From NCBI GenBank assembly GCA_003164095.1, contig PLRX01000155.1, positions 1-62,868 on the forward strand: a DNA stretch of 62,868 bases, written 5' to 3'. Shown here one piece after another: positions 1-62,868 of this stretch. Every line of letters starts with the position of its first letter. The first letter of the stretch is position 1. The stretch comes from Acidimicrobiaceae bacterium (lineage in GTDB: Bacteria; Actinomycetota; Acidimicrobiia; Acidimicrobiales; RAAP-2). The position numbers were made by a program, and so were the translations under genes. The notes below the pieces were generated by a model. It saw nothing but the letters and a program-made list of their open reading frames with translations. It had not been told where the DNA came from and searched no databases.

Positions 1-131
1 GGGACGAATTTTCGAGGCTAACGGGGTCTTCTCTCGGCGCCGCCGCTGAAGCCGGCTGTTCGCTCGATCGCACCATACCCAGGGGGAGGGCTCTTTGTCT
101 CGTCCTGAGACACCCCGTTTTGGTAACTGAC

Positions 132-145
132 ATAATATACATTAT
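132..145. promoter_or_regulatory. AT-rich near-palindrome
   Basis: ATAATATACATTAT is symmetric at 12 of 14 positions, with perfect outer arms ATAAT/ATTAT. It stands in DNA that is otherwise strongly GC-rich, which makes it conspicuous. Such sites are typical of small dimeric regulators (MarR or TetR type) or of an AT-rich promoter core. No regulator gene is visible nearby, so its owner is unknown. Confidence 0.35.
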
Positions 146-403
146 CGGCGGTCTGGGGATGAGCCCACCCGGATGACCGATTCCCAGCAACACGCTTGCT
201 GCCGTCTCGACGACCGGTCATCCACCGGCTTCCCACAGGTCACCGGATCCGCCGGCTCCGGTGCTTACCGTGCAGAGTCACGCCATGACGGATTTGGAGA
301 CGCAGCCGAACCGTCACACGGCACTGCACGACGGCATCCTGTCCTCGTTCGGATCCGGCGGTCGGTCGACCGTCGTGCCCCCGCCGGCACTCCCCCCGAG
401 CCC

Positions 404-430
404 TTAGTTACGTCACAGTGACGTTACTAA
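404..430. promoter_or_regulatory. 27-bp palindromic operator-like site
   Basis: TTAGTTACGTCAC and GTGACGTTACTAA face each other around a single central A, with 12 of 13 positions paired. The inner 7-bp arms ACGTCAC/GTGACGT are perfect. Length and symmetry resemble TetR-family operators. It lies about 210 bp upstream of the permease remnant and may once have controlled it; that link is inferred. Confidence 0.45.
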
Positions 431-639
431 CCTGTTGTCGCTGTCCGGTCGAGTGGTGGCGCCATGCACCCTCGGCGGGGTCCGCGTGCGGCGCCCACGG
501 CTCGAGGAGCTCGATCGCACCTGGGTGCTGGTCGTCCACGACCTCGACAGCCGACCGCGATTCCGTAACGGCGCCCACGCCCTGACCGGCGCCAACCGCC
601 GATGCTCCATCCACGCGGCGTTGTCGGGATCCGCCAGAT

Positions 640-1268
640 ATGGTCGGTTCCCGGACCACATTGGCCATGGGCGCCTACAAGGCCGTCCCCCTCGTCGTTC
701 GCCCGGATCCACCGGCGTTTCCTCACCCCGACCGTCTCCACCGTGGTCATGGGGGCCGCCGCCATCGCCCTCTACGTGCTCATGAACTACATCTCGACGG
801 GCACCGTGATCGCCGATGCCGTGTCCTCCCTCGGGGTCATGATCGCCTTCTGCTACGGCCTGACCGGCTTCTCCTGTGCCTGGTACTACCGGGCCGACCT
901 GACCTCGAGTGCCCCGCAGCCTGTGGCTGCGGGGCATCCTGCCCGTGCTCGGCGGGCTCATGCTGTGGGCGGCCCTCGGCTACAACCTCTACTTCCACTG
1001 GGGGCCGGGCCACAGCTACACGAGCTGGCACATGGGCTTCTGGCCCCACCGGGACATCAGCAGGGTCTTCCTCATCGACCTCATCGACCTCATCGACCTC
1101 ATCAGCCTTGTGATCGGCGTCGTCCTGATGTTCGCGTTCGCCGCGGTGCGACCCGCCTTCTTCCGGGGGGAGACACTCAACCGCGACACGCCGACACTCG
1201 TGCCGGAGGACCTCGGGACCGAGGTCCGGTTGTTCCGGGTCGACGAGTCCGGTGCAGCCGACGGCTGA
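640..1268 (+). pseudogene. APC amino acid permease remnant, frameshifted and 5'-truncated
   Basis: Three frames joined together read as the C-terminal third of an amino acid/polyamine permease. The motif SRTTLAMGAYKAVPL (from 646) switches frame near 694 to SFARIHRRFLTPTVST, then continues through GVMIAFCYGLTGFSCAWYYR. It switches again near 908-912 to SLWLRGILPVLGG and runs to the stop at 1268. The motifs TPTVST and GLTGFxCAWYYR are characteristic of the family. Intact family members are usually around 450-520 residues; only about 200 remain and the N-terminal helices are absent. A 9-bp unit repeated three times also interrupts a late membrane segment. Two frame changes plus truncation make a functional product very unlikely. 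Confidence 0.8.
1071..1097 (+). repeat. Three tandem copies of CTCATCGAC
   Basis: The 9-bp unit CTCATCGAC occurs three times in a row, followed by a degenerate fourth copy CTCATCAGC. It encodes (LID)x3 inside what should be the last membrane helix of the permease remnant, where relatives read FLIGVVLM directly. It looks like slippage expansion in a gene no longer under selection. Confidence 0.8.
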
Positions 1269-1383
1269 CGATCCGAGCCGTGACCGGACGATCGGCACGC
1301 ACCGATGGGTCGTGCCGGAGATCGTCGAGCCCCGGCCCTGGATGCAGGACTGTGGGCCCGCATTCCGGGCGCCCACCGGGTGG

Positions 1384-1587
1384 CTATGCGGCGGTCGACC
1401 CCTGACCTGGCTTCCGTCCCTCGCGGAGGTCCACCACGCTGGTGGTGACGATGCCGACGATGAGGAGGGCTTGGGGAACCACCACGGGCCACCCGCGGTG
1501 CCCGGCGAGTTCGACCGGGACCAGGGCCAGCACGCCGATGGCGAAGACCGCCCGGAGCCGGAGCCACTTGGTGACCCTCACCTTCAT
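1384..1587 (-). CDS. Small hypothetical membrane protein
   Basis: A 67-residue open frame starting MKVRVTKWLRLRAV. It has a basic N-terminus and two hydrophobic segments (about residues 11-28 and 33-50), then a charged tail ending GRKPGQGSTAA. The positive-inside pattern is sensible for a two-helix membrane protein with both ends in the cytoplasm. It stands alone between the permease remnant and the hydrolase, both at some distance. No family recognised; it may be a remnant or a chance frame. Confidence 0.4.
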   Translation of the reverse strand: MKVRVTKWLRLRAVFAIGVLALVPVELAGHRGWPVVVPQALLIVGIVTTSVVDLREGRKPGQGSTAA

Positions 1588-1737
1588 CCCACCGCCACCT
1601 GCCCTCGGTCCGTTCGCCGGGCACAGCCGGCTGCTGCGGAACGGTAGCCCGCCCTCCAGACGACGGAATTCGCAACCAGCCCCGAACGGCCTTCTGGGGC
1701 GTCGAGGAATGTGACCCCTCCCCCACCACTGGCTCGC

Positions 1738-2688
1738 TCAGGCGCTCGGTCCGTCGAGGCCGTCCCCTGACCCGGCACGCTCCCGCAGGGCCCGCCCCAG
1801 GTCGTCATGGGAGACCGCGGCCGGATCCGTCGAGTCGATGAAGTCGACCACGGCGTTCACGAACCGTTCGGGCACCTCGGCATGGGGGAAGTGGCCGACC
1901 CCCTCGAAAACGACGAGCCGGCTGTGGGGAAGCGCCTCGTGGGCCCGGTAGGCATGGGACACCGGGATGATGTGATCGTCTGCGCCCCAGACGATCAGCG
2001 TCGGCAGTCCTCCCGCCAGGTAGAGGCGGTCGATGGCACTCACCGATTGACCACCTGCGTCGATCACGGACCGCATCGTTTTCAGGAACGCCCGTCGGTA
2101 GACGGGATCGGTCAACGACCGGTAGGACTGCCACATCTCGGTCACCCTCGGGTTGCGCACGCCGCGGTCCTCCACGAACCGGACGACCGAGTCGCCCCAC
2201 TCCCCTGCCACGTGTGGGAACAGGAGGGGTAGCACCAGCTCCACGCCCGGCACGGCCAGGAGCCGCAGCATCCAGCTGACCTCTCGACCCAGGCCGCCGG
2301 CGTCGACCAGAACGAGCCGATCACAGAGCTCGGGGAACTGGTAACTGAACTGCATGGCGACGCCGCCCCCGAATGACTGACCCACGACGGTCACCCGGTC
2401 GATGTCGAGGACGTGGAGCAGGTCCCGTATGGCGCTCGCGTGGTTGCCGAGCGAGTAGTCCCCCTCCGGCTTGTCCGAGGCGCCGTGGCCGAGGAAGTCG
2501 GGTGCGATGACCGTGAACCTCGACTCGAGCAGCCGCATGGCGGGCGCCCAGGTGTTCGAACTTCCGGCGATGCCGTGGAGCAGCAGCACGACCGGACCCG
2601 ACCCGGCACGGCGGTAGGCCATGCGGGCGCCGTGGAGCATGACGTGATGGACCGGGTATCGCTCGTCGTCGTCTGCGGTGTCCACCAT
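1738..2688 (-). CDS. Alpha/beta-fold hydrolase
   Basis: A 316-residue alpha/beta hydrolase, probably acting on an ester, lactone or related bond of an unknown small substrate in the cytoplasm. The order is classical: oxyanion-loop HGIAG at residues 38-42, nucleophile elbow GQSFGG with Ser105, acid region WGADDH with Asp237/238, and catalytic His266 in GVGHFPH. A cap region of about 90 residues lies between strands. The start at MVDTADDDERYP was chosen because upstream sequence in the same frame (to 2961) is Arg/Gly-rich and unlike a protein N-terminus. Closest in pattern to the meta-cleavage hydrolase and epoxide hydrolase groups, which cannot be told apart by eye. No obvious operon partner. 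Confidence 0.85.
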   Translation of the reverse strand: MVDTADDDERYPVHHVMLHGARMAYRRAGSGPVVLLLHGIAGSSNTWAPAMRLLESRFTVIAPDFLGHGASDKPEGDYSLGNHASAIRDLLHVLDIDRVTVVGQSFGGGVAMQFSYQFPELCDRLVLVDAGGLGREVSWMLRLLAVPGVELVLPLLFPHVAGEWGDSVVRFVEDRGVRNPRVTEMWQSYRSLTDPVYRRAFLKTMRSVIDAGGQSVSAIDRLYLAGGLPTLIVWGADDHIIPVSHAYRAHEALPHSRLVVFEGVGHFPHAEVPERFVNAVVDFIDSTDPAAVSHDDLGRALRERAGSGDGLDGPSA

Positions 2689-2756
2689 TCCCCGAGTCTG
2701 CCCGCACGACGGGGTGCCCGCCAGGGCCAGAGTGCCCACGAGGCCGGCTGGTGAAC

Positions 2757-2961
2757 CTAGGGGTCGGCGAGCGCCCTCCTGACCGCCGTCGGCAGCTTTG
2801 CCACCACCACGTTGCCCACGTCGATGCCCGGCCCGAAGGGCTGCTCCAGGGTCGCACCCGAGTGCGCCATGGCGATCTGCTCGGCCTGGTCGGTGTCCAC
2901 GTTCCCTCCGGGGCGTCAGCGAAGCCGTGGGCACCAACTTGCCCCGCCCGACCACATCCAT
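2757..2961 (-). pseudogene. Possible small gene with one frameshift
   Basis: An ATG at 2961 follows a good ribosome site (GGGGAG) and reads MDVVGRGKLVPTASLTP. Near 2900-2908, in the run CCCCGGAGGG, a single frame change gives a continuous, protein-like sequence that includes DTDQAEQIAMAHSGATLEQP and GIDVGNVVVAKLPTAV and ends ALADP at 2757. Neither frame alone is convincing: the second is closed by a stop just upstream, and the first runs on into the hydrolase gene. The joined product would be about 67 residues and I recognise no family. It could be a decayed gene, a sequencing error in a GC run, or coincidence. Confidence 0.3.
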
Positions 2962-3005
2962 GCCCCGCTCCCCGGCCCCCTCCCGGGGCTCCCGCGGGAG
3001 GAGGA

Positions 3006-3902
3006 TCAGCCGACCGGCTTTGCCGGCATGGCAGCGCCGTAGGCGACGTTGAACGCCGTCAACGCTGCATCCACGCCGCTGGGTGTCGAGACCACCACGT
3101 TCTTCTGGACCATCGCACCGGCGTCGAGGCCGTAGTTGAGTCCGGCCCCACCGAAGACCGCACTGCCGCCGGTCGCCAGGATGCCGTGGCGGACACCGGC
3201 GTTGTCGAAATCACCCGTGGCCGTCGGAGCGGCCACCGTATAGCGGGCCAGCGTGCTGACCGCCCCGTTGACGAGGGGCGCCTCGTGGATCCACTCGGCC
3301 GAGGTGCCGGGACCGTTGTAGGCCTGCACCGTGGTGAAGGTCCAGCCCTTGGTCACGTCGGTGATAACGATGTCCCAGAGGTGCTCGACCGTACTGGTGG
3401 TCCCCGAGGTGACGGTCGTGGTGGCCGCGTTCTCGTAGATGCTGGCCTTCATCCGATTACCCGGCGACACCGGGTAGGTGACCGTCGTCAGCACGGACTC
3501 GGGAGCTGGGAGGATCTCCCACCACGCGTTGTAATGGGCGGTCCCGCCGTAGTAGTCCTGCTCCGTCCCGACCTGGATCAGCCTCGAGTTGGTGAACCCG
3601 TCGACCCCGATCCACGTCGAGGAGTAGGTGGGCGACGCAGACGCCGCGACGGTGGGCACGGTCCAGGTGCTGGACACGCCGGAGTAGGTGCCGGACTCGG
3701 CGTAGCCCGACCAGTCCGAGGCCGACCACGAGGTGTTGACAGAGGCCAGCTTGGGCCCTGTCAGGAGCGCACGGTTGACGATCACCGGCGCGGCGTGGCC
3801 CGCCGGAGCGGACTGGGCCACCGTGGCGGCCACCGGTGCGGCGAGTCCGCCGCCGATCAGGACACAGCAGGCGAGAGCAGCGGTCCTGATGCTCAGCCTC
3901 AT
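3006..3902 (-). CDS. Secreted G1-family (eqolisin-like) endopeptidase
   Basis: A 298-residue exported protein with a Sec signal peptide (MRLSIRT, then a hydrophobic run to about residue 27, likely cut after an AxA near 24-37). The mature part matches the G1 glutamic peptidases: a Trp-rich beta-sandwich with SDWSGYA (63-68), WTVPTV, the catalytic glutamine region GFTNSRLIQVGTEQ (Gln110) and the catalytic glutamate in SAEWIHEAP (Glu203). These enzymes cut proteins at acid pH and are better known from fungi, though bacterial members exist. The start was fixed by GAGGAG six bases before ATG 3902; the frame extends upstream but without a signal sequence. It is divergent from the GGDEF gene and likely monocistronic. 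Confidence 0.85.
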   Translation of the reverse strand: MRLSIRTAALACCVLIGGGLAAPVAATVAQSAPAGHAAPVIVNRALLTGPKLASVNTSWSASDWSGYAESGTYSGVSSTWTVPTVAASASPTYSSTWIGVDGFTNSRLIQVGTEQDYYGGTAHYNAWWEILPAPESVLTTVTYPVSPGNRMKASIYENAATTTVTSGTTSTVEHLWDIVITDVTKGWTFTTVQAYNGPGTSAEWIHEAPLVNGAVSTLARYTVAAPTATGDFDNAGVRHGILATGGSAVFGGAGLNYGLDAGAMVQKNVVVSTPSGVDAALTAFNVAYGAAMPAKPVG

Positions 3903-4260
3903 GTTTGCTCCTCGTCGTGAACCGCCCGGTGTGGCGTCGGCTGCGCAGTCCGTCGTGCGCTGCCCCGTGGCGGTGGTTTCCCTGTGATCCGATGGTCGCA
4001 TCGGGCCCGTGCCGACGGCAACGGATCGGCCGATGACTTACCGACGCGCACCCGAACCGCAACCGCCGCTACTCGTATTGCCACTCTGGGTGCTCTCGTG
4101 TTCACGGTGTGTGCCCTGGCAGTTTCGGGTTCAGCCGGCGTCCTGGCGTGCCGATGCAGTAGTCAGAGGTGCGACGACACCAGGTGACCCGACCGGAAGC
4201 AGGCGGCGCAACGGAACCCTTCCGCTGCGTGCGACAGGTCGGCAGGAAGGACGAGCTCCC
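3903..4260. other. Divergent intergenic region, peptidase / diguanylate cyclase
   Basis: About 360 bp separate the outward-facing peptidase and cyclase genes, so promoters for both should lie here, but no clear -35/-10 pair stands out. An open frame at 3984-4187 (plus) contains one hydrophobic stretch and ends in a Cys/Arg-rich tail; it has no recognisable features and I do not call it a gene. I compared the segment just before the cyclase with the c-di-GMP riboswitch and found no convincing match. Confidence 0.35.
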
Positions 4261-5766
4261 ATGGGTGAGTCACAGCGGTCCGCCGGTACGCAGGACTCGA
4301 CAGCTGCGGGTCCCGTCCGCCAGCGGCCCCCCTCACTGCCCAACGGGGAGGAGCAGCGCCTGGCCGAGCTGTGGGCCACCGGGTTGCTCGACTCCGCACC
4401 CGAGCCGGCCTTCGATGACGCCGTACGGTTGGCCACCTGGATCACGGGTACCCCTACCGGACTGGTCAGCCTGGTGGACGCCGACCGGCAGTGGTTCAAG
4501 GCGGCCCTCGGGCTCCACGTGACCGAGACGACCCGCGACGTCGCCTTCTGTGCCCAGACCATCCTCCGACCTGACGAGATGCTGGTCGTGGACGACGCCC
4601 TCGACGATCCGCGGTTCGCCGACAATCCGATGGTCATGGGAAGTCCCGGGATCCGCTTCTATGCCGGGGTTCCCCTGACGTCCTCCGCCGGCCACGCCGT
4701 CGGCACGCTGTGCGTGCTCGACTACGTGCCCCGCAGGCTGCATCCCGGGCAACTGGAGGCCCTTCGCGCGCTCGGCACGCTCCTCCAGGCGCAGGTCGAC
4801 CTCCGCCTGGCCGACAGGCAGCGCCAAGCGGCCGACGCGCTCCTGTCCGAGGTCACGGTCGAGGCTGACGCGCTCCGCCAGTTCCTCGCCATCTTCGAGC
4901 ATGCGCCGGTGGGCATCGTGGTGTCCGACCACGACCGCATCGTCACCCGGGCCAACGATGCGTTCGGCCGACTGGTTGGGATCCCGACGGAGTTCGTCGT
5001 CGGCCGGTCCTTCATCGACTTCACGCTTCCCGAGGACATCGAGGCCTCCGAACGTGCCGTCGACGAGCTCCTGAGCGGTACGCGGGACCGCACGCACTTC
5101 GAGAAGCGCTATGTCACGATGACGGGCGACATCGTCTGGGTGTCGGTGTGGGCGTACCGGGTCTTCGACCTCAGCCGGGGGGCGTATTCGATCATCTCAC
5201 TCGTCCAGGACGTCACCGACGAGGTCAACGCCCGCCAGGAGCTGGCCGAGCGGGCCATGAGTGACCCGCTGACCGGGTTGGGCAACCGTTCGGCGCTGAA
5301 CACCTGGCTCGGCAGGCTGGTCAACCGGGCGGAGTTCTCCGCCCAGCACATCGCCGTGTTCTTCATCGACCTCGACGAGTTCAAACAGGTGAACGACCGG
5401 TTCGGGCACGCCGCCGGCGACGAACTCCTGACGGTGGCGGCGGAGCGCCTGCGGGTGGCGGTGCGCCCCGGCGACCTGGTGGCCCGCTGGGGCGGCGACG
5501 AGTTCACCGTGGTCGCCTCGGTGGCCGACACGGACGAGGCCGAGGCGATCACGCAGCGCCTGATGGAGGTGATGCGCGAACCGGTGGCGATCAGCGGGGT
5601 CCACATCACCCTCACCTGCAGCGTCGGCGTGGCCGTGTCGCTGGGCACCGGCGAGGAGCCGTCCGCCCTGCTCCTCCGAGCCGACGAGGCCATGTTCCGG
5701 GCCAAACGCACCGGGCGTGACCAGGTCTTCTACATCGCACCCGACGGTTCGTTCCAGGGGCACTGA
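4261..5766 (+). CDS. GAF-PAS-GGDEF diguanylate cyclase
   Basis: A 501-residue cytoplasmic signalling enzyme predicted to make cyclic di-GMP from two GTP. Domains in order: GAF (about 32-185, with FCAQTIL and AGVPL), PAS (about 205-325, with the typical NDAFGRLVG and WVSVWAYR) and GGDEF (about 330-495). The active-site loop GGDEF is intact at 411-415. An inhibitory-site RxxD (RPGD, 402-405) lies exactly five residues upstream, so product inhibition is likely. There is no EAL domain and no membrane segment, so the signal is probably sensed inside the cell by GAF or PAS. The start follows GGAAGGACGAG and gives a normal soluble N-terminus; a frame extending to 4009 is not protein-like. Confidence 0.9.
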   Translation: MGESQRSAGTQDSTAAGPVRQRPPSLPNGEEQRLAELWATGLLDSAPEPAFDDAVRLATWITGTPTGLVSLVDADRQWFKAALGLHVTETTRDVAFCAQTILRPDEMLVVDDALDDPRFADNPMVMGSPGIRFYAGVPLTSSAGHAVGTLCVLDYVPRRLHPGQLEALRALGTLLQAQVDLRLADRQRQAADALLSEVTVEADALRQFLAIFEHAPVGIVVSDHDRIVTRANDAFGRLVGIPTEFVVGRSFIDFTLPEDIEASERAVDELLSGTRDRTHFEKRYVTMTGDIVWVSVWAYRVFDLSRGAYSIISLVQDVTDEVNARQELAERAMSDPLTGLGNRSALNTWLGRLVNRAEFSAQHIAVFFIDLDEFKQVNDRFGHAAGDELLTVAAERLRVAVRPGDLVARWGGDEFTVVASVADTDEAEAITQRLMEVMREPVAISGVHITLTCSVGVAVSLGTGEEPSALLLRADEAMFRAKRTGRDQVFYIAPDGSFQGH

Positions 5767-5853
5767 GCCCCGGTCACCCGGGACGATGCGCTCGGACCGG
5801 TCCCCACCGGCGTCTGACCGGTTCCCGGGGCCCCGAGCGGCTAGAACTGGACG

Positions 5854-7143
5854 ATGAATCTGCACGCCCGGCGTCATGGAGCCCTGACCCACAACGCTCG
5901 GCCTCGGCGCCGGGGCACCTGGGCCAGCGTGCTGGCGCTCTCCGCCGGCCTGGTGGTGGCGATGGTCGCGGTCCCGGCGCAGGCCTCGGGCGCGGCCACT
6001 GCCGACGGCGCCCCGGTCACCACCATCTCGATGAGCAATCCGGCGCCCTATACGCCCCACGCCCCCTCAGGTGGCACCGACGACTACCACTGCACGCTCG
6101 TCGACCCCCACGTCAACCACAACTCGTTCATCGTCTCCAGCCAGTTCAGCCCCGGCACCGGGTCCGCCGTGCGAGAGGTCCACCACGAGATCACCTTCCT
6201 GGTGCCGCCGTCGGTGGCGCCAGAGGTGAAGGCCCTCAACAAGTCCGGCAAGGGATGGACCTGCTTCGGCGAGTCCCCGCTCCCGGCCACCAGCCTGGCC
6301 TCGCTGACCGCCACCCCGTGGCTCAGCGCCTGGGCACCAGGCCACGGCAAGGACGTGCTGCCCGCCACCACCGGGACGCCGCTGCCGGCCCACAGCCTCG
6401 TCATCATGCAGGTCCACTACAACCTCCTGGAGGGCGACAAGCCGGTGAAGGTCGGCGTCAAGCTCAATACCGTCCCCGCGTCCGCCGACCTCCGTCCACT
6501 GACTCTCACCCCCTACCCTGCGCCGATCAATATGCCGTGCCCCGTCGCCGAGGCCGCCAACCTGACCGCCTACCCGCTGTGCTCGCGCGCCGCTTCGCTG
6601 CAGTACCTGTCCAAGCGCTTCGGCCCCAGTGCCGTGGTGTTCCAGAACATCCTCGAGTTCCTCTGCGGGGAGAACGTCGCCAACCCGCCCGAAGGTGACT
6701 CGGTCACCTGTACCCAGCGCATCCGCCAACCCGGCTACATCGTGCGGACCACGGCCCACATGCACTTGCTCGGGCGCAGCATGACCATGGTCGTGAATCC
6801 CGGGACCCCTCAGGCCCAGACGGTCCTGAACGTGCCCAACTACGACTTCAACTATCAGAAGTCGTACGACCTCAAGAACTGGGTGAAGGTCGTCCCCGGC
6901 GACACCGTGCAGTTCACCTGCACCTACGACCCGACACTCGCCTCGGAGCTACCCGCACTGCGCAAGGCCCCAGCCCACTTCGTGACCTGGGGGGACGGAT
7001 CCTCGGACGAGATGTGCCTGGGGCTCATCCAGACCGTGCCACTCAATCCGCACGCCACCGTCGACTGGAGCGCCATCGGGACCCATGGCGGCTACGGCGG
7101 CCACCCGGGTGCATCCAGGTCGACCCCGACCACCGGCGACTGA
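5854..7143 (+). CDS. Secreted copper type II monooxygenase-like protein
   Basis: A 429-residue exported protein resembling the ascorbate-dependent copper type II monooxygenases (peptidylglycine and dopamine monooxygenase fold). The signal peptide spans about residues 20-47 (ends AQASGA). Candidate metal ligands fall in the family order: first copper His110-His111 (VHHEITF) and His188 (VHYN); second copper His302 and His304 (HMHLLG) with Met387 (SSDEMC). Several Cys (80, 137, 229, 243, 271, 286, 356, 388) could form disulfides, fitting an extracellular location. Substrate unknown; bacterial members are poorly characterised. It follows the cyclase by about 90 bp on the same strand, so cotranscription is possible. 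Confidence 0.75.
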   Translation: MNLHARRHGALTHNARPRRRGTWASVLALSAGLVVAMVAVPAQASGAATADGAPVTTISMSNPAPYTPHAPSGGTDDYHCTLVDPHVNHNSFIVSSQFSPGTGSAVREVHHEITFLVPPSVAPEVKALNKSGKGWTCFGESPLPATSLASLTATPWLSAWAPGHGKDVLPATTGTPLPAHSLVIMQVHYNLLEGDKPVKVGVKLNTVPASADLRPLTLTPYPAPINMPCPVAEAANLTAYPLCSRAASLQYLSKRFGPSAVVFQNILEFLCGENVANPPEGDSVTCTQRIRQPGYIVRTTAHMHLLGRSMTMVVNPGTPQAQTVLNVPNYDFNYQKSYDLKNWVKVVPGDTVQFTCTYDPTLASELPALRKAPAHFVTWGDGSSDEMCLGLIQTVPLNPHATVDWSAIGTHGGYGGHPGASRSTPTTGD

Positions 7144-7228
7144 CCTCCAGGCCTTCCGCACTCCGTCCAGGCACCCGCTCCCCCGTCCGCCGGGCGAGTC
7201 GGTCGGCACTCGGGCCGCACCGCAGCGG

Positions 7229-7513
7229 TCAGGCGGACAACGCCGACCCGTCCACCTGACCGGGAACGCCCGGCCAGGCGGCCAGCCCCAGCACCGCGTA
7301 GAGGGCGACCGCACCCGGGGCCCCGGCGAGCAGCGACGAGGTCCCACCACCGAGTCCTCCGAGGCCCTCAGCGAGGAACCAGACGCCACCGACCCACGCC
7401 ACTGAGCCGACCACCGCGAGCCGAACGGTCCGGCTGCGCAGGAAGGCCACGCCGAGCGCCAGCTGGACCAGGGCGAACGCGACGTCCGCGGCTACTGCAT
7501 GTCCACCGATCAC
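7229..7513 (-). CDS. Short hydrophobic membrane protein, possibly truncated
   Basis: From a GTG at 7513 a 94-residue sequence reads as a three-helix membrane protein, with LVQLALGVAFL, VRLAVVGSVAWVGGVWFLAE and a last helix LYAVLGLAAWPG. The segment WFLAEGLGGLGGG resembles the C-terminal half of actinobacterial membrane proteins in which several more helices precede it. Those are missing, and the frame further upstream is Arg/Gly/Pro-rich non-protein. It is therefore either a short protein or the 3' remnant of a longer gene; the neighbouring decayed genes favour the second. Confidence 0.45.
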   Translation of the reverse strand: MIGGHAVAADVAFALVQLALGVAFLRSRTVRLAVVGSVAWVGGVWFLAEGLGGLGGGTSSLLAGAPGAVALYAVLGLAAWPGVPGQVDGSALSA

Positions 7514-7575
7514 CGAGGCGGCGTGCCGGACCGGTGACGGGCACCGGAGTCCGCTCCCAACCGGCGTCGGATCGG

Positions 7576-8481
7576 TCAATCCGACGTGAGGCCCTCGAGC
7601 GACGCCGCCACCTCGGCGGCGATCTGCTCGGACGGGGGCAGGCCGGGCACATCGGCCAGGCCTGCCGGGTTCTGGCCCTCCACGATCGTGCGCCAACGCA
7701 GCTCGGCCACCTCGACGAAGTCGGGGTGGGGGAACACCCAGAACCGCTGTGCGGCAATGGCGTCGGCCACCAGGTCGGCCACCGTCGCCGCCGGCATCCC
7801 CTCGGCCACGGCCCGGCGCACGTGGTTGGTGACGATCTCGGACGCGAAGGCCTGGGGCGGTGGCTCACCCAGGTGGGCGGGCCAGTTGCGCTCGGCGTCC
7901 ATGATGCCGGTCTGCACCCATCCCGGGCACAGGACGCTGACCCCGACGGGCACGCCCATCGCCGTGAGGGTGGTGTACAGGTCCTCGGTCAGGGCGACGA
8001 CGGCGTGCTTGGTGGCGTCGTACGACGGGGTCAGTCCGGGCAGGATGCCGGCGATGGACGCCGTGTTGACGATGTGGCCCTCGCCCTCGGCCACCAGGTA
8101 GGGCAGGAACGCCCGGATCCCGTGGACGACACCCCACAGGTTGACGCCCACCACCCACTCCCAGGCGGACAGCGGCCCGAACCACGGGTCGGCCTGGGTC
8201 GCCACCCCGGCGTTGTTGCACACCACGTGCACACGGTCGAACCGTTCCACCGTGGCGGCGGCCAGGGCCTGCACCGACGCCTCGACGCTGACGTCGGTGG
8301 GCACGACCAGGGTCTCGACCCCACGGGCACCGACGACCGCTGCTGCGTCGGCCAGCCCCTCCTCGTCCACGTCGGCCAGCACCACGTGCATGCCGGCGGT
8401 TGCGAACCGCTCAGCAAGGGCGAGTCCGATGCCACCCGCAGCACTGGTCACCACCGCGATCTTTCCAGCCGTCAGTTCCAT
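7576..8481 (-). CDS. SDR-family oxidoreductase
   Basis: A 301-residue short-chain dehydrogenase/reductase using NAD(P)(H) on an unknown alcohol or ketone. The Rossmann loop is TSAAGGIG (12-19), a variant with Ser where most members have Gly. Asp37 at the end of the second strand suggests NAD preference. NNAG is at 89-92, and the catalytic set is Asn114, Ser142, Tyr154 and Lys158 (SYDATKHA). The C-terminal 80 residues (PHPDFVEVAELR and beyond) are longer than in minimal SDRs and are common in actinobacterial members. Cytoplasmic, and apparently monocistronic. Confidence 0.9.
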   Translation of the reverse strand: MELTAGKIAVVTSAAGGIGLALAERFATAGMHVVLADVDEEGLADAAAVVGARGVETLVVPTDVSVEASVQALAAATVERFDRVHVVCNNAGVATQADPWFGPLSAWEWVVGVNLWGVVHGIRAFLPYLVAEGEGHIVNTASIAGILPGLTPSYDATKHAVVALTEDLYTTLTAMGVPVGVSVLCPGWVQTGIMDAERNWPAHLGEPPPQAFASEIVTNHVRRAVAEGMPAATVADLVADAIAAQRFWVFPHPDFVEVAELRWRTIVEGQNPAGLADVPGLPPSEQIAAEVAASLEGLTSD

Positions 8482-8573
8482 GCGACCTCCCGGGCTCTCC
8501 TCCGCCGGACACCCTGGCGGGCACCAGGCACCCTACGTCCGGCACCGGTCGGCCGCCTTGATCGCCTTGTGGG

Positions 8574-8837
8574 TCAGCCGGGCCCCGCAGATCCCTCGCG
8601 CTCGTCCAACCAGGCAAGAAGCCCGTCGAGTCCGCCAAAGCGCACGTCCCGGTCGTGGGACGGAAGGTACGCGACCACCGCACCGTCCGTCACATTGACG
8701 GACACGACCACCTCGCCACCTGGGTCGAGACACCATGACGGGAGACCGCCCGGCGTCGTGGAGGGCTCGTACCGCCAACCGCCGCGAGTGCCGAGCGCCG
8801 CGCCCACCTGGTCGAACAGCACATCATCCGCAGTCAT
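8574..8837 (-). CDS. Small hypothetical protein
   Basis: An 87-residue acidic protein starting [15 protein letters not shown]. It alternates short beta-like stretches ([17 protein letters not shown]) with an amphipathic C-terminal helix ([15 protein letters not shown]), giving a compact mixed alpha/beta pattern without membrane segments. The single cysteine (WCLDP) is not part of a metal motif. It faces away from the amine oxidase gene 93 bp further on. No family recognised; called because the composition is that of a folded protein. Confidence 0.5.
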
Positions 8838-8930
8838 CGTCAGCCTCCCCGGTCGTCGGCCGACAGTCTGCCACCGGACTCCGACCCGCCACCCCGGTCG
8901 AGGCGGTCGCCGGCAGTACGCTTCGCCGGC

Positions 8931-10397
8931 GTGGCACCCACACGCCTGACCCGCCGCCAGTTCCTCGGCGCCACCGGAGCGGTTGCTGCCGGTGTCCTGG
9001 CCGCAGCCTGCACTACGACACCCCGACCCACTGTCGCGACGAGGCGCAAGGTCGTCGTGGTCGGCGCCGGACTGTCTGGGTTGACCGCCGCGCTCGCCCT
9101 GCGGTCACAGGGCTGGGACGTCACCGTCCTCGAGGCCCGAGACCGGGTGGGCGGTCGCGTCCACACCCTCTACGACCCCTACCCCGCCGGGCTCCACGTC
9201 GAAGCCGGCGGCGAGTCCATCGACGACAACCACGTCCAGATCCAGGCACTCGCCCACCGCTACGGCCTGCCTCTGGCCCGTCGTCCGGCCGACAAGCTCG
9301 AACGGGCCGCCGTCTGGCTCGACGGCTCCCGGGGCGAACTCGGGACCCTGTCGACCGCCGACCCGGCGATGCTGGCCGGGTACGCCACGTTCAGCGGCGG
9401 CCTCCTCGGACTGGCCGGAAACCTCGACCCGGAGCACCCCGAGCTGGCGCCGAGGGCGCAGGAGTGGGACGCCATGACCCTCCAGGACTACGCGGACACC
9501 CAGCAGCTCGACCCGGGTGCCGCCCTGCTCGTCCAATCCGACTACCGCGGGAACTTCAACGCCCAGCTCCACGAGGTGTCCCTGCTGTTCGCACTCCAGC
9601 AGGCCGTGGTGGACGCCTCGCTCTCCGAGTCCGGCGTGGAGACGATGCGGATCGCCGCCGGCAACAGTGCGCTGCCGATCGCCATGGCGAAGGACCTCGC
9701 CGCCGCCGTCGACCTGCGTGCGCCCGTCACCCGGGTGGACCGCCATCCCTGGGGGGTCCGTGTACACGCCACCGTCGACGGGTCACCCGTGACCCACGAT
9801 GCCGCCCACCTGGTGCTGACCGCTCCCCCACCGGCCCTCCGGCACATCGACTTCGGTCAGGCACTGCCCGCCGATGCCGCAGCGGTCATCGACCGGCTCG
9901 ACCTCGGGCACGCCCTCAAGGTGTCAACCGAGTACCGCCGTCGGTTCTGGACCGCCGAGGGGCTGTCCGGCTTCACCATCACGGACCTGCCGTTCGGCAT
10001 CGCCTGGGACTCGACGGACTCGATGCCCGGTGGGGCCGATCGGCCCGGCGTCCTCACCCAGTTCGTGACCGGCGACGCGGCGGCCGCCGGCGACGCGTTG
10101 TCCGCGAGGGCCCGCATCGCCTCGTTCCAGCCCCAGCTCGCCACCGTCTACCCCGAAGGGGACGCACTGCGCACCGGGGTGGCGACGACCATGGCCTGGG
10201 CCGACGAGCGGTACACCGGTGGGGGCTACGCCGTCTACGGGCCCGGTCAGCTGGCCCCGTTCTGGCCGGTGCTCCGGCGCACCGGTGGACCCATCTGGTT
10301 CGCCGGCGAGCACACCGAGGCGCTTGCCGGCTACATGGAGAGCGCTGTCCGTTCCGGCCACCGGGTGGCGACCGCCGTCGGACCGGCGCCCCGGTGA
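8931..10397 (+). CDS. Tat-exported flavin monoamine oxidase-like lipoprotein
   Basis: A 488-residue FAD-dependent amine oxidase. It starts at GTG with a twin-arginine signal (TRRQFLG, residues 7-13), then a hydrophobic run ending in a lipobox-like LAAAC with Cys27. It is therefore probably folded and loaded with FAD in the cytoplasm, exported by Tat and tethered outside. The dinucleotide fold [11 protein letters not shown] (about 42-52) and [12 protein letters not shown] (about 72-83) bind FAD, and the C-terminal [17 protein letters not shown] closes the flavin site. The substrate amine cannot be predicted. The tatB/tatC genes at 19870-21127 could serve it. It ends 8 bp before the stop of the converging gene. 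Confidence 0.87.
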
Positions 10398-10404
10398 CGA
10401 TCGG

Positions 10405-10770
10405 TCAGGCCCGCACCGGCTCGACCACCGTCCCGACCAGGTCGTCGGCCGCGTCGAGCAGGTGGTCGACCGCACGCCGGTAGTCGGCCGCCGTCGGCGC
10501 ACCCCCGAGGTCGGCCCGGACATCCTCGACGGCCGCCTCCAACCGGTACAGACGGTCGTGCAGGCGGCTCAGGTCTACTGCCGACACGATGCACTGGTCC
10601 GCCGGGACGTGGAGCTCGTCGGCCCGACGGCGGGCCTCGTAGGCACGCTGCCGGTGCGACGGACTGCAGAACAGCCGGGGGCGTCCCACGCCCCGGCGGC
10701 TGGCCAGTGGCCGGTGGCACCAGCCGCACCGTTTCCCGCCGACCTCGTCGTCCGCGTCCGCTGTAGCCAT
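10405..10770 (-). CDS. Small zinc-finger-like hypothetical protein
   Basis: A 121-residue protein with an N-terminal metal-site pattern: CGWC at residues 15-18 and FCSPSHRQRAYEARRR about 17 residues later, giving Cys, Cys, Cys and His spaced like a small treble-clef zinc finger. A basic helix follows at once, which suits nucleic acid contact. The second half is an acidic helical region (LHDRLYRLEAAVEDVRADL) that could form a coiled coil. Similar architectures occur in actinobacterial proteins of unknown role. Conclusions beyond metal binding are speculative. Confidence 0.65.
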   Translation of the reverse strand: MATADADDEVGGKRCGWCHRPLASRRGVGRPRLFCSPSHRQRAYEARRRADELHVPADQCIVSAVDLSRLHDRLYRLEAAVEDVRADLGGAPTAADYRRAVDHLLDAADDLVGTVVEPVRA

Positions 10771-10825
10771 GGCGCCGACCGTAGGCAGGCTGGGCGTACG
10801 GGTGGGTGATCCCCCGCCGGGTCCG

Positions 10826-11239
10826 TCAGGTCCGGACCAGGCGCACCACCGGGATCACCCGGTCGGTCATCGCCTGGTACTCGGCGAAGTTGGCGTGCTC
10901 GCCCGCCTGTGCCGCGTAGACACGGTCACGCTCTTCCCCCTCGAGTACCTCGGCCATCGCCGCGAACGTGTCGGTGCCGAGCTCGGCGGTCACTGTCGGG
11001 TTGGCCACGAGGTTGTGGAACCAGTCGGGATTGGTCGGTGCACCGGCCTTGGAGGCGAACACGTACAGCTCGTCGCCTTCGCGCCGGGCCACGACCGGGT
11101 TGACCCGCTCGGCCCCGGACCTGGCGCCCGTGGTGTGGAGCAGCAGTACCGGCAGGCCCTCGAAGGGCCCGCCGACGACACCGTCGTTCGACCGGAACTC
11201 GGCGATGATCTGTGCGTTGAAGTCGTCAATGTCCGACAT
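10826..11239 (-). CDS. Deazaflavin (F420)-dependent nitroreductase-family protein
   Basis: A 137-residue split-barrel protein of the Ddn/deazaflavin-dependent nitroreductase family, which uses reduced F420 (or sometimes other flavins) as hydride donor. Diagnostic stretches are FEGLPVLLLHTTGARSG, the core strand RREGDELYVFASKAG, PDWFHNLVANPTVT and the terminal RVIPVVRLVR. F420 use is plausible because the window also encodes FbiC (41043-43418). Cytoplasmic, single gene. The substrate is unknown; members reduce nitroaromatics, quinones and other activated compounds. Confidence 0.88.
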   Translation of the reverse strand: MSDIDDFNAQIIAEFRSNDGVVGGPFEGLPVLLLHTTGARSGAERVNPVVARREGDELYVFASKAGAPTNPDWFHNLVANPTVTAELGTDTFAAMAEVLEGEERDRVYAAQAGEHANFAEYQAMTDRVIPVVRLVRT

Positions 11240-11384
11240 CGGCGGTCCTCCTCGATCAGCGCCGATACGTCGTCGGCATCTGCCGCCAGGGTAGCGGCGG
11301 CCCCGGGGGCCCGGTCCTGGTCGGTCCCGGACCGGGCGTCAGCCGTGCGTGCCCGACCGGTATCCTCGAGGAGGAGTGACCGCC

Positions 11385-11639
11385 ATGGACCGCGACCCCG
11401 ACGAATTCTCCTTCGAGGACCACTACGACGACGTGGACGTCCACTACCGCACCTGCGGCAAGTGCGGCGCCCGGACGTCGCCCCGCTGGTCCGAGTCGGC
11501 ATGCCTCGAGGAGGCCCGTCGTTACGGCTGGCGGCGCGTGGCCGCCTCCGACCGGCCGGGCGCCCGACGCATGGACCTGTGCGGGGCGTGTGCCGACGAC
11601 GCCGGCATCGGCCCGCCCATGGCCCGCTTCGGCTGGTGA
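11385..11639 (+). CDS. Small zinc-ribbon protein
   Basis: An 84-residue hydrophilic protein. Two knuckles, CGKCGA (about residues 23-28) and CGAC (about 66-69), form a likely four-Cys zinc ribbon, separated by a helical segment with one more Cys (ESACLEEARRYGW). The start at ATG 11385 was preferred over an upstream ATG because GAGGAGGAG lies about 10 bases before it. The acidic N-terminus (DRDPDEFSFEDHYDD) is likely flexible. It ends 12 bp before the stop of the converging nitroreductase. Function unknown. Confidence 0.65.
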   Translation: MDRDPDEFSFEDHYDDVDVHYRTCGKCGARTSPRWSESACLEEARRYGWRRVAASDRPGARRMDLCGACADDAGIGPPMARFGW

Positions 11640-11651
11640 GCCGGGATCCCC

Positions 11652-12293
11652 TCAGCTGCCGAGGGTGAGGACCCGCCCGTCCAGTGGGTCGGCGTGCTCC
11701 GCCCCCCGCTTCTTGCGCCCGAGGGGTGCCGGCGTGCCGAGGTTGACCCATCCGAGCAGCGCCTCGTGCGGCTCGAGTCCGACGAACCGGCGCACGGGGG
11801 CCGTGGACAGGACCGGTGCGCTCTTCCACACGGCGCCGTAGCCGAGGCCGGTGGCGGCCAGCACCATCGCGTAGCCGGTGCACGACGCCGAGGCCACCTG
11901 CTCCCACACCTCGACGTTGCTCGTCGGATCGGGCGATGCCACCAGCAGGACGGCGCACGGTGCGGCGAAGGCCTTGGCCCGCATCTTGGCCACCACGGCC
12001 CCGGGCACGTCGGCGCCGCGCAGTTCCTCGAGCCCGGCCACCAGCGCCGTACCGAAGTGTTCCCGACCGCCGCCGGTGCTCACCGCGAACCGCCACGGTC
12101 GCAGGTCACCGTGGTCGGGCACCGTGGTCGCCGTGGCCAGGATCCGTGCGAGATCGTCCGGTGTCGGGGCGAGGCCGTCGGGATCGGGCTCGGGTCGGAC
12201 CGCCGACAGGCGCTCCACCCAGTCCGGATCGGCCGGAGGGACGACGATATCCCGCGCGTCCCCACTACGTGCGTCGACTCCCACCACCGTCAC
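11652..12293 (-). CDS. Nitroreductase-family oxidoreductase
   Basis: A 213-residue FMN-binding nitroreductase-like protein. The hallmark order is present: LSAVRPEP near the N-terminus, ATTVPDHGDLRPWRFAV (flavin-binding loop with the conserved RPWRF), an Ala-rich dimer helix CTGYAMVLAATGLGYGAVWKS, and a C-terminal LGWVNLGTPAP. The size suits a minimal homodimeric member using NAD(P)H to reduce quinones, nitro groups or enoates. Substrate unknown. The N-terminal 20 residues vary in this family, so the exact start is uncertain. Confidence 0.85.
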   Translation of the reverse strand: MTVVGVDARSGDARDIVVPPADPDWVERLSAVRPEPDPDGLAPTPDDLARILATATTVPDHGDLRPWRFAVSTGGGREHFGTALVAGLEELRGADVPGAVVAKMRAKAFAAPCAVLLVASPDPTSNVEVWEQVASASCTGYAMVLAATGLGYGAVWKSAPVLSTAPVRRFVGLEPHEALLGWVNLGTPAPLGRKKRGAEHADPLDGRVLTLGS

Positions 12294-12422
12294 CTCCCGT
12301 TCCGCGGCCTCCCATGAGCGTAGGTGGTGCCGTACGACGTTCCACCACGCACACCGTGGTCACCGCCGCAAACCGGCCGCCGTTCGTGCAGGGGTGTCTT
12401 CGGCAGTAGCCTGTCGCCCGGT

Positions 12423-13787
12423 ATGGGCCATCGCATCGAAGTCGAACTCACCAGTCAATCGGACGAGACCACGTGGACGTGGCGAGCCGCGGGGGCCAAG
12501 CTGCCCCGCGGCACCGTCGACGCCGGTCTGGTTCCCGCAGGCACCACGGTGGGTACCGTGTTGCGGGCCGAGGTGGAGACCACCCTGGACGGCACCACGG
12601 TGACCGCGCTGTTGGCCCCCAAGGGGAAGTCGGCGCCCAAGCCGGTCGACCGCATCGAGGTCGTCGGCACGCCGCAGAAGGGCCCCGACGTCAACGTGGT
12701 GCTCGCCGGCAAGGGCAAGCGCCGTCGGGACGACGACGGCGACCGCGACGGTTCGCGTCGCCCCTCCGGTCGCGGCCCCCGCGGCGAGGGCGGTGCGCCC
12801 CGTGGCGAGGGTCGTGGACGCGACGGTGGGGGCTCGGCCGCCCCCCGTGGCGAGGGTCGTGGACGCGACGGTGGGGGCTCGGGCGCCCCCCGTGGCGAGG
12901 GTCGTGGACGCGAAGGCGCAGGTGCCGGAGCCGGCGGCCCGCGTCGGTCCGGACCGGCACGGCTGGGTGGACGCGAAGGTGGCCGCGACCGTTCCGAGCG
13001 CGGCGACCGCCGTCCCCAGACCTCGACGGTCTTCCGCAACGCAGCGCTGGCCGAGCTGCGACCCGAGCAGCTCCCGGTCGCCGAACAGCTCCTCAAGGGC
13101 GGCGTGCCTTCCGTGCGCCAGGCCATCCAGGAGCAGAACGCCCGTGCCCGAGCCGAGGGTCGCCCCGAGGTCACCGAAGGGCCGCTCATGGCCATGGCCG
13201 AGGAGCTGCGCCCCATCATCGGCCTCGCCACCTGGAAGGACCGCGCCTCCGTCGCCCGGAATGCCGGCAAGGACACGCCGCTGCGAGAGCTGCGGTCGAT
13301 CGTCGCCTCCGCCTCCACCGTCACCCTCGACGAGGAGGGCACCGAGATGCAGAAGTCCCTGCGGACGAGCCTGACCGAGCGGGTGACCGCACTGCGCGAG
13401 CGCTGGGTGGAGCGGATCACCACGTCACTCGACGAGGGCCGCGTGGTCGATGCCGTCCGGGCCTCGATCCGTGCCCCCGAGCCCTCCGCCCGACTCTCGG
13501 CCGAGCTGGCCGTCCGGCTGGCCGACGCCGCCGGTCAGGCAATGACCAAGGACACCGCACCGGAGGACTGGAAGGCCCTGTTGGAGGTCGTGGTCGAGTG
13601 CCCAGTGCGACGCACCGTCAAGCCTGCCGGGCTACCCGAGGGCGCTGACGAGGCTCTCCTGTCCGAGGCCCGCAAGGCTGCGGGCCTGGTGCCCGAGCTG
13701 GCCAAGCTCCTCGGGATCCCGATCCCACCGCCGCCGGGCCCCCGTCGTCCCGTCCCGGCCCGCCCGGCCGGGCGACGCGCCTCCTGA
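12423..13787 (+). CDS. RG-repeat protein of unknown function
   Basis: A 454-residue protein in three parts. Residues 1-97 are beta-rich with a cold-shock/OB-like rhythm (RIEVELTSQSDETTWTW, VLRAEVETTLDGTTVTAL). Residues 98-200 are disordered and dominated by Arg, Gly, Asp and Glu, with a 15-residue repeat APRGEGRGRDGGGSA. Residues 200-454 are helical with many charged residues. RG-rich linkers commonly bind RNA or drive phase separation, so a role on RNA or ribosomes is a reasonable guess. The same general design occurs in other actinobacterial hypothetical proteins. The ATG at 12423 was chosen because the repeat-free N-terminal domain begins there. Confidence 0.75.
   Translation: MGHRIEVELTSQSDETTWTWRAAGAKLPRGTVDAGLVPAGTTVGTVLRAEVETTLDGTTVTALLAPKGKSAPKPVDRIEVVGTPQKGPDVNVVLAGKGKRRRDDDGDRDGSRRPSGRGPRGEGGAPRGEGRGRDGGGSAAPRGEGRGRDGGGSGAPRGEGRGREGAGAGAGGPRRSGPARLGGREGGRDRSERGDRRPQTSTVFRNAALAELRPEQLPVAEQLLKGGVPSVRQAIQEQNARARAEGRPEVTEGPLMAMAEELRPIIGLATWKDRASVARNAGKDTPLRELRSIVASASTVTLDEEGTEMQKSLRTSLTERVTALRERWVERITTSLDEGRVVDAVRASIRAPEPSARLSAELAVRLADAAGQAMTKDTAPEDWKALLEVVVECPVRRTVKPAGLPEGADEALLSEARKAAGLVPELAKLLGIPIPPPPGPRRPVPARPAGRRAS
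12795..12914 (+). repeat. 45-bp tandem repeat inside the RG-rich protein
   Basis: About 2.7 nearly identical 45-bp units (12795-12839, 12840-12884, then a partial copy), each encoding APRGEGRGRDGGGSA/G. The near identity at DNA level, including third positions, shows a recent duplication; unit number probably varies between strains. Confidence 0.85.
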
Positions 13788-13863
13788 CACCTCCGCACCT
13801 GCACGCTGCCTGAACGCTCCACGGGAGAGGCGCGCAACCGGACCCGACCGCCAGGCTCCCAGG

Positions 13864-14337
13864 TCAGTCGAGCGACCGGTGCATCACCAGCAACCGCGCC
13901 TTGAACCGGGCGGACTCGAAGAAGTTCTTTGCGGTGCGGTCCCCCGGATGGGCGGTGCCATCGACACCCGTGCACCCCTGGTCCCGGAACCAGTCGAGCG
14001 CCGCCTCGACGAGCAGGTGACCGAGCCCGACCTCGCGTGCGCCCTCCTCGACGAAGCACAGGTCGAGGACGCCGCGACGCGCCGTGCCGCCCGCTGCGAC
14101 CCGGCAGAGGGCCGCACCGGCGACCCAATCGTCCAGCGTGGCCACCAGTGCGGTCCGGGTGGGGTCGGCCAGGTAGGGCGAGACTGCGTCCACCGCAGGG
14201 GCTGGCGGCAGCCCCCCGCTGTCGTCGGGATGGGCGAGATCAGCACCACGCCGGTCCGCCCGTGCGCCCCCGAAGGCCGCCACCAGTTCCACCAGGCGTT
14301 CGAGGTCATCGGGCGACGCGGTGCGGACCTGCTCCAT
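13864..14337 (-). CDS. GNAT-family N-acetyltransferase
   Basis: A 157-residue acetyltransferase of the GNAT fold. Visible are the N-terminal MEQVRTASPDDLERLVELVAAF, the central strand VLDLCFVEEGARE and the acetyl-CoA loop region VGLGHLLVEAALDWFRDQGC; the pyrophosphate loop is a short variant of RxxGxG/A. The C-terminal region TAKNFFESARFKARLLVMHRSL is typical. The substrate amine is not predictable. It lies 34 bp downstream of the Thr/Pro-repeat protein on the same strand, probably the last gene of the DUF4193 operon. Confidence 0.8.
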   Translation of the reverse strand: MEQVRTASPDDLERLVELVAAFGGARADRRGADLAHPDDSGGLPPAPAVDAVSPYLADPTRTALVATLDDWVAGAALCRVAAGGTARRGVLDLCFVEEGAREVGLGHLLVEAALDWFRDQGCTGVDGTAHPGDRTAKNFFESARFKARLLVMHRSLD

Positions 14338-14371
14338 CGGGACCCCTGCGCGCCCGTCGCCTACGACCGGC

Positions 14372-15091
14372 TCAGGACCGCTCGTCCAGCAGCTGGTCGA
14401 CCCGGCTGAGGATGGTGCGACGTCCCCGCACCGACGTCTCGTAGGCACGCACCGCCACCAACTCGGCCCGGCTCAGCCCGTCGAGCCGCTGGACGACCTG
14501 GGAGGCGGACAGGGTGTCGAACCCGGGGATGGCCAGGCTGGCCACGTCCGGTACATGTGCGTCGGCCGGCGACCGGATCGGTACCGGGGTGGGCGACGAC
14601 GGAATCGTCGGTGCCGGAGTGGTCGTCGGTGCCGGAGTGGTCGTCGGTGCCGGAGTGGTCGTCGGTGTCGGCGCCGTCGTCGGTAACGGCATGGATGCCG
14701 AGGACGGTGTCGACGCCGCTCCCGGCGACGGGGTGCCGGTCGTGGACGGCGTCACCCGGTCCTCCGGATACGGGATGGTGCGGAGCCTCGGCGTGCCGGT
14801 GCGTACGGACTCGCTCCCCCGCCGCGACCCTCCTGCCGCCGGACGGGCCACACCGGCGGACCGCTTCTTCAGTTCCTTACCACCGGCGGTGACCGCGAAC
14901 TCGCCGACGGCACGTGCCGAGTTGACGTGGACGCCGAGGCGCTCGCGCCCCCGCTCGGCGAGCCGGGGCAGCTCCTCGGCGACCGTGACCGCCACTCCGG
15001 TGGGCAGGAACACGAACAGGTCGAGCAGTCGGTCGCTCAGCGACGGCGCCTCGGCCTGCTCGTCACGCTGCTCGTCGGGGGTGTCAGCCAT
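14372..15091 (-). CDS. Hypothetical protein with Pro/Thr-rich linker
   Basis: A 239-residue protein. The N-terminal part (about 20-80) holds a moderately hydrophobic helix (LLDLFVFLPTGVAVTVAEELP) and an amphipathic helix. Residues 110-170 are a low-complexity linker with tandem APTTTP units. The C-terminal 60 residues form a small helical domain (LDGLSRAELVAVRAYETSVRGR) resembling short helical modules seen in other actinobacterial hypotheticals. No signal peptide is evident; the protein may lie along the membrane. It starts 12 bp after the DUF4193 stop. Confidence 0.7.
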   Translation of the reverse strand: MADTPDEQRDEQAEAPSLSDRLLDLFVFLPTGVAVTVAEELPRLAERGRERLGVHVNSARAVGEFAVTAGGKELKKRSAGVARPAAGGSRRGSESVRTGTPRLRTIPYPEDRVTPSTTGTPSPGAASTPSSASMPLPTTAPTPTTTPAPTTTPAPTTTPAPTIPSSPTPVPIRSPADAHVPDVASLAIPGFDTLSASQVVQRLDGLSRAELVAVRAYETSVRGRRTILSRVDQLLDERS

Positions 15092-15103
15092 CGTCAGTTC
15101 GGC

Positions 15104-15568
15104 TCAGACGCAGTCGCGGCAGAGCATCTTCTTCTTGTCCGCCAGCTGGTTGCCATGCTTCACGAGGAAGCAGGACCGGCAGACGAACTCGCCCGGCTGC
15201 TTGGGCAGCACGCGCTCCACGCCGTCGCCGGTGCGGTCCTCCGGCTCGGCTGTCTCCTCGTCGTCCTCGACCTCTTCGACGACGAGCCGCTCCTTCAGGA
15301 TGGTGTCGAGGCTGGCCTCGACGTCCTCGTCGTCGGGCTCCTCCTCCTCCTCCTCCTCGGTCTCCTCGCCGGCGGCCTTGGCGACCGCCTTGGCGGTGCC
15401 GGCGGGGACGTCCTCCACGACGTCCACCTCGATCACGGCGACGGCATCGTCGTCCTCGAGGGCGAGTGGGTCGTCCGCGATGAGTTCGTCGTCGTCGTCC
15501 GCTAGCTCGTCGAGGTCCTCCTCGATCAGTTCGTCGGGTGCTTCCACTTCATCGATGTCTTCTGCCAT
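15104..15568 (-). CDS. DUF4193 family protein
   Basis: A 154-residue protein whose C-terminus, VCRSCFLVKHGNQLADKKK followed by LCRDC, is the signature of the actinobacterial DUF4193 family. The two CxxC knuckles probably bind zinc. Family members are usually near 100 residues; here the N-terminus is longer and extremely acidic, with long Asp/Glu runs (residues 1-60 and 77-90). The start at MAEDIDEVE was chosen because upstream in-frame sequence is Arg/Pro-rich. The family is widely conserved in Actinobacteria but its biochemical role is not settled. It heads a three-gene minus-strand operon. Confidence 0.88.
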   Translation of the reverse strand: MAEDIDEVEAPDELIEEDLDELADDDDELIADDPLALEDDDAVAVIEVDVVEDVPAGTAKAVAKAAGEETEEEEEEEPDDEDVEASLDTILKERLVVEEVEDDEETAEPEDRTGDGVERVLPKQPGEFVCRSCFLVKHGNQLADKKKMLCRDCV

Positions 15569-16126
15569 GTGCGTCTTTCGGTGGTGAGTTGGCCGGGAGC
15601 ATAGACGGTCCGGCCTTCCGTTCGATCGTGGTGCAGCCAACGCGTTCCGGACCTGGCCTATTCCCGCGCATGCCGCTGTTGGGTGGGGATCATGCCAGGA
15701 ATCGGCGACCCCGTGGTGCATCGGTCGGACATGCGTCGGATGACGTGGTCGGATGCCTTCCGCGTCACGGTGCCGCAGGTGGTCCGGAGCTGCGGGGCGC
15801 CCGCCTGCGGGTTGCTGTGCTCCGTGGCATCCCGTCCGGCACACGCTGTCCGGGGCGGGCCAGGCGGTTGGGCCCAAGGGGTCTTTGGCACCACTTCCCC
15901 GCTACCTCCGGCTCACGCCGACGGCCTCGGGAAGGTGTTTTCTACTCGACCCCCTGGGCCTTCCTCCGCCTCTCACAGCATCCCCCCCTCGGCATGTTCC
16001 GGCGGTGTGACCGCTGGTTGCACGCTCCGGGGCGACTGGGACTGGGCGCACCCTACGTCATGCGACCGGTAGGTCGTCAAGTGACTTAGACAACCTCTCA
16101 CCAGGTGGTTCGTGAAAGATCCCTGT
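15569..16126. other. 558-bp intergenic region without a gene
   Basis: Between the 3' end of the ThyX-family gene and the start of DUF4193, both on the minus strand. Open frames here are Arg/Pro/Gly-rich on either strand and none looks like a protein. No tRNA or known riboswitch was recognised. It must contain the DUF4193 promoter; the rest may be a long leader or a small RNA locus. Confidence 0.4.
15598..15603 (-). promoter_or_regulatory. Candidate -10 element for the DUF4193 operon
   Basis: Read on the minus strand, TATGCT matches the TAnnnT pattern of actinobacterial -10 boxes and lies 30 bp before the ATG, which fits a short leader. No good -35 hexamer is seen at 17 bp, so the call is tentative. 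Confidence 0.35.
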
Positions 16127-17785
16127 TCAGGGCATTGCAGGATTTGTCGCCGTCGACACGGAATTCCGACGCTGCTCGGCGCGGCGCTCGGACTCCAACC
16201 GCTCGAGGTCCTCAGCGCCATAGTCGACGTGGGACATGGCCTCGGCCAGCAGTCGGTGACCGGCCCGTTCGCCGATCTGACGGTGCATCTCCTGTGCGAC
16301 CCAGCGGTAGCTCGGATGGCCCTGGGGACCCGACCGCAGCTCCAGGAGGTGCATGGCCTCCCGGGCGTTCATCTGCATCGTGTACCGGATCCGGTAGGCC
16401 AGTGCGACGGCGTAGGAGGCCTGTTCGGGAAAGCTCGGCGCCAGGACCTCGTACAGCTCCCTCGAGCGCTCGAGGGAGGCCACGTACCGGTCGGTGAGGC
16501 CCGCCTCGGCCACGACCTCGGGTACGTCGTAGCCCAGGGCCGCTCCGAGCGGCTGCCACTCGATGGTCAGGATGCGGTGGCGCTGCAGGTCACGGAAGGC
16601 GCCGTAGTCGGTCACCACGTCGAAGCGGTAGTCGGTGCGCTCGAAGGCACGACCCGGACGGTGGCGGCGGTTCTCGCGCTCCCCTACGTAGGCCGACAGG
16701 ATCGACCGCTTCTCCTCGGCGCCCAGCCGACGGACCCGGTCGAGGACCTCGGACTCCGGTCGGGTGGTGCGCGGCGCCACGATGGCCGCCACGACCTTGT
16801 CCTCGCCGTCGGGGTCGAAGTCGAGCAGCTCCACGGTGGCCCGCCCGGACGGTCCGCCATGGTGGTCGCCGTCGGGCGCCACCAGGTCGCCGAACAGTTC
16901 GTCCACGATGCGCGCGGTGTCGCGTCGGGTGGTCGTGAGGTAGTCGGCCCACGCACCGCCCCGGTCGGCCCGGTCGACGCGCTGGAGGAACGACGGGATG
17001 ACCTTGCGGAGCTCCTCCAGCATCATGTCGGCGTAGACACGGGCCTCGGGCAGGGGGTGCGAGCGCATGCGGATCAGGAGCTGCTCGTAGGACTGCCCGG
17101 TGCCGTAGATGCCGACGTTGGACAGCGACCCCGCGGGCAGGAGGCCGCGCAGGGCGTCAAGCCCCTTGGCCCGGACGGCCTGGCGGTGGACGAAGTCCGA
17201 GTCGCCGGCCTGGCGCGGGTGGCGGGCGGCCAGGTGGACCTGCGCCTCCTCGAGGAGCTCGCCGTAGGTGTCGAACATGCGGTCCATGTCGCCGACGTAC
17301 CTGGCGCCGAGCGGCGAGTCGAGCAGGCCGGGATCGCGGAAGTACCGGTAGTGGCCGGTGGTGAGGCGCTGGTTGTAGGCGATGTACCGCGTCGACTGCT
17401 CGAGGTAGGCCATCAGCCGGCCCCACTCGAGCACCTTGGTCAGGACGTTGGAAGCCTGCTCGCACGCCAGGTGGACCCCACCGAGCTGGGCCACCGAGTC
17501 GTCGCCGTACTCAAAGAAGACCTTTTCGTAGAGCTCCTCGGCCCGTCGCAGGCCCACGGTGGCATCGACCGAGGCGTCCCCGGTGATGTCGAGCTCATCG
17601 ACGAATTCGTCGAGGAAGAGGCGACGCAGGCTCTTCGGTGACCGCGAGTAGCGCGCGAACAGGGCCCCCTTGACGACCTCGGGAAGGTTGACCAGCGCGA
17701 ACACCGGCTGGTCGAGATTGGTGAAATACCGCCGCAGGATGTCGGACTCCTCGGCACTGAACGATTCCACGGCGTAGGGGAACAT
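16127..17785 (-). CDS. Tandem-domain FAD-dependent thymidylate synthase (ThyX) family protein
   Basis: A 552-residue protein, more than twice the length of classical ThyX (about 210-250), containing two ThyX-like halves. The first half has KGALFARYSRSPKSLRRLF, FEYGDDSVAQLGGVHLACE and LAYLEQSTRYIAYNQ style motifs. The second half (about 330-520) repeats the pattern with YRFDVVTDYGAFRDLQRHR and a matching helix near MQMNAREAMHLLELR. The classical RHRxxSxNExSxR motif is not intact in either half. It may make dTMP from dUMP, or the duplication may mark a relative with another flavin-dependent role. Last gene of the minus-strand block, 12 bp after helY. Confidence 0.75.
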   Translation of the reverse strand: MFPYAVESFSAEESDILRRYFTNLDQPVFALVNLPEVVKGALFARYSRSPKSLRRLFLDEFVDELDITGDASVDATVGLRRAEELYEKVFFEYGDDSVAQLGGVHLACEQASNVLTKVLEWGRLMAYLEQSTRYIAYNQRLTTGHYRYFRDPGLLDSPLGARYVGDMDRMFDTYGELLEEAQVHLAARHPRQAGDSDFVHRQAVRAKGLDALRGLLPAGSLSNVGIYGTGQSYEQLLIRMRSHPLPEARVYADMMLEELRKVIPSFLQRVDRADRGGAWADYLTTTRRDTARIVDELFGDLVAPDGDHHGGPSGRATVELLDFDPDGEDKVVAAIVAPRTTRPESEVLDRVRRLGAEEKRSILSAYVGERENRRHRPGRAFERTDYRFDVVTDYGAFRDLQRHRILTIEWQPLGAALGYDVPEVVAEAGLTDRYVASLERSRELYEVLAPSFPEQASYAVALAYRIRYTMQMNAREAMHLLELRSGPQGHPSYRWVAQEMHRQIGERAGHRLLAEAMSHVDYGAEDLERLESERRAEQRRNSVSTATNPAMP

Positions 17786-17797
17786 GCCTGTCAGACA

Positions 17798-19873
17798 CTA
17801 GGACGGGGACGGGTCGTCAAGCGCGGACCCCGAAACGGCCGGGTCGTCCGCCCCGACGACCCCCCGTCGGAGCAGGGCCACTGCCAGGTCCGCCGACTCA
17901 CGGGTGGCGGGTGCCGCGGCCACCTGTGCGACCTGCCGGACGAGGTCGATGACCTGGCGCACGTTGCGCACGAAGTCGCCGGGGGCCACCTCGGCGTCAC
18001 GGAGAACCGCGTCGAGCGTGCCACCCGACGCCCAGGCCACCACCGCGCGCGCCAGCCCCCCGTCGGGGCGCCGGGTCCGTCGCAGACCGACACGCCGCTC
18101 GTCGGCCCGCAGGTCGCCTGCCAGGGCGTCGATCGCCGCCAGGCGCTCGACCACCCGGGACTGTCGGGGCACCGGCGGGTCGTCGCCCGCCCGTCGGGCT
18201 TCGAACGTCAGGGCCGAGGCCACCCCCGCGAGGTGGGCCGGCCCCAGGTCGTCGAGCACGCCGGCCCGGAGCAGTTCCGCCACCAGGAGGTCGGACTCGT
18301 GGTAGATCCCGGCCAGCCGGAGCCCGTCGTCGGTCAGGGACCACCCGTCGAGGAAGCCCCGCTCGTCCAGGATGGCCAGACGACGGTCCAGCTGTGATAC
18401 GAGCGACTCGGAGCCCTCCGGCGCCTGCCACTGCCCGTAGGAGGACTCCAGGAGCCCATGGGCCTCCTCGCGGCTCCACCGGCGGACCAGGTTGACCGCC
18501 AGGTTGTAGGTCGGGTGAAAGGACGAGACCAGGTCCGGCGGCGGCGCGATGGCGGTGCGGGCGACCAGGCCGAACGTGGTGGCGTGGTTCCACAGCACGA
18601 ACGCATGCCCCACCGTGTCGATGCCGCGGCGGCCAGCCCGCCCCGTCAGCTGCTGGTACTCGCCCGAGGTGAGGGCCGAGGTGTCCGAGCCCCGGAACTT
18701 GGCGAACCGTTCGACGACCACTGTGCGGGCCGGCATGTTGATGCCCAGTGCGAGCGTCTCGGTGGCGAACACCACCTTCAACAGGCCTTCGGAGAAACAG
18801 CGCTCGACCGCCTGGCGGAAGGCGGGGACCAGTCCGGCGTGGTGGGGTGCCACCCCGGCCTCCAGGGCGTCCGACCAGGGCCCGTACCCGAGGGTGCGCA
18901 GGTCGGCGTCGGACAGGCGCTCGACCGACGCCTCGGCCAGGTGGCGGATCCGGGCCCGTTCGTCGTCGGTGGTGAGCCGCATCCCGTCCTGGACCACCTG
19001 GCGGGTGGCGTCGTCGCACGCCGCCCGCGAGAAGATGAACGTGATGGCCGGCAGCATGCCGGCAGCCGCCAGGTACTCGACCACCTCGGTGCGGCGCGGC
19101 GCCCGGAAGCGCTGGTGGGAGCGCTTCCGCCGCTCGTCGAGCCGCAGGCCGTCCGGGTTCGGCTTCCCGTCACGCAGCAGGGGCAGTACCGACACCCCGT
19201 CTCGACCCCGCTCGGCCACCGCGTAGTGGTGGTGGAGCGTGACCGGACGATGGGTCTCGACCACCACCCGGGTCGTACCCCGCACCGACGTCAGCCAGTT
19301 GGCGAAGTCACGGGCGTTGTTGACGGTGGCCGACAGGCTCACGAACATCACGCCCGGTGGCGTCAGGACGAGGACCTCCTCCCACACCGAGCCCCGCCAC
19401 GGGTCCTGGAGGTAGTGGACCTCGTCGAGCACCACCACGGCCAGGTCGTCCAGCAGTGCCGACCTGGCGAAGATCATGTTGCGCAGGACCTCGGTCGTCA
19501 TGACCACCACCGGGGCGCGGGCCTGATGGGAGATGTCGCCGGTCAGGAGGCCCACCCGGTGATCGCCGTAGCGGGCGGACAGCTCGGCGAACTTCTGGTT
19601 GGACAGCGCCTTGATAGGGGTCGTGTAGAACGCCTTGCCACCGCCGGCCAACGCCCGTGCGACGGCGTAGTCGGCGACCAGCGTCTTGCCCGAGCCGGTC
19701 GGCGCGCTCACCAGCACCGACTCGCCCCGGTCGATGGCGTCCATGGCCCGGTGCTGGAAGGCGTCGAGCTGGAAGCCGAGCTGCGCCTCGAAGTCCGCCC
19801 TCGCTCCTGTGGTCGCCGTGCCCTGTGTGCCCGCCCCCGGCGACGCGGCCCCCCGGGGGCCCGTCGGGCTCAT
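17798..19873 (-). CDS. helY: Ski2-like DEAD/DEVH-box helicase HelY
   Basis: A 691-residue ATP-dependent RNA helicase of the Ski2/Mtr4-like group. Motifs are Walker A APTGSGKT (57-64), TTPIKALSNQKF, DEVH (150-153), SLSATVNN and motif VI TGRAGRRGID. The C-terminal region is shorter than in mycobacterial HelY (about 900), so part of the accessory domains is reduced. The start at ATG 19873 was chosen because it overlaps the tatC stop as ATGA; the upstream frame is antisense-like. In mycobacteria helY also follows tatA-tatC near the proteasome genes, so synteny supports the name. Confidence 0.85.
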   Translation of the reverse strand: MSPTGPRGAASPGAGTQGTATTGARADFEAQLGFQLDAFQHRAMDAIDRGESVLVSAPTGSGKTLVADYAVARALAGGGKAFYTTPIKALSNQKFAELSARYGDHRVGLLTGDISHQARAPVVVMTTEVLRNMIFARSALLDDLAVVVLDEVHYLQDPWRGSVWEEVLVLTPPGVMFVSLSATVNNARDFANWLTSVRGTTRVVVETHRPVTLHHHYAVAERGRDGVSVLPLLRDGKPNPDGLRLDERRKRSHQRFRAPRRTEVVEYLAAAGMLPAITFIFSRAACDDATRQVVQDGMRLTTDDERARIRHLAEASVERLSDADLRTLGYGPWSDALEAGVAPHHAGLVPAFRQAVERCFSEGLLKVVFATETLALGINMPARTVVVERFAKFRGSDTSALTSGEYQQLTGRAGRRGIDTVGHAFVLWNHATTFGLVARTAIAPPPDLVSSFHPTYNLAVNLVRRWSREEAHGLLESSYGQWQAPEGSESLVSQLDRRLAILDERGFLDGWSLTDDGLRLAGIYHESDLLVAELLRAGVLDDLGPAHLAGVASALTFEARRAGDDPPVPRQSRVVERLAAIDALAGDLRADERRVGLRRTRRPDGGLARAVVAWASGGTLDAVLRDAEVAPGDFVRNVRQVIDLVRQVAQVAAAPATRESADLAVALLRRGVVGADDPAVSGSALDDPSPS

Positions 19874-20616
19874 CGACGGATGATCCGGCCGATGATGATC
19901 GAGATCTCGTAGAAGAGGTACAGCGGGATGGCCATCGCGAGCATGGAGAACGGGTCCGAGCTCGGGGTGATCACCCCGGCCAGCACCACGATGCCCACGA
20001 TCGCCCACCGGCGCCACGAGCTGAGCTGCTGGGGCGACAGCACCCCGGCCAGCTCGAGCGAGACCAGCAGCACCGGGAACTCGAACGTGACGCCGAAGGC
20101 CACCATCAGCAGGATGATGAGGCTCAGGTACTTGTTCGGGTCGAGGATCTGGGTGAGCGAGGGGCCGCCGATCGAGTCCAGCCACTGCAGGGCGTGGGGG
20201 AAGATGAGGAACGCCACGGCCGCCCCGAGGGTGAACAGGCCGATGGTGGCGACGATGAAGGGGACGGCGTAGCGCTTCTCCTTCGGGTTGAGCCCGGGGG
20301 TGACGAACCGCCACAGCTCCCACAGCCACACCGGCGAGGCCAGGAAGATGCCCCCGTAGGCGGCGATCTTCACCCGCAGAGCGAGGCCGTCGAGCGGACC
20401 GGTCACGTAGAACCCGCAGTGGGTGGGTGCCACCTGGCAGTACGGGTGCTTCAGCGCGTCGAGGATCCACGGATAGGCCACGAACGACACCACGGCCATC
20501 ACCACGAAGGCGGCCGCGGAGACCAGCACCCGGCGACGGAGCTCCCCCAGGTGCTCCGTCAGGGTCATCGAGTCGGGCGCCGGCTTGTCGGTCCGGCGCT
20601 TGAGCGACAGGGCCAT
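19870..20616 (-). CDS. tatC: Sec-independent protein translocase TatC
   Basis: A 248-residue integral membrane protein, the receptor core of the twin-arginine pathway that exports folded proteins. The family opening DSMTLTEHLGELRRRVLVS with the conserved ExLGELRxR is present, six hydrophobic helices follow, and the loop after the second helix reads LWELWRFVTPGLNPKEKR, matching the family PGL..EK motif. It acts with the TatB-like protein directly upstream. The stop overlaps the helY start (ATGA), implying translational coupling. The Tat signal on the amine oxidase at 8931 is one likely client. Confidence 0.95.
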   Translation of the reverse strand: MALSLKRRTDKPAPDSMTLTEHLGELRRRVLVSAAAFVVMAVVSFVAYPWILDALKHPYCQVAPTHCGFYVTGPLDGLALRVKIAAYGGIFLASPVWLWELWRFVTPGLNPKEKRYAVPFIVATIGLFTLGAAVAFLIFPHALQWLDSIGGPSLTQILDPNKYLSLIILLMVAFGVTFEFPVLLVSLELAGVLSPQQLSSWRRWAIVGIVVLAGVITPSSDPFSMLAMAIPLYLFYEISIIIGRIIRR

Positions 20617-20659
20617 CCCTAGCGGGCCCCGACGCAGGGTGGGCGGGTCGGCACCCCGG

Positions 20660-21127
20660 TCAATTCATCGAGGGATCGTCGGGCACCACGGGTCCACCGC
20701 CACGCACGGCATGGACGGTCCCCTGCGGGTCGCTGATCGACACCCCGGGGATCGACGCCACCTCGTCGGCACGCACCACGCCGTTCACCCGGTTGGACTC
20801 CCCCGATGCCACCACGCCGTCCCCCACGGGTCCAGGAGGTGGTGATTCGTCGGCCGCCGGCCCGGCCGCCTCGTTGTCGGCGTCGTGGGTGTCGGCCAAC
20901 GAGTCGAGGAAGGTGATCGGCGACCGCACGGCCTGGGTGATCTTCTCCGTCGAGGGCAGGTCGGGGAAGTTGCCCCGGACGTCGGTCTCGAGCCGTTCGC
21001 GCAGACGGCGGAAGTCCCCCCACAACGCCCCCACCTGGCGCGCCACCTTGGGCAGCTTGTCCGGACCGAGCACCACGATGGCGACCAGCAGGACGACCAG
21101 GAGCTTGGCCGGGCTGAGGAAGGGCAC
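20660..21127 (-). CDS. tatB: TatA/TatB-family translocase subunit
   Basis: A 155-residue protein with one N-terminal membrane helix (KLLVVLLVAIVVLGPDKLP), the hinge GPDKLP and an amphipathic helix (VARQVGALWGDFRRLRERLE), followed by a long polar tail. The Pro after the hinge and the length favour TatB over TatA. GTG at 21127 was chosen because it places VPFLSPAKL at the N-terminus as in relatives; an ATG at 21160 would add a basic stretch. It lies 43 bp before tatC. No separate TatA is in the window. Confidence 0.85.
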   Translation of the reverse strand: MPFLSPAKLLVVLLVAIVVLGPDKLPKVARQVGALWGDFRRLRERLETDVRGNFPDLPSTEKITQAVRSPITFLDSLADTHDADNEAAGPAADESPPPGPVGDGVVASGESNRVNGVVRADEVASIPGVSISDPQGTVHAVRGGGPVVPDDPSMN

Positions 21128-21205
21128 GGCACGAGTGTACCGGCGCCCGTGCCTGGCCACCCGGGCAGGACCGGGGAGGCCCTGGTCAGGGCCGGAGTGG
21201 CGCGC

Positions 21206-21904
21206 TCAGATGCCCTTGGCCTGGCTCAACGGCCAGACCACTGCCACGGCACGCCCCACGATCAGCGATTTGGGGATCGGGCCGAAGAAGCGACTGTCCT
21301 CGGAGTCGGTGCGGTTGTCGCCCATGACGAAGTACTCCCCCGCCGGGATGTGCACCGGCCCGGGCATGTTGAACTGCGGGTGTTCGTCGTCGGGCAGCGC
21401 GCCGGTGTAGCTCTGCGGCCCCGCCGGCAGCCATGGCTCGTCGAGCAGCTTGCCGTTGATGTAGATGTGACCGTTCTCGGTCGAAATCGTCTCGCCGGGC
21501 AAACCGATCACGCGCTTGACCAGGTCCGGGAAGTTCTGCTCCTCGAGCGGCGGCCGCTTGAACACCACGATGTCGCCACGGTGGACCGAGTGGAGGTCGT
21601 AGCTGAGCTTGTTGACCATGATCCGGTCGCCCACGTCGAGGGTGGGCACCATCGATGGCGACGGGATGTAGAAGGACTGGATCACATACGTGCGCAGCAG
21701 GACCGTGCACAACAGGACGGCTATGAGGATGACTGCCCACTCGATCACCCAGCGGTAGCCGCTGCCCTTACCCCGGTCCTCGTCGAGTGTGCCGACCGGC
21801 TCGGCCGGCCCGTTGTGGCCGGTCGGCGCCACGGTCGTCGCGGCGGAGGGCGCCTCCGGCGCAGGCGCGGCGGCGGTCGGGTGATCGGTCGGATCGCTGG
21901 GCAC
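21206..21904 (-). CDS. lepB: Signal peptidase I
   Basis: A 232-residue membrane serine protease that removes Sec and Tat signal peptides on the outer face of the membrane. A polar N-terminus of about 50 residues precedes one membrane helix (52-70). The Ser/Lys dyad is Ser84 in IPSPSMVPTL and Lys130 in DLVKRVIGLPGE; the C-terminal box MGDNRTDSEDSRFFG is intact. Starts at GTG 21904. It sits between pafA and tatB, where many actinobacteria carry pafB-pafC, and joins processing to export in one block. Confidence 0.93.
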   Translation of the reverse strand: MPSDPTDHPTAAAPAPEAPSAATTVAPTGHNGPAEPVGTLDEDRGKGSGYRWVIEWAVILIAVLLCTVLLRTYVIQSFYIPSPSMVPTLDVGDRIMVNKLSYDLHSVHRGDIVVFKRPPLEEQNFPDLVKRVIGLPGETISTENGHIYINGKLLDEPWLPAGPQSYTGALPDDEHPQFNMPGPVHIPAGEYFVMGDNRTDSEDSRFFGPIPKSLIVGRAVAVVWPLSQAKGI

Positions 21905-21960
21905 AGTGACGCGACGCTAGCCCAGTGACGTGCACTCGCCGGGGCGGGCCACGGTATCGG

Positions 21961-23319
21961 TCACAGCCCGGCAATGAGCTTCTCGACCCGTTCGTCACGG
22001 GACCGGAAGGGATCCTTCAGCAGCACGGTGCGCTGGGCCTGGTCGTTCAGCTTGAGGTGGACCCAGTCGACCGTGAAGTCCCGGCGCTTCTCCTTCGCCC
22101 GCTTCACGAACTCGCCCCGCAGGCGGGCACGCGTGGTCTGCGGCGGTGTGGTCATGGCTTCGGCGATGTCGACGTCCCGGCAGATCCGGTCGACCTGGTC
22201 GTGGCGCTGGAGGCGGTAGTACAGGCCACGCGACCGGTCGACGTCGTGGTACTGCAGGTCGAGGAGGGCCACGTTCGGGCTGTGCAGCGGCAGGGAGTGG
22301 CGGTCGCGGTAGCCCTCGATGAGCCGGTACTTCGCCACCCAGTCGCACTCCCGGTGGAGAGACAGCGGATCGGCCTCCAGTCCCTTCAGGCAGTGCTCCC
22401 ACATACCGAGGGCACGGTCCTCCTGGACCGAGAGCCCGTGCCGGTCACGGAACTTGATGGCCCGCTGCAGATACTCGCCCTGGATGTCGAGGGCGCTCAT
22501 TTCGCGACCGTTGGCCAGGCGCACGGGGCGCCGGCAGGTGATGTCGTGGCTGATCTCGCGGATCGCCCGGATCGGGTTCTCCAGCGTCAGGTCCCGCAGG
22601 ACCGTCGACGGGTCCTCCAGCATGCGCAGCACGATCGACGTGGCGCCGATCTTCAGGAACGTGGCGTACTCGCTCATGTTGGAGTCACCCACGATCACGT
22701 GCAGCCGACGGTACTTCTCGGCGTCGGCGTGGGGCTCGTCGCGCGTGTTGATGATCGGCCGGCTCCTGGTGGTGGCCGACGAGACGCCCTCCCAGATGTG
22801 CTCGGCGCGCTGGCTCAGGCAGAACACCGCACCGCGCGCCGTCTGGAGGACCTTGCCGGCACCCGCGTAGGCCTGTCGGCTGACGAGGAACGGGATGAGC
22901 ACCTCGGTATAGTGGGTGAAGTCGTCCCGGCGGCTGGTCAGGTAGTTCTCATGGCAGCCGTACGAGTTCCCGGCCGAGTCCGTGTTGTTCTTGAACAGGT
23001 AGATATCACCCCGGATGCCCTCCTCGCGCATGCGGGCCTCGGCCCCCTCGACGAGCGACGACAGGATCCACTCCCCCGCCTTGTCGTGGGTCACCAGCTC
23101 GGCGATGTCGTCGCACTCGGGCGTCGCGTACTCCGGGTGGCTGCCGACGTCGAGGTACAGGCGCGCCCCGTTCTCGAGGAACACGTTGGAGGAGCGGCCC
23201 CAACTGACCACCCGGCGGAAGAGGTACCGGGCCACCTCGTCCGGACTCAGCCGACGCTGGCCGCGCAGGGTGCAGGTGACCCCGTATTCGTTTTCCAAGC
23301 CGTAGATCCGCTTGTCCAT
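21961..23319 (-). CDS. pafA: Pup-protein ligase PafA
   Basis: A 452-residue ligase, matching the usual length, that links the C-terminal glutamate of Pup to lysines of target proteins using ATP. The glutamine-synthetase-like core begins [16 protein letters not shown] (Glu residues for magnesium), the catalytic Asp region is [16 protein letters not shown], and [18 protein letters not shown] is the nucleotide region. The start at MDKRIYG (23319) was preferred over an ATG seven codons upstream because family members begin there. It follows prcA by 87 bp. Confidence 0.96.
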
Positions 23320-23406
23320 TACCTGCACGGTACCGTGCACCTGCTCCGACGATGCGCCATCGGGCGCGTTGTCACCCGGTGTTCACCTCTCCCGGCAGGT
23401 GCCGGG

Positions 23407-24084
23407 TCAGGCCAACAGGGCGGCGAGCTCCTCGTCGACCAGTCGGCGGAAGGCCCGACGGCCGTTCCCCTCGGCCAGCACGGCCGCCTCGAGTCCGTCG
23501 GCGGCGAGCGTCCGGTCCGGTCCGGCCAGCGCGGCGACCGCGGCGCGCAGCGCCTCGGTCAGCGTCCAGGTGGCCGACCACTCCTGGTCGAGCCGCTCCT
23601 GGATGGTCCCCGTCTCGCCGCCGAGGACGGCGAACCGGTCCTCGTCGGTGATCGTCCCCTCGTAGGCGATGTGGTAGAGCTGCGGCGGCCGCAGACCGTT
23701 GCCGAGCTCGGCCACGAGGATCTCCACCTCGAGCGGCTTCATCTCGTGGGTGAAGACCTGCCCGAGGTACTGGGCGTAGAGGTTGGCCAACGACCGGGCC
23801 TCCACGTCCTCACGGCTGTAGGCGTAGCCCTTGGTGTCCGCGTGGCGGATGCCGGACACCCGCAACTGATCGAACTCGTTGTACTTGCCGACCCCGGCGA
23901 AGGCGATCCGGTCGTAGATCTCGCTGATCTTGTGGAGCGAACGCGACGGGTTGTCGGCCACGATCACGATGCCCTGGTCGTAGGTGGTCGCCACCAGCGA
24001 CCGGCCGCGGGCGATGCCCTTCTGGGCGTACTCGGCCCGGTCCTTCATGACCTGCTCGGGTGCGACGTAGTAGGGCATCGTCAT
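23407..24084 (-). CDS. prcA: Proteasome alpha subunit
   Basis: A 225-residue alpha subunit forming the outer rings and gate of the 20S core. The N-terminus [20 protein letters not shown] is the gating and H0-helix region, followed by [22 protein letters not shown]. No catalytic Thr is exposed, as expected. Start overlaps the prcB stop as ATGA, ensuring balanced alpha and beta synthesis. Somewhat shorter at the C-terminus than the mycobacterial protein. Confidence 0.96.
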
Positions 24085-24887
24085 GGCTGGCGACCCTCCA
24101 TCCTGCGACGCTCGATCAGGCTGGCGAACCGCTCGGCCACCTCGTCCTCGCCGACCGAGGCGAAGCCCCCGGCGGTCACGGTGGCGACCAGCGGGTAGAT
24201 GCCGCGGATCAGGTCCGGTCCCCCGGTGGCCGAGTCCTCGTCGGCCGCCTCGTACAAGGACTGGATGGCCAGCTCGACCGCCGCGTCGCGGTCCAGGCCG
24301 TCCCGGTAGCCGAGCTTGACCGTCGTGCGGGCGTCACGACCACCGGAGCCGGTGGCGTTGTACTCGGTCTCCTCGTAGTGGCCGCCGGTCACGTCGTAGG
24401 TGAAGATCCGACCCGTCTGGCGGGCCAGGTCGAAGCCGGCGAACAGCGGGACCACGGCGAGCCCCTGCATGGCCATGGGCAGGTGCTCGCGCACCATCTG
24501 GCCGAGCTGGTTGGCCTTACCCTCGAGGCTGAGGACGACGCCCTCGACCTTCTCGTAGTGCTCGAGCTGGGTCTGGAACAGCCGGACCATCTCGACGGCC
24601 GGCCCGGCGGCACCGGCGATGGCGACCGCCGAGTAGCGGTCGGCCGGGAACACCTTCTCCATGGCCCGGTGGGCGATGGCGTGCCCCTCGGTGGCCCGAC
24701 GGTCGCCGGCCATGACCACGCCGTCGGCGTAGCGCAGGGCGACCACGGTGGTGCCGTGCCGGAAGCCCTCGGCCGGGGCGGTGGGGGCACCGCCGCTCAA
24801 CGGGTGGGTGGGTACTCGGAGCCGACGGATGAGGCCGGCGAAGTCCGGGCCGGGGTCCTCCGTGGTCGTGAAGAGGGGCAACGACAC
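24081..24887 (-). CDS. prcB: Proteasome beta subunit
   Basis: A 268-residue precursor of the catalytic subunit. A 45-residue propeptide ends GFRHG and autocleavage would expose Thr46 ([11 protein letters not shown]) as the nucleophile. Asp62 (GDRRAT) and Lys78 (AMEKVF) occupy the Asp17 and Lys33 positions of the active site. It degrades pupylated proteins fed by Mpa. It lies 5 bp after pup and overlaps prcA by 4 bp. Confidence 0.96.
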
Positions 24888-24892
24888 GTCGG

Positions 24893-25087
24893 CTACTCCC
24901 CACCCTTCTGCACGTAATTGCGCACGAACTCCTCGGCGTTGTCCTCCAGGACCTCGTCGATCTCGTCGAGCAGGTCGTCCAGCTCGGCCTTCAACTTCTC
25001 GCCTGCGGCCGAAGTCGCCGGGACCTCGTCCACCGCCTCGTCGGCGCGCTCGGGCGCCTGCTTCTTCTTCAGCTCTCGCTCTGCCAT
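24893..25087 (-). CDS. pup: Prokaryotic ubiquitin-like protein Pup
   Basis: A 64-residue tag with the disordered basic start ([10 protein letters not shown]), the central helix that binds the Mpa coiled coil ([20 protein letters not shown]) and the C-terminal [13 protein letters not shown]. The last residue is Glu, so the protein is made ready for ligation; mycobacterial Pup ends in Gln and must first be deamidated by Dop. Between dop (28 bp) and prcB (5 bp). Confidence 0.97.
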
Positions 25088-25115
25088 CGCTCCACTCCTC
25101 TTGGCCGCTCGGTAC

Positions 25116-26609
25116 TCAACTGCTCAGTCGGTCGACCAACTCGGCCGGACTCGCGCAACTGTCGAGTAGTGCTTCGACATGTTCCGCCGTTCCCTTCAGC
25201 GGATCCATCATAGGGACGCGTCGGAGGGGGTCGGACCCCAGGTCGAACACGAGCGAGTCCCAGTTGGCGGTGGCCACGGACGCCGGCCAGCGCTTGAGGC
25301 ACTCACCCCGGAACCAGGCGCGCGTCGTACGCGGGGGGTCGGTCACGGCCGCGGCGACAGCCTCCTCGGACACCAGCGTCTCGGTGTCGAGCCGGGCGAA
25401 CAGGGACCGGCTCGGCCGCAGGTCGTGATACTGCAGGTCGACGGCGGCCATGCGCGGGTCGTCCCACCCGCAGCCGTGGCGCTCGCGGTAGGCCTCGAGC
25501 AGCTGCAGCTTGGCGATCCAGTCGACCTGGCGTGCCAGCGTCGACGGGTCGGTCTCCAGCGCGTGGAGGACCTGCTCCCACCGGTCGATGATCTGGGCGC
25601 CGACCTCCTCGGGGCCCAGGCACCCGAGTCCCCGGTCATCGGCGTACTTGCGTGCCTGACCGTAGAGCTCCCACTGGATGGCGAGGGCGGTGGCCGTCGA
25701 CCCGTCGGCCATCAGGAGCGGCTGGCCGAACGTCCGGTCCACGGCGACGGCGTGGATGGCCCGGACGGGGTCGGCGAGCGCGAGCGGGCGGCTGGGCGAC
25801 ACGTCGTCCTCGATCATGGCCAGGACCAGCGCGGAGGTCCCCAGCTTCAGGAAGGTGGACACCTCGCACAGGTTGGCGTCGCCCACGATGACGTGGAGCC
25901 GGCGGTAGCGGTGCGGGTCGGCGTGGGGCTCGTCCCGTGTGTTCACGATCGGGCGCTTCAGGGTCGTCTCCAAGCCGACCTGCTCCTCGAAGAACTCGGC
26001 CCGCTGCGACAGCTGGAAGTCCACGGTCCCGCTGTCGTGGAAGGCTGTCTCGCTGCCCACCTTGCCGGCCCCGCAGAACAGTTGACGGGTGACGAAGTGC
26101 GGGGTGATGCCGCCGACCACGCGGCTGAAGGGCGTCTCGCGGTCCATGAGGTAGTTCTCGTGGCAGCCGTAGGAGTTGCCCTTGCCGTCGGAGTTGTTCT
26201 TGTAGACGACGAGGTGGGAGCCGTCATGGGAAGAGGCGTCGGCCGCCTCCATCGACCGGACGACGATGGCCTCGCCCGCCCGGTCGTAGGTCAGCGCCTC
26301 GAGCGCGGTACTGCACTCCGGCGACGAGAACTCGGGGTGGGCGTGGTCGACGTAGTAGCGCGCTCCGTTGGTCAGGACGGTGTTTACGAGGTGGGTCTCG
26401 ACCATAGGGGGCATCGACCCCTCCTTGGCCGCCCCGCGGGCGTCGTTGCCCGGCGCCTCGTCCTCGAAGTCCCAGCCGATCTGCTGGCGCGCCACGTCGT
26501 GGGCGTAGGCGTTGATGAGCACCGAGGACGCGGCGATCGGGTTGGGATCGCCGTTGACCACCTGGATGCCGTATTCGGTCTCGATGCCGCAGACCTTGGG
26601 TATGGCCAT
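25116..26609 (-). CDS. dop: Depupylase / Pup deamidase Dop
   Basis: A 497-residue homologue of PafA that removes Pup from substrates, and in GGQ-type species deamidates it. The opening PKVCGIETEYGIQV holds the metal Glu residues, YYVDHAHPEFSSPEC the catalytic Asp region, and [18 protein letters not shown] the nucleotide site. The Dop-specific loop after about residue 40 (IGWDFEDEAPGNDARG) is present and separates it from PafA. Since Pup here already ends in Glu, its remaining job is depupylation and Pup recycling. Confidence 0.95.
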   Translation of the reverse strand: MAIPKVCGIETEYGIQVVNGDPNPIAASSVLINAYAHDVARQQIGWDFEDEAPGNDARGAAKEGSMPPMVETHLVNTVLTNGARYYVDHAHPEFSSPECSTALEALTYDRAGEAIVVRSMEAADASSHDGSHLVVYKNNSDGKGNSYGCHENYLMDRETPFSRVVGGITPHFVTRQLFCGAGKVGSETAFHDSGTVDFQLSQRAEFFEEQVGLETTLKRPIVNTRDEPHADPHRYRRLHVIVGDANLCEVSTFLKLGTSALVLAMIEDDVSPSRPLALADPVRAIHAVAVDRTFGQPLLMADGSTATALAIQWELYGQARKYADDRGLGCLGPEEVGAQIIDRWEQVLHALETDPSTLARQVDWIAKLQLLEAYRERHGCGWDDPRMAAVDLQYHDLRPSRSLFARLDTETLVSEEAVAAAVTDPPRTTRAWFRGECLKRWPASVATANWDSLVFDLGSDPLRRVPMMDPLKGTAEHVEALLDSCASPAELVDRLSS

Positions 26610-26669
26610 GCGGGCGACCCTACCCTCGGCGCGGGCGCAGCGGGCACTCCTCCCGGGGCGCCCGGGCGA

Positions 26670-28550
26670 TCAGAGGTACTGGCCGGTCCCGACCCGCTCG
26701 ATCGAGCGTCCGCCCGTCGTCTCCTCGCGGTCGCTGATCAGCGTGCGGATGTAGACGATCCGCTCGCCCTTCTTGCCCGAGATCTTGGCCCAGTCGTCCG
26801 GGTTGGTCGTGTTCGGGAGGTCCTCGTTCTCCTTGTACTCCTGGCGGATCGACTCCAGGAGGTCCTGGGTGCGGATGCCCCGGCTCTCCCCGGCGATCGC
26901 CCGCTTGATGGCCAACTTCTTGGCCCGGCGGACGATGTTCTCGATCATGGCCCCGGAGCTGAAGTCCCGGTAGTAGAGGACCTCCTTGTCACCGTTCTGG
27001 TAGGTGACCTCGAGGAACCGGTTCTCCTCGTCGTCCCGGTACATCTCGGCGACGGTGGACTCGATCATGGCCTGGGTGGCCTTGGCCGGGTCGCCACCCC
27101 CGAGGGTGCGCACCTCCCCCTCGTCGAGGGGCAGGTCGGGGGTGAGGTACCGGCCGAAGATCTGGGCGGCGGCCGTCTCGTTCGGGCGTTCGATGCGGAT
27201 CTTGACGTCCAGGCGACCCGGCCGGAGGATGGCCGGGTCGATGAGGTCCTCGCGGTTCGAGGCGCCGATCACGATCACGTCCTTGAGCGTCTCCACGCCG
27301 TCGATCTCGGCGAGGAGCTGGGGCACGATGGTCGATTCCATGTCCGAGCTGATACCCGTGCCGCGGGTGCGGAACAGCGAGTCCATCTCGTCGAAGAAGA
27401 CGATGACCGGCACACCCTCCTCCGACTTCTCCCGGGCCCGCTGGAAGACCAGGCGGATCTGGCGCTCGGTCTCGCCCACGTACTTGTTCAGCAGCTCGGG
27501 GCCCTTGATGTTGAGGAAGTAGCTGCGGGTGTTGGTGTTGCCCGTGACCTCGGCGACCTTCTTGGCCAGCGAATTGGCCACGGCCTTGGCGATCAGCGTC
27601 TTGCCGCAGCCGGGGGGCCCGTAGAGCAGGATGCCCTTCGGGGCCGGCAGCTTGTGCTCGGCGTACAGCTCCCGGTACAGGTACGGGAGCTCGACCGCGT
27701 CGGTAATGGCCTCGATCTGGTCGTCGAGCCCGCCCACATCGGCGTAGGTGACGTCGGGCACCTCCTCGAGCACCAGTTCCTCGACCTCGGGGCGCTCCAG
27801 CTTCTCGATCAGGAGGCCCGTTCGCGACTCCATCAGCACGGTGTCGCCCGCCCGCAGCTTCACCCCGATGAGACCGTCGGCCAGGTCGGCCACCCGCTCC
27901 TCGTCGGCGCGTCCGTACACCAGCGCCCGCCGGCCGTCGTCCAGCAGCTCCTTCAGCACCACGACCTCGCCCTGCCCCTCGCCCTCCCGGGCCAGGATGA
28001 CGTTGAGCGACTCGTTGAGCACCACCTCGTCACCGCGCCGCAGGTCCTCCGACTCGATGTCCGGGTGGAGGGACACGCGCATCTTGCGGCCACCCGAGAA
28101 CACGTCGACCGTCCCGTCGTCGTTGGCCCCGAGGTAGGTGCCGTAGGCCGAAGGAGGCTGGGTCAGCTTCTCCACCTCGTCGCGGAGGTTGGCGACGTGC
28201 TCCTTGGCCGTCTGGAGGGTGAAGGTCAGCTTCTCGTTCTGGGACACGGCCTGGGCCAGCTGTCCCTTGGTCTCGAGCAGTTTCTCCTCGAGCGTCTGGA
28301 CCCGGCGCGGGCTCTCCTGGAGCCGCCGGCGCAGGGCCGTCACCTCCTCCTCGGCGGTGAGGGCGCGGGCCCGGAGGGTCTCCAGGTCCTCCTCGTCCGC
28401 CGCCCGTCGCTGGCCGTCGGCATCGTCGAAATCAACCGTCGCAATCACCTCATCCGTGCAGGGGGGCGTCGATTCCGACCCTACACCGGGCCGCCCGCCG
28501 CTCCACCCCTCCCGGGCCTCCGGGCGGGCGGCTTCCGGCCTGTCCGCCAT
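26670..28550 (-). CDS. mpa: Proteasomal AAA+ ATPase Mpa/ARC
   Basis: A 626-residue hexameric unfoldase that binds Pup and threads tagged proteins into the 20S core. Order: N-terminal coiled coil (about 60-130, [20 protein letters not shown] and following), tandem OB domains (about 130-275), and the AAA module with Walker A GPPGCGKT and Walker [11 protein letters not shown]. The C-terminus GQYL is the docking motif with penultimate Tyr that opens the alpha gate, as in mycobacterial Mpa. The start at [10 protein letters not shown] (28550) follows a G-rich ribosome site; the N-terminal 45 residues are probably disordered. First gene of the block. Confidence 0.95.
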
Positions 28551-28739
28551 CGCCCCCCCCGCACGCTGGTCGATGGTCGGCCGGATAGTCAGCCGGTGGT
28601 GCCTGCACAGCGGATAGCATGAGGTGAACAACGGGCCCGGTACCCCCACGGGGACGGGACCCACCCCGTCGACCGCCGGAACCCGGGTGGACGGGTGCCA
28701 CGCGTTCGAGCCGAGAGACATGTAGGAGAGTCACAGCTG

Positions 28740-28976
28740 ATGAAGGTCTGGATCGACCAAGATCTCTGCACGGGAGACGGCCTCTGCGAGGAGATCGCGC
28801 CCGCCGTCTTCACACTGCTCGACGACGGCCTGGCCTACGTCAAGGAGGGCGCCGACGTGAGGAACGAGCCAGGCGGCTCCGCCGGCATGGCCGCCGTGCC
28901 CTCCGAGCTCGAGGATGCCGTGGTCGAGGCCTCCGAGGAGTGCCCCGGCGAGTGCATCTTCATCGAGCAGAGCTGA
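28740..28976 (+). CDS. Single-cluster ferredoxin
   Basis: A 78-residue electron carrier. Cluster ligands follow the C-x5-C...C-x3-C pattern (CTGDGLC near residue 10, CPGEC near the end), the spacing of the small 3Fe-4S or 4Fe-4S ferredoxins that often feed cytochromes P450 in actinobacteria. Acidic, cytoplasmic. A good ribosome site (GGAGAG) precedes the ATG. It is divergent from mpa, with no redox partner next to it, so its acceptor is elsewhere. Confidence 0.9.
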   Translation: MKVWIDQDLCTGDGLCEEIAPAVFTLLDDGLAYVKEGADVRNEPGGSAGMAAVPSELEDAVVEASEECPGECIFIEQS

Positions 28977-29026
28977 GACCGACCGGTCGCGGGCAACGCG
29001 TCGGAGCCGACGGATTGCGCCCCTAG

Positions 29027-29044
29027 CGTCCGCTCCGGCGGACG
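29027..29044. terminator. Bidirectional hairpin between converging genes
   Basis: A perfect 7-bp stem (CGTCCGC/GCGGACG) with the tetraloop TCCG sits in the 77 bp between the ferredoxin and rpiA, which converge. No T-tract follows, as is common in GC-rich actinobacteria. Confidence 0.45.
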
Positions 29045-29053
29045 GTCACCCCA

Positions 29054-29788
29054 CTACTCGTACCCGGCCACGAACTCGCGTTTCGGGCTGGGGGCGAAGT
29101 ACCCGGTGTCCATGACGCCGGGAACGGAACGGGTCTGCCTGTCGAGTCCGTCGGTGACGACCACCCCGGACGGAACCAGGAGGTCGGCCAGGACACCACC
29201 CGACTCGGTCAGCACCGGGCCGTCCTTACCCGTGCCGGTGCGGAGCGCCACCGGTCCCACCCCGATCGACTCGAGCGCACGCACGCACTCGAAGATCCCC
29301 TCGGGCCGGAGCACCAGCGGCAGCGGGCACCCGCCGAGGCGGGGCACCCGCTTCGTGGCGTCGGCCACGATCAGCTCCAGGCGGGCTGCCGCCAGGACGA
29401 CCCGCTCACGGTGCATCGCCCCGCCGCGGCCCTTGATCAGGGCTCCCTCCGGGTCCACCTGGTCGGCACCGTCGAATGCGACGACCACGTCGTCGGCGCC
29501 GAGGTCGACCACCGGGAAGCCGGCCGCCGTGGCGTACCACTCCATCTCGTAACTCGTGGCCACGAGGGCCACGTCGGGTGGCAGGTCCCGGCGCGCCTCA
29601 GACAGGGCGAGCAGGGTCAGGAAGGAGGTCGAGCCGGAGCCCAGCCCGATGCGCGGGGCGGCCGCCGCCGAGTCCGCCAGCGTGGCGATCACCCGTCGTG
29701 CGGCCTGTCCGGCCAACGCCTGTTTGGCGTCCCGCCCGATGATGTCGGACGGCCACTGCAGGCTGGCGAACGGCTCGACCGGGCTCAC
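29054..29788 (-). CDS. rpiA: Ribose-5-phosphate isomerase A
   Basis: A 244-residue enzyme interconverting ribose 5-phosphate and ribulose 5-phosphate. Family motifs: GLGSGSTS (phosphate loop), VAFDGADQVD (catalytic acids), LIKGRGGAMHRE (catalytic Lys) and a C-terminal VPGVMDTGYF. GTG at 29788 was chosen as it lies just 10 bp after the trmI stop; the longer frame overlaps trmI. It completes, with the cluster at 34.4-41 kb, nearly the whole pentose phosphate pathway. Confidence 0.9.
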   Translation of the reverse strand: MSPVEPFASLQWPSDIIGRDAKQALAGQAARRVIATLADSAAAAPRIGLGSGSTSFLTLLALSEARRDLPPDVALVATSYEMEWYATAAGFPVVDLGADDVVVAFDGADQVDPEGALIKGRGGAMHRERVVLAAARLELIVADATKRVPRLGGCPLPLVLRPEGIFECVRALESIGVGPVALRTGTGKDGPVLTESGGVLADLLVPSGVVVTDGLDRQTRSVPGVMDTGYFAPSPKREFVAGYE

Positions 29789-29798
29789 ACCGACCTCG

Positions 29799-30785
29799 CT
29801 AGTCGAGTCCGTCGCTGTCGGGCAGCAGCACCTCGTCGGTGCCGTCGAGGTCCGGGTCACCAGATCCCTCGAGTGACCCGTCGTCGGGTGGTTCCACGTC
29901 GGCCCGTGCATTCGTGGGACCGTCGGCCCGCGGTGCCGAGCCCTCGGGCGGCTTCCAGCCGACCGGTCCGCCCGGCCGGCTGCCGAGCTCCTCGGGACGC
30001 AGCAGCCGCGCCGTGGTCAGGAACCCCGTGTGGCCGACCATCCGGTGGTCCGGCCGCACCGAGCGGTCCTCGATGTGCCACGTCCGGTGCAGTACCTCGA
30101 GGGTCCCCGGCATGCCGAAGGCACTCTCCTCCAGCGCGTGCCGGAACTGGGCCGTCTGGTTGATCGTCGGCAGGTAGGCGCAGATCAGGCCACCCGACCG
30201 CAGCGCGACCTCGGCGTGGGGCACCACCCGCCACGGCTCGGGGAGGTCGAGGACGATCCTGTCGAGGCCACGCTCCTCGATGCCCTCGTAGACATCGCGC
30301 AGCTCCACCCGGTAGTCGGCGTCGTCCCCCACCATGGCGACCACGTTGTTGTGCGCCCGGTTGGCGAAGTCCTCGCGCAGCTCGTAGCCGACCACCGAGG
30401 CACCGGCCCGGAGCAGGGCCATCGAGAGGGCACCGGATCCGACGCCCGCCTCCAGCACGCGCACACCGGGGGCGATGTCGGCCTCCATGAGGATGGCCGC
30501 CAGGTCCTTCGGGTAGATGACCTGCGCGCCGCGCGGCATCTTCAGCACCATTTCGGCCAGGGTCGGGCGGACCACCAGGAAGCGCCGACCGGTGCTGCCG
30601 AACACGGTCGCGCCCTCGTAGGCACCGATGAGGTCGTTGTGGGCCACGATGCCCACATGGGTGTGGAAGGCGGCATCCTCGCGGAGCGTCAGCAGATAAC
30701 GGCGCTTCTTGGCGTCGACGAGCAGCACCTTCTCGCCGGTCCGGAGCAGGCTCCGGTCGACGGGAGCGGCGGAGTCGGTGTCCAC
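29799..30785 (-). CDS. trmI: tRNA (adenine-N1)-methyltransferase TrmI
   Basis: A SAM-dependent methyltransferase of about 328 residues that makes m1A58 in the tRNA T-loop. N-terminal domain YLLTLREDAAFHTHVG is typical. The SAM loop is VLEAGVGSGALSMALLRAG, with the adenine-pocket acid in YELREDFA and the catalytic DLPEPW. A C-terminal extension of about 80 residues is Pro/Gly/Asp-rich and likely disordered. The start is uncertain between GTG codons at 30785 and 30818. In mycobacteria trmI also lies next to mpa, so synteny is conserved apart from rpiA and the ferredoxin. Confidence 0.9.
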   Translation of the reverse strand: MDTDSAAPVDRSLLRTGEKVLLVDAKKRRYLLTLREDAAFHTHVGIVAHNDLIGAYEGATVFGSTGRRFLVVRPTLAEMVLKMPRGAQVIYPKDLAAILMEADIAPGVRVLEAGVGSGALSMALLRAGASVVGYELREDFANRAHNNVVAMVGDDADYRVELRDVYEGIEERGLDRIVLDLPEPWRVVPHAEVALRSGGLICAYLPTINQTAQFRHALEESAFGMPGTLEVLHRTWHIEDRSVRPDHRMVGHTGFLTTARLLRPEELGSRPGGPVGWKPPEGSAPRADGPTNARADVEPPDDGSLEGSGDPDLDGTDEVLLPDSDGLD

Positions 30786-30823
30786 GTCCGCCGTCCTGGC
30801 TCCCCCTGCGGGGTCCACGCCGG

Positions 30824-31036
30824 TCAGGAGTCGGAGCCCGACGACGGGTCCGACGGCCCCGACCTGATGAGCAGTCGCTCCCCCGGCAGCAGCTTGGTGC
30901 GGTAGACGACGTCCTCGCTGCGCCGGGCGCGGATCAGCATCCACAGGGCGCCGCCGATGACGAACCAGACGGTGTTGCGGCCGGACATCCCCCGACCGAA
31001 CGCCCGGACCTGGAAGTAACGGAGCACGGTCTCCAT
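30824..31036 (-). CDS. Small conserved-looking membrane-associated protein
   Basis: A 70-residue protein with a central hydrophobic segment (NTVWFVIGGALWMLIRARR), then RTKLLPGERLLIRSG, a short beta-hairpin-like motif, and a Ser/Asp tail. The motif TKLLPGERL resembles short membrane-associated proteins conserved beside trmI in actinobacteria, though I cannot name a family. It lies 4 bp downstream of the preceding small gene. Confidence 0.65.
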   Translation of the reverse strand: METVLRYFQVRAFGRGMSGRNTVWFVIGGALWMLIRARRSEDVVYRTKLLPGERLLIRSGPSDPSSGSDS

Positions 31037-31040
31037 CGGC

Positions 31041-31253
31041 TCAGACCCTGCGCACTTCGACGATGGTCGACTTGCGGCGGCCCATGCGGCGGCCGATCAG
31101 GAAGACGATGGCGACCGACACCACGACGACACCGAGCCCGATGGCCAGCGCCTGGGACTTCGCGCCCTCGACCTCGTCGGTCACCCCGCCGGTCACCTCG
31201 CGCAGCTTCGCCTCGATCTGGTCGCGGGTGATCTTCTCGTCGGCGGGGCTCAT
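31041..31253 (-). CDS. Small single-helix membrane protein
   Basis: A 70-residue protein: a polar amphipathic N-terminus (ITRDQIEAKLREVTGGV), one membrane helix (ALAIGLGVVVVSVAIVFLIG) and a basic cytoplasmic end (RRMGRRKSTIVEVRRV). ATG overlaps the stop of the upstream holin-like gene (ATGA). Its pairing with that gene suggests a small membrane complex. Function unknown. Confidence 0.7.
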   Translation of the reverse strand: MSPADEKITRDQIEAKLREVTGGVTDEVEGAKSQALAIGLGVVVVSVAIVFLIGRRMGRRKSTIVEVRRV

Positions 31254-31612
31254 GCCTGCTCCTTGTCGGACTTGGTGGAGGGGGTCTGGCCCCGGCTGAC
31301 CGCCTTGACCGCCAAGGCGGCGATGACAACGACGAGGACGGCACAGATCACGTAGGGGATCCACGAGAGGTTCCCGGTGAACGTGCTCCCGGTCTCCCCC
31401 TGGAGGAGGCGCAGCACGCCGACGGCAAGGATGGCGAGCCCGATCGAGAGCGCCACCGAGCCGGCGACGCCGAACATGACATAGCGGCCCAGACCCTTGA
31501 CCGGGTCGAGGGTCTCCTGCTTGATGTAGTCGACGACGAGCTTGACGATCTCCTGGCTCTCGTCACGCAGGCCGCTGATGCCCCGCTTGCCGTCCTTCCG
31601 GCCTGGCGCCAC
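31250..31612 (-). CDS. Phage-holin-superfamily-like membrane protein
   Basis: A 120-residue protein with a soluble helix (RDESQEIVKLVVDYIKQETLDP) and two membrane helices, the second pair of segments being YVMFGVAGSVALSIGLAILA and PYVICAVLVVVIAALAV. This layout resembles the actinobacterial holin-X type proteins (DUF1469), which are membrane-envelope proteins rather than phage genes. GTG 31612 was chosen for its strong GAGGAGGAAC ribosome site. Confidence 0.7.
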   Translation of the reverse strand: MAPGRKDGKRGISGLRDESQEIVKLVVDYIKQETLDPVKGLGRYVMFGVAGSVALSIGLAILAVGVLRLLQGETGSTFTGNLSWIPYVICAVLVVVIAALAVKAVSRGQTPSTKSDKEQA

Positions 31613-31742
31613 GTTCCTCCTCGGGTTCTGGACCGGTGCCCGACCCGATGCCGGCGCCACCGTCGACCATCGGTCGGGCGACTGCCGCCACGGTGCCGCG
31701 ATCGAATTACCCAACCTTAGCCAGCCCCGCACATCCGGCGGC

Positions 31743-32153
31743 TCAACTGCGCTCGGTGAAGAGGTACGTCGAACTGGCCCGGGCAACCGTCCGCCCGGCG
31801 TCGTCCACCACCTCCGCCTCGGCGAACGCCACCCGCGACCCGCCCGAGACGATCCGGGCGGTGCACTCGAGGGTGCTGCCGACCCTGGCCGACGCCAGGA
31901 AGCTGGTCTTCATCTCCACGTTGGAGGCGAACACCTTCCGACCGGCGTCGCGGGCGTAGGTGACGGCCGCCGACCCCATGGCCGAGTCGGCCATGGCGCC
32001 GAGGAACCCTCCCTGGACAATGCCTGCCGGGTTGGCGAAGCGCTCGTCCGCCCGCATCCGCCAGACCGTCCGGCCGGGCACCGTCTTGTCCACGCACGTC
32101 ATGCCGAGGGTGAGCTCGCAGTTGGGGGGCACCTGGATGCGGGGGTCGGCCAC
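31743..32153 (-). CDS. PaaI-type hotdog thioesterase
   Basis: A 136-residue single-hotdog acyl-CoA thioesterase. The active-site region reads NPAGIVQGGFLGAMADSAMG, where the usual His-Gly-Gly is Gln-Gly-Gly and the Asp on the helix is kept. FASNVEMKTSFLASARVG and VVDDAGRTVARASSTYLF follow the family strand order. GTG 32153 was chosen because it begins at ADPRIQVPPN; the longer frame upstream is not protein-like. Divergent from the bicupin gene 55 bp away. Confidence 0.8.
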   Translation of the reverse strand: MADPRIQVPPNCELTLGMTCVDKTVPGRTVWRMRADERFANPAGIVQGGFLGAMADSAMGSAAVTYARDAGRKVFASNVEMKTSFLASARVGSTLECTARIVSGGSRVAFAEAEVVDDAGRTVARASSTYLFTERS

Positions 32154-32208
32154 GGCGTGACGATACCCGCCGCGGCACACCCGCCCACGGAGCCGCGATA
32201 CTGGGCCC

Positions 32209-33198
32209 ATGGCCATCGACGCGCACGACGGCCCGGCACCGGTCCTGGTGGTGGGCGAGGCCACCGAGGACTGGAGCGGTGACGCCCGCTACCACGAGTA
32301 CTCCGTGGCCGCCGATCCCGTCGGCTCGGGGGCGATCAGCCCGGTGCCCGTGGAGCGCTTCTCCCCCGCGCTCCATCAGGGGGCCGGCACCCGACTCGTG
32401 CCGCTCGACCTGTCGGGCCCGCTCGGCGTGCCCTACCCGGCCACCAGCCCGGCGCTGCTGGCGGCGTTCATGGTGCTGGAGCCGGAGGAGTCACTCACCA
32501 CCACACCGGACGCAACCAGCGAGCTGTACCACGTGCTCGAGGGGACCGGACGGACGGCGTTCGAGGCCGGTGGCGCGTCCGGCGGGACCATCGCCTGGGG
32601 CGCCGGCGACTTCGTCGCCTTGCCGGCGGGGTGCACCAGCCGGCACACCGCGGGTCCGGGCCGGGCCCTGCTCTACCGGGTGACCGACGCGCCGCTCCTC
32701 GCCTACCTGGGTGCTGCGCCCGGTCGCGCCCGCTTCGCCCCCACCCGCTTTGACGCGGCCACCAGCCGGGCCCGGCTGGCCGAGGTCGAGGCCCATCCCG
32801 ACGCGGCGTCGCGCAACCGGGTGAGCATCCTGCTGGGCAACGCCGCCCACCCCCGGACGATGACCGTCACCCACACGCTGTGGGCGATGCTCGGCGTGCT
32901 GCCCGCCGACCGCGTCCAACGCCCCCACCGGCACCAGAGCGTGGCGCTCGACCTCATCACCGACTGCGCGCCTGGCTGCTACACGCTCGTCGGGCGCGAG
33001 GTCGACGAGCGGGGCGACATCGTGGACCCCGTGCGGGTGGACTGGGAGGGCACCGGAGCCTTCGTCACGCCGCCCGGCCTCTGGCACAGCCACCACAACG
33101 GGTCGGGCCGGTCGGCCCACCTCGTCCCGATCCAGGACGCCGGCCTCCACACCTACCTGCGCTCCCTCGACATCCGGTTCGCCCCGTCGGGCACGTGA
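32209..33198 (+). CDS. Bicupin protein, gentisate-dioxygenase-like
   Basis: A 329-residue protein with two cupin barrels. The first (about 80-170) has ATSELYHVLEGTGRTAFE and GDFVALPAGC. The second (about 215-320) has candidate metal ligands His240 and His242 (HRHQ) and the later GLWHSHHN. This is the layout of gentisate 1,2-dioxygenase-like bicupins, which use Fe(II) to open aromatic rings, but no ring-cleavage partners are nearby. The stop overlaps the start of the FIST gene (GTGA). Substrate uncertain. Confidence 0.65.
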   Translation: MAIDAHDGPAPVLVVGEATEDWSGDARYHEYSVAADPVGSGAISPVPVERFSPALHQGAGTRLVPLDLSGPLGVPYPATSPALLAAFMVLEPEESLTTTPDATSELYHVLEGTGRTAFEAGGASGGTIAWGAGDFVALPAGCTSRHTAGPGRALLYRVTDAPLLAYLGAAPGRARFAPTRFDAATSRARLAEVEAHPDAASRNRVSILLGNAAHPRTMTVTHTLWAMLGVLPADRVQRPHRHQSVALDLITDCAPGCYTLVGREVDERGDIVDPVRVDWEGTGAFVTPPGLWHSHHNGSGRSAHLVPIQDAGLHTYLRSLDIRFAPSGT

Positions 33199-34394
33199 GC
33201 GCCTCGGCGTTCGCCAGCGCCCTCTCCCGCCACCCCGTCTCCAGCCAGGCCGTCGGCGAGGTCGTCGGGGCCGTCCTCGAGGAGGTCGGCGAGCGTCCGG
33301 ACCTGGTGGTGGTGACCGTCACCCGGTCCCACGCCGGCGCGCTGGAGGACGTCGTGGCCGTCATCGACACCCTGCTCCACCCGCTCGGCCTGATCGGCTG
33401 CGCGGCCGAGTCCGTCATCGGGCGGGGTGCCGAGATCGAGGAGCTCCCCGGCATCAGCCTGTGGGCCGGACAGGTGGGACCGCTGCGCACCGCCGTTCTG
33501 TCGGCCACCAGGCGGGCCGACGACTCGTGGGTCGTCCACGGCTGGCCCGACGACGTCGGGTTCGCTCCCTCGGCCGCGCTGGTGTTGGCCGACCCGTTCA
33601 CCTTCCCGGCCGGCGACCTGTGCGCCGCCCTGGCCGACAGCCATCCCGGGCTCCCGATCATCGGCGGCTACTCGTCGGGTGCCTCAGGGGCCGGCGGCAC
33701 GCGGCTGGCCCTGGGCGACCGGGTCGTGTCCGACGGCGCCGTCGCCGTCCTGCTCGGGCCCGCCACCGAGGTCGTGCCGGTGGTGTCCCAGGGGTGCCGC
33801 CCGTTCGGCCGGATGCTGACCGTCACGCGGGTGGAGCGGAACCTCGTCCTGGAGATCGCCGGGCGCCCGGCCATGGAGTGCATGGTCGACGAGATCGCCG
33901 AACACCTCGGTCGCGCCGACATCACCGGCATCGAGGGGAACGGCCTCCTGCTCGGCCGCTGCGTCGATGACACCGTGCTGGAGCCCGGCCCCCGGGACCT
34001 CCTCTTCCGGCCGCTCCTCGGGGTCGAGCGGGCCACTGGCGCGCTGTCGGTCGAGGACCGGGTGCCACTCGGCCACACCGTCCAGTTCGCCGTCCGGGAC
34101 GCCGGCACGGCGGCGGCCGACCTGACCACGGCCCTGGCCCGGCACAGGGCGGACGCCGCCCTCCTCTTCACCTGCAACGGTCGCGGCACGCGGCTGTTCG
34201 ACGACGCCCACCACGACGCCCGTGCCCTCGGCGGCGCGCTCGGCCCGGTTCCACTCGGGGGGATGTTCGCCGCCGGCGAGTTCGGTCCGGTCGGCGGCGC
34301 CAACTTCGTCCACACGTTCGCGGCCTCGGCCCTGCTGTTCCGGGAGCGTTACGGCCCCTCGACGGGTGCCCATCCACTGATGCCCGACCGGTAG
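33195..34394 (+). CDS. FIST domain sensor protein
   Basis: A 399-residue protein with FIST-N (about 30-220: LVVVTVTRSHAGALEDVV, GLIGCAAESVIGRG, GISLWAGQ) and FIST-C (about 230-385: RPAMECMVDEIAEHL, ALLFTCNGRGTRLF, VPLGGMFAAGEFGP). FIST proteins are thought to bind small ligands such as amino acids and to feed signalling, but none has an enzymatic motif here. GTG 33195 overlaps the bicupin stop by 4 bp, so the two are translationally coupled and may sense and process related compounds. Confidence 0.85.
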   Translation: MSASAFASALSRHPVSSQAVGEVVGAVLEEVGERPDLVVVTVTRSHAGALEDVVAVIDTLLHPLGLIGCAAESVIGRGAEIEELPGISLWAGQVGPLRTAVLSATRRADDSWVVHGWPDDVGFAPSAALVLADPFTFPAGDLCAALADSHPGLPIIGGYSSGASGAGGTRLALGDRVVSDGAVAVLLGPATEVVPVVSQGCRPFGRMLTVTRVERNLVLEIAGRPAMECMVDEIAEHLGRADITGIEGNGLLLGRCVDDTVLEPGPRDLLFRPLLGVERATGALSVEDRVPLGHTVQFAVRDAGTAAADLTTALARHRADAALLFTCNGRGTRLFDDAHHDARALGGALGPVPLGGMFAAGEFGPVGGANFVHTFAASALLFRERYGPSTGAHPLMPDR

Positions 34395-34404
34395 GGTTTG
34401 GCCG

Positions 34405-36420
34405 ATGCCCACGCCACCACCCCTTCGCCTCGTCCCCGTCCCCTCACCCGAGCTCGAGCAGCTGGGAGTCGACGTCATCCGGGGGCTCGCCATCGACGGC
34501 CCCCGGGCGGCCAAGGCGGGCCACCCCGGGACGGCCATGGCCCTCGCACCGTTGGCCCACGTCCTGTTCACCCGGATCCTGCGACACGACCCGTCGGGTC
34601 CCGACTGGCCGGACCGCGACCGGTTCATCCTCTCGAACGGCCACGCGTCGATCCTGCTGTACTCGATGCTCTACCTGACCGGCTACGGGCTGACGATCGA
34701 CGACCTGGCCGCCTTCAGGTCCTGGGGCAGCCGGACCCCGGGCCACCCCGAGGTCCACCACACCACGGGCGTCGAGGTCACCACGGGGCCACTGGGCCAG
34801 GGCGTGGCCAACGGGGTCGGCATGGGCGTGGCCGAGCGGTGGCTCCGGACCCACTTCTCCCCCGAGCTCGTCGACCACCACACGTACGTCATCGCCGGCG
34901 ACGGGTGCCTGGAGGAGGGCATCTCCCACGAGGCCGCCTCGCTCGCCGGTCACCTCGGCCTGGGCCGGCTCGTCTACGTCTACGACGACAACCACATCAG
35001 CATCGACGGCCCGACCGAGCTGGCGCTCGACGACAACGCCGCCGACCGGTTTACCGCCTATGGCTGGTCCGTCGACGACATCGGCGAGTCGGCCAACGAC
35101 CTCGACGCACTCGAGGCGGCACTGCTGCGGGCCCGTTCCGACGAGGACCGACCGTCGCTGATCATCCTGCGCAGCCACATCGGCTACCCGTCGCCCCACC
35201 TGACGGACTCCGCCAAGGCGCACGGTGACCCCTTCTCCGACGAGGAGGCCCGGCTCACCAAGGAGATCCTGGGCCTACCGGTCGACACGACCTTCTGGGT
35301 GCCCGACGACGTGCTGGACATGTACCGCTCCACCATCCCCCGTGGCCGGTCCATGCGGGCCGAGTGGGAATCGCGCCTCGAGGCGTGGGACGGCGACCGG
35401 GCCCGGTGGGACGCCGCCCTGCGCGGCCACGGGCTGCCCGGCTGGGAGTCCACCCTGCCGGCGTTCACCCCCGCGGACGGGCCGATGGCCACCCGCAAGG
35501 CCATCAAGGCCTGCCTCGACGCCACCGCCGACCAGCTGCCCGGCCTCCTGCCGGGCAGTGCCGACCTGACCGGCAACACCGGCATGGCCCTCGCCGGGGC
35601 CACACCCCAGTCGGTGGAGGACCCCGGTGGCAGCCTGCTCCACTACGGCATCCGCGAGCACGCCATGGGGGCGGTCATGACGGGCATGGCCATGCACGGC
35701 GGGATCATCCCGGTCGGCGGCACCTTCTTCGTGTTCTCCGACTACATGCGCGGCGCGGTCCGGGTGGCGGCACTCTCCGAGGCCCACGTCATCTACTCGT
35801 GGACCCACGACTCGGTCGGCCTCGGCCCGGACGGCCCGACCCACCAGCCGATCGAACAGCTCGCCGCCGTGCGGGCCATGCCCGGGCTCCGGGTCATCCG
35901 GCCGGCCGACGCCAACGAGACGGCGCAGGCGTGGCGGATCGCCGTGGACAGCGACGGTCCGACGGCGCTGATCCTGTCGCGCCAGGACCTGCCCGTGCTC
36001 GCCGAGACCGTCGACCGGGCGGCCGACGGCGTCGCCCGGGGCGCCTACGTGCTGTCCGACCCGGGCGACGGCGCGGCCGAGGTCGTGCTCATCGGGACCG
36101 GCAGCGAGGTCGCACTGTGCCTCGACGCGGCCCGCCTGCTGGCCGAGGCCGGCACCCGGGCCCGCGTGGTCTCCCTTCCCTCCTGGGAGCTCTTCGCGCT
36201 CCAGGACGACGCCTACCGGGACGAGGTCCTGCCCCCCGGCGTGCCGACCCTGTCGGTCGAGGCGGCCAGCACGTTCGGATGGGAGCGGTACGCCGACGCC
36301 TCGGTGGGTATCGACCACTTCGGGGCCTCGGCCCCCGGCGACGTCGTACTGCGGGAGTTCGGCTTCGACCCGGTCCACGTGGCGGCACGGGCGACCGAGC
36401 TGCTCACACGGGGCGACTAG
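34405..36420 (+). CDS. tkt: Transketolase
   Basis: A 671-residue thiamine diphosphate enzyme transferring two-carbon ketol units between sugar phosphates. The N-terminal domain has GHPGTAMALAPLAHVLF and the ThDP-binding motif AGDGCLEEGISHEAAS. The middle domain has the ThDP-activating Glu in GIREHAMGAVMTGMA, and HDSVGLGPDGPTHQPIEQL; the C-terminal domain is complete. Length and motifs are canonical. First enzyme of the pentose phosphate run, 10 bp after the FIST gene and 73 bp before tal. Confidence 0.97.
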   Translation: MPTPPPLRLVPVPSPELEQLGVDVIRGLAIDGPRAAKAGHPGTAMALAPLAHVLFTRILRHDPSGPDWPDRDRFILSNGHASILLYSMLYLTGYGLTIDDLAAFRSWGSRTPGHPEVHHTTGVEVTTGPLGQGVANGVGMGVAERWLRTHFSPELVDHHTYVIAGDGCLEEGISHEAASLAGHLGLGRLVYVYDDNHISIDGPTELALDDNAADRFTAYGWSVDDIGESANDLDALEAALLRARSDEDRPSLIILRSHIGYPSPHLTDSAKAHGDPFSDEEARLTKEILGLPVDTTFWVPDDVLDMYRSTIPRGRSMRAEWESRLEAWDGDRARWDAALRGHGLPGWESTLPAFTPADGPMATRKAIKACLDATADQLPGLLPGSADLTGNTGMALAGATPQSVEDPGGSLLHYGIREHAMGAVMTGMAMHGGIIPVGGTFFVFSDYMRGAVRVAALSEAHVIYSWTHDSVGLGPDGPTHQPIEQLAAVRAMPGLRVIRPADANETAQAWRIAVDSDGPTALILSRQDLPVLAETVDRAADGVARGAYVLSDPGDGAAEVVLIGTGSEVALCLDAARLLAEAGTRARVVSLPSWELFALQDDAYRDEVLPPGVPTLSVEAASTFGWERYADASVGIDHFGASAPGDVVLREFGFDPVHVAARATELLTRGD

Positions 36421-36493
36421 ACCGGACGACGCGGGCGACGCCACACCGGGTGCCCGACGGGCGCACCGCCACCGGATCTCGAGAGGACCACCG

Positions 36494-37606
36494 ATGACCA
36501 CACTCAACGACCTGTACCACGACCAGGGCCAGAGCCCGTGGATCGACAACCTGCGACGGGACTGGCTCCAGGACGGCACACTGGCCCGGCTGGTCGACCA
36601 GGGCATCCGCGGGGTCACCTCCAACCCCACGATCTTCGCCAAGGCGATCAGCGGCCAGGACACCTATGACGAGCAGTTCGGCTCGCTGGTCGGCACCGTC
36701 CCGGTGGAGGACGCCTACTGGGACCTGGTGGTGGACGACATCAACGCGGCCCTGGAGGTCCTGCGCCCGGTGTTCGACAGTTCGGGCGGGAGCGACGGGT
36801 TTGTGTCGGTGGAGGTGGCCCCCTCGCTGGCGCACGACACCGAAGGCACCAACACGGCTGCTCGAGGGCTCCACGAGCGCATCGACAGGCCCAACGTGCT
36901 GGTCAAGATCCCGGCCACGCCGGAGTGTGTGCCCTCGATCCACCAGATGATCGCCGAGGGGCGCAGCATCAACGTCACGCTCATCTTCTCCATCACGCGC
37001 TACGACGAGGTCATCGAGGCCTACCTTTCCGGCCTCGAGGCACTTGCCGCCTCCGGGGTGGACGACCTCTCGGGCGTGGCCAGCGTCGCCTCCTTCTTCA
37101 TCAGCCGGGTCGACACCGAGGTCGACAAGCGGATCGAGGCGCTGGCCGACGGCGACGCCGACCTGCTGGCACTACGGGGCAAGGCGGCGGTGGCCCAGGC
37201 CCGCCTCGCCTACGCCGTGTTCGCCGACCGGTTCGTCGGCCCGCGTTGGGAGGCACTGGCTGCCAAGGGTGCGCGCAAGCAGCGCCCGCTGTGGGCCTCG
37301 ACCTCGACCAAGAACCCGGCGTACCCGGACCTGGCCTATGTCGACACCTTGATCGGTCCGGACACGGTCAACACGATGCCCGACACCACCGTGGCCGACT
37401 TCCTCGACCATGGCACGGTGGTACGGACGGTGGACGCCGACGTGACCGGCAGCCAGGCCGTCATCGACCGGCTGGCGGCGGCCGGCATCGACATGGAGGA
37501 CGTTGCCGCCACCCTCGAGACCGAAGGGGTGGCGTCCTTCGCCGCCAGCTTCGACGACCTCATGACCTCGCTGACCGACAAGGCGGCCGCACTCGCCGGC
37601 GCCTGA
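36494..37606 (+). CDS. tal: Transaldolase
   Basis: A 370-residue transaldolase of the long actinobacterial type, moving dihydroxyacetone units between sugar phosphates. Signatures: GVTSNPTIFAKAISG near the N-terminus, the Schiff-base Lys in NVLVKIPATPE, NVTLIFSITRY and PLWASTSTKNPAY. An AGAGGACCACCG ribosome site precedes the ATG. Next to gnd (65 bp). Confidence 0.96.
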   Translation: MTTLNDLYHDQGQSPWIDNLRRDWLQDGTLARLVDQGIRGVTSNPTIFAKAISGQDTYDEQFGSLVGTVPVEDAYWDLVVDDINAALEVLRPVFDSSGGSDGFVSVEVAPSLAHDTEGTNTAARGLHERIDRPNVLVKIPATPECVPSIHQMIAEGRSINVTLIFSITRYDEVIEAYLSGLEALAASGVDDLSGVASVASFFISRVDTEVDKRIEALADGDADLLALRGKAAVAQARLAYAVFADRFVGPRWEALAAKGARKQRPLWASTSTKNPAYPDLAYVDTLIGPDTVNTMPDTTVADFLDHGTVVRTVDADVTGSQAVIDRLAAAGIDMEDVAATLETEGVASFAASFDDLMTSLTDKAAALAGA

Positions 37607-37671
37607 GCCCTGCACCACCTTCACACCGCACGATGACAGGCTCGACCCCAACCAACCACGGAGGACCACCC

Positions 37672-38607
37672 ATGAAGATCGCAATGGTCGGACTCGGCAA
37701 GATGGGCGCCAACATGACCCAGCGGCTCATCGAGCACGGCCACGAGGTGGTGGCCTTCGACCTGAGCGCCGACGCCAGGACCGCGGCAGCCGGCTTCGGT
37801 GCCCAGCCGGTCGCCACCCTGCAGGAGCTGGCCGCCGCACTCGAACCGCCCCGAGTGGCCTGGGTCATGGTCCCGGCCGGCAGACCCACCAACGACACCA
37901 TCACCACGCTGGCCGGCCTGTTCGAGTCGGGTGACGTGGTCATCGACGGCGGCAACTCCAACTACAAGGAGACGGCACCCCTCGTCGACCAGCTGGCCGC
38001 CGAGGGCATCGCCCTGGTCGATGCCGGCACGTCCGGCGGCATCTGGGGCCTGAAGGAGGGCTACTGCCTGATGGTCGGCGGCACCGACGAGGCGGTGGCG
38101 GTGTGCGAGCCGGCCTTCCTGGCCCTCGCCCCCGAGGGCGGCTACGCCCACGTGGGGCCCCCCGGCGCCGGACACTTCGTCAAGATGATCCACAACGGGA
38201 TCGAGTACGGCCTGATGCAGGCCTACGCGGAGGGCTTCGAGATCCTGTCCGAGGCCCCCGAGTTCGATCTCGACCTGCATGAGATCGCCTCCATCTGGCG
38301 CTACGGATCGGTGGTGCGCTCCTGGCTGCTCGACCTGGCCGAGCGAGCCCTGCGCCCCGAGTCGGGGTTCGAGCACATCGAGGGCGTGGTGGCCGACTCC
38401 GGCGAGGGCCGCTGGACGGTCGAGGAGGCCATCGACCGGGGGGTGTCCGCCCCGGTCATCTCGTCAGCGCTCTTCGCCCGCTTCGCATCGCAGAAGAAGG
38501 ACGGCTTCGGGCTGCGACTGGTGTCGGCCCTGCGCAACCAGTTCGGAGGTCACGCGTTCACCACGGCCGATGGCACGAGCTCCGGCGAGACGGGGACCCC
38601 CTCGTGA
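37672..38607 (+). CDS. gnd: 6-phosphogluconate dehydrogenase, short type
   Basis: A 311-residue decarboxylating dehydrogenase giving ribulose 5-phosphate and CO2. Rossmann loop VGLGKMGANM, substrate motif GTSGGIWGLKEGYCLMVGG and catalytic KMIHNGIEYG (Lys171, Asn175). It belongs to the short (about 300 residue) class lacking the large C-terminal helical domain of the about 470 residue enzymes. Asp30 at the end of the second strand (VVAFDLS) suggests NAD rather than NADP; this is inference. GGAGG precedes ATG. Its stop overlaps zwf by 4 bp. Confidence 0.94.
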   Translation: MKIAMVGLGKMGANMTQRLIEHGHEVVAFDLSADARTAAAGFGAQPVATLQELAAALEPPRVAWVMVPAGRPTNDTITTLAGLFESGDVVIDGGNSNYKETAPLVDQLAAEGIALVDAGTSGGIWGLKEGYCLMVGGTDEAVAVCEPAFLALAPEGGYAHVGPPGAGHFVKMIHNGIEYGLMQAYAEGFEILSEAPEFDLDLHEIASIWRYGSVVRSWLLDLAERALRPESGFEHIEGVVADSGEGRWTVEEAIDRGVSAPVISSALFARFASQKKDGFGLRLVSALRNQFGGHAFTTADGTSSGETGTPS

Positions 38608-40235
38608 CCAAGAGCCCCGAGTCCATCGCCGCATCGATCGACGCCGAGCGCGACTCCGGCTCCGGCACGCCCAGCGCGGCCGACGGCCAGAGACGGTCGC
38701 TGCCGCCCGTCCTGTCCAAGGCGCCTCCGGTGGCCATGGTGATCTTCGGCGCCTCGGGCGACCTCACCGGGCGCAAGATCCTGCCCGCGCTGGCCCGGCT
38801 GGCCGACCGTGGTGTCCTCGACGACGGGTTCACCGTGATCGGTGTCGCCCGCACCGAGTGGAGCAACGAGGAGTTCCAGGCTCACGTGACGGAATCGACC
38901 CCGGAGGGCGGCCCCAAGTGGAAGGCGCTCACCGAGCGGTTCAAGTACATCACGGGCGAGTACGACCACCCGGATACGTTCGACATGCTGAAGACCCACC
39001 TCGACGAGGCGGACAAGGTCGACGGCACCGACGGCAACCGCCTCTACTACCTGGCCACCATCCCGAGCGTCTTCGGCCTGGTGGCCGGCGCCCTGGCCAA
39101 ACACGGCTGCAGCGGACCGGGTGAGAACGGGAACTTCTCCCGGGTGGTGGTGGAGAAGCCCTTCGGCCGCGACCTGCAGAGCGCGCTCGACCTCAACGAC
39201 CAGATGCACACCGCCTTCGATGAGAGCCAGATCTACCGGATCGACCACTACATGGGGAAGGAGACGGTCCAGAACGTCCTCGCCCTGCGGTTCGCCAACG
39301 CCATCTTCGAGCCGATCTGGAACCGTCGCTACATCGAGCAGGTCCAGGTGACGGTGGCCGAGAGCCTCGGCGTCGAGCACCGCGGTGGCTTCTACGAGAC
39401 GGCCGGTGCCCTGCGGGACATCGTACAGAACCACGTCATGCAGGTGCTGGCGCTGACACTCATGGAGTCACCGACGAGCACGGACGCCGACCGCATCCGC
39501 GACGAGAAGGTCAAGCTCCTGCAGGCCATCGACATCCCCACCCCCGACGAGGCCGTCGACAAGTCGGTACGCGGCCAGTACACGGCGGGCACGATCGACG
39601 ACGAGCCCGTCGTCGGCTACCGCGAGGAGGAGGACGTCGCCCCCGACAGCCAGACCGAGACCTACCTGGCCCTGCGCCTCCGGGTCGAGAACTGGCGCTG
39701 GGCCGGGGTGCCCATCTACGTGCGGACCGGCAAGCGGCTTCCGGCCCGGGTGACCGAGGTGGCACTCACCTTCCGCCAGGTGCCGTTCCTGCTGTTCGAC
39801 CACCGGGCCAGCCGCGACCTGCGGCCGAACACCCTGATCCTGCGGATCCAGCCCGACGAGGGCATCAGCCTGGAGTTCGGCGCCAAGGTGCCCGGCGAGA
39901 AGTTCCATCTGCGCTCGGTGGCCATGGACTTCGCCTATTCCGAGGCCTTCGCAGGGACCGATGCCGCCGACGGGTACGAGCGGCTCATCCACGACGCCAT
40001 GGTGGGCGACGCCACCCTCTTCATCCGGTCCGACGAGGTCGAGCAGGCGTGGAGGATCGTGGACCCCTACCTGGTGGCATGGTCGGAGCCCGGTGCCAGC
40101 CTGCATCCCTACGCGGCCGGCACCTGGGGTCCCCACATGGCCGACCTGCTCGTCGAGCGGTCGGGCGACGAGTGGCGCAATCCGGTGGTCGACCTCGAGC
40201 TGAGCGGCGGCCGACAGACCCACCTCGAACAGTGA
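38604..40235 (+). CDS. zwf: Glucose-6-phosphate 1-dehydrogenase
   Basis: A 543-residue enzyme of the oxidative pentose phosphate branch. NADP loop FGASGDLTGRKILPAL, VVEKPFGRDL, and the signature RIDHYMGKE with catalytic His. A polar N-terminal extension of about 35 residues precedes the fold. No opcA gene, which often follows zwf in actinobacteria, is present. GTG start overlaps gnd (GTGA). Confidence 0.96.
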   Translation: MTKSPESIAASIDAERDSGSGTPSAADGQRRSLPPVLSKAPPVAMVIFGASGDLTGRKILPALARLADRGVLDDGFTVIGVARTEWSNEEFQAHVTESTPEGGPKWKALTERFKYITGEYDHPDTFDMLKTHLDEADKVDGTDGNRLYYLATIPSVFGLVAGALAKHGCSGPGENGNFSRVVVEKPFGRDLQSALDLNDQMHTAFDESQIYRIDHYMGKETVQNVLALRFANAIFEPIWNRRYIEQVQVTVAESLGVEHRGGFYETAGALRDIVQNHVMQVLALTLMESPTSTDADRIRDEKVKLLQAIDIPTPDEAVDKSVRGQYTAGTIDDEPVVGYREEEDVAPDSQTETYLALRLRVENWRWAGVPIYVRTGKRLPARVTEVALTFRQVPFLLFDHRASRDLRPNTLILRIQPDEGISLEFGAKVPGEKFHLRSVAMDFAYSEAFAGTDAADGYERLIHDAMVGDATLFIRSDEVEQAWRIVDPYLVAWSEPGASLHPYAAGTWGPHMADLLVERSGDEWRNPVVDLELSGGRQTHLEQ

Positions 40236-40265
40236 CGAACCGCTGGCGCACGACGTGGGGGCACC

Positions 40266-40973
40266 GTGTCCGCTGACGGCGTGAACGGCACCGTCGTCCT
40301 GGTCGAGTCGGTGCCGGAGTCGTTCGCCGACCTGATGGCCACCGAGATGACCACTGCGCGCCCCGGCTACTCGCTCTTCCTCTCGGGCGGCGGCACGGCC
40401 ACCGAGTGTTACCGGGCCCTGGCCGGCCGGGCCGGACTGCCGTGGGACCGGGTCGACGTCTACCTGGGCGACGAGCGCTGCGTGCCGCCGGACGACCCGG
40501 ACTCCAACCACCGGATGATCACCGAGGTCCTCCTCGACGCGGTGGGACCGGTGTACGGCGACCACCCGATGTACACGGGTGGCGAGCCGGCGGCTGCCGC
40601 TGTCGCCTACCAGCGCCTGGTCGAGGACGTCGGTCGTCCCGACCTCGTCCACCTCGGCCTCGGGCCGGACGGGCACACGGCCTCGCTCTTCCCGGGTTCC
40701 AGCGGGGAAGCGGACGCCACACCCTCCCACCTGGTGGTGGCCAACACCGACCCGAACGGCGTCAACCCGCACGAGCGCCTCACCCTGACATTCACCGGCA
40801 TCGCCCGGGCCCGGCGCATCGTCGTCACCGTGGCCGGCGCATCCAAGCATGACGCCCTGGCCCGCCTCATGGCCGGCGAGGACCTGCCGGCCGGGCGGTT
40901 GACCGGGAGCGACCTCGTCTGGCTCGTCGACGCCGACGCCCTCGGCGACCTCACGCCCGACGCCGTGGCGTGA
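40266..40973 (+). CDS. pgl: 6-phosphogluconolactonase
   Basis: A 235-residue hydrolase opening 6-phosphogluconolactone, the step between zwf and gnd. Family motifs: LFLSGGGTATECYRAL, VDVYLGDERCVPPDDPDSNH and LGLGPDGHTASLFPGS; the C-terminal GASKHDALARLM is typical. GTG start 30 bp after zwf. Confidence 0.94.
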   Translation: MSADGVNGTVVLVESVPESFADLMATEMTTARPGYSLFLSGGGTATECYRALAGRAGLPWDRVDVYLGDERCVPPDDPDSNHRMITEVLLDAVGPVYGDHPMYTGGEPAAAAVAYQRLVEDVGRPDLVHLGLGPDGHTASLFPGSSGEADATPSHLVVANTDPNGVNPHERLTLTFTGIARARRIVVTVAGASKHDALARLMAGEDLPAGRLTGSDLVWLVDADALGDLTPDAVA

Positions 40974-41042
40974 GCAGACGGACCGACACGGCGACCCGTC
41001 GCCCAAGCGGGCCGACGGGTCGGCTCCGGTAAGGTGACCCCG

Positions 41043-43418
41043 ATGACCGCCACCCCCGGTTCCGCACGGGCACCCGAGAGGGCCGCCGTACCCCGGGCCG
41101 AGTTCCTCGCCGCTCCGTTGGACGACCTCCTGGGCCGCGCCGCGGCGGTCCGCGACAGTGTGTTCGGGACCCGGATGACGTTCTCGCCCAAGGTCTTCAT
41201 CCCCCTCACGATGCTGTGCCGCGACCGGTGCGGCTACTGCACGTTCGCCAAGGCGCCCGCACGGCTCGAGTCGCCGTACCTGTCCATCGACGAGGTCCTG
41301 GAGATCGCGCGGGCCGGCCGGGCCGCCGGCTGCCACGAGGCGCTGTTCACCCTCGGCGAGGGCCCCGAGGACCGGTATCCGGCGGCGGCCGTGTGGCTGG
41401 CCGACCACGGCTATGCCTCGACCGTCGAGTACCTGGCCGCCGCATGCACGGCCGTGCTGGAGGAGACAGGTCTGCTCCCCCACGCCAACGCCGGTGCCCT
41501 GGACCGGGCCGACCTCGCCCTCCTCCGCACCGTGTCGGCCAGCCAGGGGATGATGATCGAGTCGACCAACCCGGACCTCGACGCCCATCGCTCCGCACCC
41601 GACAAGGTGCCGGCCCGCCGGCTCGCCACCCTGGAGGCCGCCGGTGAGCTCGCCATCCCGTTCACGACGGGCCTGCTCGTCGGAATCGGCGAGACACGCG
41701 AGGACCGGCTGGACACGCTCGAGGCGATCGCCGCCAGCCATGCGCGACACGGCCACGTGCAGGAGGTGATCGTCCAGAACTTCCTGCCCAAGGCCGGGAC
41801 CTCGATGCACCGTCACCCGGCGTGCCCGACCGACGAGTTCCTGTGGACCATCGCCGCGGCACGCCTGGTGCTGCCCGACGACGTCCACCTACAGGCGCCG
41901 CCCAACCTCTCCGACGAACTGGGACCGTTGGTCGCGGCCGGGATCGACGACTGGGGCGGCGTCTCACCCGTGACGGCCGACCACGTCAACCCCGAGCGGG
42001 CGTGGCCCGCTCTCGGCATCCTGCGGGCGGCGACCGAGGCGACGGGGCACGTGCTCGCCCCCCGGCTGACCCTCTACCCACGATTCGCCCTGGACCACGC
42101 GACCTGGCTCGACCCGGCGCTCCGGTTCCCGGTGCTGGACGCCTCCGACGCCGAGGGCCTCGGACGGGACCACCCGTGGACGTCGGGGGGCGAGACACCC
42201 CCACCCGAGTTGCTGGCCCCGTTCGTGGCCACGAGGGCGGCCGTGCGTCCGGAGGTCGTCACCCTGGCATCGACCGGCGGCGCGGTGGCCGAGGTGCTCG
42301 ACGGCGTGCTCGCCGGCGAGACGGTGGACGAGGACGGGATCGTGACGCTGTTCGGCGCCCGCGGTCCCGAGGTGCGAGCCGTCGCCGAGGTGGCCGATCA
42401 GCTGCGCCACGACATCGTCGGCGACGAGGTGACCTTCGTCGCCAACCGCAACATCAACTACACCAATGTCTGCACCTTCAAGTGCAAGTTCTGCGCGTTC
42501 TCCAAGGGACCGCTCTCCCTCAATCTGCGCGGCACCCCCTACCTGCTGGAGCTCAGCGAGATCTCGGACCGGGTGGCCGAGGCCGAGGCCATGGGGGCCA
42601 CCGAGGTCTGCCTGCAGGGCGGCATCCACCCCAACTTCGACGGCAACTACTACCTCGACGTCATCAGGGCCGTGCGCGAGGCCTCGGCCACCATGCACAT
42701 CCACGGGTTCACCGCCCTCGAGGTCACCGAGGGCGCCCGGCGGTCCGAGCTGCCGTTGGCCGACTACCTGATCCTGCTGCGCGACGCCGGTCTGCGCACG
42801 TTGCCCGGCACCGCCGCGGAGATCCTCGACGACGAGGTGCGGGCCGTCCTGTGTCCCGACAAGATCAACACCGAACAGTGGCTGGAGGCGCACCGGGCCG
42901 CCCACTCCGTCGGGCTCAACTCCAACGTCACCATCATGTTCGGGGCCGTCGAGCAGCCCCGGTCGTGGGCCCGTCACCTGGTCCGCACCCGCGACCTGCA
43001 GCTCGAGACCGGCGGGTTCACCGAGTTCGTTCCCCTGCCGTTCGTCCACATGGCCACACCGCTCTACATCCAGAAGCGGTCGCGCCGCGGGCCCACCTTC
43101 CGCGAAACGCTGCTCATGCACGCCGTCGGACGCATCGCCTACCGGGGCACCATCGACAACATCCAGCTCAGCTGGGTCAAGCTGGGTGCCTCCGGGGCCC
43201 GCCAGCTGCTCCGGGCCGGCGTCAACGACCTCGGCGGCACCCTCATCGACGAGAACATCTCCCGGGCGGCCGGTGCCAGCCACGGCCAGATGATGGACGC
43301 CGACGCCTTCCGGGCCATGGTGGCCCCCCTGGGCCGCACCCTGGCTCAGCGCACCACCCTGTACGGACGGGTCGCCGACCCCGACGGCCGGGGCTCCGTG
43401 CTCGCCGGCGCCCACTGA
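41043..43418 (+). CDS. fbiC: 7,8-didemethyl-8-hydroxy-5-deazariboflavin synthase FbiC
   Basis: A 791-residue fusion of CofG and CofH, both radical-SAM enzymes, making the FO chromophore of coenzyme F420. The first radical-SAM motif is Cys59-Cys63-Cys66 (CRDRCGYC), the second Cys477-Cys481-Cys484 (CTFKCKFC). The two-domain arrangement and length are typical of actinobacterial FbiC. ATG 41043 follows AAGGTGAC; a GTG nine bases earlier is possible. Lies downstream of the pentose phosphate genes, 69 bp after pgl. Confidence 0.96.
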   Translation: MTATPGSARAPERAAVPRAEFLAAPLDDLLGRAAAVRDSVFGTRMTFSPKVFIPLTMLCRDRCGYCTFAKAPARLESPYLSIDEVLEIARAGRAAGCHEALFTLGEGPEDRYPAAAVWLADHGYASTVEYLAAACTAVLEETGLLPHANAGALDRADLALLRTVSASQGMMIESTNPDLDAHRSAPDKVPARRLATLEAAGELAIPFTTGLLVGIGETREDRLDTLEAIAASHARHGHVQEVIVQNFLPKAGTSMHRHPACPTDEFLWTIAAARLVLPDDVHLQAPPNLSDELGPLVAAGIDDWGGVSPVTADHVNPERAWPALGILRAATEATGHVLAPRLTLYPRFALDHATWLDPALRFPVLDASDAEGLGRDHPWTSGGETPPPELLAPFVATRAAVRPEVVTLASTGGAVAEVLDGVLAGETVDEDGIVTLFGARGPEVRAVAEVADQLRHDIVGDEVTFVANRNINYTNVCTFKCKFCAFSKGPLSLNLRGTPYLLELSEISDRVAEAEAMGATEVCLQGGIHPNFDGNYYLDVIRAVREASATMHIHGFTALEVTEGARRSELPLADYLILLRDAGLRTLPGTAAEILDDEVRAVLCPDKINTEQWLEAHRAAHSVGLNSNVTIMFGAVEQPRSWARHLVRTRDLQLETGGFTEFVPLPFVHMATPLYIQKRSRRGPTFRETLLMHAVGRIAYRGTIDNIQLSWVKLGASGARQLLRAGVNDLGGTLIDENISRAAGASHGQMMDADAFRAMVAPLGRTLAQRTTLYGRVADPDGRGSVLAGAH

Positions 43419-43419
43419 C

Positions 43420-44499
43420 GTGACCGGGTCCTCGTTCGAGGAGGGCGAGCTCGGAGCGGCCGTGGACGGCTCGGGTGCCGGCATCCTGGCCGACGGCCCC
43501 GACGGCATCGAGGAGCTGGTGGCAGCCGCCCGGACCCCGACGGAGCGTCGCCTCTACCGCTCCATGCTCGACACCGTGGGCAGCCTGGCCAGGGTCGGTA
43601 CCGACGTCATCGACCTGAAGCTGGCCGACACCGCCCTGGCCGAGATGGCCGAGGCGTTCCGGGTCTTCCAGCCGCTGCGCCGACGCAAGAAAGTGACCAT
43701 CTTCGGCTCGGCCCGCACCGAACCCGAGCACCCCGCCTACCGTCAGGCCCGTGCGCTGGCCGCCACCATGGCCGGCGCCGGTTGGATGGTCGTGACGGGG
43801 GCCGGACCGGGCATCATGGCGGCCGGCATGGAGGGTGCGGGACGCGAGCAGTCGGTCGGGGTCAACATCCGCCTCCCCCACGAGCAGGGGGCCAACCGGT
43901 TCATCGCCCAGGACCCCAAGCTGGTCGAGATGCGGTACTTCTTCACGCGCAAGCTGATGCTTCTGAAGGAGTCGGACGGCTTCATCGTGCTGCCCGGGGG
44001 CTTCGGCACCCTGGACGAGGGGTTCGAGCTGCTGACCCTGCTCCAGACCGGGAAGGCCGAGCCCGCACCGGTGGTGCTCCTCGACGTGCCCGGTGGCACG
44101 TACTGGGAAGGCTGGAGCAGGTTCCTGTCCGAGGAGGTGGAGCCCCGGGGGCTGGTCGCCGACGACGACCGGGCCTTCTTCACCATCACCGACGACGTGG
44201 CCGTGGCCGGGGCGGAGCTGCTCGGCTTCTACCGGAACTACCGGTCGTGCCGGTGGGTGGGCGACCTCCTCGTCCTGCGCATGTCGATCCATCCGGACAA
44301 GGCACAGCTGGCCGACCTCAACCGCCGGTTCGCCGACATCGTCGCGACCGGCGTCATCCGCAAGGTGGACCCGTTACCCCCGGAGCGGGCCGACGACGAC
44401 GGGGTGGACCTCCCCCGGCTCGCGTTCCGCTTCGACAAGGTCCACTACGGGCGCCTGCGTCAGTTGATCGACGCCGTCAACGCACTCGTCGACCGCTGA
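43420..44499 (+). CDS. LOG-family Rossmann-fold protein
   Basis: A 359-residue protein of the LOG/TIGR00730 type. The core (about 85-260) has KVTIFGSARTEPEH, VVTGAGPGIMAAGMEGAG and the signature PGGFGTLDE with catalytic Glu. Related enzymes cleave nucleoside 5'-monophosphates to free base and ribose 5-phosphate, so a link to the neighbouring pentose phosphate genes is plausible. It carries about 85 extra N-terminal residues and a longer C-terminus than minimal members. GTG start one base after the fbiC stop. Confidence 0.88.
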   Translation: MTGSSFEEGELGAAVDGSGAGILADGPDGIEELVAAARTPTERRLYRSMLDTVGSLARVGTDVIDLKLADTALAEMAEAFRVFQPLRRRKKVTIFGSARTEPEHPAYRQARALAATMAGAGWMVVTGAGPGIMAAGMEGAGREQSVGVNIRLPHEQGANRFIAQDPKLVEMRYFFTRKLMLLKESDGFIVLPGGFGTLDEGFELLTLLQTGKAEPAPVVLLDVPGGTYWEGWSRFLSEEVEPRGLVADDDRAFFTITDDVAVAGAELLGFYRNYRSCRWVGDLLVLRMSIHPDKAQLADLNRRFADIVATGVIRKVDPLPPERADDDGVDLPRLAFRFDKVHYGRLRQLIDAVNALVDR

Positions 44500-44740
44500 A
44501 GACCGGCCGATGACGGTGGACGTGCCGACCGTCGGCCGGCACGTCGGGAGGCGAGGACGGGGCGGCCGGCAGGTTCGACCAGAAGTGGTCGGCGAAGGCA
44601 GTCTCGGGTGGCGGGTCCTGGGACTCGACTCCGTGATTACGTACCAGTGCCGTCGGGTTGCCCTGGGAGAACCATCGGGCCTCATGGAGACCGTAGGGGT
44701 CGACACACCAGTTCTGAGCTCTTCCTTGTGTGAAATCCAT
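44477..44740 (-). CDS. Small protein with WFS-x-G-x-PT motif
   Basis: An 87-residue open frame. Its N-terminal half, CVDPYGLHEARWFSQGNPTA followed by LVRNHG and ESQDPP, resembles short actinobacterial proteins that carry an RWFS-x-G-x-PTxLVRxG motif of unknown role. The C-terminal half is Pro/His/Arg-rich. Its end overlaps the LOG gene by 23 bp, tail to tail. The ATG at 44740 has only a close, weak GCAGGA ribosome site. Confidence 0.5.
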   Translation of the reverse strand: MDFTQGRAQNWCVDPYGLHEARWFSQGNPTALVRNHGVESQDPPPETAFADHFWSNLPAAPSSPPDVPADGRHVHRHRPVFSGRRVR

Positions 44741-44804
44741 TCCTGCAGTTTACCCTACGTTCACCTCCCGTTCATGCATGGGCCATCTTGGTAACCCTTT
44801 GGTC

Positions 44805-44836
44805 ATCTGTAGACGTCGGCCAACTTGTCTACAGAT
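44805..44836. promoter_or_regulatory. Perfect 10-bp inverted repeat, likely operator
   Basis: ATCTGTAGAC and GTCTACAGAT are perfect inverted arms with a 12-bp spacer, so arm centres are 22 bp (two helical turns) apart, typical for a dimeric DNA-binding protein. It lies 52 bp before the HD-GYP gene, in an AT-richer pocket that also holds a TATACCCT stretch at about 44854. It could equally regulate the small minus-strand gene. Confidence 0.6.
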
Positions 44837-44887
44837 AGGGCCGATATACCCTAGAGATACAGGACATTCAGCGACGATCCTTGGGTC

Positions 44888-47170
44888 ATGGCGGCAGGGC
44901 GGGCACTGGAGATCACGACGGCGGAGCACTCGGGGGGAGTCGGGCACTCGCCCCCTCCGGGTCCCCTTCTGCCACCTGACCGGGAGGTCGTCGACGCGCT
45001 CCTCGACCCGTGGATCCTGCTCCGGGCCGTGCGCGACGGCGACGGCGACATCGTCGACTTCGAGTACATGGACATGAACAGGCGGGCGGAGGAGTTCACC
45101 ACCGGCGCCCCCATCCGGCTCATCGGCAGGCGACTCGCCGAGCGGCGCCCCGAGCTCCGTTCGGCCGGGCTCGTGGCCCTGCTGGCCGACGTCGTCGACA
45201 CCGGTGATCCGCTGGTCCTCGACGAGCACCCCTACCCGTCAGGCGCCGGCGCGCCCGGACGTCGGTTCGACGTCCGGGCGTCCCTGGTGGGGACCAACGT
45301 GGCTCTGACCTGGCGCGACGCCACCGACCGCCATGAGCAGCACCAGCGCTTCGAGCTCCTGGTCAACAACGTCGCAGATGTGGTCCTGCTGTCGCGCGAC
45401 GCCATCCTGGAGTGGGTGTCCCCCAGTGTGTTCGCGCTGCTCGGCTGGACGCCCGAGGAAGTCATCGGCCGACTCGGGGACTTCCTCGTCCATCCGGGCG
45501 ACCGCAGCGAGCTCCGCCACGCCCGGGCCGGGCAGTCGATGACCCTCCGGATACGCGTCCTCCGCAAGGACGGTGGGTTCGTCTGGTGCGAGACACGGGC
45601 CCGCACCTTGCCCGACCCGGATGGCGCGGGCGGAGTCGGTGCCGTCGTCAGTCTGCGTGACATCTCCAAGCGCGTCCTGGTCGAGCAGGAGCGGGACGCC
45701 TCCGAGGCCCTGTACCGCCTGGTGGCGGAGAACGTGTCGGACGTCGTGTACACCTCGGACAGGTCCGGACGGTTCACCTGGGTGTCGCCGTCGATCGAGT
45801 CGGAACTCGGCTGGTCGGCGGACGAACTGGTCGGTCGGGCGACCGTTGACCTCCTGTTCGATCTCGACCACGCAGCGATGGTGGCGGCACGCACCGAGGT
45901 CTTCGCCGGTGACGGGGTCGTCCGGATCGACAGGCTGCGGGTCCGGCGCCGCGATGGCGACCAGCGGTGGATGACGTTGACCGCCCATGTCTCCGAGGGT
46001 CCCGACGGGGTCCCAATGGCCGTCGTGTCGCTGCGCGACGTCGAGGAGGAGATGTCCGAGCGCAGGGCGACGGACACGATGTCGGCAGCCAACGCCCTCG
46101 TGGCCGTGGCCGAGTACGAGCAGAGCCTGCTTCGCGACATCTGTCAGATGGCCGTCGAAGCAGGCGGCTACCGCTTCGCCTGGTACGGACGTCGCTCCTC
46201 CGCATCGACCGGCGACGCGCGTGTCGTGCCGGTGGCCAGCAGCACCGAGTTCGCCGACTACCTCGACGGCGTGGTGGTCTCGACCGGTGGCGGCCCCTAC
46301 GGGCGCGGCCCGACGGGCGTCGCCACACGGACGGGGCGGACCGCGGTCTCGAGCGACCTGGCGACCGATCCCGACTGGTCGCCGTGGAGCGAGCGGGCCC
46401 TGGCCAGGGGGTTCCGCTCGTCGGCCGGCGTCCCCGTCCTCGTCGACGGCGAGGTCGACGGGGTACTGGTCCTCTTCGCCGGCGAACCCGATGCCTTCGA
46501 CCCCCACAGCGTGGCGATCCTGGAGGACGTGGCGTCCACGCTCGGGAACGGGATCACCCGCCTGCGGGACCGCAAGGAACTACGCCACGCCTTCGTCAAC
46601 TCCATCGACCTGGTAGCGGCCGTCGTCGAGTCCCGTGACCCCTACACCGCAGGCCACCAGGCGCTGGTCGCCGAGCTGGCCCGCGCCATCGCCACCGAGA
46701 TGGGCGTAGACGAGCACCGCTTGAACGGCCTGACGTTCGCAGCCCGGATCCACGACGTCGGCAAGATCGGCGTACCCATCGACCTGCTGTGTCGACCCGG
46801 GCAGCTGGCCGACGAGGAGATGGCGGTCGTCCGCCGCCACGCCACGATGGGCTGGGAGATCGCTGGGCACTTCGACTGGCCGTGGCCCATCGCGAACATC
46901 ATCCACGAGCACCACGAGCACTTCGACGGCACCGGCTACCCCCAGGGCCTGGCCGGGACGGACATCCTGCTCGAGGCCCGGATCATCGCCGTCGCCGACA
47001 CGTACCAGGCCGTCGCCTCGCGCCGTCCCTACCGTGCCGCCCTCGGGACCGAGCGGGCCAGGGAGGTGGTGGAGTCGGGCAGCGGCACCGCGTACGACCC
47101 CGAGGTGGTGACCGCCTTCCTGCGGGTACTGGACGCGGGCTTCACCTTCTCTCCCACCGACGCCGACTGA
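44888..47170 (+). CDS. PAS-PAS-GAF-HD-GYP signalling protein
   Basis: A 760-residue predicted cyclic di-GMP phosphodiesterase. N-terminal region about 30-150 is a degenerate PAS-like unit, followed by two clear PAS domains (about 155-275 and 278-395), a GAF domain (about 400-560) and the HD-GYP domain (about 575-750). Metal and catalytic residues are intact: HD at 622-623 (IHDVGK) and GYP at 683-685 (HFDGTGYPQGL). No membrane helix, so it is cytoplasmic. It opposes the GGDEF enzyme at 4261. The inverted repeat at 44805-44836 is a likely control site. Confidence 0.9.
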   Translation: MAAGRALEITTAEHSGGVGHSPPPGPLLPPDREVVDALLDPWILLRAVRDGDGDIVDFEYMDMNRRAEEFTTGAPIRLIGRRLAERRPELRSAGLVALLADVVDTGDPLVLDEHPYPSGAGAPGRRFDVRASLVGTNVALTWRDATDRHEQHQRFELLVNNVADVVLLSRDAILEWVSPSVFALLGWTPEEVIGRLGDFLVHPGDRSELRHARAGQSMTLRIRVLRKDGGFVWCETRARTLPDPDGAGGVGAVVSLRDISKRVLVEQERDASEALYRLVAENVSDVVYTSDRSGRFTWVSPSIESELGWSADELVGRATVDLLFDLDHAAMVAARTEVFAGDGVVRIDRLRVRRRDGDQRWMTLTAHVSEGPDGVPMAVVSLRDVEEEMSERRATDTMSAANALVAVAEYEQSLLRDICQMAVEAGGYRFAWYGRRSSASTGDARVVPVASSTEFADYLDGVVVSTGGGPYGRGPTGVATRTGRTAVSSDLATDPDWSPWSERALARGFRSSAGVPVLVDGEVDGVLVLFAGEPDAFDPHSVAILEDVASTLGNGITRLRDRKELRHAFVNSIDLVAAVVESRDPYTAGHQALVAELARAIATEMGVDEHRLNGLTFAARIHDVGKIGVPIDLLCRPGQLADEEMAVVRRHATMGWEIAGHFDWPWPIANIIHEHHEHFDGTGYPQGLAGTDILLEARIIAVADTYQAVASRRPYRAALGTERAREVVESGSGTAYDPEVVTAFLRVLDAGFTFSPTDAD

Positions 47171-47236
47171 CCGACGCAGCCGCTCCCCACCCGTGACCGA
47201 TGTAGGTTCACGGTCGAGCGCGAGCGGAGGCAGGGC

Positions 47237-47560
47237 ATGGATCGGACGGACGGACGTCGCCGGTGGCGACGGATGGGCCTGGCGGTGGCACTGGCGACTG
47301 TCGTGGCAGAGGCGCTGATGCTGCGCCGCCGCGGCTACGGACTGGCCGGAGACGTCGTCGTCCGCTGTCGGCGGGGCCACCTGTTCACCACACTCTGGGT
47401 GCCGGGGGTGTCGCTGACCTCGCTCCGACTCGGCTGGTGGCGGTACCAGTTCTGCCCCGTCGGCCGGCACTGGTCAGTGGTGACGCCGGCGCGAGCCGAC
47501 GACCTCACCCCGGACGAGCGGGCCACCGCCCGGACGGTGCACGACCTCGCACTTCCGTGA
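47237..47560 (+). CDS. Small membrane-anchored CxxGH/CPxGxHW protein
   Basis: A 107-residue protein with a basic start, one membrane helix (about 14-30) and a compact domain with VRCRRGHLF and, about 38 residues on, FCPVGRHW. The Cys-His pairs suggest a zinc or metal site. The family is known to me only as actinobacterial hypotheticals. GGAGG precedes the ATG. Its stop overlaps the next gene (GTGA), so the two form a unit. Confidence 0.65.
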   Translation: MDRTDGRRRWRRMGLAVALATVVAEALMLRRRGYGLAGDVVVRCRRGHLFTTLWVPGVSLTSLRLGWWRYQFCPVGRHWSVVTPARADDLTPDERATARTVHDLALP

Positions 47561-48441
47561 TCCACGACCCCCGATGGACTCTGCCCGAGGGCTGGGACGC
47601 CGTCGCCGGACGGGGCTTCGGGCCGTTCACCATCCAACTCACGCTCGTCGGGAGGGACGGCATGCGAGCGGTGTGGGACTCGCGCCACCACCGCAAACGT
47701 GCCACGTCGCCGGACGAGTCCACGTGGTGGGCCCCCGGCGCGCTCGGCTGGTGGATGGCCGTCCTGTTCGCCATCGGCTCAGCGTGCTTCGCGGCTGCCG
47801 CCCTTCCGGCACTGGCGGACGCCATCGGGCCGACCACCGACAATGCCCTCTACTTCGTCGGCTCGGTCTTCTTCACCACCGCGGGCCTGCTGCAGTATGC
47901 GCAGGTGGTAGGGGCCGACGACCGGTCACTCCGCGGGGCCCGCGCCCGGCTCCGGCGCCTGGCCACCTGCTCCCCCCACCGGATCGACTGGCTGGCCGCC
48001 GCCGTCCAGACGCTCGGGACCCTGTTCTTCAACATCAGCACCGGTCACGCCCTGACGGTGTCGGCCACCAGCGCCGACGCGCTCAACCACGCCATCTGGC
48101 GGCCCGATGTGTTCGGCTCGTTCTGCTTCCTCGTCTCGAGCTACCTGTCCTATGCCGAGGTCTGCCACGGTGCGGCCCGCTGGATGCCCCGGGACCTGTC
48201 GTGGTGGATCGTGGTGGCCAACCTGGTGGGCTCGATCGCCTTCGGCGTCTCAGCGGTGGCCGCTGAGTACGTCGGCACCGGCACGCTCCGGTCTGCCTCG
48301 TGGACGACCACCGGGACCTTCGTGGGCGGCGTCTTCTTCTTCGGCGCCTCGATACTGCTGCTGCCTGAACGCACCCAGGGCCACGACACGGCCGAGGACC
48401 TGGCCGCCGAGATGCTGCCCGCACGTCCGGCGGCCGCCTGA
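47557..48441 (+). CDS. Membrane protein of three repeated two-helix units
   Basis: A 294-residue protein with a 60-residue soluble N-terminus and six helices arranged as three pairs. Each pair carries a similar pattern, a helix, a short loop, then FxxGSxxF(F/C)xx: NALYFVGSVFFTTAG, DVFGSFCFLVSS and TTTGTFVGGVFFFG. The pattern resembles YrhK-like domains. Transport or signalling role unknown. GTG start overlaps the preceding gene. Confidence 0.7.
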   Translation: MIHDPRWTLPEGWDAVAGRGFGPFTIQLTLVGRDGMRAVWDSRHHRKRATSPDESTWWAPGALGWWMAVLFAIGSACFAAAALPALADAIGPTTDNALYFVGSVFFTTAGLLQYAQVVGADDRSLRGARARLRRLATCSPHRIDWLAAAVQTLGTLFFNISTGHALTVSATSADALNHAIWRPDVFGSFCFLVSSYLSYAEVCHGAARWMPRDLSWWIVVANLVGSIAFGVSAVAAEYVGTGTLRSASWTTTGTFVGGVFFFGASILLLPERTQGHDTAEDLAAEMLPARPAAA

Positions 48442-48636
48442 GGCCCCGTCGTGCCATCAGCCTCATCGGCCGGGTCCGGGAGTCGATGTCGCACGCCCGA
48501 CCCGCACCGTCGGCCCGGCGTCCCTCAAGCACGTGCCACGTGGTGCCGATGGCTACACACGGCACTGCCTGATCGGTGCGCGGCCGCGCTGGCCGACATG
48601 TAACGATCGGGCCCTCCGGACGATGGGTGGAGCGAC

Positions 48637-49188
48637 GTGGACGATACCGTCGAACAGGATGGTGAGGTCGGGCGCCTGCGCGCCGGAGACCCCCTGTCCT
48701 GGGAGGCGCTCTACCGACGGATGTACCCATCGATGCTCGCCTATGCCAGACGCAGGGTCGCGACGAGGGAGGAGGCGCAGGACGCCGTCTCCGAGGCCAT
48801 GACGCGCACCGTGGCCGGCATCGACCGCCTGGGCGTCACCGGTGCGAGTCCCGAGTCCTGGCTGTTCGGCGTGCTGCGCCACGTCGTACTCGACCGGCAA
48901 CGCACCTCCTACCGCCGTCGTGAGCTCCCGGCCCGTCGCGAGATCGACGGCGCCGACCCCCTCGAATCGGTGGTGCTCGGCGAGGAGCAGGACGCCGTCA
49001 GGTCAGCCTTCGCCCGGCTGTCCGAGCGGGACCGAGAGCTCCTCGAGCTCCGGGTGGTGGCCGGCCTGAGCGCCGAGGAGGTGGCCTCGGTGCTGGACAT
49101 GCGCCCCGGGGCGGTCCGCACCGCGCAGTCCCGGGCGCTCGAGCGCCTGCGGGGCCTGCTGCTCCAGGTCGAGGAGGTGGGGTCGTGA
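48637..49188 (+). CDS. ECF sigma factor (sigma-70 family)
   Basis: A 183-residue extracytoplasmic-function sigma factor. Region 2 (about 20-85) has SWEALYRRMYPSMLAYARRR and EAMTRTVAGI; region 4 (about 125-175) has LSERDRELLELRVVAGLSAE with the helix-turn-helix EEVASVLDMRPGAVRTAQSR. No extra domain. GTG start. Its stop overlaps the next gene by 4 bp (GTGA), and that gene encodes a membrane protein with a cytoplasmic end, as in sigma/anti-sigma pairs. Confidence 0.9.
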   Translation: MDDTVEQDGEVGRLRAGDPLSWEALYRRMYPSMLAYARRRVATREEAQDAVSEAMTRTVAGIDRLGVTGASPESWLFGVLRHVVLDRQRTSYRRRELPARREIDGADPLESVVLGEEQDAVRSAFARLSERDRELLELRVVAGLSAEEVASVLDMRPGAVRTAQSRALERLRGLLLQVEEVGS

Positions 49189-50189
49189 CCGACCTGCTCG
49201 ACGAGGCCACCCTGTTCGCGGCCCTGGCCGAGTCCCTGGAACCGGAGTCGGCTGCCCCGGATGCGGCTGCCATCGAGGCGCTGCACCGGGCACTGGAACG
49301 ACGAGCAGGAGATGCCGTGGCCGCAGCCACGGGCAGCGACGATGCCGGCAGCGGCCCTCTGGCCCCGGTGGTCCCGCTGACATCGACCGGTCGGTGGGGC
49401 CAGCGGGGCGGACCGTTGCACCGCCTGCGTCACCCGGTGGCGGCCGCCGTGGCCGTGGCCGTGCTGGCGACGAGCGGGGTGGCCGCTGCCGCCGTGGCCA
49501 CCGACCACCTACCGGGTCCCACCCGGGCCGTGGCCTACGACCTCGGTCTGCCCGTCACATCGCCCGCCCTTGCGGCAACCCGGGAAACGCTCGCCGAGCT
49601 GCAGGCCGCGCTCGCCACGGGTGACGTCGTACGGACCCGGAGCTCAGCTGATCTGCTGCGCGCCGAACTGGCCGCCCTGTCGCCGTCCGACCGGGCATCG
49701 ATCCAGGCGTCGGCGGCCGGAACGCTCGCACGGGCCGACGCCCTCGTCCCGACGGCGGCCGGAGCGACCGGGGTCGCCACCGGATCCGCTGCGACCGACT
49801 CCGGCGGCGCCACCCCTGCGGCAGGTGGCGACGGCGCGTCGGGCAACTCGTCGAGCGGCGGCCCTGACGGTGGCGGCGCCGGTGCTGCGCCCGGGGCCGC
49901 CGGCGCGGGGTCGGGCCCCGTCGGCGGCACCACGGCGACCACGGTCCCCCGGTCCGACGACGGATCGACGGGCACGGCCCCGGGATCGGACGACGGTGGT
50001 TCGGACGGTGGCGGCTCGGACGACGGGTCAGGTAGCACCACGACCACGACGTCGCCCGGCGCTACCACGACCACGACCCGGCCGGACCGCTCGGACGACG
50101 GCGGTTCGGACGACGGCGGTTCGGACGACGGGTCCGGATCGACCGACGACGCCGTCGTGTCGACCACCACGACCCTTCCCGGCGCCTGA
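49185..50189 (+). CDS. Membrane-anchored partner of the ECF sigma factor
   Basis: A 334-residue protein, coupled to the sigma gene. The first 80 residues are cytoplasmic, with helices (LDEATLFAALAESLEPE, IEALHRALERRAG) that could hold the sigma factor, though no zinc-binding HxxxCxxC is present. One membrane helix lies at about 84-105. Outside follow a helical region (about 125-190, ETLAELQAALATG) and a disordered tail of Gly/Ser/Thr/Asp with SDDGG repeats. Predicted anti-sigma by position; its ligand is unknown. Confidence 0.7.
   Translation: MTDLLDEATLFAALAESLEPESAAPDAAAIEALHRALERRAGDAVAAATGSDDAGSGPLAPVVPLTSTGRWGQRGGPLHRLRHPVAAAVAVAVLATSGVAAAAVATDHLPGPTRAVAYDLGLPVTSPALAATRETLAELQAALATGDVVRTRSSADLLRAELAALSPSDRASIQASAAGTLARADALVPTAAGATGVATGSAATDSGGATPAAGGDGASGNSSSGGPDGGGAGAAPGAAGAGSGPVGGTTATTVPRSDDGSTGTAPGSDDGGSDGGGSDDGSGSTTTTTSPGATTTTTRPDRSDDGGSDDGGSDDGSGSTDDAVVSTTTTLPGA
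50091..50135 (+). repeat. 15-bp tandem repeat encoding SDDGG
   Basis: TCGGACGACGGCGGT occurs twice in tandem (50091-50105, 50106-50120), followed by a variant copy, in the tail of the membrane protein. The same peptide motif ends the exported protein at 53916. Confidence 0.8.
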
Positions 50190-50196
50190 CCCACTT

Positions 50197-50217
50197 CCCG
50201 GTCGGCTACCGGCCGGG
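50197..50217. terminator. Bidirectional hairpin terminator
   Basis: A 9-bp stem (CCCGGTCGG / CCGGCCGGG, one T-G wobble) with loop CTA lies in the 30 bp between two converging genes. Strong GC stem without a T-tract. Confidence 0.55.
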
Positions 50218-50219
50218 CC

Positions 50220-51380
50220 TCAGTGGGACAGCGCGACGAGCGCCAGTGCCATCGCAAGCGGTGCGGACACCAGGCCGAGGAGCACCGCCCGCCTCGTAGG
50301 GGGGTGCACGCCCGCGGCACGGGCCGTCCGCCACCACAGCACCCAGGCGAGTGAGCCGGTGACGAAGAGGTTGGGACCGACGTCGAGCCCCACCAGGAGC
50401 GCGAACGGGTGGGGCGGCGTTCGCGCCGCCAACAGCGACGCAGCCGGGAGGTTGTTGACCAGCACGCTCGTCGCTGCGGCAACGAGCGTCGTGCCCGGCG
50501 CGTCCAGGTGGCCGAGGAGGGTCGAGGGACCCGACCAGGTGCGTCCGAGCGTGCCGAGGGCGACGGCCGTCCCGAACAGGGCGACCAGTACCGGGACGCC
50601 GAGGACCCGGCCGACCTCACCCGTCCCCACGCGTCCTCTCACGAGTCGCATCCCGGCCGCGGCTGCGCCGATGGCAATGACCGGCAGGGCCGGGTCCCGC
50701 AGCACGAGCACCGCCACCGTGGTGGCCACCACCGCCACGGCGCCGACCCCGACGACGACCGGAGGACCGGCGGCGGTGTCCGGCACGGGTACACCGGACG
50801 GGGTGCGGGCGCAGGCCACGACCAGGACGGTCACCGTCACCACGAGCACCCAGGGGAGCGCGGTCCTGGCGAGGAACTGACCGCCGGTCAGGTCCAGGTG
50901 GCCGAGGACCAACAAGTTGGTCAGGTTGGATCCGGGCAGCAGCAGGCTCGCCGCATTGGCCACCAGGATGCAGGCCACGACGAGCGGCCCGTCGCCCGTG
51001 CCGGACCGGCGCGCCGCATGGACGAGCACCGGGGTCAGGAAGACCACAGCGGTGTCGAGGTTCAACACGGCGGTGACCACGGCGACGGTCAGGCAACCGC
51101 CGATGTACAGCGACCGGGCACCCGGTGCCCGGTCGGCCAGGACCCGCCCGGCCCAGGCGAAGAGCCCGTCCCCGTCCGCCACCAGGCCGACCAGGAGCAA
51201 CCCGGTGACCAGGACGAACGGCGGCCACACCTGGGCGGTGGCGGCACGGGCGGCGTGCGGCGCTGCCGAGACCGCAGCGACGAGGGCGACGGCACCCACC
51301 ACCGCGGTCGGCCACCTGTCCAGCCGCTCGAATGGCGACGGACCCCCGGGAGCGTGCAACTGCACCTCAGGGGTCTCCAT
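50220..51380 (-). CDS. ArsB/NhaD-type ion transporter-like permease
   Basis: A 386-residue membrane protein with about ten helices, of the ion transporter superfamily that includes ArsB. Paired family loops are LLLPGSNLTNLLVL in the first half and SVLVNNLPAASLL with LDVGPNLFVTGSLAWVLW in the second, matching the ArsB GxNL and NNLP/GPNL signatures. Export of arsenite or antimonite is possible, but no arsR, arsC or arsA is nearby. An organic anion or Na+ role cannot be excluded. Confidence 0.8.
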   Translation of the reverse strand: METPEVQLHAPGGPSPFERLDRWPTAVVGAVALVAAVSAAPHAARAATAQVWPPFVLVTGLLLVGLVADGDGLFAWAGRVLADRAPGARSLYIGGCLTVAVVTAVLNLDTAVVFLTPVLVHAARRSGTGDGPLVVACILVANAASLLLPGSNLTNLLVLGHLDLTGGQFLARTALPWVLVVTVTVLVVACARTPSGVPVPDTAAGPPVVVGVGAVAVVATTVAVLVLRDPALPVIAIGAAAAGMRLVRGRVGTGEVGRVLGVPVLVALFGTAVALGTLGRTWSGPSTLLGHLDAPGTTLVAAATSVLVNNLPAASLLAARTPPHPFALLVGLDVGPNLFVTGSLAWVLWWRTARAAGVHPPTRRAVLLGLVSAPLAMALALVALSH

Positions 51381-51443
51381 CGTCGGGGAGCCTACCCACC
51401 GACCGCCCCGGGAACCGGCGGCTGCCCACGGGACGACCGTCCC

Positions 51444-51746
51444 TCAGTCGAGCGTCGACACGAACCGGTAGGTCCAGCCGTGGACGGGTCCATCGTCGTC
51501 CAGCACGTAGACGCCACCACGCTCCCGGATCTCGAGCCGGGGCGGGAAGGTCTCGAGCTGCACCCGGGAGGGTCCGTCCATGCACCGGATCATCAGCTGC
51601 CGGCCGGGCCGGACAGCGTCCTCGCCCAACACGTCGCGATACCACCCGACCGAGTGACGGGGACCGTCGTCCGCGTCCACAGGACTGCCGGAATGCGGCG
51701 GGCGGGACGTCACCGGGACCGGCTCCGGTCCGACCGTCGGGACCAC
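51444..51746 (-). CDS. Small hypothetical protein
   Basis: A 100-residue protein. The C-terminal 70 residues read as a compact beta-rich fold ([40 protein letters not shown]). The first 30 are Pro-rich and may not be translated. GTG 51746 abuts the stop of the upstream gene, so it is the last gene of the ligase operon. Confidence 0.5.
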
Positions 51747-51977
51747 TCAGGGGCCCTCGTCGAACCCGGCGGACGCCGTCCCGCCCACCAGGGTGGCCGC
51801 CTTCTCCACTGCCCGGCGGGCACGGGTGATGCGCTTCTCCTCGGCGACCAGGCCCGGGTCGGGCTCGCCGCCGGCCCGCAGGATGTCGGCGGTCTGTCGG
51901 AGCCGGTCGAGCGCGGCGTCGGCCAGGTCCTCGGCGATCGCCGCGAGTCGTCCGGCCAGCTCGTCGAGGTCCGGCAC
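51747..51977 (-). CDS. Small helical protein
   Basis: A 76-residue protein, almost all amphipathic helix ([40 protein letters not shown]). GTG 51977 lies one base after the acyl-CoA ligase stop, which implies coupling. Function unknown. Confidence 0.55.
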
Positions 51978-51978
51978 C

Positions 51979-53613
51979 TCAGCTGCCGGAGGTGACGTCG
52001 ACCACGATGACCTCGAGACCGCCCTCGGCGTGGCGCGCACGGAGCACCTTCTTGTCGAACTTGCCCACGCTGGTCTTGGGGACCTCCTCGATGATCGCCC
52101 ACCGCTCGGGCAGCCACCACTTCGACACCCGGGGGGTCAGGAATTCGAGCAGGTCGTCGGGCGAGAGGTCGACCCCGTCCTCGATCACGACGGCGACCAG
52201 TGGCCGCTCGCTCCAGCGCTCGTCGGGTACGGCGATCACGGCTGCCTCGACCACGCCGGGATGGGCCATCACCTCGTTCTCGAGCTCGACCGAGGAGATC
52301 CACTCCCCGCCCGACTTGATGACGTCCTTGCTCCGGTCGCTGATCTGCATGTAGCCCAGCGGGTCGAGTGACCCGATGTCGCCGGTCCGCAGCCAGCCGT
52401 CATGGAAACGGTCGGGTGACGGGTCGCCGTAGTAGGACCCGGTGATCCAGGGACCGCGCACCTCGAACTCTCCCACCGCGTCGCCGTCGTTGGGCAGGAC
52501 GCTGCCGTCCTCGGAGCAGATCCGCACTTCGACCCCGGGCACGATGCGGCCGGTCTTGGCCCGCCACTCGATCTCCTCGTCCGGTGCCGCCTGACGGGGC
52601 GGCGTGGCCAGCGCGCACAAGGGGCTGGTCTCGGTCATGCCCCAGCCCTGGACCATCTGGACGCCGAGCTCGTCGCGGAAGCGCTCGATGAGCTGACGCG
52701 GGACGGCCGCTCCCCCGGCGGTGATCATCCGCAGGCAGGACAGGTCGACGGGGTTGGTCTGCGAGTAGCGGAGCAGGTCGCTCCAGATGGTGGGCACGCC
52801 GGCCGAGAGGCTCGGACGAAACCGGTTGATGATGGCGGAGAGCGGTGCGGCCTGGAGGAACTGCTGGGGCATGATCAGGTCGGCACCGGTCATGAACCCG
52901 CCGTAGGGAGTGCCCCAGGCGTTGGCGTGGAACATGGGGACGATGGACAGCACGCTGTCCCGCTCGCTGATCCCGAGCGAACTGCCCGACGTGATGGCCA
53001 TGGTGTGCAGGAAGGTCGACCGGTGGCTGTAGACCACGCCCTTGGGGTTACCGGTCGTGCCGGACGTGTAGCACATGGCCGCGGCCTGTCGTTCGTCGAG
53101 CCGGGGCCAGTCGTAGCCGGGCTCCTCGGCTGCAAGGAGCTCCTCGTAGTCGAGCGTCGAGCCGAGGGCCGACGTGTCACCGTCCCCGACCGTGATGATG
53201 TGGCGGACCGTGGGGATCTGGTCACGCACCCGGGCCAGTAGGCCTGCGATCGAGGAGTCGCAGATGATGACCTGGTCCTCGGCGTGGTTGATCACGTACG
53301 CGAGCTGCTCGGGGAACAACCGGAGGTTCAGCGTGTGGAGGACAGCGCCCATGGCCGGGACGGCGAGGTAGGCCTCGAGGTGGGTCTGGTTGTTCCAGAG
53401 GAAGGTGCCCACGCGGTCCGAGTCTCCGATGCCCAGGCGACCCAGGGCCTTGGCCAGCTGCTCCGAGCGTCGGGCGACATCGGCGAAGGAGGCCTCCACG
53501 GACTCGGCACCGGGTCCGGTGATGGTGACCACCCGGCTGGCGCCGTAGACCTGTTGGCCGTGGCGAAGGATGCCGCTGATCAGGAGCGGCCCGTCCTGCA
53601 TGGTGCTGAGCAT
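51979..53613 (-). CDS. Fatty acid-CoA ligase / AMP-binding enzyme
   Basis: A 544-residue adenylate-forming ligase activating a carboxylic acid, probably a medium or long fatty acid, to its CoA ester. AMP-binding loop [16 protein letters not shown], core motif [14 protein letters not shown]-type [20 protein letters not shown], and the C-terminal catalytic Lys in [14 protein letters not shown] 53613 follows GGGAGGAAG. Leads a three-gene minus-strand operon with two small genes. Confidence 0.92.
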
Positions 53614-53915
53614 GGTGCTTCCTCCCCGTCCGCCGCACGGGACGGACGAACGAGTGTACCGACCGGTGGGCCGACGACCCCGCCCCGGGGCCACCGTGAG
53701 CATCCACCACGGTTGCAACCGGTCGCGGGGTGTGACGCGGGCGGGCCGGAGGCGATGTAGGGGATGCAGACCATGCCGCCGGGCGTCTCTCCGCCCGGCA
53801 GAGAGGGGACACCACCGACCATGGACATCCGATCTCGACGCCCCTATAGATCACTCCGCGTGGTTGCCTACCCACTCTGGGTGCCCTTCGACCGAGCACG
53901 AAAGCTGGTGTCGGC
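53614..53915. other. Intergenic region before the flavin/heme operon
   Basis: 302 bp between the ligase start and the first exported protein, facing apart. It contains one good sigma-70-like promoter (53822-53850) and no recognisable gene or RNA. Confidence 0.5.
53822..53850 (+). promoter_or_regulatory. Sigma-70-like promoter for the flavin/heme operon
   Basis: TGGACA (53822-53827) and TATAGA (53845-53850) are separated by exactly 17 bp, giving a near-consensus -35 and a fair -10. They lie 66 bp before the first ATG of the operon. Confidence 0.5.
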
Positions 53916-54467
53916 ATGCCGTTCCCACTGAGCACGCTGGCGATCGCTGCGCTCGCGGTTGGCGGGGTGGCCAGCGGCGTCGGCACTGCGGCGGCGTCCG
54001 CTTCCCCTGCCGCTCCACCGTCCGTCGTGGCGGCCCTGGCCCAGCAACGGCATCTGGCCACAGACATCGCCGGTCTCACCGAGACCGCCCGGCACCTGGA
54101 GGCGACGCTGGCAACGGCGCGACACGCGGCCGGCAGCGGAGCCACCCCCGCCGGCACCGCGACGACGACCACGGTCGCGCCCACATCTGACGGGACGGCG
54201 ACGGCACCCGGTGCCGGCGGCACGGCGGGGACCGAGCCGACCACCGAGCCGGCACGCCACGGTGGTGATCCCGGGTCGGGCCCGGCCACGGGCGACGACG
54301 GTTCGGGGACATCGACGGTGCCCGCGACGGACGTGACCACCGTCCCCACGGCCCCCACGACGACGCCGACGACCACGGCGCCCACCACGACGACCACCAC
54401 GCAGCCCCGTCACCACGGCGGGGATGGAGGTGGCGGCGGTTCCGACGACGGAGGCTCGGATGACTGA
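53916..54467 (+). CDS. Exported low-complexity protein A
   Basis: A 183-residue protein with a signal peptide (about 1-30, cut near ASASPA). A single predicted coiled-coil helix follows (about 36-70, ALAQQRHLATDIAGLTETAR), then a disordered tail rich in Thr, Pro, Gly and Asp, ending SDDGGSDD. The helix resembles that of the next gene, so the two are likely paralogues. No catalytic motif. It may be an extracellular scaffold. Its tail is like the tail of the sigma partner at 49185. Confidence 0.7.
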   Translation: MPFPLSTLAIAALAVGGVASGVGTAAASASPAAPPSVVAALAQQRHLATDIAGLTETARHLEATLATARHAAGSGATPAGTATTTTVAPTSDGTATAPGAGGTAGTEPTTEPARHGGDPGSGPATGDDGSGTSTVPATDVTTVPTAPTTTPTTTAPTTTTTTQPRHHGGDGGGGGSDDGGSDD

Positions 54468-55068
54468 CCGCCGGAACGGCGCTGCACGGGGACGCCGGCG
54501 GGACACGCGGGCCGCAGCCTCCACCCTGGCCGTAGCGGCAACTGCCGGAGTGACGGGCGTCACCCTGGCCTGGGCCGCGGGCTCGACACCCTCGACCGGC
54601 AGCGCCGGTGCCGCCGCACAGGTCTCGGGCCAGATCGCCGCCGACAAGGCGGCCATGGCCCAGCTCCAGCAGACCATCGCCACGGCACGGGGGCAGCTGG
54701 CTGCCCTCGGCGGTGCGGCCCCGGTCGCGGCCACACCCGGTGCGCCTGCGACGCCGGGTGCACCTGGTGCCACCACCACCTCGGCGTCCGGCGCCCCCGG
54801 GTCGGCCGGCACGTCGGGAACCGCCACCGCCGGCTCCCCTGCCTACTCCGCCTCGAGCGGCGCCACCGGGCAGTCCATCGGCGGGACCTACGCCCAGGCT
54901 GCGGGCGGTGCCGCCACCCCGGCTGCGGCGGCCCCGGCGGCCGGGGGGAGCACGGCCGCCCCCACTCCGACGGCACCTCCCGCCACGTCCCCACCTGCGA
55001 CATCCCCCCCGGCCACGGCCCCTCCGCCGGTCACCACATCGACGGGCGCATCGGGAGCCAAGCCGTGA
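54460..55068 (+). CDS. Exported low-complexity protein B
   Basis: A 202-residue protein. Basic start, one membrane/signal segment (about 20-42), then a helix (about 52-85, AAAQVSGQIAADKAAMAQLQ and on), then an Ala/Gly/Pro/Thr-rich tail. Residues 133-136 are SGAT, the core of the motif on which ApbE places FMN in classical targets; the surrounding sequence is not an FMN-binding domain, so this is only a candidate. Start overlaps protein A by 8 bp; GGAGG precedes the ATG. Confidence 0.7.
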   Translation: MTDRRNGAARGRRRDTRAAASTLAVAATAGVTGVTLAWAAGSTPSTGSAGAAAQVSGQIAADKAAMAQLQQTIATARGQLAALGGAAPVAATPGAPATPGAPGATTTSASGAPGSAGTSGTATAGSPAYSASSGATGQSIGGTYAQAAGGAATPAAAAPAAGGSTAAPTPTAPPATSPPATSPPATAPPPVTTSTGASGAKP

Positions 55069-56027
55069 CGTCAGCCGGGACGGCGTTGCCGGCACTGGTC
55101 ATCGGTTCCGTCCGGGCCATGGCTTCCGACGTCACCCTGTTCGGTCCGGACGGACACGACGACCCGTCGGCGGGCCCGGTCGTGGAACGCGCCCTGGCCG
55201 TCTTTGCGACCGTGCAGGCCGCATGCACCCGGTTCGACGCCGCCAGCCCGCTGATGCGGGCCAATGCGATGCCCGACGAGTGGCACGATGTCCCCCGGGT
55301 CCTGCTGGCCGCGGTGCGTGAGGCCTATCGCGCCTACCTACGGACCGACGGTCGCTTCGACCCCCGGGTCCTCGACGACCTGGTCCGCCTGGGCTACGAC
55401 CGGAACCTGCCGTTCGAGGACGGCCGGGTGGTCACCGACGGCGTCGTGACAGCCCGGGACGCACCCGGTGAGTGGGCGCCCCGATTCCGGTCGGGGCGAC
55501 GGTCGCGACTCCACCTCGGGGGTGTGGCCATCGACCTCGGGGGGATCGGCAAGTCGTTGGCTGTCCGCTGGGCCGTCGACCTGCTCGGCGAACAACTCGA
55601 GAGCTTCCTGCTGGATGCCGGTGGTGACTGCTACTGCTCGGGCACCGGGCCCGAGGAGGACGGCTGGCGGGTGGCCGTCGAAGACCCGGCCGGCGGGGAC
55701 CGTCCGGTGGCCGTGCTCTCGCTCACGGACCTCGGGTGCGCCACCTCCTCGACCCGACTGCGGCGGTGGCGGGCGGGCGGTGGTGGCGCCCACCACCTCA
55801 TCGACCCCCGATCCGGACGACCGGGCGGCGCCGGACTCGCAGCGGTCACCGTGGTCGCCGGCGACACCGCGGAGGCCGAGGTGGCCGCCAAGGACCTCTT
55901 CCTGCGGGGTCGTGACGCCATCGCCGAGGCGGCCGATCGCACCGGGGTGGCCGCATTGTGGGTCACCGACGCCGGCGACGTGGCAGCCAGCACGGCGATT
56001 GCACCCCACGTGGTCTGGTGGGCGTGA
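55065..56027 (+). CDS. apbE: FAD:protein FMN transferase (ApbE family)
   Basis: A 320-residue enzyme that covalently attaches FMN from FAD to Ser/Thr of exported redox proteins. Motifs VAIDLGGIGKSLAVRWA, LLDAGGDCYCSGTG and HHLIDPRSGRP are the metal- and FAD-binding set. No clear signal peptide, which is atypical, so the site of action could be cytoplasmic or the N-terminus misplaced. GTG start overlaps the previous stop by 4 bp. Confidence 0.9.
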   Translation: MTSAGTALPALVIGSVRAMASDVTLFGPDGHDDPSAGPVVERALAVFATVQAACTRFDAASPLMRANAMPDEWHDVPRVLLAAVREAYRAYLRTDGRFDPRVLDDLVRLGYDRNLPFEDGRVVTDGVVTARDAPGEWAPRFRSGRRSRLHLGGVAIDLGGIGKSLAVRWAVDLLGEQLESFLLDAGGDCYCSGTGPEEDGWRVAVEDPAGGDRPVAVLSLTDLGCATSSTRLRRWRAGGGGAHHLIDPRSGRPGGAGLAAVTVVAGDTAEAEVAAKDLFLRGRDAIAEAADRTGVAALWVTDAGDVAASTAIAPHVVWWA

Positions 56028-56851
56028 TGACCCCCCGCTCCACCATCGCCCACCCCTCGGCCCGGCCGGGCAGCCTGCCCGAACCGGTCCGGGTCCCCGA
56101 ACTCGACCCGGGCGCAGCCGGTACGGTCACGGCTCCCTCCGAGCCGCGCGTGCCCGGCCGTGCCGCCAGCGCCACACCGGACCGAGTGTCCAGGAACGCG
56201 GCGGACCTGGCCCGGACGGCGGGACTGTTGGCCGTCATCCTGCTCGCATCGCTCGTCGTCGGGCGGGTCGCCGGCTCCAGGGGCGGATCGCTGCTGCACA
56301 ACCGGATGCTCCCCTGGATCCTCGGCCGCGGACTCGGCGTGGCCGCCTACCTGGCGCTGACAGGCACGGTCGTCCTCGGACTGTGGCTCCGCCACCCGTG
56401 GCGGTCCCGGTTCCGCACTCCTTCGGCTGCAGCCATCCTCTGGGCCCATGTGGCGCTTGCCGCCGGCACGGTGACGTTGGTCGCCGGTCACGTGACCGCG
56501 CTCGCCCTCGACCGCTACGCCGGAGTCGGCTGGACTGGTGCCCTCGTGCCGTGGAAAGCGGACTTCGAGCCCACCCCGGTCGCGCTCGGAACCATCGCCC
56601 TCTACGGCCTGGTCCTGGTGGTGGCGACGGCGGCGCTGGCCGGCTCGATCGCCCGGGCCGTCTGGTTCCCGGTCCATTCCGCCGCCGTGCTCGTCTTCTG
56701 CGTCTCGCTCGCCCATGGCGCAACGGCCGGCAGCGACGGCTCGATACTTCGCTGGGTCTACGCGGCATCGGGTCTCGTGGTGCTCATCCTGCAAGTGACC
56801 CGCTGGGTGGTCGGCAACCGGGCGCGTGGCGAAGGGCTGACCGACCGGTGA
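56027..56851 (+). CDS. Ferric-reductase-like bis-heme membrane protein
   Basis: A 274-residue protein with six hydrophobic segments after a polar N-terminus of about 60. Four His lie as two pairs on helices: His141 and His155 (14 apart), His217 and His230 (13 apart), the signature of two stacked b-type hemes in ferric reductase, NOX and MsrQ proteins. No FAD/NAD domain is attached, so electrons must come from a partner, the NuoF-like protein next door. Overlaps the apbE stop (TGATG). Confidence 0.85.
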   Translation: MTPRSTIAHPSARPGSLPEPVRVPELDPGAAGTVTAPSEPRVPGRAASATPDRVSRNAADLARTAGLLAVILLASLVVGRVAGSRGGSLLHNRMLPWILGRGLGVAAYLALTGTVVLGLWLRHPWRSRFRTPSAAAILWAHVALAAGTVTLVAGHVTALALDRYAGVGWTGALVPWKADFEPTPVALGTIALYGLVLVVATAALAGSIARAVWFPVHSAAVLVFCVSLAHGATAGSDGSILRWVYAASGLVVLILQVTRWVVGNRARGEGLTDR

Positions 56852-58236
56852 CCACCTCTCCCGACCTCCTTGCGCCTCGCCCCACTCACGCGGCGGACTT
56901 GCGAACGGGACCCGGCGCGTCGGCCTTCCCGGTCCGCATCGACCGCCTCGGTGGCACCGGTGCTCTCCTGCTGTCGGGTCCGTCGGCCACGGACGGCAGC
57001 GAGGGCCTCGTTGGCCACGCCACCCGGTGGGGCCCGCTGCCGGCCCACGACGGGGCCCGGGTACGGACCCTGCTCCGGGACAGCCGACTCGACGGCCGGG
57101 GCGGTGCCGGGTTTCCCGTGGCGCGCAAGGTCGAGACGGCGCTCCTGGCGCCGGGACGTCCCGTCCTGATCGTGAATGCGTCCGAGAGCGAGCCGGCCAG
57201 TCGCAAGGATCGGACACTGTGTCGGCATCGCCCACACCTGGTGCTCGACGGGGCGTCGCTACTGGCACGGGCGCTCGGCGCCGACGAGGTCGTCCTCCAC
57301 TCCCACCGCATCGGTGGTTCGCCGTCCGGACCGCTGTCCCTGGCCATCGTCGAGCGGGTCCGGGCCGGCCTGGAGGACCCGGCATGGCACCTGTCGGAGG
57401 GACCGGACCGCTATGTGGCCGGCGAGTCCTCGGCTGTCGCCTCGTTCGTCGACGGCGGTGAGGCGCGGCCCAGGTTCACGACCCGACCCCTGGCGGTCGA
57501 CGGGCCGTCAGGTCGCCCCACGGTCGTCTCCAATGCCGAGACGGTGGTCCAGCTGGCGGTGGCCGCCCGCATCGGCGCCGTGGCGTGGAACTCGCTCGGG
57601 GCCCCGTCGTCCCCCGGGCCGCGCCTGGTCACCCTGGCCGGCGCGGTCCCCCGGCCCGGCCTGGTGCTGGAGCTCACCGGCCCGGGGACCATCGGTGACC
57701 TCCTGACTGCCGAAGGGCTTGGTGCACCGCCAGCAGCCGTCCTGGTGGGTGGGTTCGCCGGGACGTGGGTCCGGGGCGACGAGGCCTGGCAGACACCGTT
57801 CAGCCGCGAGTCACTCCAGTGTGTGGGCGCGTCGCCGGGGTGCGGGCTGCTCGGGGTGCTCCCGCACGACGCCTGCCCGCTGGTCGAGACGGCGCGCATC
57901 GTCCGGTACCTGGCCGGCGAGTCGGCGGGCCAGTGCGGCTCGTGTGTGGCAGGGCTCCCCCGACTGGCCGGCGCCATGGACGCCCTGGCCGCGGGTACCG
58001 CCCGCCGCCGGGGCCTCGCCAGGATGGACGCGCTGGCCGATACCGTTCTCGGCAGCGGTGCCTGCGCTCATCCGGACGGGGTGGTCCTGCTCGTCCGGTC
58101 GGCCCTCCGGGTCTTCCGAGACGACGTGGTCCGCCACCTGGCCGGCGGCCCATGCCGCGCCGCCGACCACCCCCCGGTCCTGCCCGTTCCCGATGCCAGG
58201 CCGACACCGACGACGGGTGGCGACGCATGGAGGTGA
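56848..58236 (+). CDS. NuoF-like FMN/Fe-S flavoprotein
   Basis: A 462-residue protein homologous to the NADH-oxidising NuoF subunit. GRGGAGFP (83-90) and NASESEPASRKDR (110-122) form the FMN/NADH site; SLBB-like region about 255-310. The C-terminal Fe-S segment reads ESAGQCGSC with Cys363, Cys366 and later Cys406, but the first of the four NuoF cysteines is Ala360, so the cluster is not the classical four-Cys one. GTG start overlaps the heme gene (GTGA). Confidence 0.88.
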   Translation: MTTSPDLLAPRPTHAADLRTGPGASAFPVRIDRLGGTGALLLSGPSATDGSEGLVGHATRWGPLPAHDGARVRTLLRDSRLDGRGGAGFPVARKVETALLAPGRPVLIVNASESEPASRKDRTLCRHRPHLVLDGASLLARALGADEVVLHSHRIGGSPSGPLSLAIVERVRAGLEDPAWHLSEGPDRYVAGESSAVASFVDGGEARPRFTTRPLAVDGPSGRPTVVSNAETVVQLAVAARIGAVAWNSLGAPSSPGPRLVTLAGAVPRPGLVLELTGPGTIGDLLTAEGLGAPPAAVLVGGFAGTWVRGDEAWQTPFSRESLQCVGASPGCGLLGVLPHDACPLVETARIVRYLAGESAGQCGSCVAGLPRLAGAMDALAAGTARRRGLARMDALADTVLGSGACAHPDGVVLLVRSALRVFRDDVVRHLAGGPCRAADHPPVLPVPDARPTPTTGGDAWR

Positions 58237-58469
58237 CCGTGACGGTCCGGATCGATCCCACCCGCTGCCGGGGCCATGCCATCTGCGCCCTGTTCTTCGC
58301 CGACGGTGTGGAGCTGGACCAGTGGGGGTTCGGCCGGGTGCTCGACGACAGTGCCGACTCGAGCCGACTGCTGCGCAAGGCGCGACGGGCGGCGGCGGCG
58401 TGCCCCAACGGGGCGTTCATCGTGTCGGAGCACTCGACGCCCGCTGCCCGGCCGGTCCACACCGGCTGA
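58227..58469 (+). CDS. Ferredoxin, three-Cys cluster type
   Basis: An 80-residue ferredoxin with CRGHAIC (C-x5-C) and CPNG, three Cys in all, as in 3Fe-4S ferredoxins. ATG 58227 or GTG 58233 is possible; the latter would give the GTGA overlap seen throughout the operon. Probable electron donor of the NuoF-like protein. Confidence 0.85.
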   Translation: MEVTVTVRIDPTRCRGHAICALFFADGVELDQWGFGRVLDDSADSSRLLRKARRAAAACPNGAFIVSEHSTPAARPVHTG

Positions 58470-58823
58470 ACCCTCCGCCCTCGCCTCCGGTCGGATGGCC
58501 GTCCGCTGAGACGTGACGCCCGAGGCCTGCAGCGCCGCCGGGTGGACCTCGGGGCCTCGCTGGTGGCCGCCACCGGTGCCACCACCGGCCGGTCTGCTGG
58601 AGCCTGGTCCCGCGCCCGCCACGCCGCCGAGCACGGCCACCCGCAGATCGAGGTGGGCGTCCGGCCTCGCACCGCCGGTCCGTGCACAGGATCACCCCTT
58701 GTACCGGTGGGCCACCCGTGATGGACTGGGCAAACCGCACCCCCGCCGGTCCGGCCCCCGGAACGCGGGTGCTGCGCCATCTGAGCACGCCGCTCACCAC
58801 CTCCCCTCGGACCGAGGAGCCCC
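58470..58823. other. 354-bp region with no clear gene
   Basis: Open frames here are Pro/Arg-rich and unconvincing, apart from a possible GTG-started frame of about 58 codons near 58545. No terminator or riboswitch was recognised. A promoter for the wall hydrolase should lie near the end; GAGGAG precedes its ATG. Confidence 0.35.
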
Positions 58824-59738
58824 ATGGGCAAACTGGTGGGCGTCCTCGCCCTGTGCTGTGGCATCGCCGTCCTGGCCGTGGCCGTCCTCGTGTCGGCGGT
58901 CGTCGGGGGTGCGTCCTCCCCGTCCGGTCCGTCGTCCGGCACCGCTGCGTCCACCGGCGCCCGCGGCACCGGTCCCGCCCTGCCCGCAGGGTGGGCCGCC
59001 CTCGAACAGGCTGCGGCCGCAACGTGCCCCGGGCTGTCCTGGTCGGTCCTGGCCGCGATCGGCACCGTCGAATCCGACAGCGGGCGATCCACCGCCCCGG
59101 GCGTGGCCTCCGGGGCCAACGCCGCCGGTGCCGAGGGACCGTTCCAGTTCGTACCGTCGACGTTCGCCGCCTATGCCACGATCGGCCCGGGTGGCGCGCG
59201 CCCCGCCTCCCCCTATGACCCGGTAGACGCCGCCTTCACGGCTGCAACGATGTTGTGCGCCGACGGGGCGGGAGCCGCCGCTGGCCTCCGTGGCGCGGTG
59301 TTCGCCTACAACCACGACGACGTCTACGTGTCGACGGTCCTGACGCTCTCCCTCGCCTTCGCCGACGATGCCACGGTGGACGCCACGGTCGTGGCCGCGC
59401 TCGCCTTCGCAGCGGCACAGCTCGGCGTACCCTACGAATGGGGCGGCACCGGACAGGGCGGATTCGACTGCTCCGGCCTGTCCCAGGCCTCGTTCGCCCA
59501 CGCGGGCGTGGGCCTCCCCCGGGTCGCCCAGGACCAGTTCGAGGCCGGACCAGCCGTCCCGGGCGCGGCGCCGCAGCCAGGTGACCTGCTGTTCTTCGGT
59601 ACGGGCCCGACCGGCGTGGACCACGTCGGCATCTACGCCGGTGACGGACTCATGATCGACGCGCCCCACACCGGGGCGGTGGTCCGGGTGGAGCCGGCCG
59701 ACTGGTCCGGCCTGGTGGGAGCCACCCGGCCGGGCTGA
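58824..59738 (+). CDS. Lytic transglycosylase / NlpC-P60 wall hydrolase
   Basis: A 304-residue exported two-domain peptidoglycan enzyme. Membrane anchor about 5-28; transglycosylase-like domain about 55-180 with candidate catalytic Glu83 (GTVESDSG) and GPFQFVPSTF; NlpC/P60 domain about 185-300 with Cys216 (FDCSG), His267 (HVGIY) and His282. Such fusions often belong to conjugative elements, but no conjugation genes are in view. Likely secreted or surface-bound. Confidence 0.88.
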   Translation: MGKLVGVLALCCGIAVLAVAVLVSAVVGGASSPSGPSSGTAASTGARGTGPALPAGWAALEQAAAATCPGLSWSVLAAIGTVESDSGRSTAPGVASGANAAGAEGPFQFVPSTFAAYATIGPGGARPASPYDPVDAAFTAATMLCADGAGAAAGLRGAVFAYNHDDVYVSTVLTLSLAFADDATVDATVVAALAFAAAQLGVPYEWGGTGQGGFDCSGLSQASFAHAGVGLPRVAQDQFEAGPAVPGAAPQPGDLLFFGTGPTGVDHVGIYAGDGLMIDAPHTGAVVRVEPADWSGLVGATRPG

Positions 59739-59811
59739 CGGCATCCTCGCCCGCGCCGAACCGCTCTGCCACCGGCACGGTCAGGTCGGCGGTGCCATCG
59801 CTGTAACCGGC

Positions 59812-59831
59812 TCAACGACGGACCACTAGGA
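59812..59831. repeat. 20-bp direct repeat, copy 1
   Basis: TCAACGACGGACCACTAGGA; matches copy 2 at 60774-60793 with one change. The TAG stop of the minus-strand gene lies inside it. The pair flanks that gene. Confidence 0.7.
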
Positions 59832-60545
59832 CATCGCCTGATTGATCTTGCCGGTGGTCTTCTTTGCCTTCACGGAGACGACGGTGGCCGATCCGTAGTC
59901 GGCGCCCCTGTACCAGACCGAACTGTAACTGGAGGTCACGCCACAGTCGTTGGGGATGAACTCGATCTTGGCCCCGCTCGTGGCGATACCGGGAAGCTTG
60001 TACGTGCCGTTTGCAGCGGTGCACGCCGCGGCCGCAGTCTGGAGGGCGGTGGTCCAGTACGCCACGACCAGGATCCCCTGTACGGGCTTCTTCGTGGTCG
60101 CGTCGGTGACCTTGCCCGAGATGGCACCCCCCTCGCTCAGCGAGAAGTCGATACCCGAGGTGGTGCCGCCCGCCGACACCGCGAACGGCGTGGCGCTGGA
60201 CTGGAAGTCCTGGTTGTCGTACCACTGCCCGACATAGTCGCCACTCGCACAGTCGATTCCGATCGCCGTGTAGTCGGTCGCCGGGGGTACCCCGGCGAGG
60301 GTCCACACTCCCTTGGAGGTCGATGGCCCACTGGTGCCCACCGTGGTATTCGTGCTCCCTTCGACGACGTTGACGCAGATGTTCTTCAGCGGCTTGCCGG
60401 TCCCCGAATTGACCGCCGTGCCGGTGACGCTTCCCGTGGTACCGGCGGCCCCTGCCGGTACCCCGACGGCCACCCCGGCCATCGGAACCGCCAAGGCCAG
60501 CGCCAGGAAGGCGAGTCCTCGTCTGCGCACACTGTTGGCATTCAT
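59826..60545 (-). CDS. Exported protein with two carboxypeptidase-regulatory-like domains
   Basis: A 239-residue secreted protein. Signal peptide about 1-34 (ends GAAG), then two beta-sandwich repeats (about 37-130 and 135-235), each starting VTGTAV or ISGKVTD with the typical GxVxDxxTxxP pattern. Conserved Cys in each may form disulfides. No catalytic residues. Adhesion or matrix role likely. Flanked by 20-bp direct repeats. Confidence 0.75.
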   Translation of the reverse strand: MNANSVRRRGLAFLALALAVPMAGVAVGVPAGAAGTTGSVTGTAVNSGTGKPLKNICVNVVEGSTNTTVGTSGPSTSKGVWTLAGVPPATDYTAIGIDCASGDYVGQWYDNQDFQSSATPFAVSAGGTTSGIDFSLSEGGAISGKVTDATTKKPVQGILVVAYWTTALQTAAAACTAANGTYKLPGIATSGAKIEFIPNDCGVTSSYSSVWYRGADYGSATVVSVKAKKTTGKINQAMS

Positions 60546-60662
60546 GTCGTCGGGCTCCGATTCTGTTCGCGTCAGCCCCTAGCGAACGGTAATGAGCGGC
60601 ACCGGCCGACTCAGTACGCCATTCGGCGTAGACGTAGCGCGACCGTCACTGTGCGTGGGGAG

Positions 60663-60770
60663 TTACGACCTCCGGACCGCGCCAGGTGACAACACGTCGA
60701 AGGCCTCCCCGGCGACATCCGGGACGGCCCCGAGCATCTCGAAGGCGAACGCCGTCAGCGGACTCTCGCT
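60663..60770 (-). pseudogene. Possible 3' gene fragment
   Basis: About 35 codons read SPLTAFAFEMLGAVPDVAG, then EAFDVLSPG, to a stop at 60663, but an upstream stop and no start codon make this at most a remnant. It lies between the direct-repeat copy and the exported protein. No family recognised. Confidence 0.25.
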
Positions 60771-60773
60771 CGA

Positions 60774-60793
60774 TCAGCGACGGACCACTAGGA
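60774..60793. repeat. 20-bp direct repeat, copy 2
   Basis: TCAGCGACGGACCACTAGGA; the TAG stop of the acetyltransferase gene lies inside it, exactly as in copy 1. Confidence 0.7.
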
Positions 60794-61390
60794 GCGGGTA
60801 CCCCGGGGCTCGCGCCACATGGTCGTGACCACGGGACCGCCGCCCGGGAGCGTGAACTCCCCGGCGTCGACGAAGCCGACGGACCGGTACCGCTCGAGAT
60901 TCGCCGGGTTGGTCGACTCGAGGTCGGCGGGCATCCTCTCGGCGTCGACCAGTGCCAGGTTGTCGGCCAGCAGGGCCATGCCGAGGCCCTGACCACGTGC
61001 CTCGGGCCGGGTGCCGAAGAGGCTGAGGTAGTAATGGTCCGGACCGGTCGGCCGGGCCGACTCGAACGCCTCGAGCAGGGCGATGGCCCGCCACAGGTCG
61101 GGCCCGAGGAGCTCGGCCATGAGACTGCCCATCGCTGCCTCCTCCTCGTGGGACAGCTCGTCGGCACCCGGCGGGATCCACTGGGTGACGGCCCCGGCAC
61201 CCGGCGTCGTCCAGATCCAGCCGTGCCGCACCGACGCCTCCAGGAGCAGTCCCCACACCGCCCGTAACTGGTCGGTCCGTCGGGCTGCGACGGTGAACAC
61301 CCAGCTCCAGGCGGGGTCACCGTCGAAGGCGAGTGCCAAGGTGTCCGCGGCGAGGGTCAGGTCGTCGGGTCCGGCTCGGCGGGCGTCCAT
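60788..61390 (-). CDS. GNAT-family N-acetyltransferase
   Basis: A 200-residue acetyltransferase. It opens MDARRAGPDDLTLAADTLAL, and acetyl-CoA motif A is PEARGQGLGMALLADNLALV (RxxGxG). YYLSLFGTRPE is the strand before it, and YRSVGFVDAGEFTLP the C-terminal region. ATG 61390 was chosen for the GGAGG just before it; ATGs at 61399 and 61402 are alternatives. Substrate unknown. Confidence 0.85.
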   Translation of the reverse strand: MDARRAGPDDLTLAADTLALAFDGDPAWSWVFTVAARRTDQLRAVWGLLLEASVRHGWIWTTPGAGAVTQWIPPGADELSHEEEAAMGSLMAELLGPDLWRAIALLEAFESARPTGPDHYYLSLFGTRPEARGQGLGMALLADNLALVDAERMPADLESTNPANLERYRSVGFVDAGEFTLPGGGPVVTTMWREPRGTRS

Positions 61391-61619
61391 GCCCTCCATC
61401 ATGGCCCGGTCGGGATCAGGTACCACCCGTGCCGAGCACCGTCGGCTGGACGCTGGAGCCGCACGCATCCACTCCAGGCAGGGCGCGGCGTGCACGGCGT
61501 CGAGGAGCACGGACCAGCGGATCCCCGCACTCTCCCCTCGACCCCACCTGCCACAGCCGCCCTCCCGACCGGCGCCGAGTGCGCCTGACGGAGCCCGGCG
61601 GGTGCACACTCGGCAACCG

Positions 61620-62868
<1,249 letters not shown>

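Follow-up and report, generated by a model that had tools for sequence, protein, structure and literature searches.

A candidate natural flavin-tag on a disordered, membrane-anchored protein encoded beside apbE in Actinobacteria

A flavinylation system requires a flavin-bearing acceptor. In the present study, we analyzed a six-gene operon of an Acidimicrobiaceae bacterium (GCA_003164095.1, contig PLRX01000155.1; the whole stretch analyzed, 62,868 nucleotides, is referred to as the window) that encodes a member of the FMN transferase family, ApbE, and in which hmmscan identified no FMN_bind domain in any of the six genes. The locus raises the question of which of its products could carry the flavin. 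The first-pass annotation of this DNA had described a transmembrane flavin/heme electron-transfer operon, a description upheld by the domains, the invariant His residues, the predicted fold and the conserved gene order; it left the external acceptor open and overlooked an ApbE motif near the C-terminus of the second protein, here called sub2.

Gene content of the operon and its membrane protein

The operon occupies positions 53916-58469 of the plus strand and consists of six co-directional genes, in the order originally proposed, each overlapping the next by 1-10 bases. Its features are as follows.

53916..54467, plus strand: sub1, 183 aa, an exported or anchored low-complexity protein with an N-terminal hydrophobic segment, Thr/Pro-rich, with an acidic Gly/Asp tail (...GGSDDGGSDD)
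54460..55068, plus strand: sub2, 202 aa, an anchored low-complexity protein with a basic N-terminus, a TM helix and a predicted helix at residues 50-84; its C-terminal part is a disordered Ala/Pro/Thr arm followed by the TGAS tag
55042..55053, plus strand: TGAS tag, residues 195-198 of sub2; candidate flavinylation site Ser198, codon 55051-55053
55065..56027, plus strand: apbE, FMN transferase family; Ser228 and His244 present, Glu272 at the catalytic Asp position
56027..56851, plus strand: transmembrane protein (putative heme) with a predicted MsrQ/NOX/STEAP-like core; His141, 155, 217 and 230
56848..58236, plus strand: NuoF-like FMN/Fe-S protein; Ala360 replaces the first Cys of SCGxCxxC, with Cys363, 366 and 406 kept
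58227..58469, plus strand: three-Cys ferredoxin (Fer4_15), with a Pfam match and three Cys

The gene overlaps argue for one transcript; the single promoter proposed earlier is unproved, and a consensus scan gave no sigma-70-like match in 53600-58850 (0 against 0.0 expected). The start of the operon has to be moved from 53822, since the first gene begins at 53916 and the ATG at 53821 opens another frame that meets a stop after 36 codons. Searches with hmmscan confirmed ApbE (PF02424 at 5e-40), the NuoF-like protein (Complex1_51K at 8.7e-25 and NADH_4Fe-4S at 5.5e-17) and the ferredoxin (Fer4_15 at 1.5e-08, 35.6 bits against a cut-off of 22.4, with three Cys in the sequence). Neither sub1 nor sub2 nor the membrane protein had a Pfam match at E <= 1 in the same searches, the last of these lacking PF01794, the marker of MsrQ-like proteins. 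In NCBIfam, these three proteins gave nothing beyond two weak hits of sub2 to TrbJ (E 0.013 and 0.11), well short of the cut-offs.

The paired His residues of the membrane protein (141/155 and 217/230), pointed out in the first-pass annotation, are unchanged in all 21 relatives of the alignment, and their pattern matches that of MsrQ-like systems, which suggests two heme sites. Its AlphaFold model (mean pLDDT 80.5) was compared with solved structures by VIA-align, which gave best Z values of 13.4 for SpNOX and 13.2 for STEAP4 in a range of 13.1-13.4 for SpNOX, STEAP4 and cytochrome b561, values near the Z of about 13 that helical bundles can reach by chance. All of the top 20 rows were heme-bearing membrane proteins (NOX/DUOX, STEAP, b561/Dcytb, b6f); a search with Foldseek alone found nothing in the PDB at E <= 0.001. 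As modelled, the fold of the membrane protein is NOX/STEAP/b561-like, with four invariant His. It shares the predicted transmembrane heme core of SpNOX, STEAP4/STEAP2 and cytochrome b561 (8qt6, 6hcy, 7tai, 4o6y), but it lacks a fused flavin/NAD domain, a role in which the separate NuoF-like and ferredoxin genes would serve.

A relative of the membrane protein was found at E <= 0.001 in 65 of 100 near genomes, and the named relatives comprise 19 records, all metagenome-assembled, of which 18 bear actinobacterial titles (mostly Acidimicrobiaceae or Acidimicrobiales) and one is titled only 'bacterium'. The position of apbE directly before the membrane gene is found again in other genomes of the family, the order and the phylum, so the gene set is not a product of chance. 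Systems of this kind are not new: Meheust et al. (2021, PMC8238504) describe 31 uncharacterized clusters of ApbE, MsrQ-like and NuoF-like genes, and the operon core is thus of a known kind. The earlier suggestion that this is not a characterized system holds in that the class is uncharacterized, but such clusters were already in print. Those clusters resemble the operon in placing apbE by a six-helix heme membrane protein and in being common in Actinobacteria, and they differ from it in typically, though not obligatorily, including a gene for an FMN-binding domain (PF04205), which the window operon lacks, and in being recognized by PF01794. Because its membrane protein gives no Pfam match and its ApbE shows no signal peptide, the 2021 screen may well have missed the operon.

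A conserved C-terminal motif upstream of apbE

The TGAS of sub2 is the [ST]GA[ST] core of the ApbE substrate motif. As described in PMC12052999, ApbE attaches FMN to the final residue of D-x-x-[ST]-G-A-[ST], and these seven residues suffice as an engineered C- or N-terminal flavin-tag (Tong et al. 2021, via that source), performing best at a terminus. The sub2 tag is apparently a natural version of this recently engineered laboratory construct, from which it differs by the missing N-terminal Asp; the position is occupied by T in the window and by T or H, never Asp, in the eight aligned sub2 proteins of close loci. In the same text the Asp is called 'strictly conserved', yet its change to Ala had a minor effect in one substrate (study cited in PMC12052999), while PMC10722498 reports it to be essential for Vibrio cholerae ApbE. 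Serine is moreover a poorer FMN acceptor than threonine (PMC12052999). ApbE substrates without an FMN_bind domain include the FMN_red and Flavodoxin_4 proteins, and those of FMN_red type bear the motif on an unstructured C-terminal extension; both kinds possess a folded flavin-binding domain and belong mostly to Firmicutes (PMC10979944 / PMC11334425). We detected no such folded domain in sub2, whose AlphaFold model has a mean pLDDT of 59.3, with block means of 85-95 for residues 51-80 alone and a largely unstructured arm.

The end of sub2 is better conserved than its middle. Among loci of the same genus or family, the middle varies freely and the end (TGAS and a few residues) is nearly always kept, the exception among close loci being TRAS in L034; in the alignment of eight sub2 proteins, T195, A197 and S198 are among just 7 invariant columns. 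To extend the comparison to the phylum, the membrane-protein profile was matched at E <= 1e-8 in 77 of 396 genomes, and 60 further stretches were fetched around the matches. The survey set comprises 75 loci plus the window (76 in total), the ORF upstream of apbE being picked blind to the motif and the tag being counted within the last 10 residues. Before counting, we dropped L031, L060-L070, L076, L078 and L109 (duplicates, or contigs starting inside apbE), L059 (FMN_bind type), ten loci without apbE in the fetched stretch, and L074 (no upstream ORF).

The strict motif of the literature, [ST]GA[ST], was present in 24 of the 76 upstream ORFs, against a mean of 0.7 and a maximum of 5 in 2000 shuffles of the tails. 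It is concentrated near the window: of the 23 loci whose membrane proteins match most closely (at roughly 40% identity or above, the window itself being counted), 22 carry it, against 2 of the remaining 53. A looser form, [ST]x[AG][ST], which was defined after the data had been inspected, occurs in 60 of 76 (shuffles 12.6 +/- 3.0, maximum 26). It is important to consider that the loci share ancestry, so that the shuffles overstate independence. A C-terminal Ser ends 36 of the 76 ORFs. The remaining 16 lack even the loose motif; L119, L120, L129 and L161, which are among them, are probably wrong gene calls and were counted as misses. Other called genes in the loci gave 1 strict and 16 loose matches in 583, under a codon score of at least 15, a threshold that would exclude many of the 76 ORFs and that was applied neither to the shuffles nor to the FMN_bind control; low-complexity tails gave 8 loose matches in 116 and 1 strict.

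The FMN_bind control consisted of 17 loci, 15 of them with apbE, and an FMN_bind gene lies directly before apbE in 14 of these 15 (exception L171). Among the 15 ORFs picked upstream of apbE blind to the motif, none had the strict tag and one had the loose form. For this control the search window was widened to +160, because FMN_bind-linked ApbEs start later against the profile; with the original survey window, an ORF was found in 12 of 15, of which 11 were not the FMN_bind gene.

An overlap with the start of apbE was considered as a cause of the conserved tail and rejected, since in the tagged loci the stop of the chosen ORF may overlap the estimated apbE start or lie as much as 132 bases from it, and the codons of the tag are not constant. 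In the 24 loci with the strict tag, four codons are used for Gly (GGA 10, GGG 6, GGC 6, GGT 2), four for Ala and five for Ser, so selection acts on the protein. The internal SGAT of the window sub1 and another in sub2 were also considered as flavinylation sites; they have no conserved place in the relatives compared and are treated as chance occurrences.

The linked ApbE proteins and the alternative carriers

A tree of 89 ApbE proteins, built by a quick method with no bootstrap and with L157 and L168 left out as long branches, separates 74 survey proteins from 15 FMN_bind-linked ones at one branch (SH-aLRT 99). The two groups also differ in the active site. The catalytic Asp-Ser-His of V. cholerae ApbE is Asp285-Ser241-His257 (PMC12052999), and these residues were mapped onto the window ApbE by spacing and alignment. 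The position of the catalytic Asp is occupied in the 76 survey proteins by Glu (56, including Glu272 of the window), Asn (13), Asp (6) or a gap (1), so that the Asp is replaced in 69 of 76, and four residues further there is Lys in 44, Thr in 27, Leu in 4 and a gap in 1. The FMN_bind-linked proteins have Asp in 15 of 15 and Thr in 15 of 15 at the two positions. Judged by the tree and by these residues, the survey ApbEs are a distinct subfamily, and the same changes are the strongest ground to doubt an ordinary transferase activity, which could be altered or lost through the replacement of the catalytic Asp and Thr.

This doubt leads to an alternative in which the tag is not flavinylated, the activity of ApbE having been lost or changed, and the conserved C-terminus serves for docking or sorting in a structural protein of the cell wall or of a membrane complex. 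The altered Asp and Thr in most tag-linked ApbEs, the missing motif Asp and the low complexity of the sequence would fit such a role, but Ser228 and His244 are kept in 73 of 76 survey ApbEs and Asp188 in 76 of 76, the tag holds the [ST]GA[ST] core of the literature and adjoins apbE, and 48 of 64 genomes lack all three carrier families searched (FMN_bind, DUF2271 and DUF3570). We consider this alternative unlikely.

The search for carrier domains covered 64 source genomes of survey loci, including G005 (whose sole locus was dropped as truncated) and G409 (two of whose three loci lack apbE) and leaving out the genomes of L071-L073, L075 and L077. An FMN_bind match is absent from 48 of the 64, of which 36 have a completeness of 90% or more and a contamination of 5% or less, and DUF2271 and DUF3570 were found in 0 of these 48. 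In the genome of the window, three loci combine apbE with the membrane protein, NuoF-like and ferredoxin genes, the upstream proteins ending in TGAS (window), SSGAS (C147) and TSGQS (C2, which fails the loose motif and was counted as a miss). Its only PF04205 match lies on contig C56. In a further alternative, the operon would be an ordinary MsrQ-like system with its FMN_bind carrier encoded elsewhere, for example there. That protein, however, stands beside a longer heme/NAD-type membrane protein and an apbE of its own, and such an arrangement is already weakened by the 48 genomes without an FMN_bind match and by the separation of the two ApbE groups; we hold it to be very improbable.

The side of the membrane on which the tag would lie also has to be considered. 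In 62 of the 69 upstream ORFs with a clear hydrophobic segment, positive charge is greater ahead of the segment than behind it, which predicts an N-in/C-out orientation with the tail of sub2 outside. A crude hydropathy test identified an N-terminal hydrophobic segment in 0 of 75 relative ApbEs, and no signal peptide was recognized on reading the sequence of the window ApbE, so the enzyme seems cytosolic while the sub2 tail is predicted outside. If the tag end of sub2 were itself cytosolic, its FMN could relay electrons from the NuoF-like protein or the ferredoxin to the hemes, in line with the ApbEs of the 75 relatives and with donor proteins that look cytosolic, but at odds with the charge distribution in 62 of 69 and with a Pro/Thr-rich arm that looks exported. 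We regard this arrangement as improbable.

Proposed electron route and its implications

The reading that we favor, to which we assign a probability of roughly 60%, is that of a transmembrane electron-transfer chain with a natural flavin-tag protein as its extracytosolic carrier. In this chain, the N-terminal helix would hold sub2 in the membrane and leave its tail outside, as a short helix followed by a long disordered Ala/Pro/Thr-rich arm, and the co-encoded ApbE would attach FMN to the serine of the tag, at a guess before sub2 is exported. Electrons would pass from NADH to the NuoF-like flavoprotein and to the three-Cys ferredoxin, cross the membrane protein by its inner and outer hemes, and reach the FMN at the far end of the arm and then an acceptor outside. 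That acceptor might, as a further guess, be Fe(III), possibly held by the acidic tail of sub1.

On the donor side, homology to NuoF makes the direction NADH to NuoF-like protein to ferredoxin to heme appear likelier than the ferredoxin-to-NuoF direction of the first-pass annotation. The NuoF-like protein possesses its FMN and 4Fe-4S domains (PF01512, PF10589), its four-Cys cluster motif is incomplete at Ala360, and a 13-row alignment (an alignment with solved chains was also made) contains extra invariant residues, Cys343 and Cys436, the former of which might substitute for the missing first cluster Cys. Downstream of the survey loci, a NuoF-like gene was found in 33 of 76 and a ferredoxin in 30 of 76, with some lost to short contigs, so other loci probably use another donor. 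With respect to sub1, an acidic ending is present in 39 of 60 TM-bearing candidates for its slot, a set that includes some plainly unrelated genes; binding of cations, perhaps iron, by this tail is a conjecture. In some sub1 relatives TGAS precedes the acidic tail, and sub1 may be a second flavinylation substrate in some genera.

The class to which this system belongs is known and uncharacterized, and the disordered, C-terminally tagged carrier is apparently its undescribed part, no description of such a carrier having been found in the literature listings, abstracts and passages searched. We tentatively propose, as a generalization about which we are rather less confident than about the chain itself, that Actinobacteria possess a phylum-wide, undescribed class of ApbE substrates consisting of membrane-anchored disordered arms that carry FMN on a serine close to the C-terminal end or at it. 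The flavin would be attached in the cytosol, ahead of export, by an ApbE subfamily of its own, whose active site would be changed and perhaps independent of metal. The arm would take the place of the folded FMN_bind domain and allow the flavin to move between the cytochrome and acceptors farther away.

If this is true, many actinobacterial genomes would use a flavin carrier that is invisible to domain searches, which would help to explain ApbE genes without known substrates. The engineered flavin-tag would have a natural counterpart, and covalent FMN would be shown to function on a disordered tether that has no folded flavin domain. It would also indicate that one ApbE subfamily differs from others in what it requires of motif and metal.

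Genes downstream of the operon

Immediately downstream of the six-gene operon, the window carries the following gene:

58824-59738, member of the NlpC/P60 family containing a region that weakly resembles a transglycosylase

In the related loci L031 and L032, the operon is likewise followed by a protein comparable in length to this one. Six other relatives (L033, L035, L040, L041, L042, and L044) present a third small exported low-complexity protein 3' of their membrane protein, NuoF-like, and ferredoxin genes, followed by genes that, named by eye, are sensor histidine kinase-like and response regulator-like; no such third low-complexity, kinase, or regulator genes were identified among those called behind the window operon.

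The paralogous membrane protein

The paralogous locus on C147, another contig of the same genome, encodes this membrane protein:

L057:5675-6796, membrane protein with a long Ser/Thr/Gly-rich C-terminal extension beyond the heme core

Tag variants in the exported proteins

At the end of the ORF preceding apbE, the tag is replaced by a Cys-bearing tail (CYTSPSGNVTCY, CYTTPSGSTVCS) in L118 and L141, which represent two genomes of genus g10. In eight loci (L042, L043, L071, L072, L073, L075, L077, and L146), the relatives of sub1, the operon's first exported low-complexity protein, have TTGAS, VTGAS, or HTGAS ahead of the acidic tail, which makes sub1 a possible second carrier of the tag.
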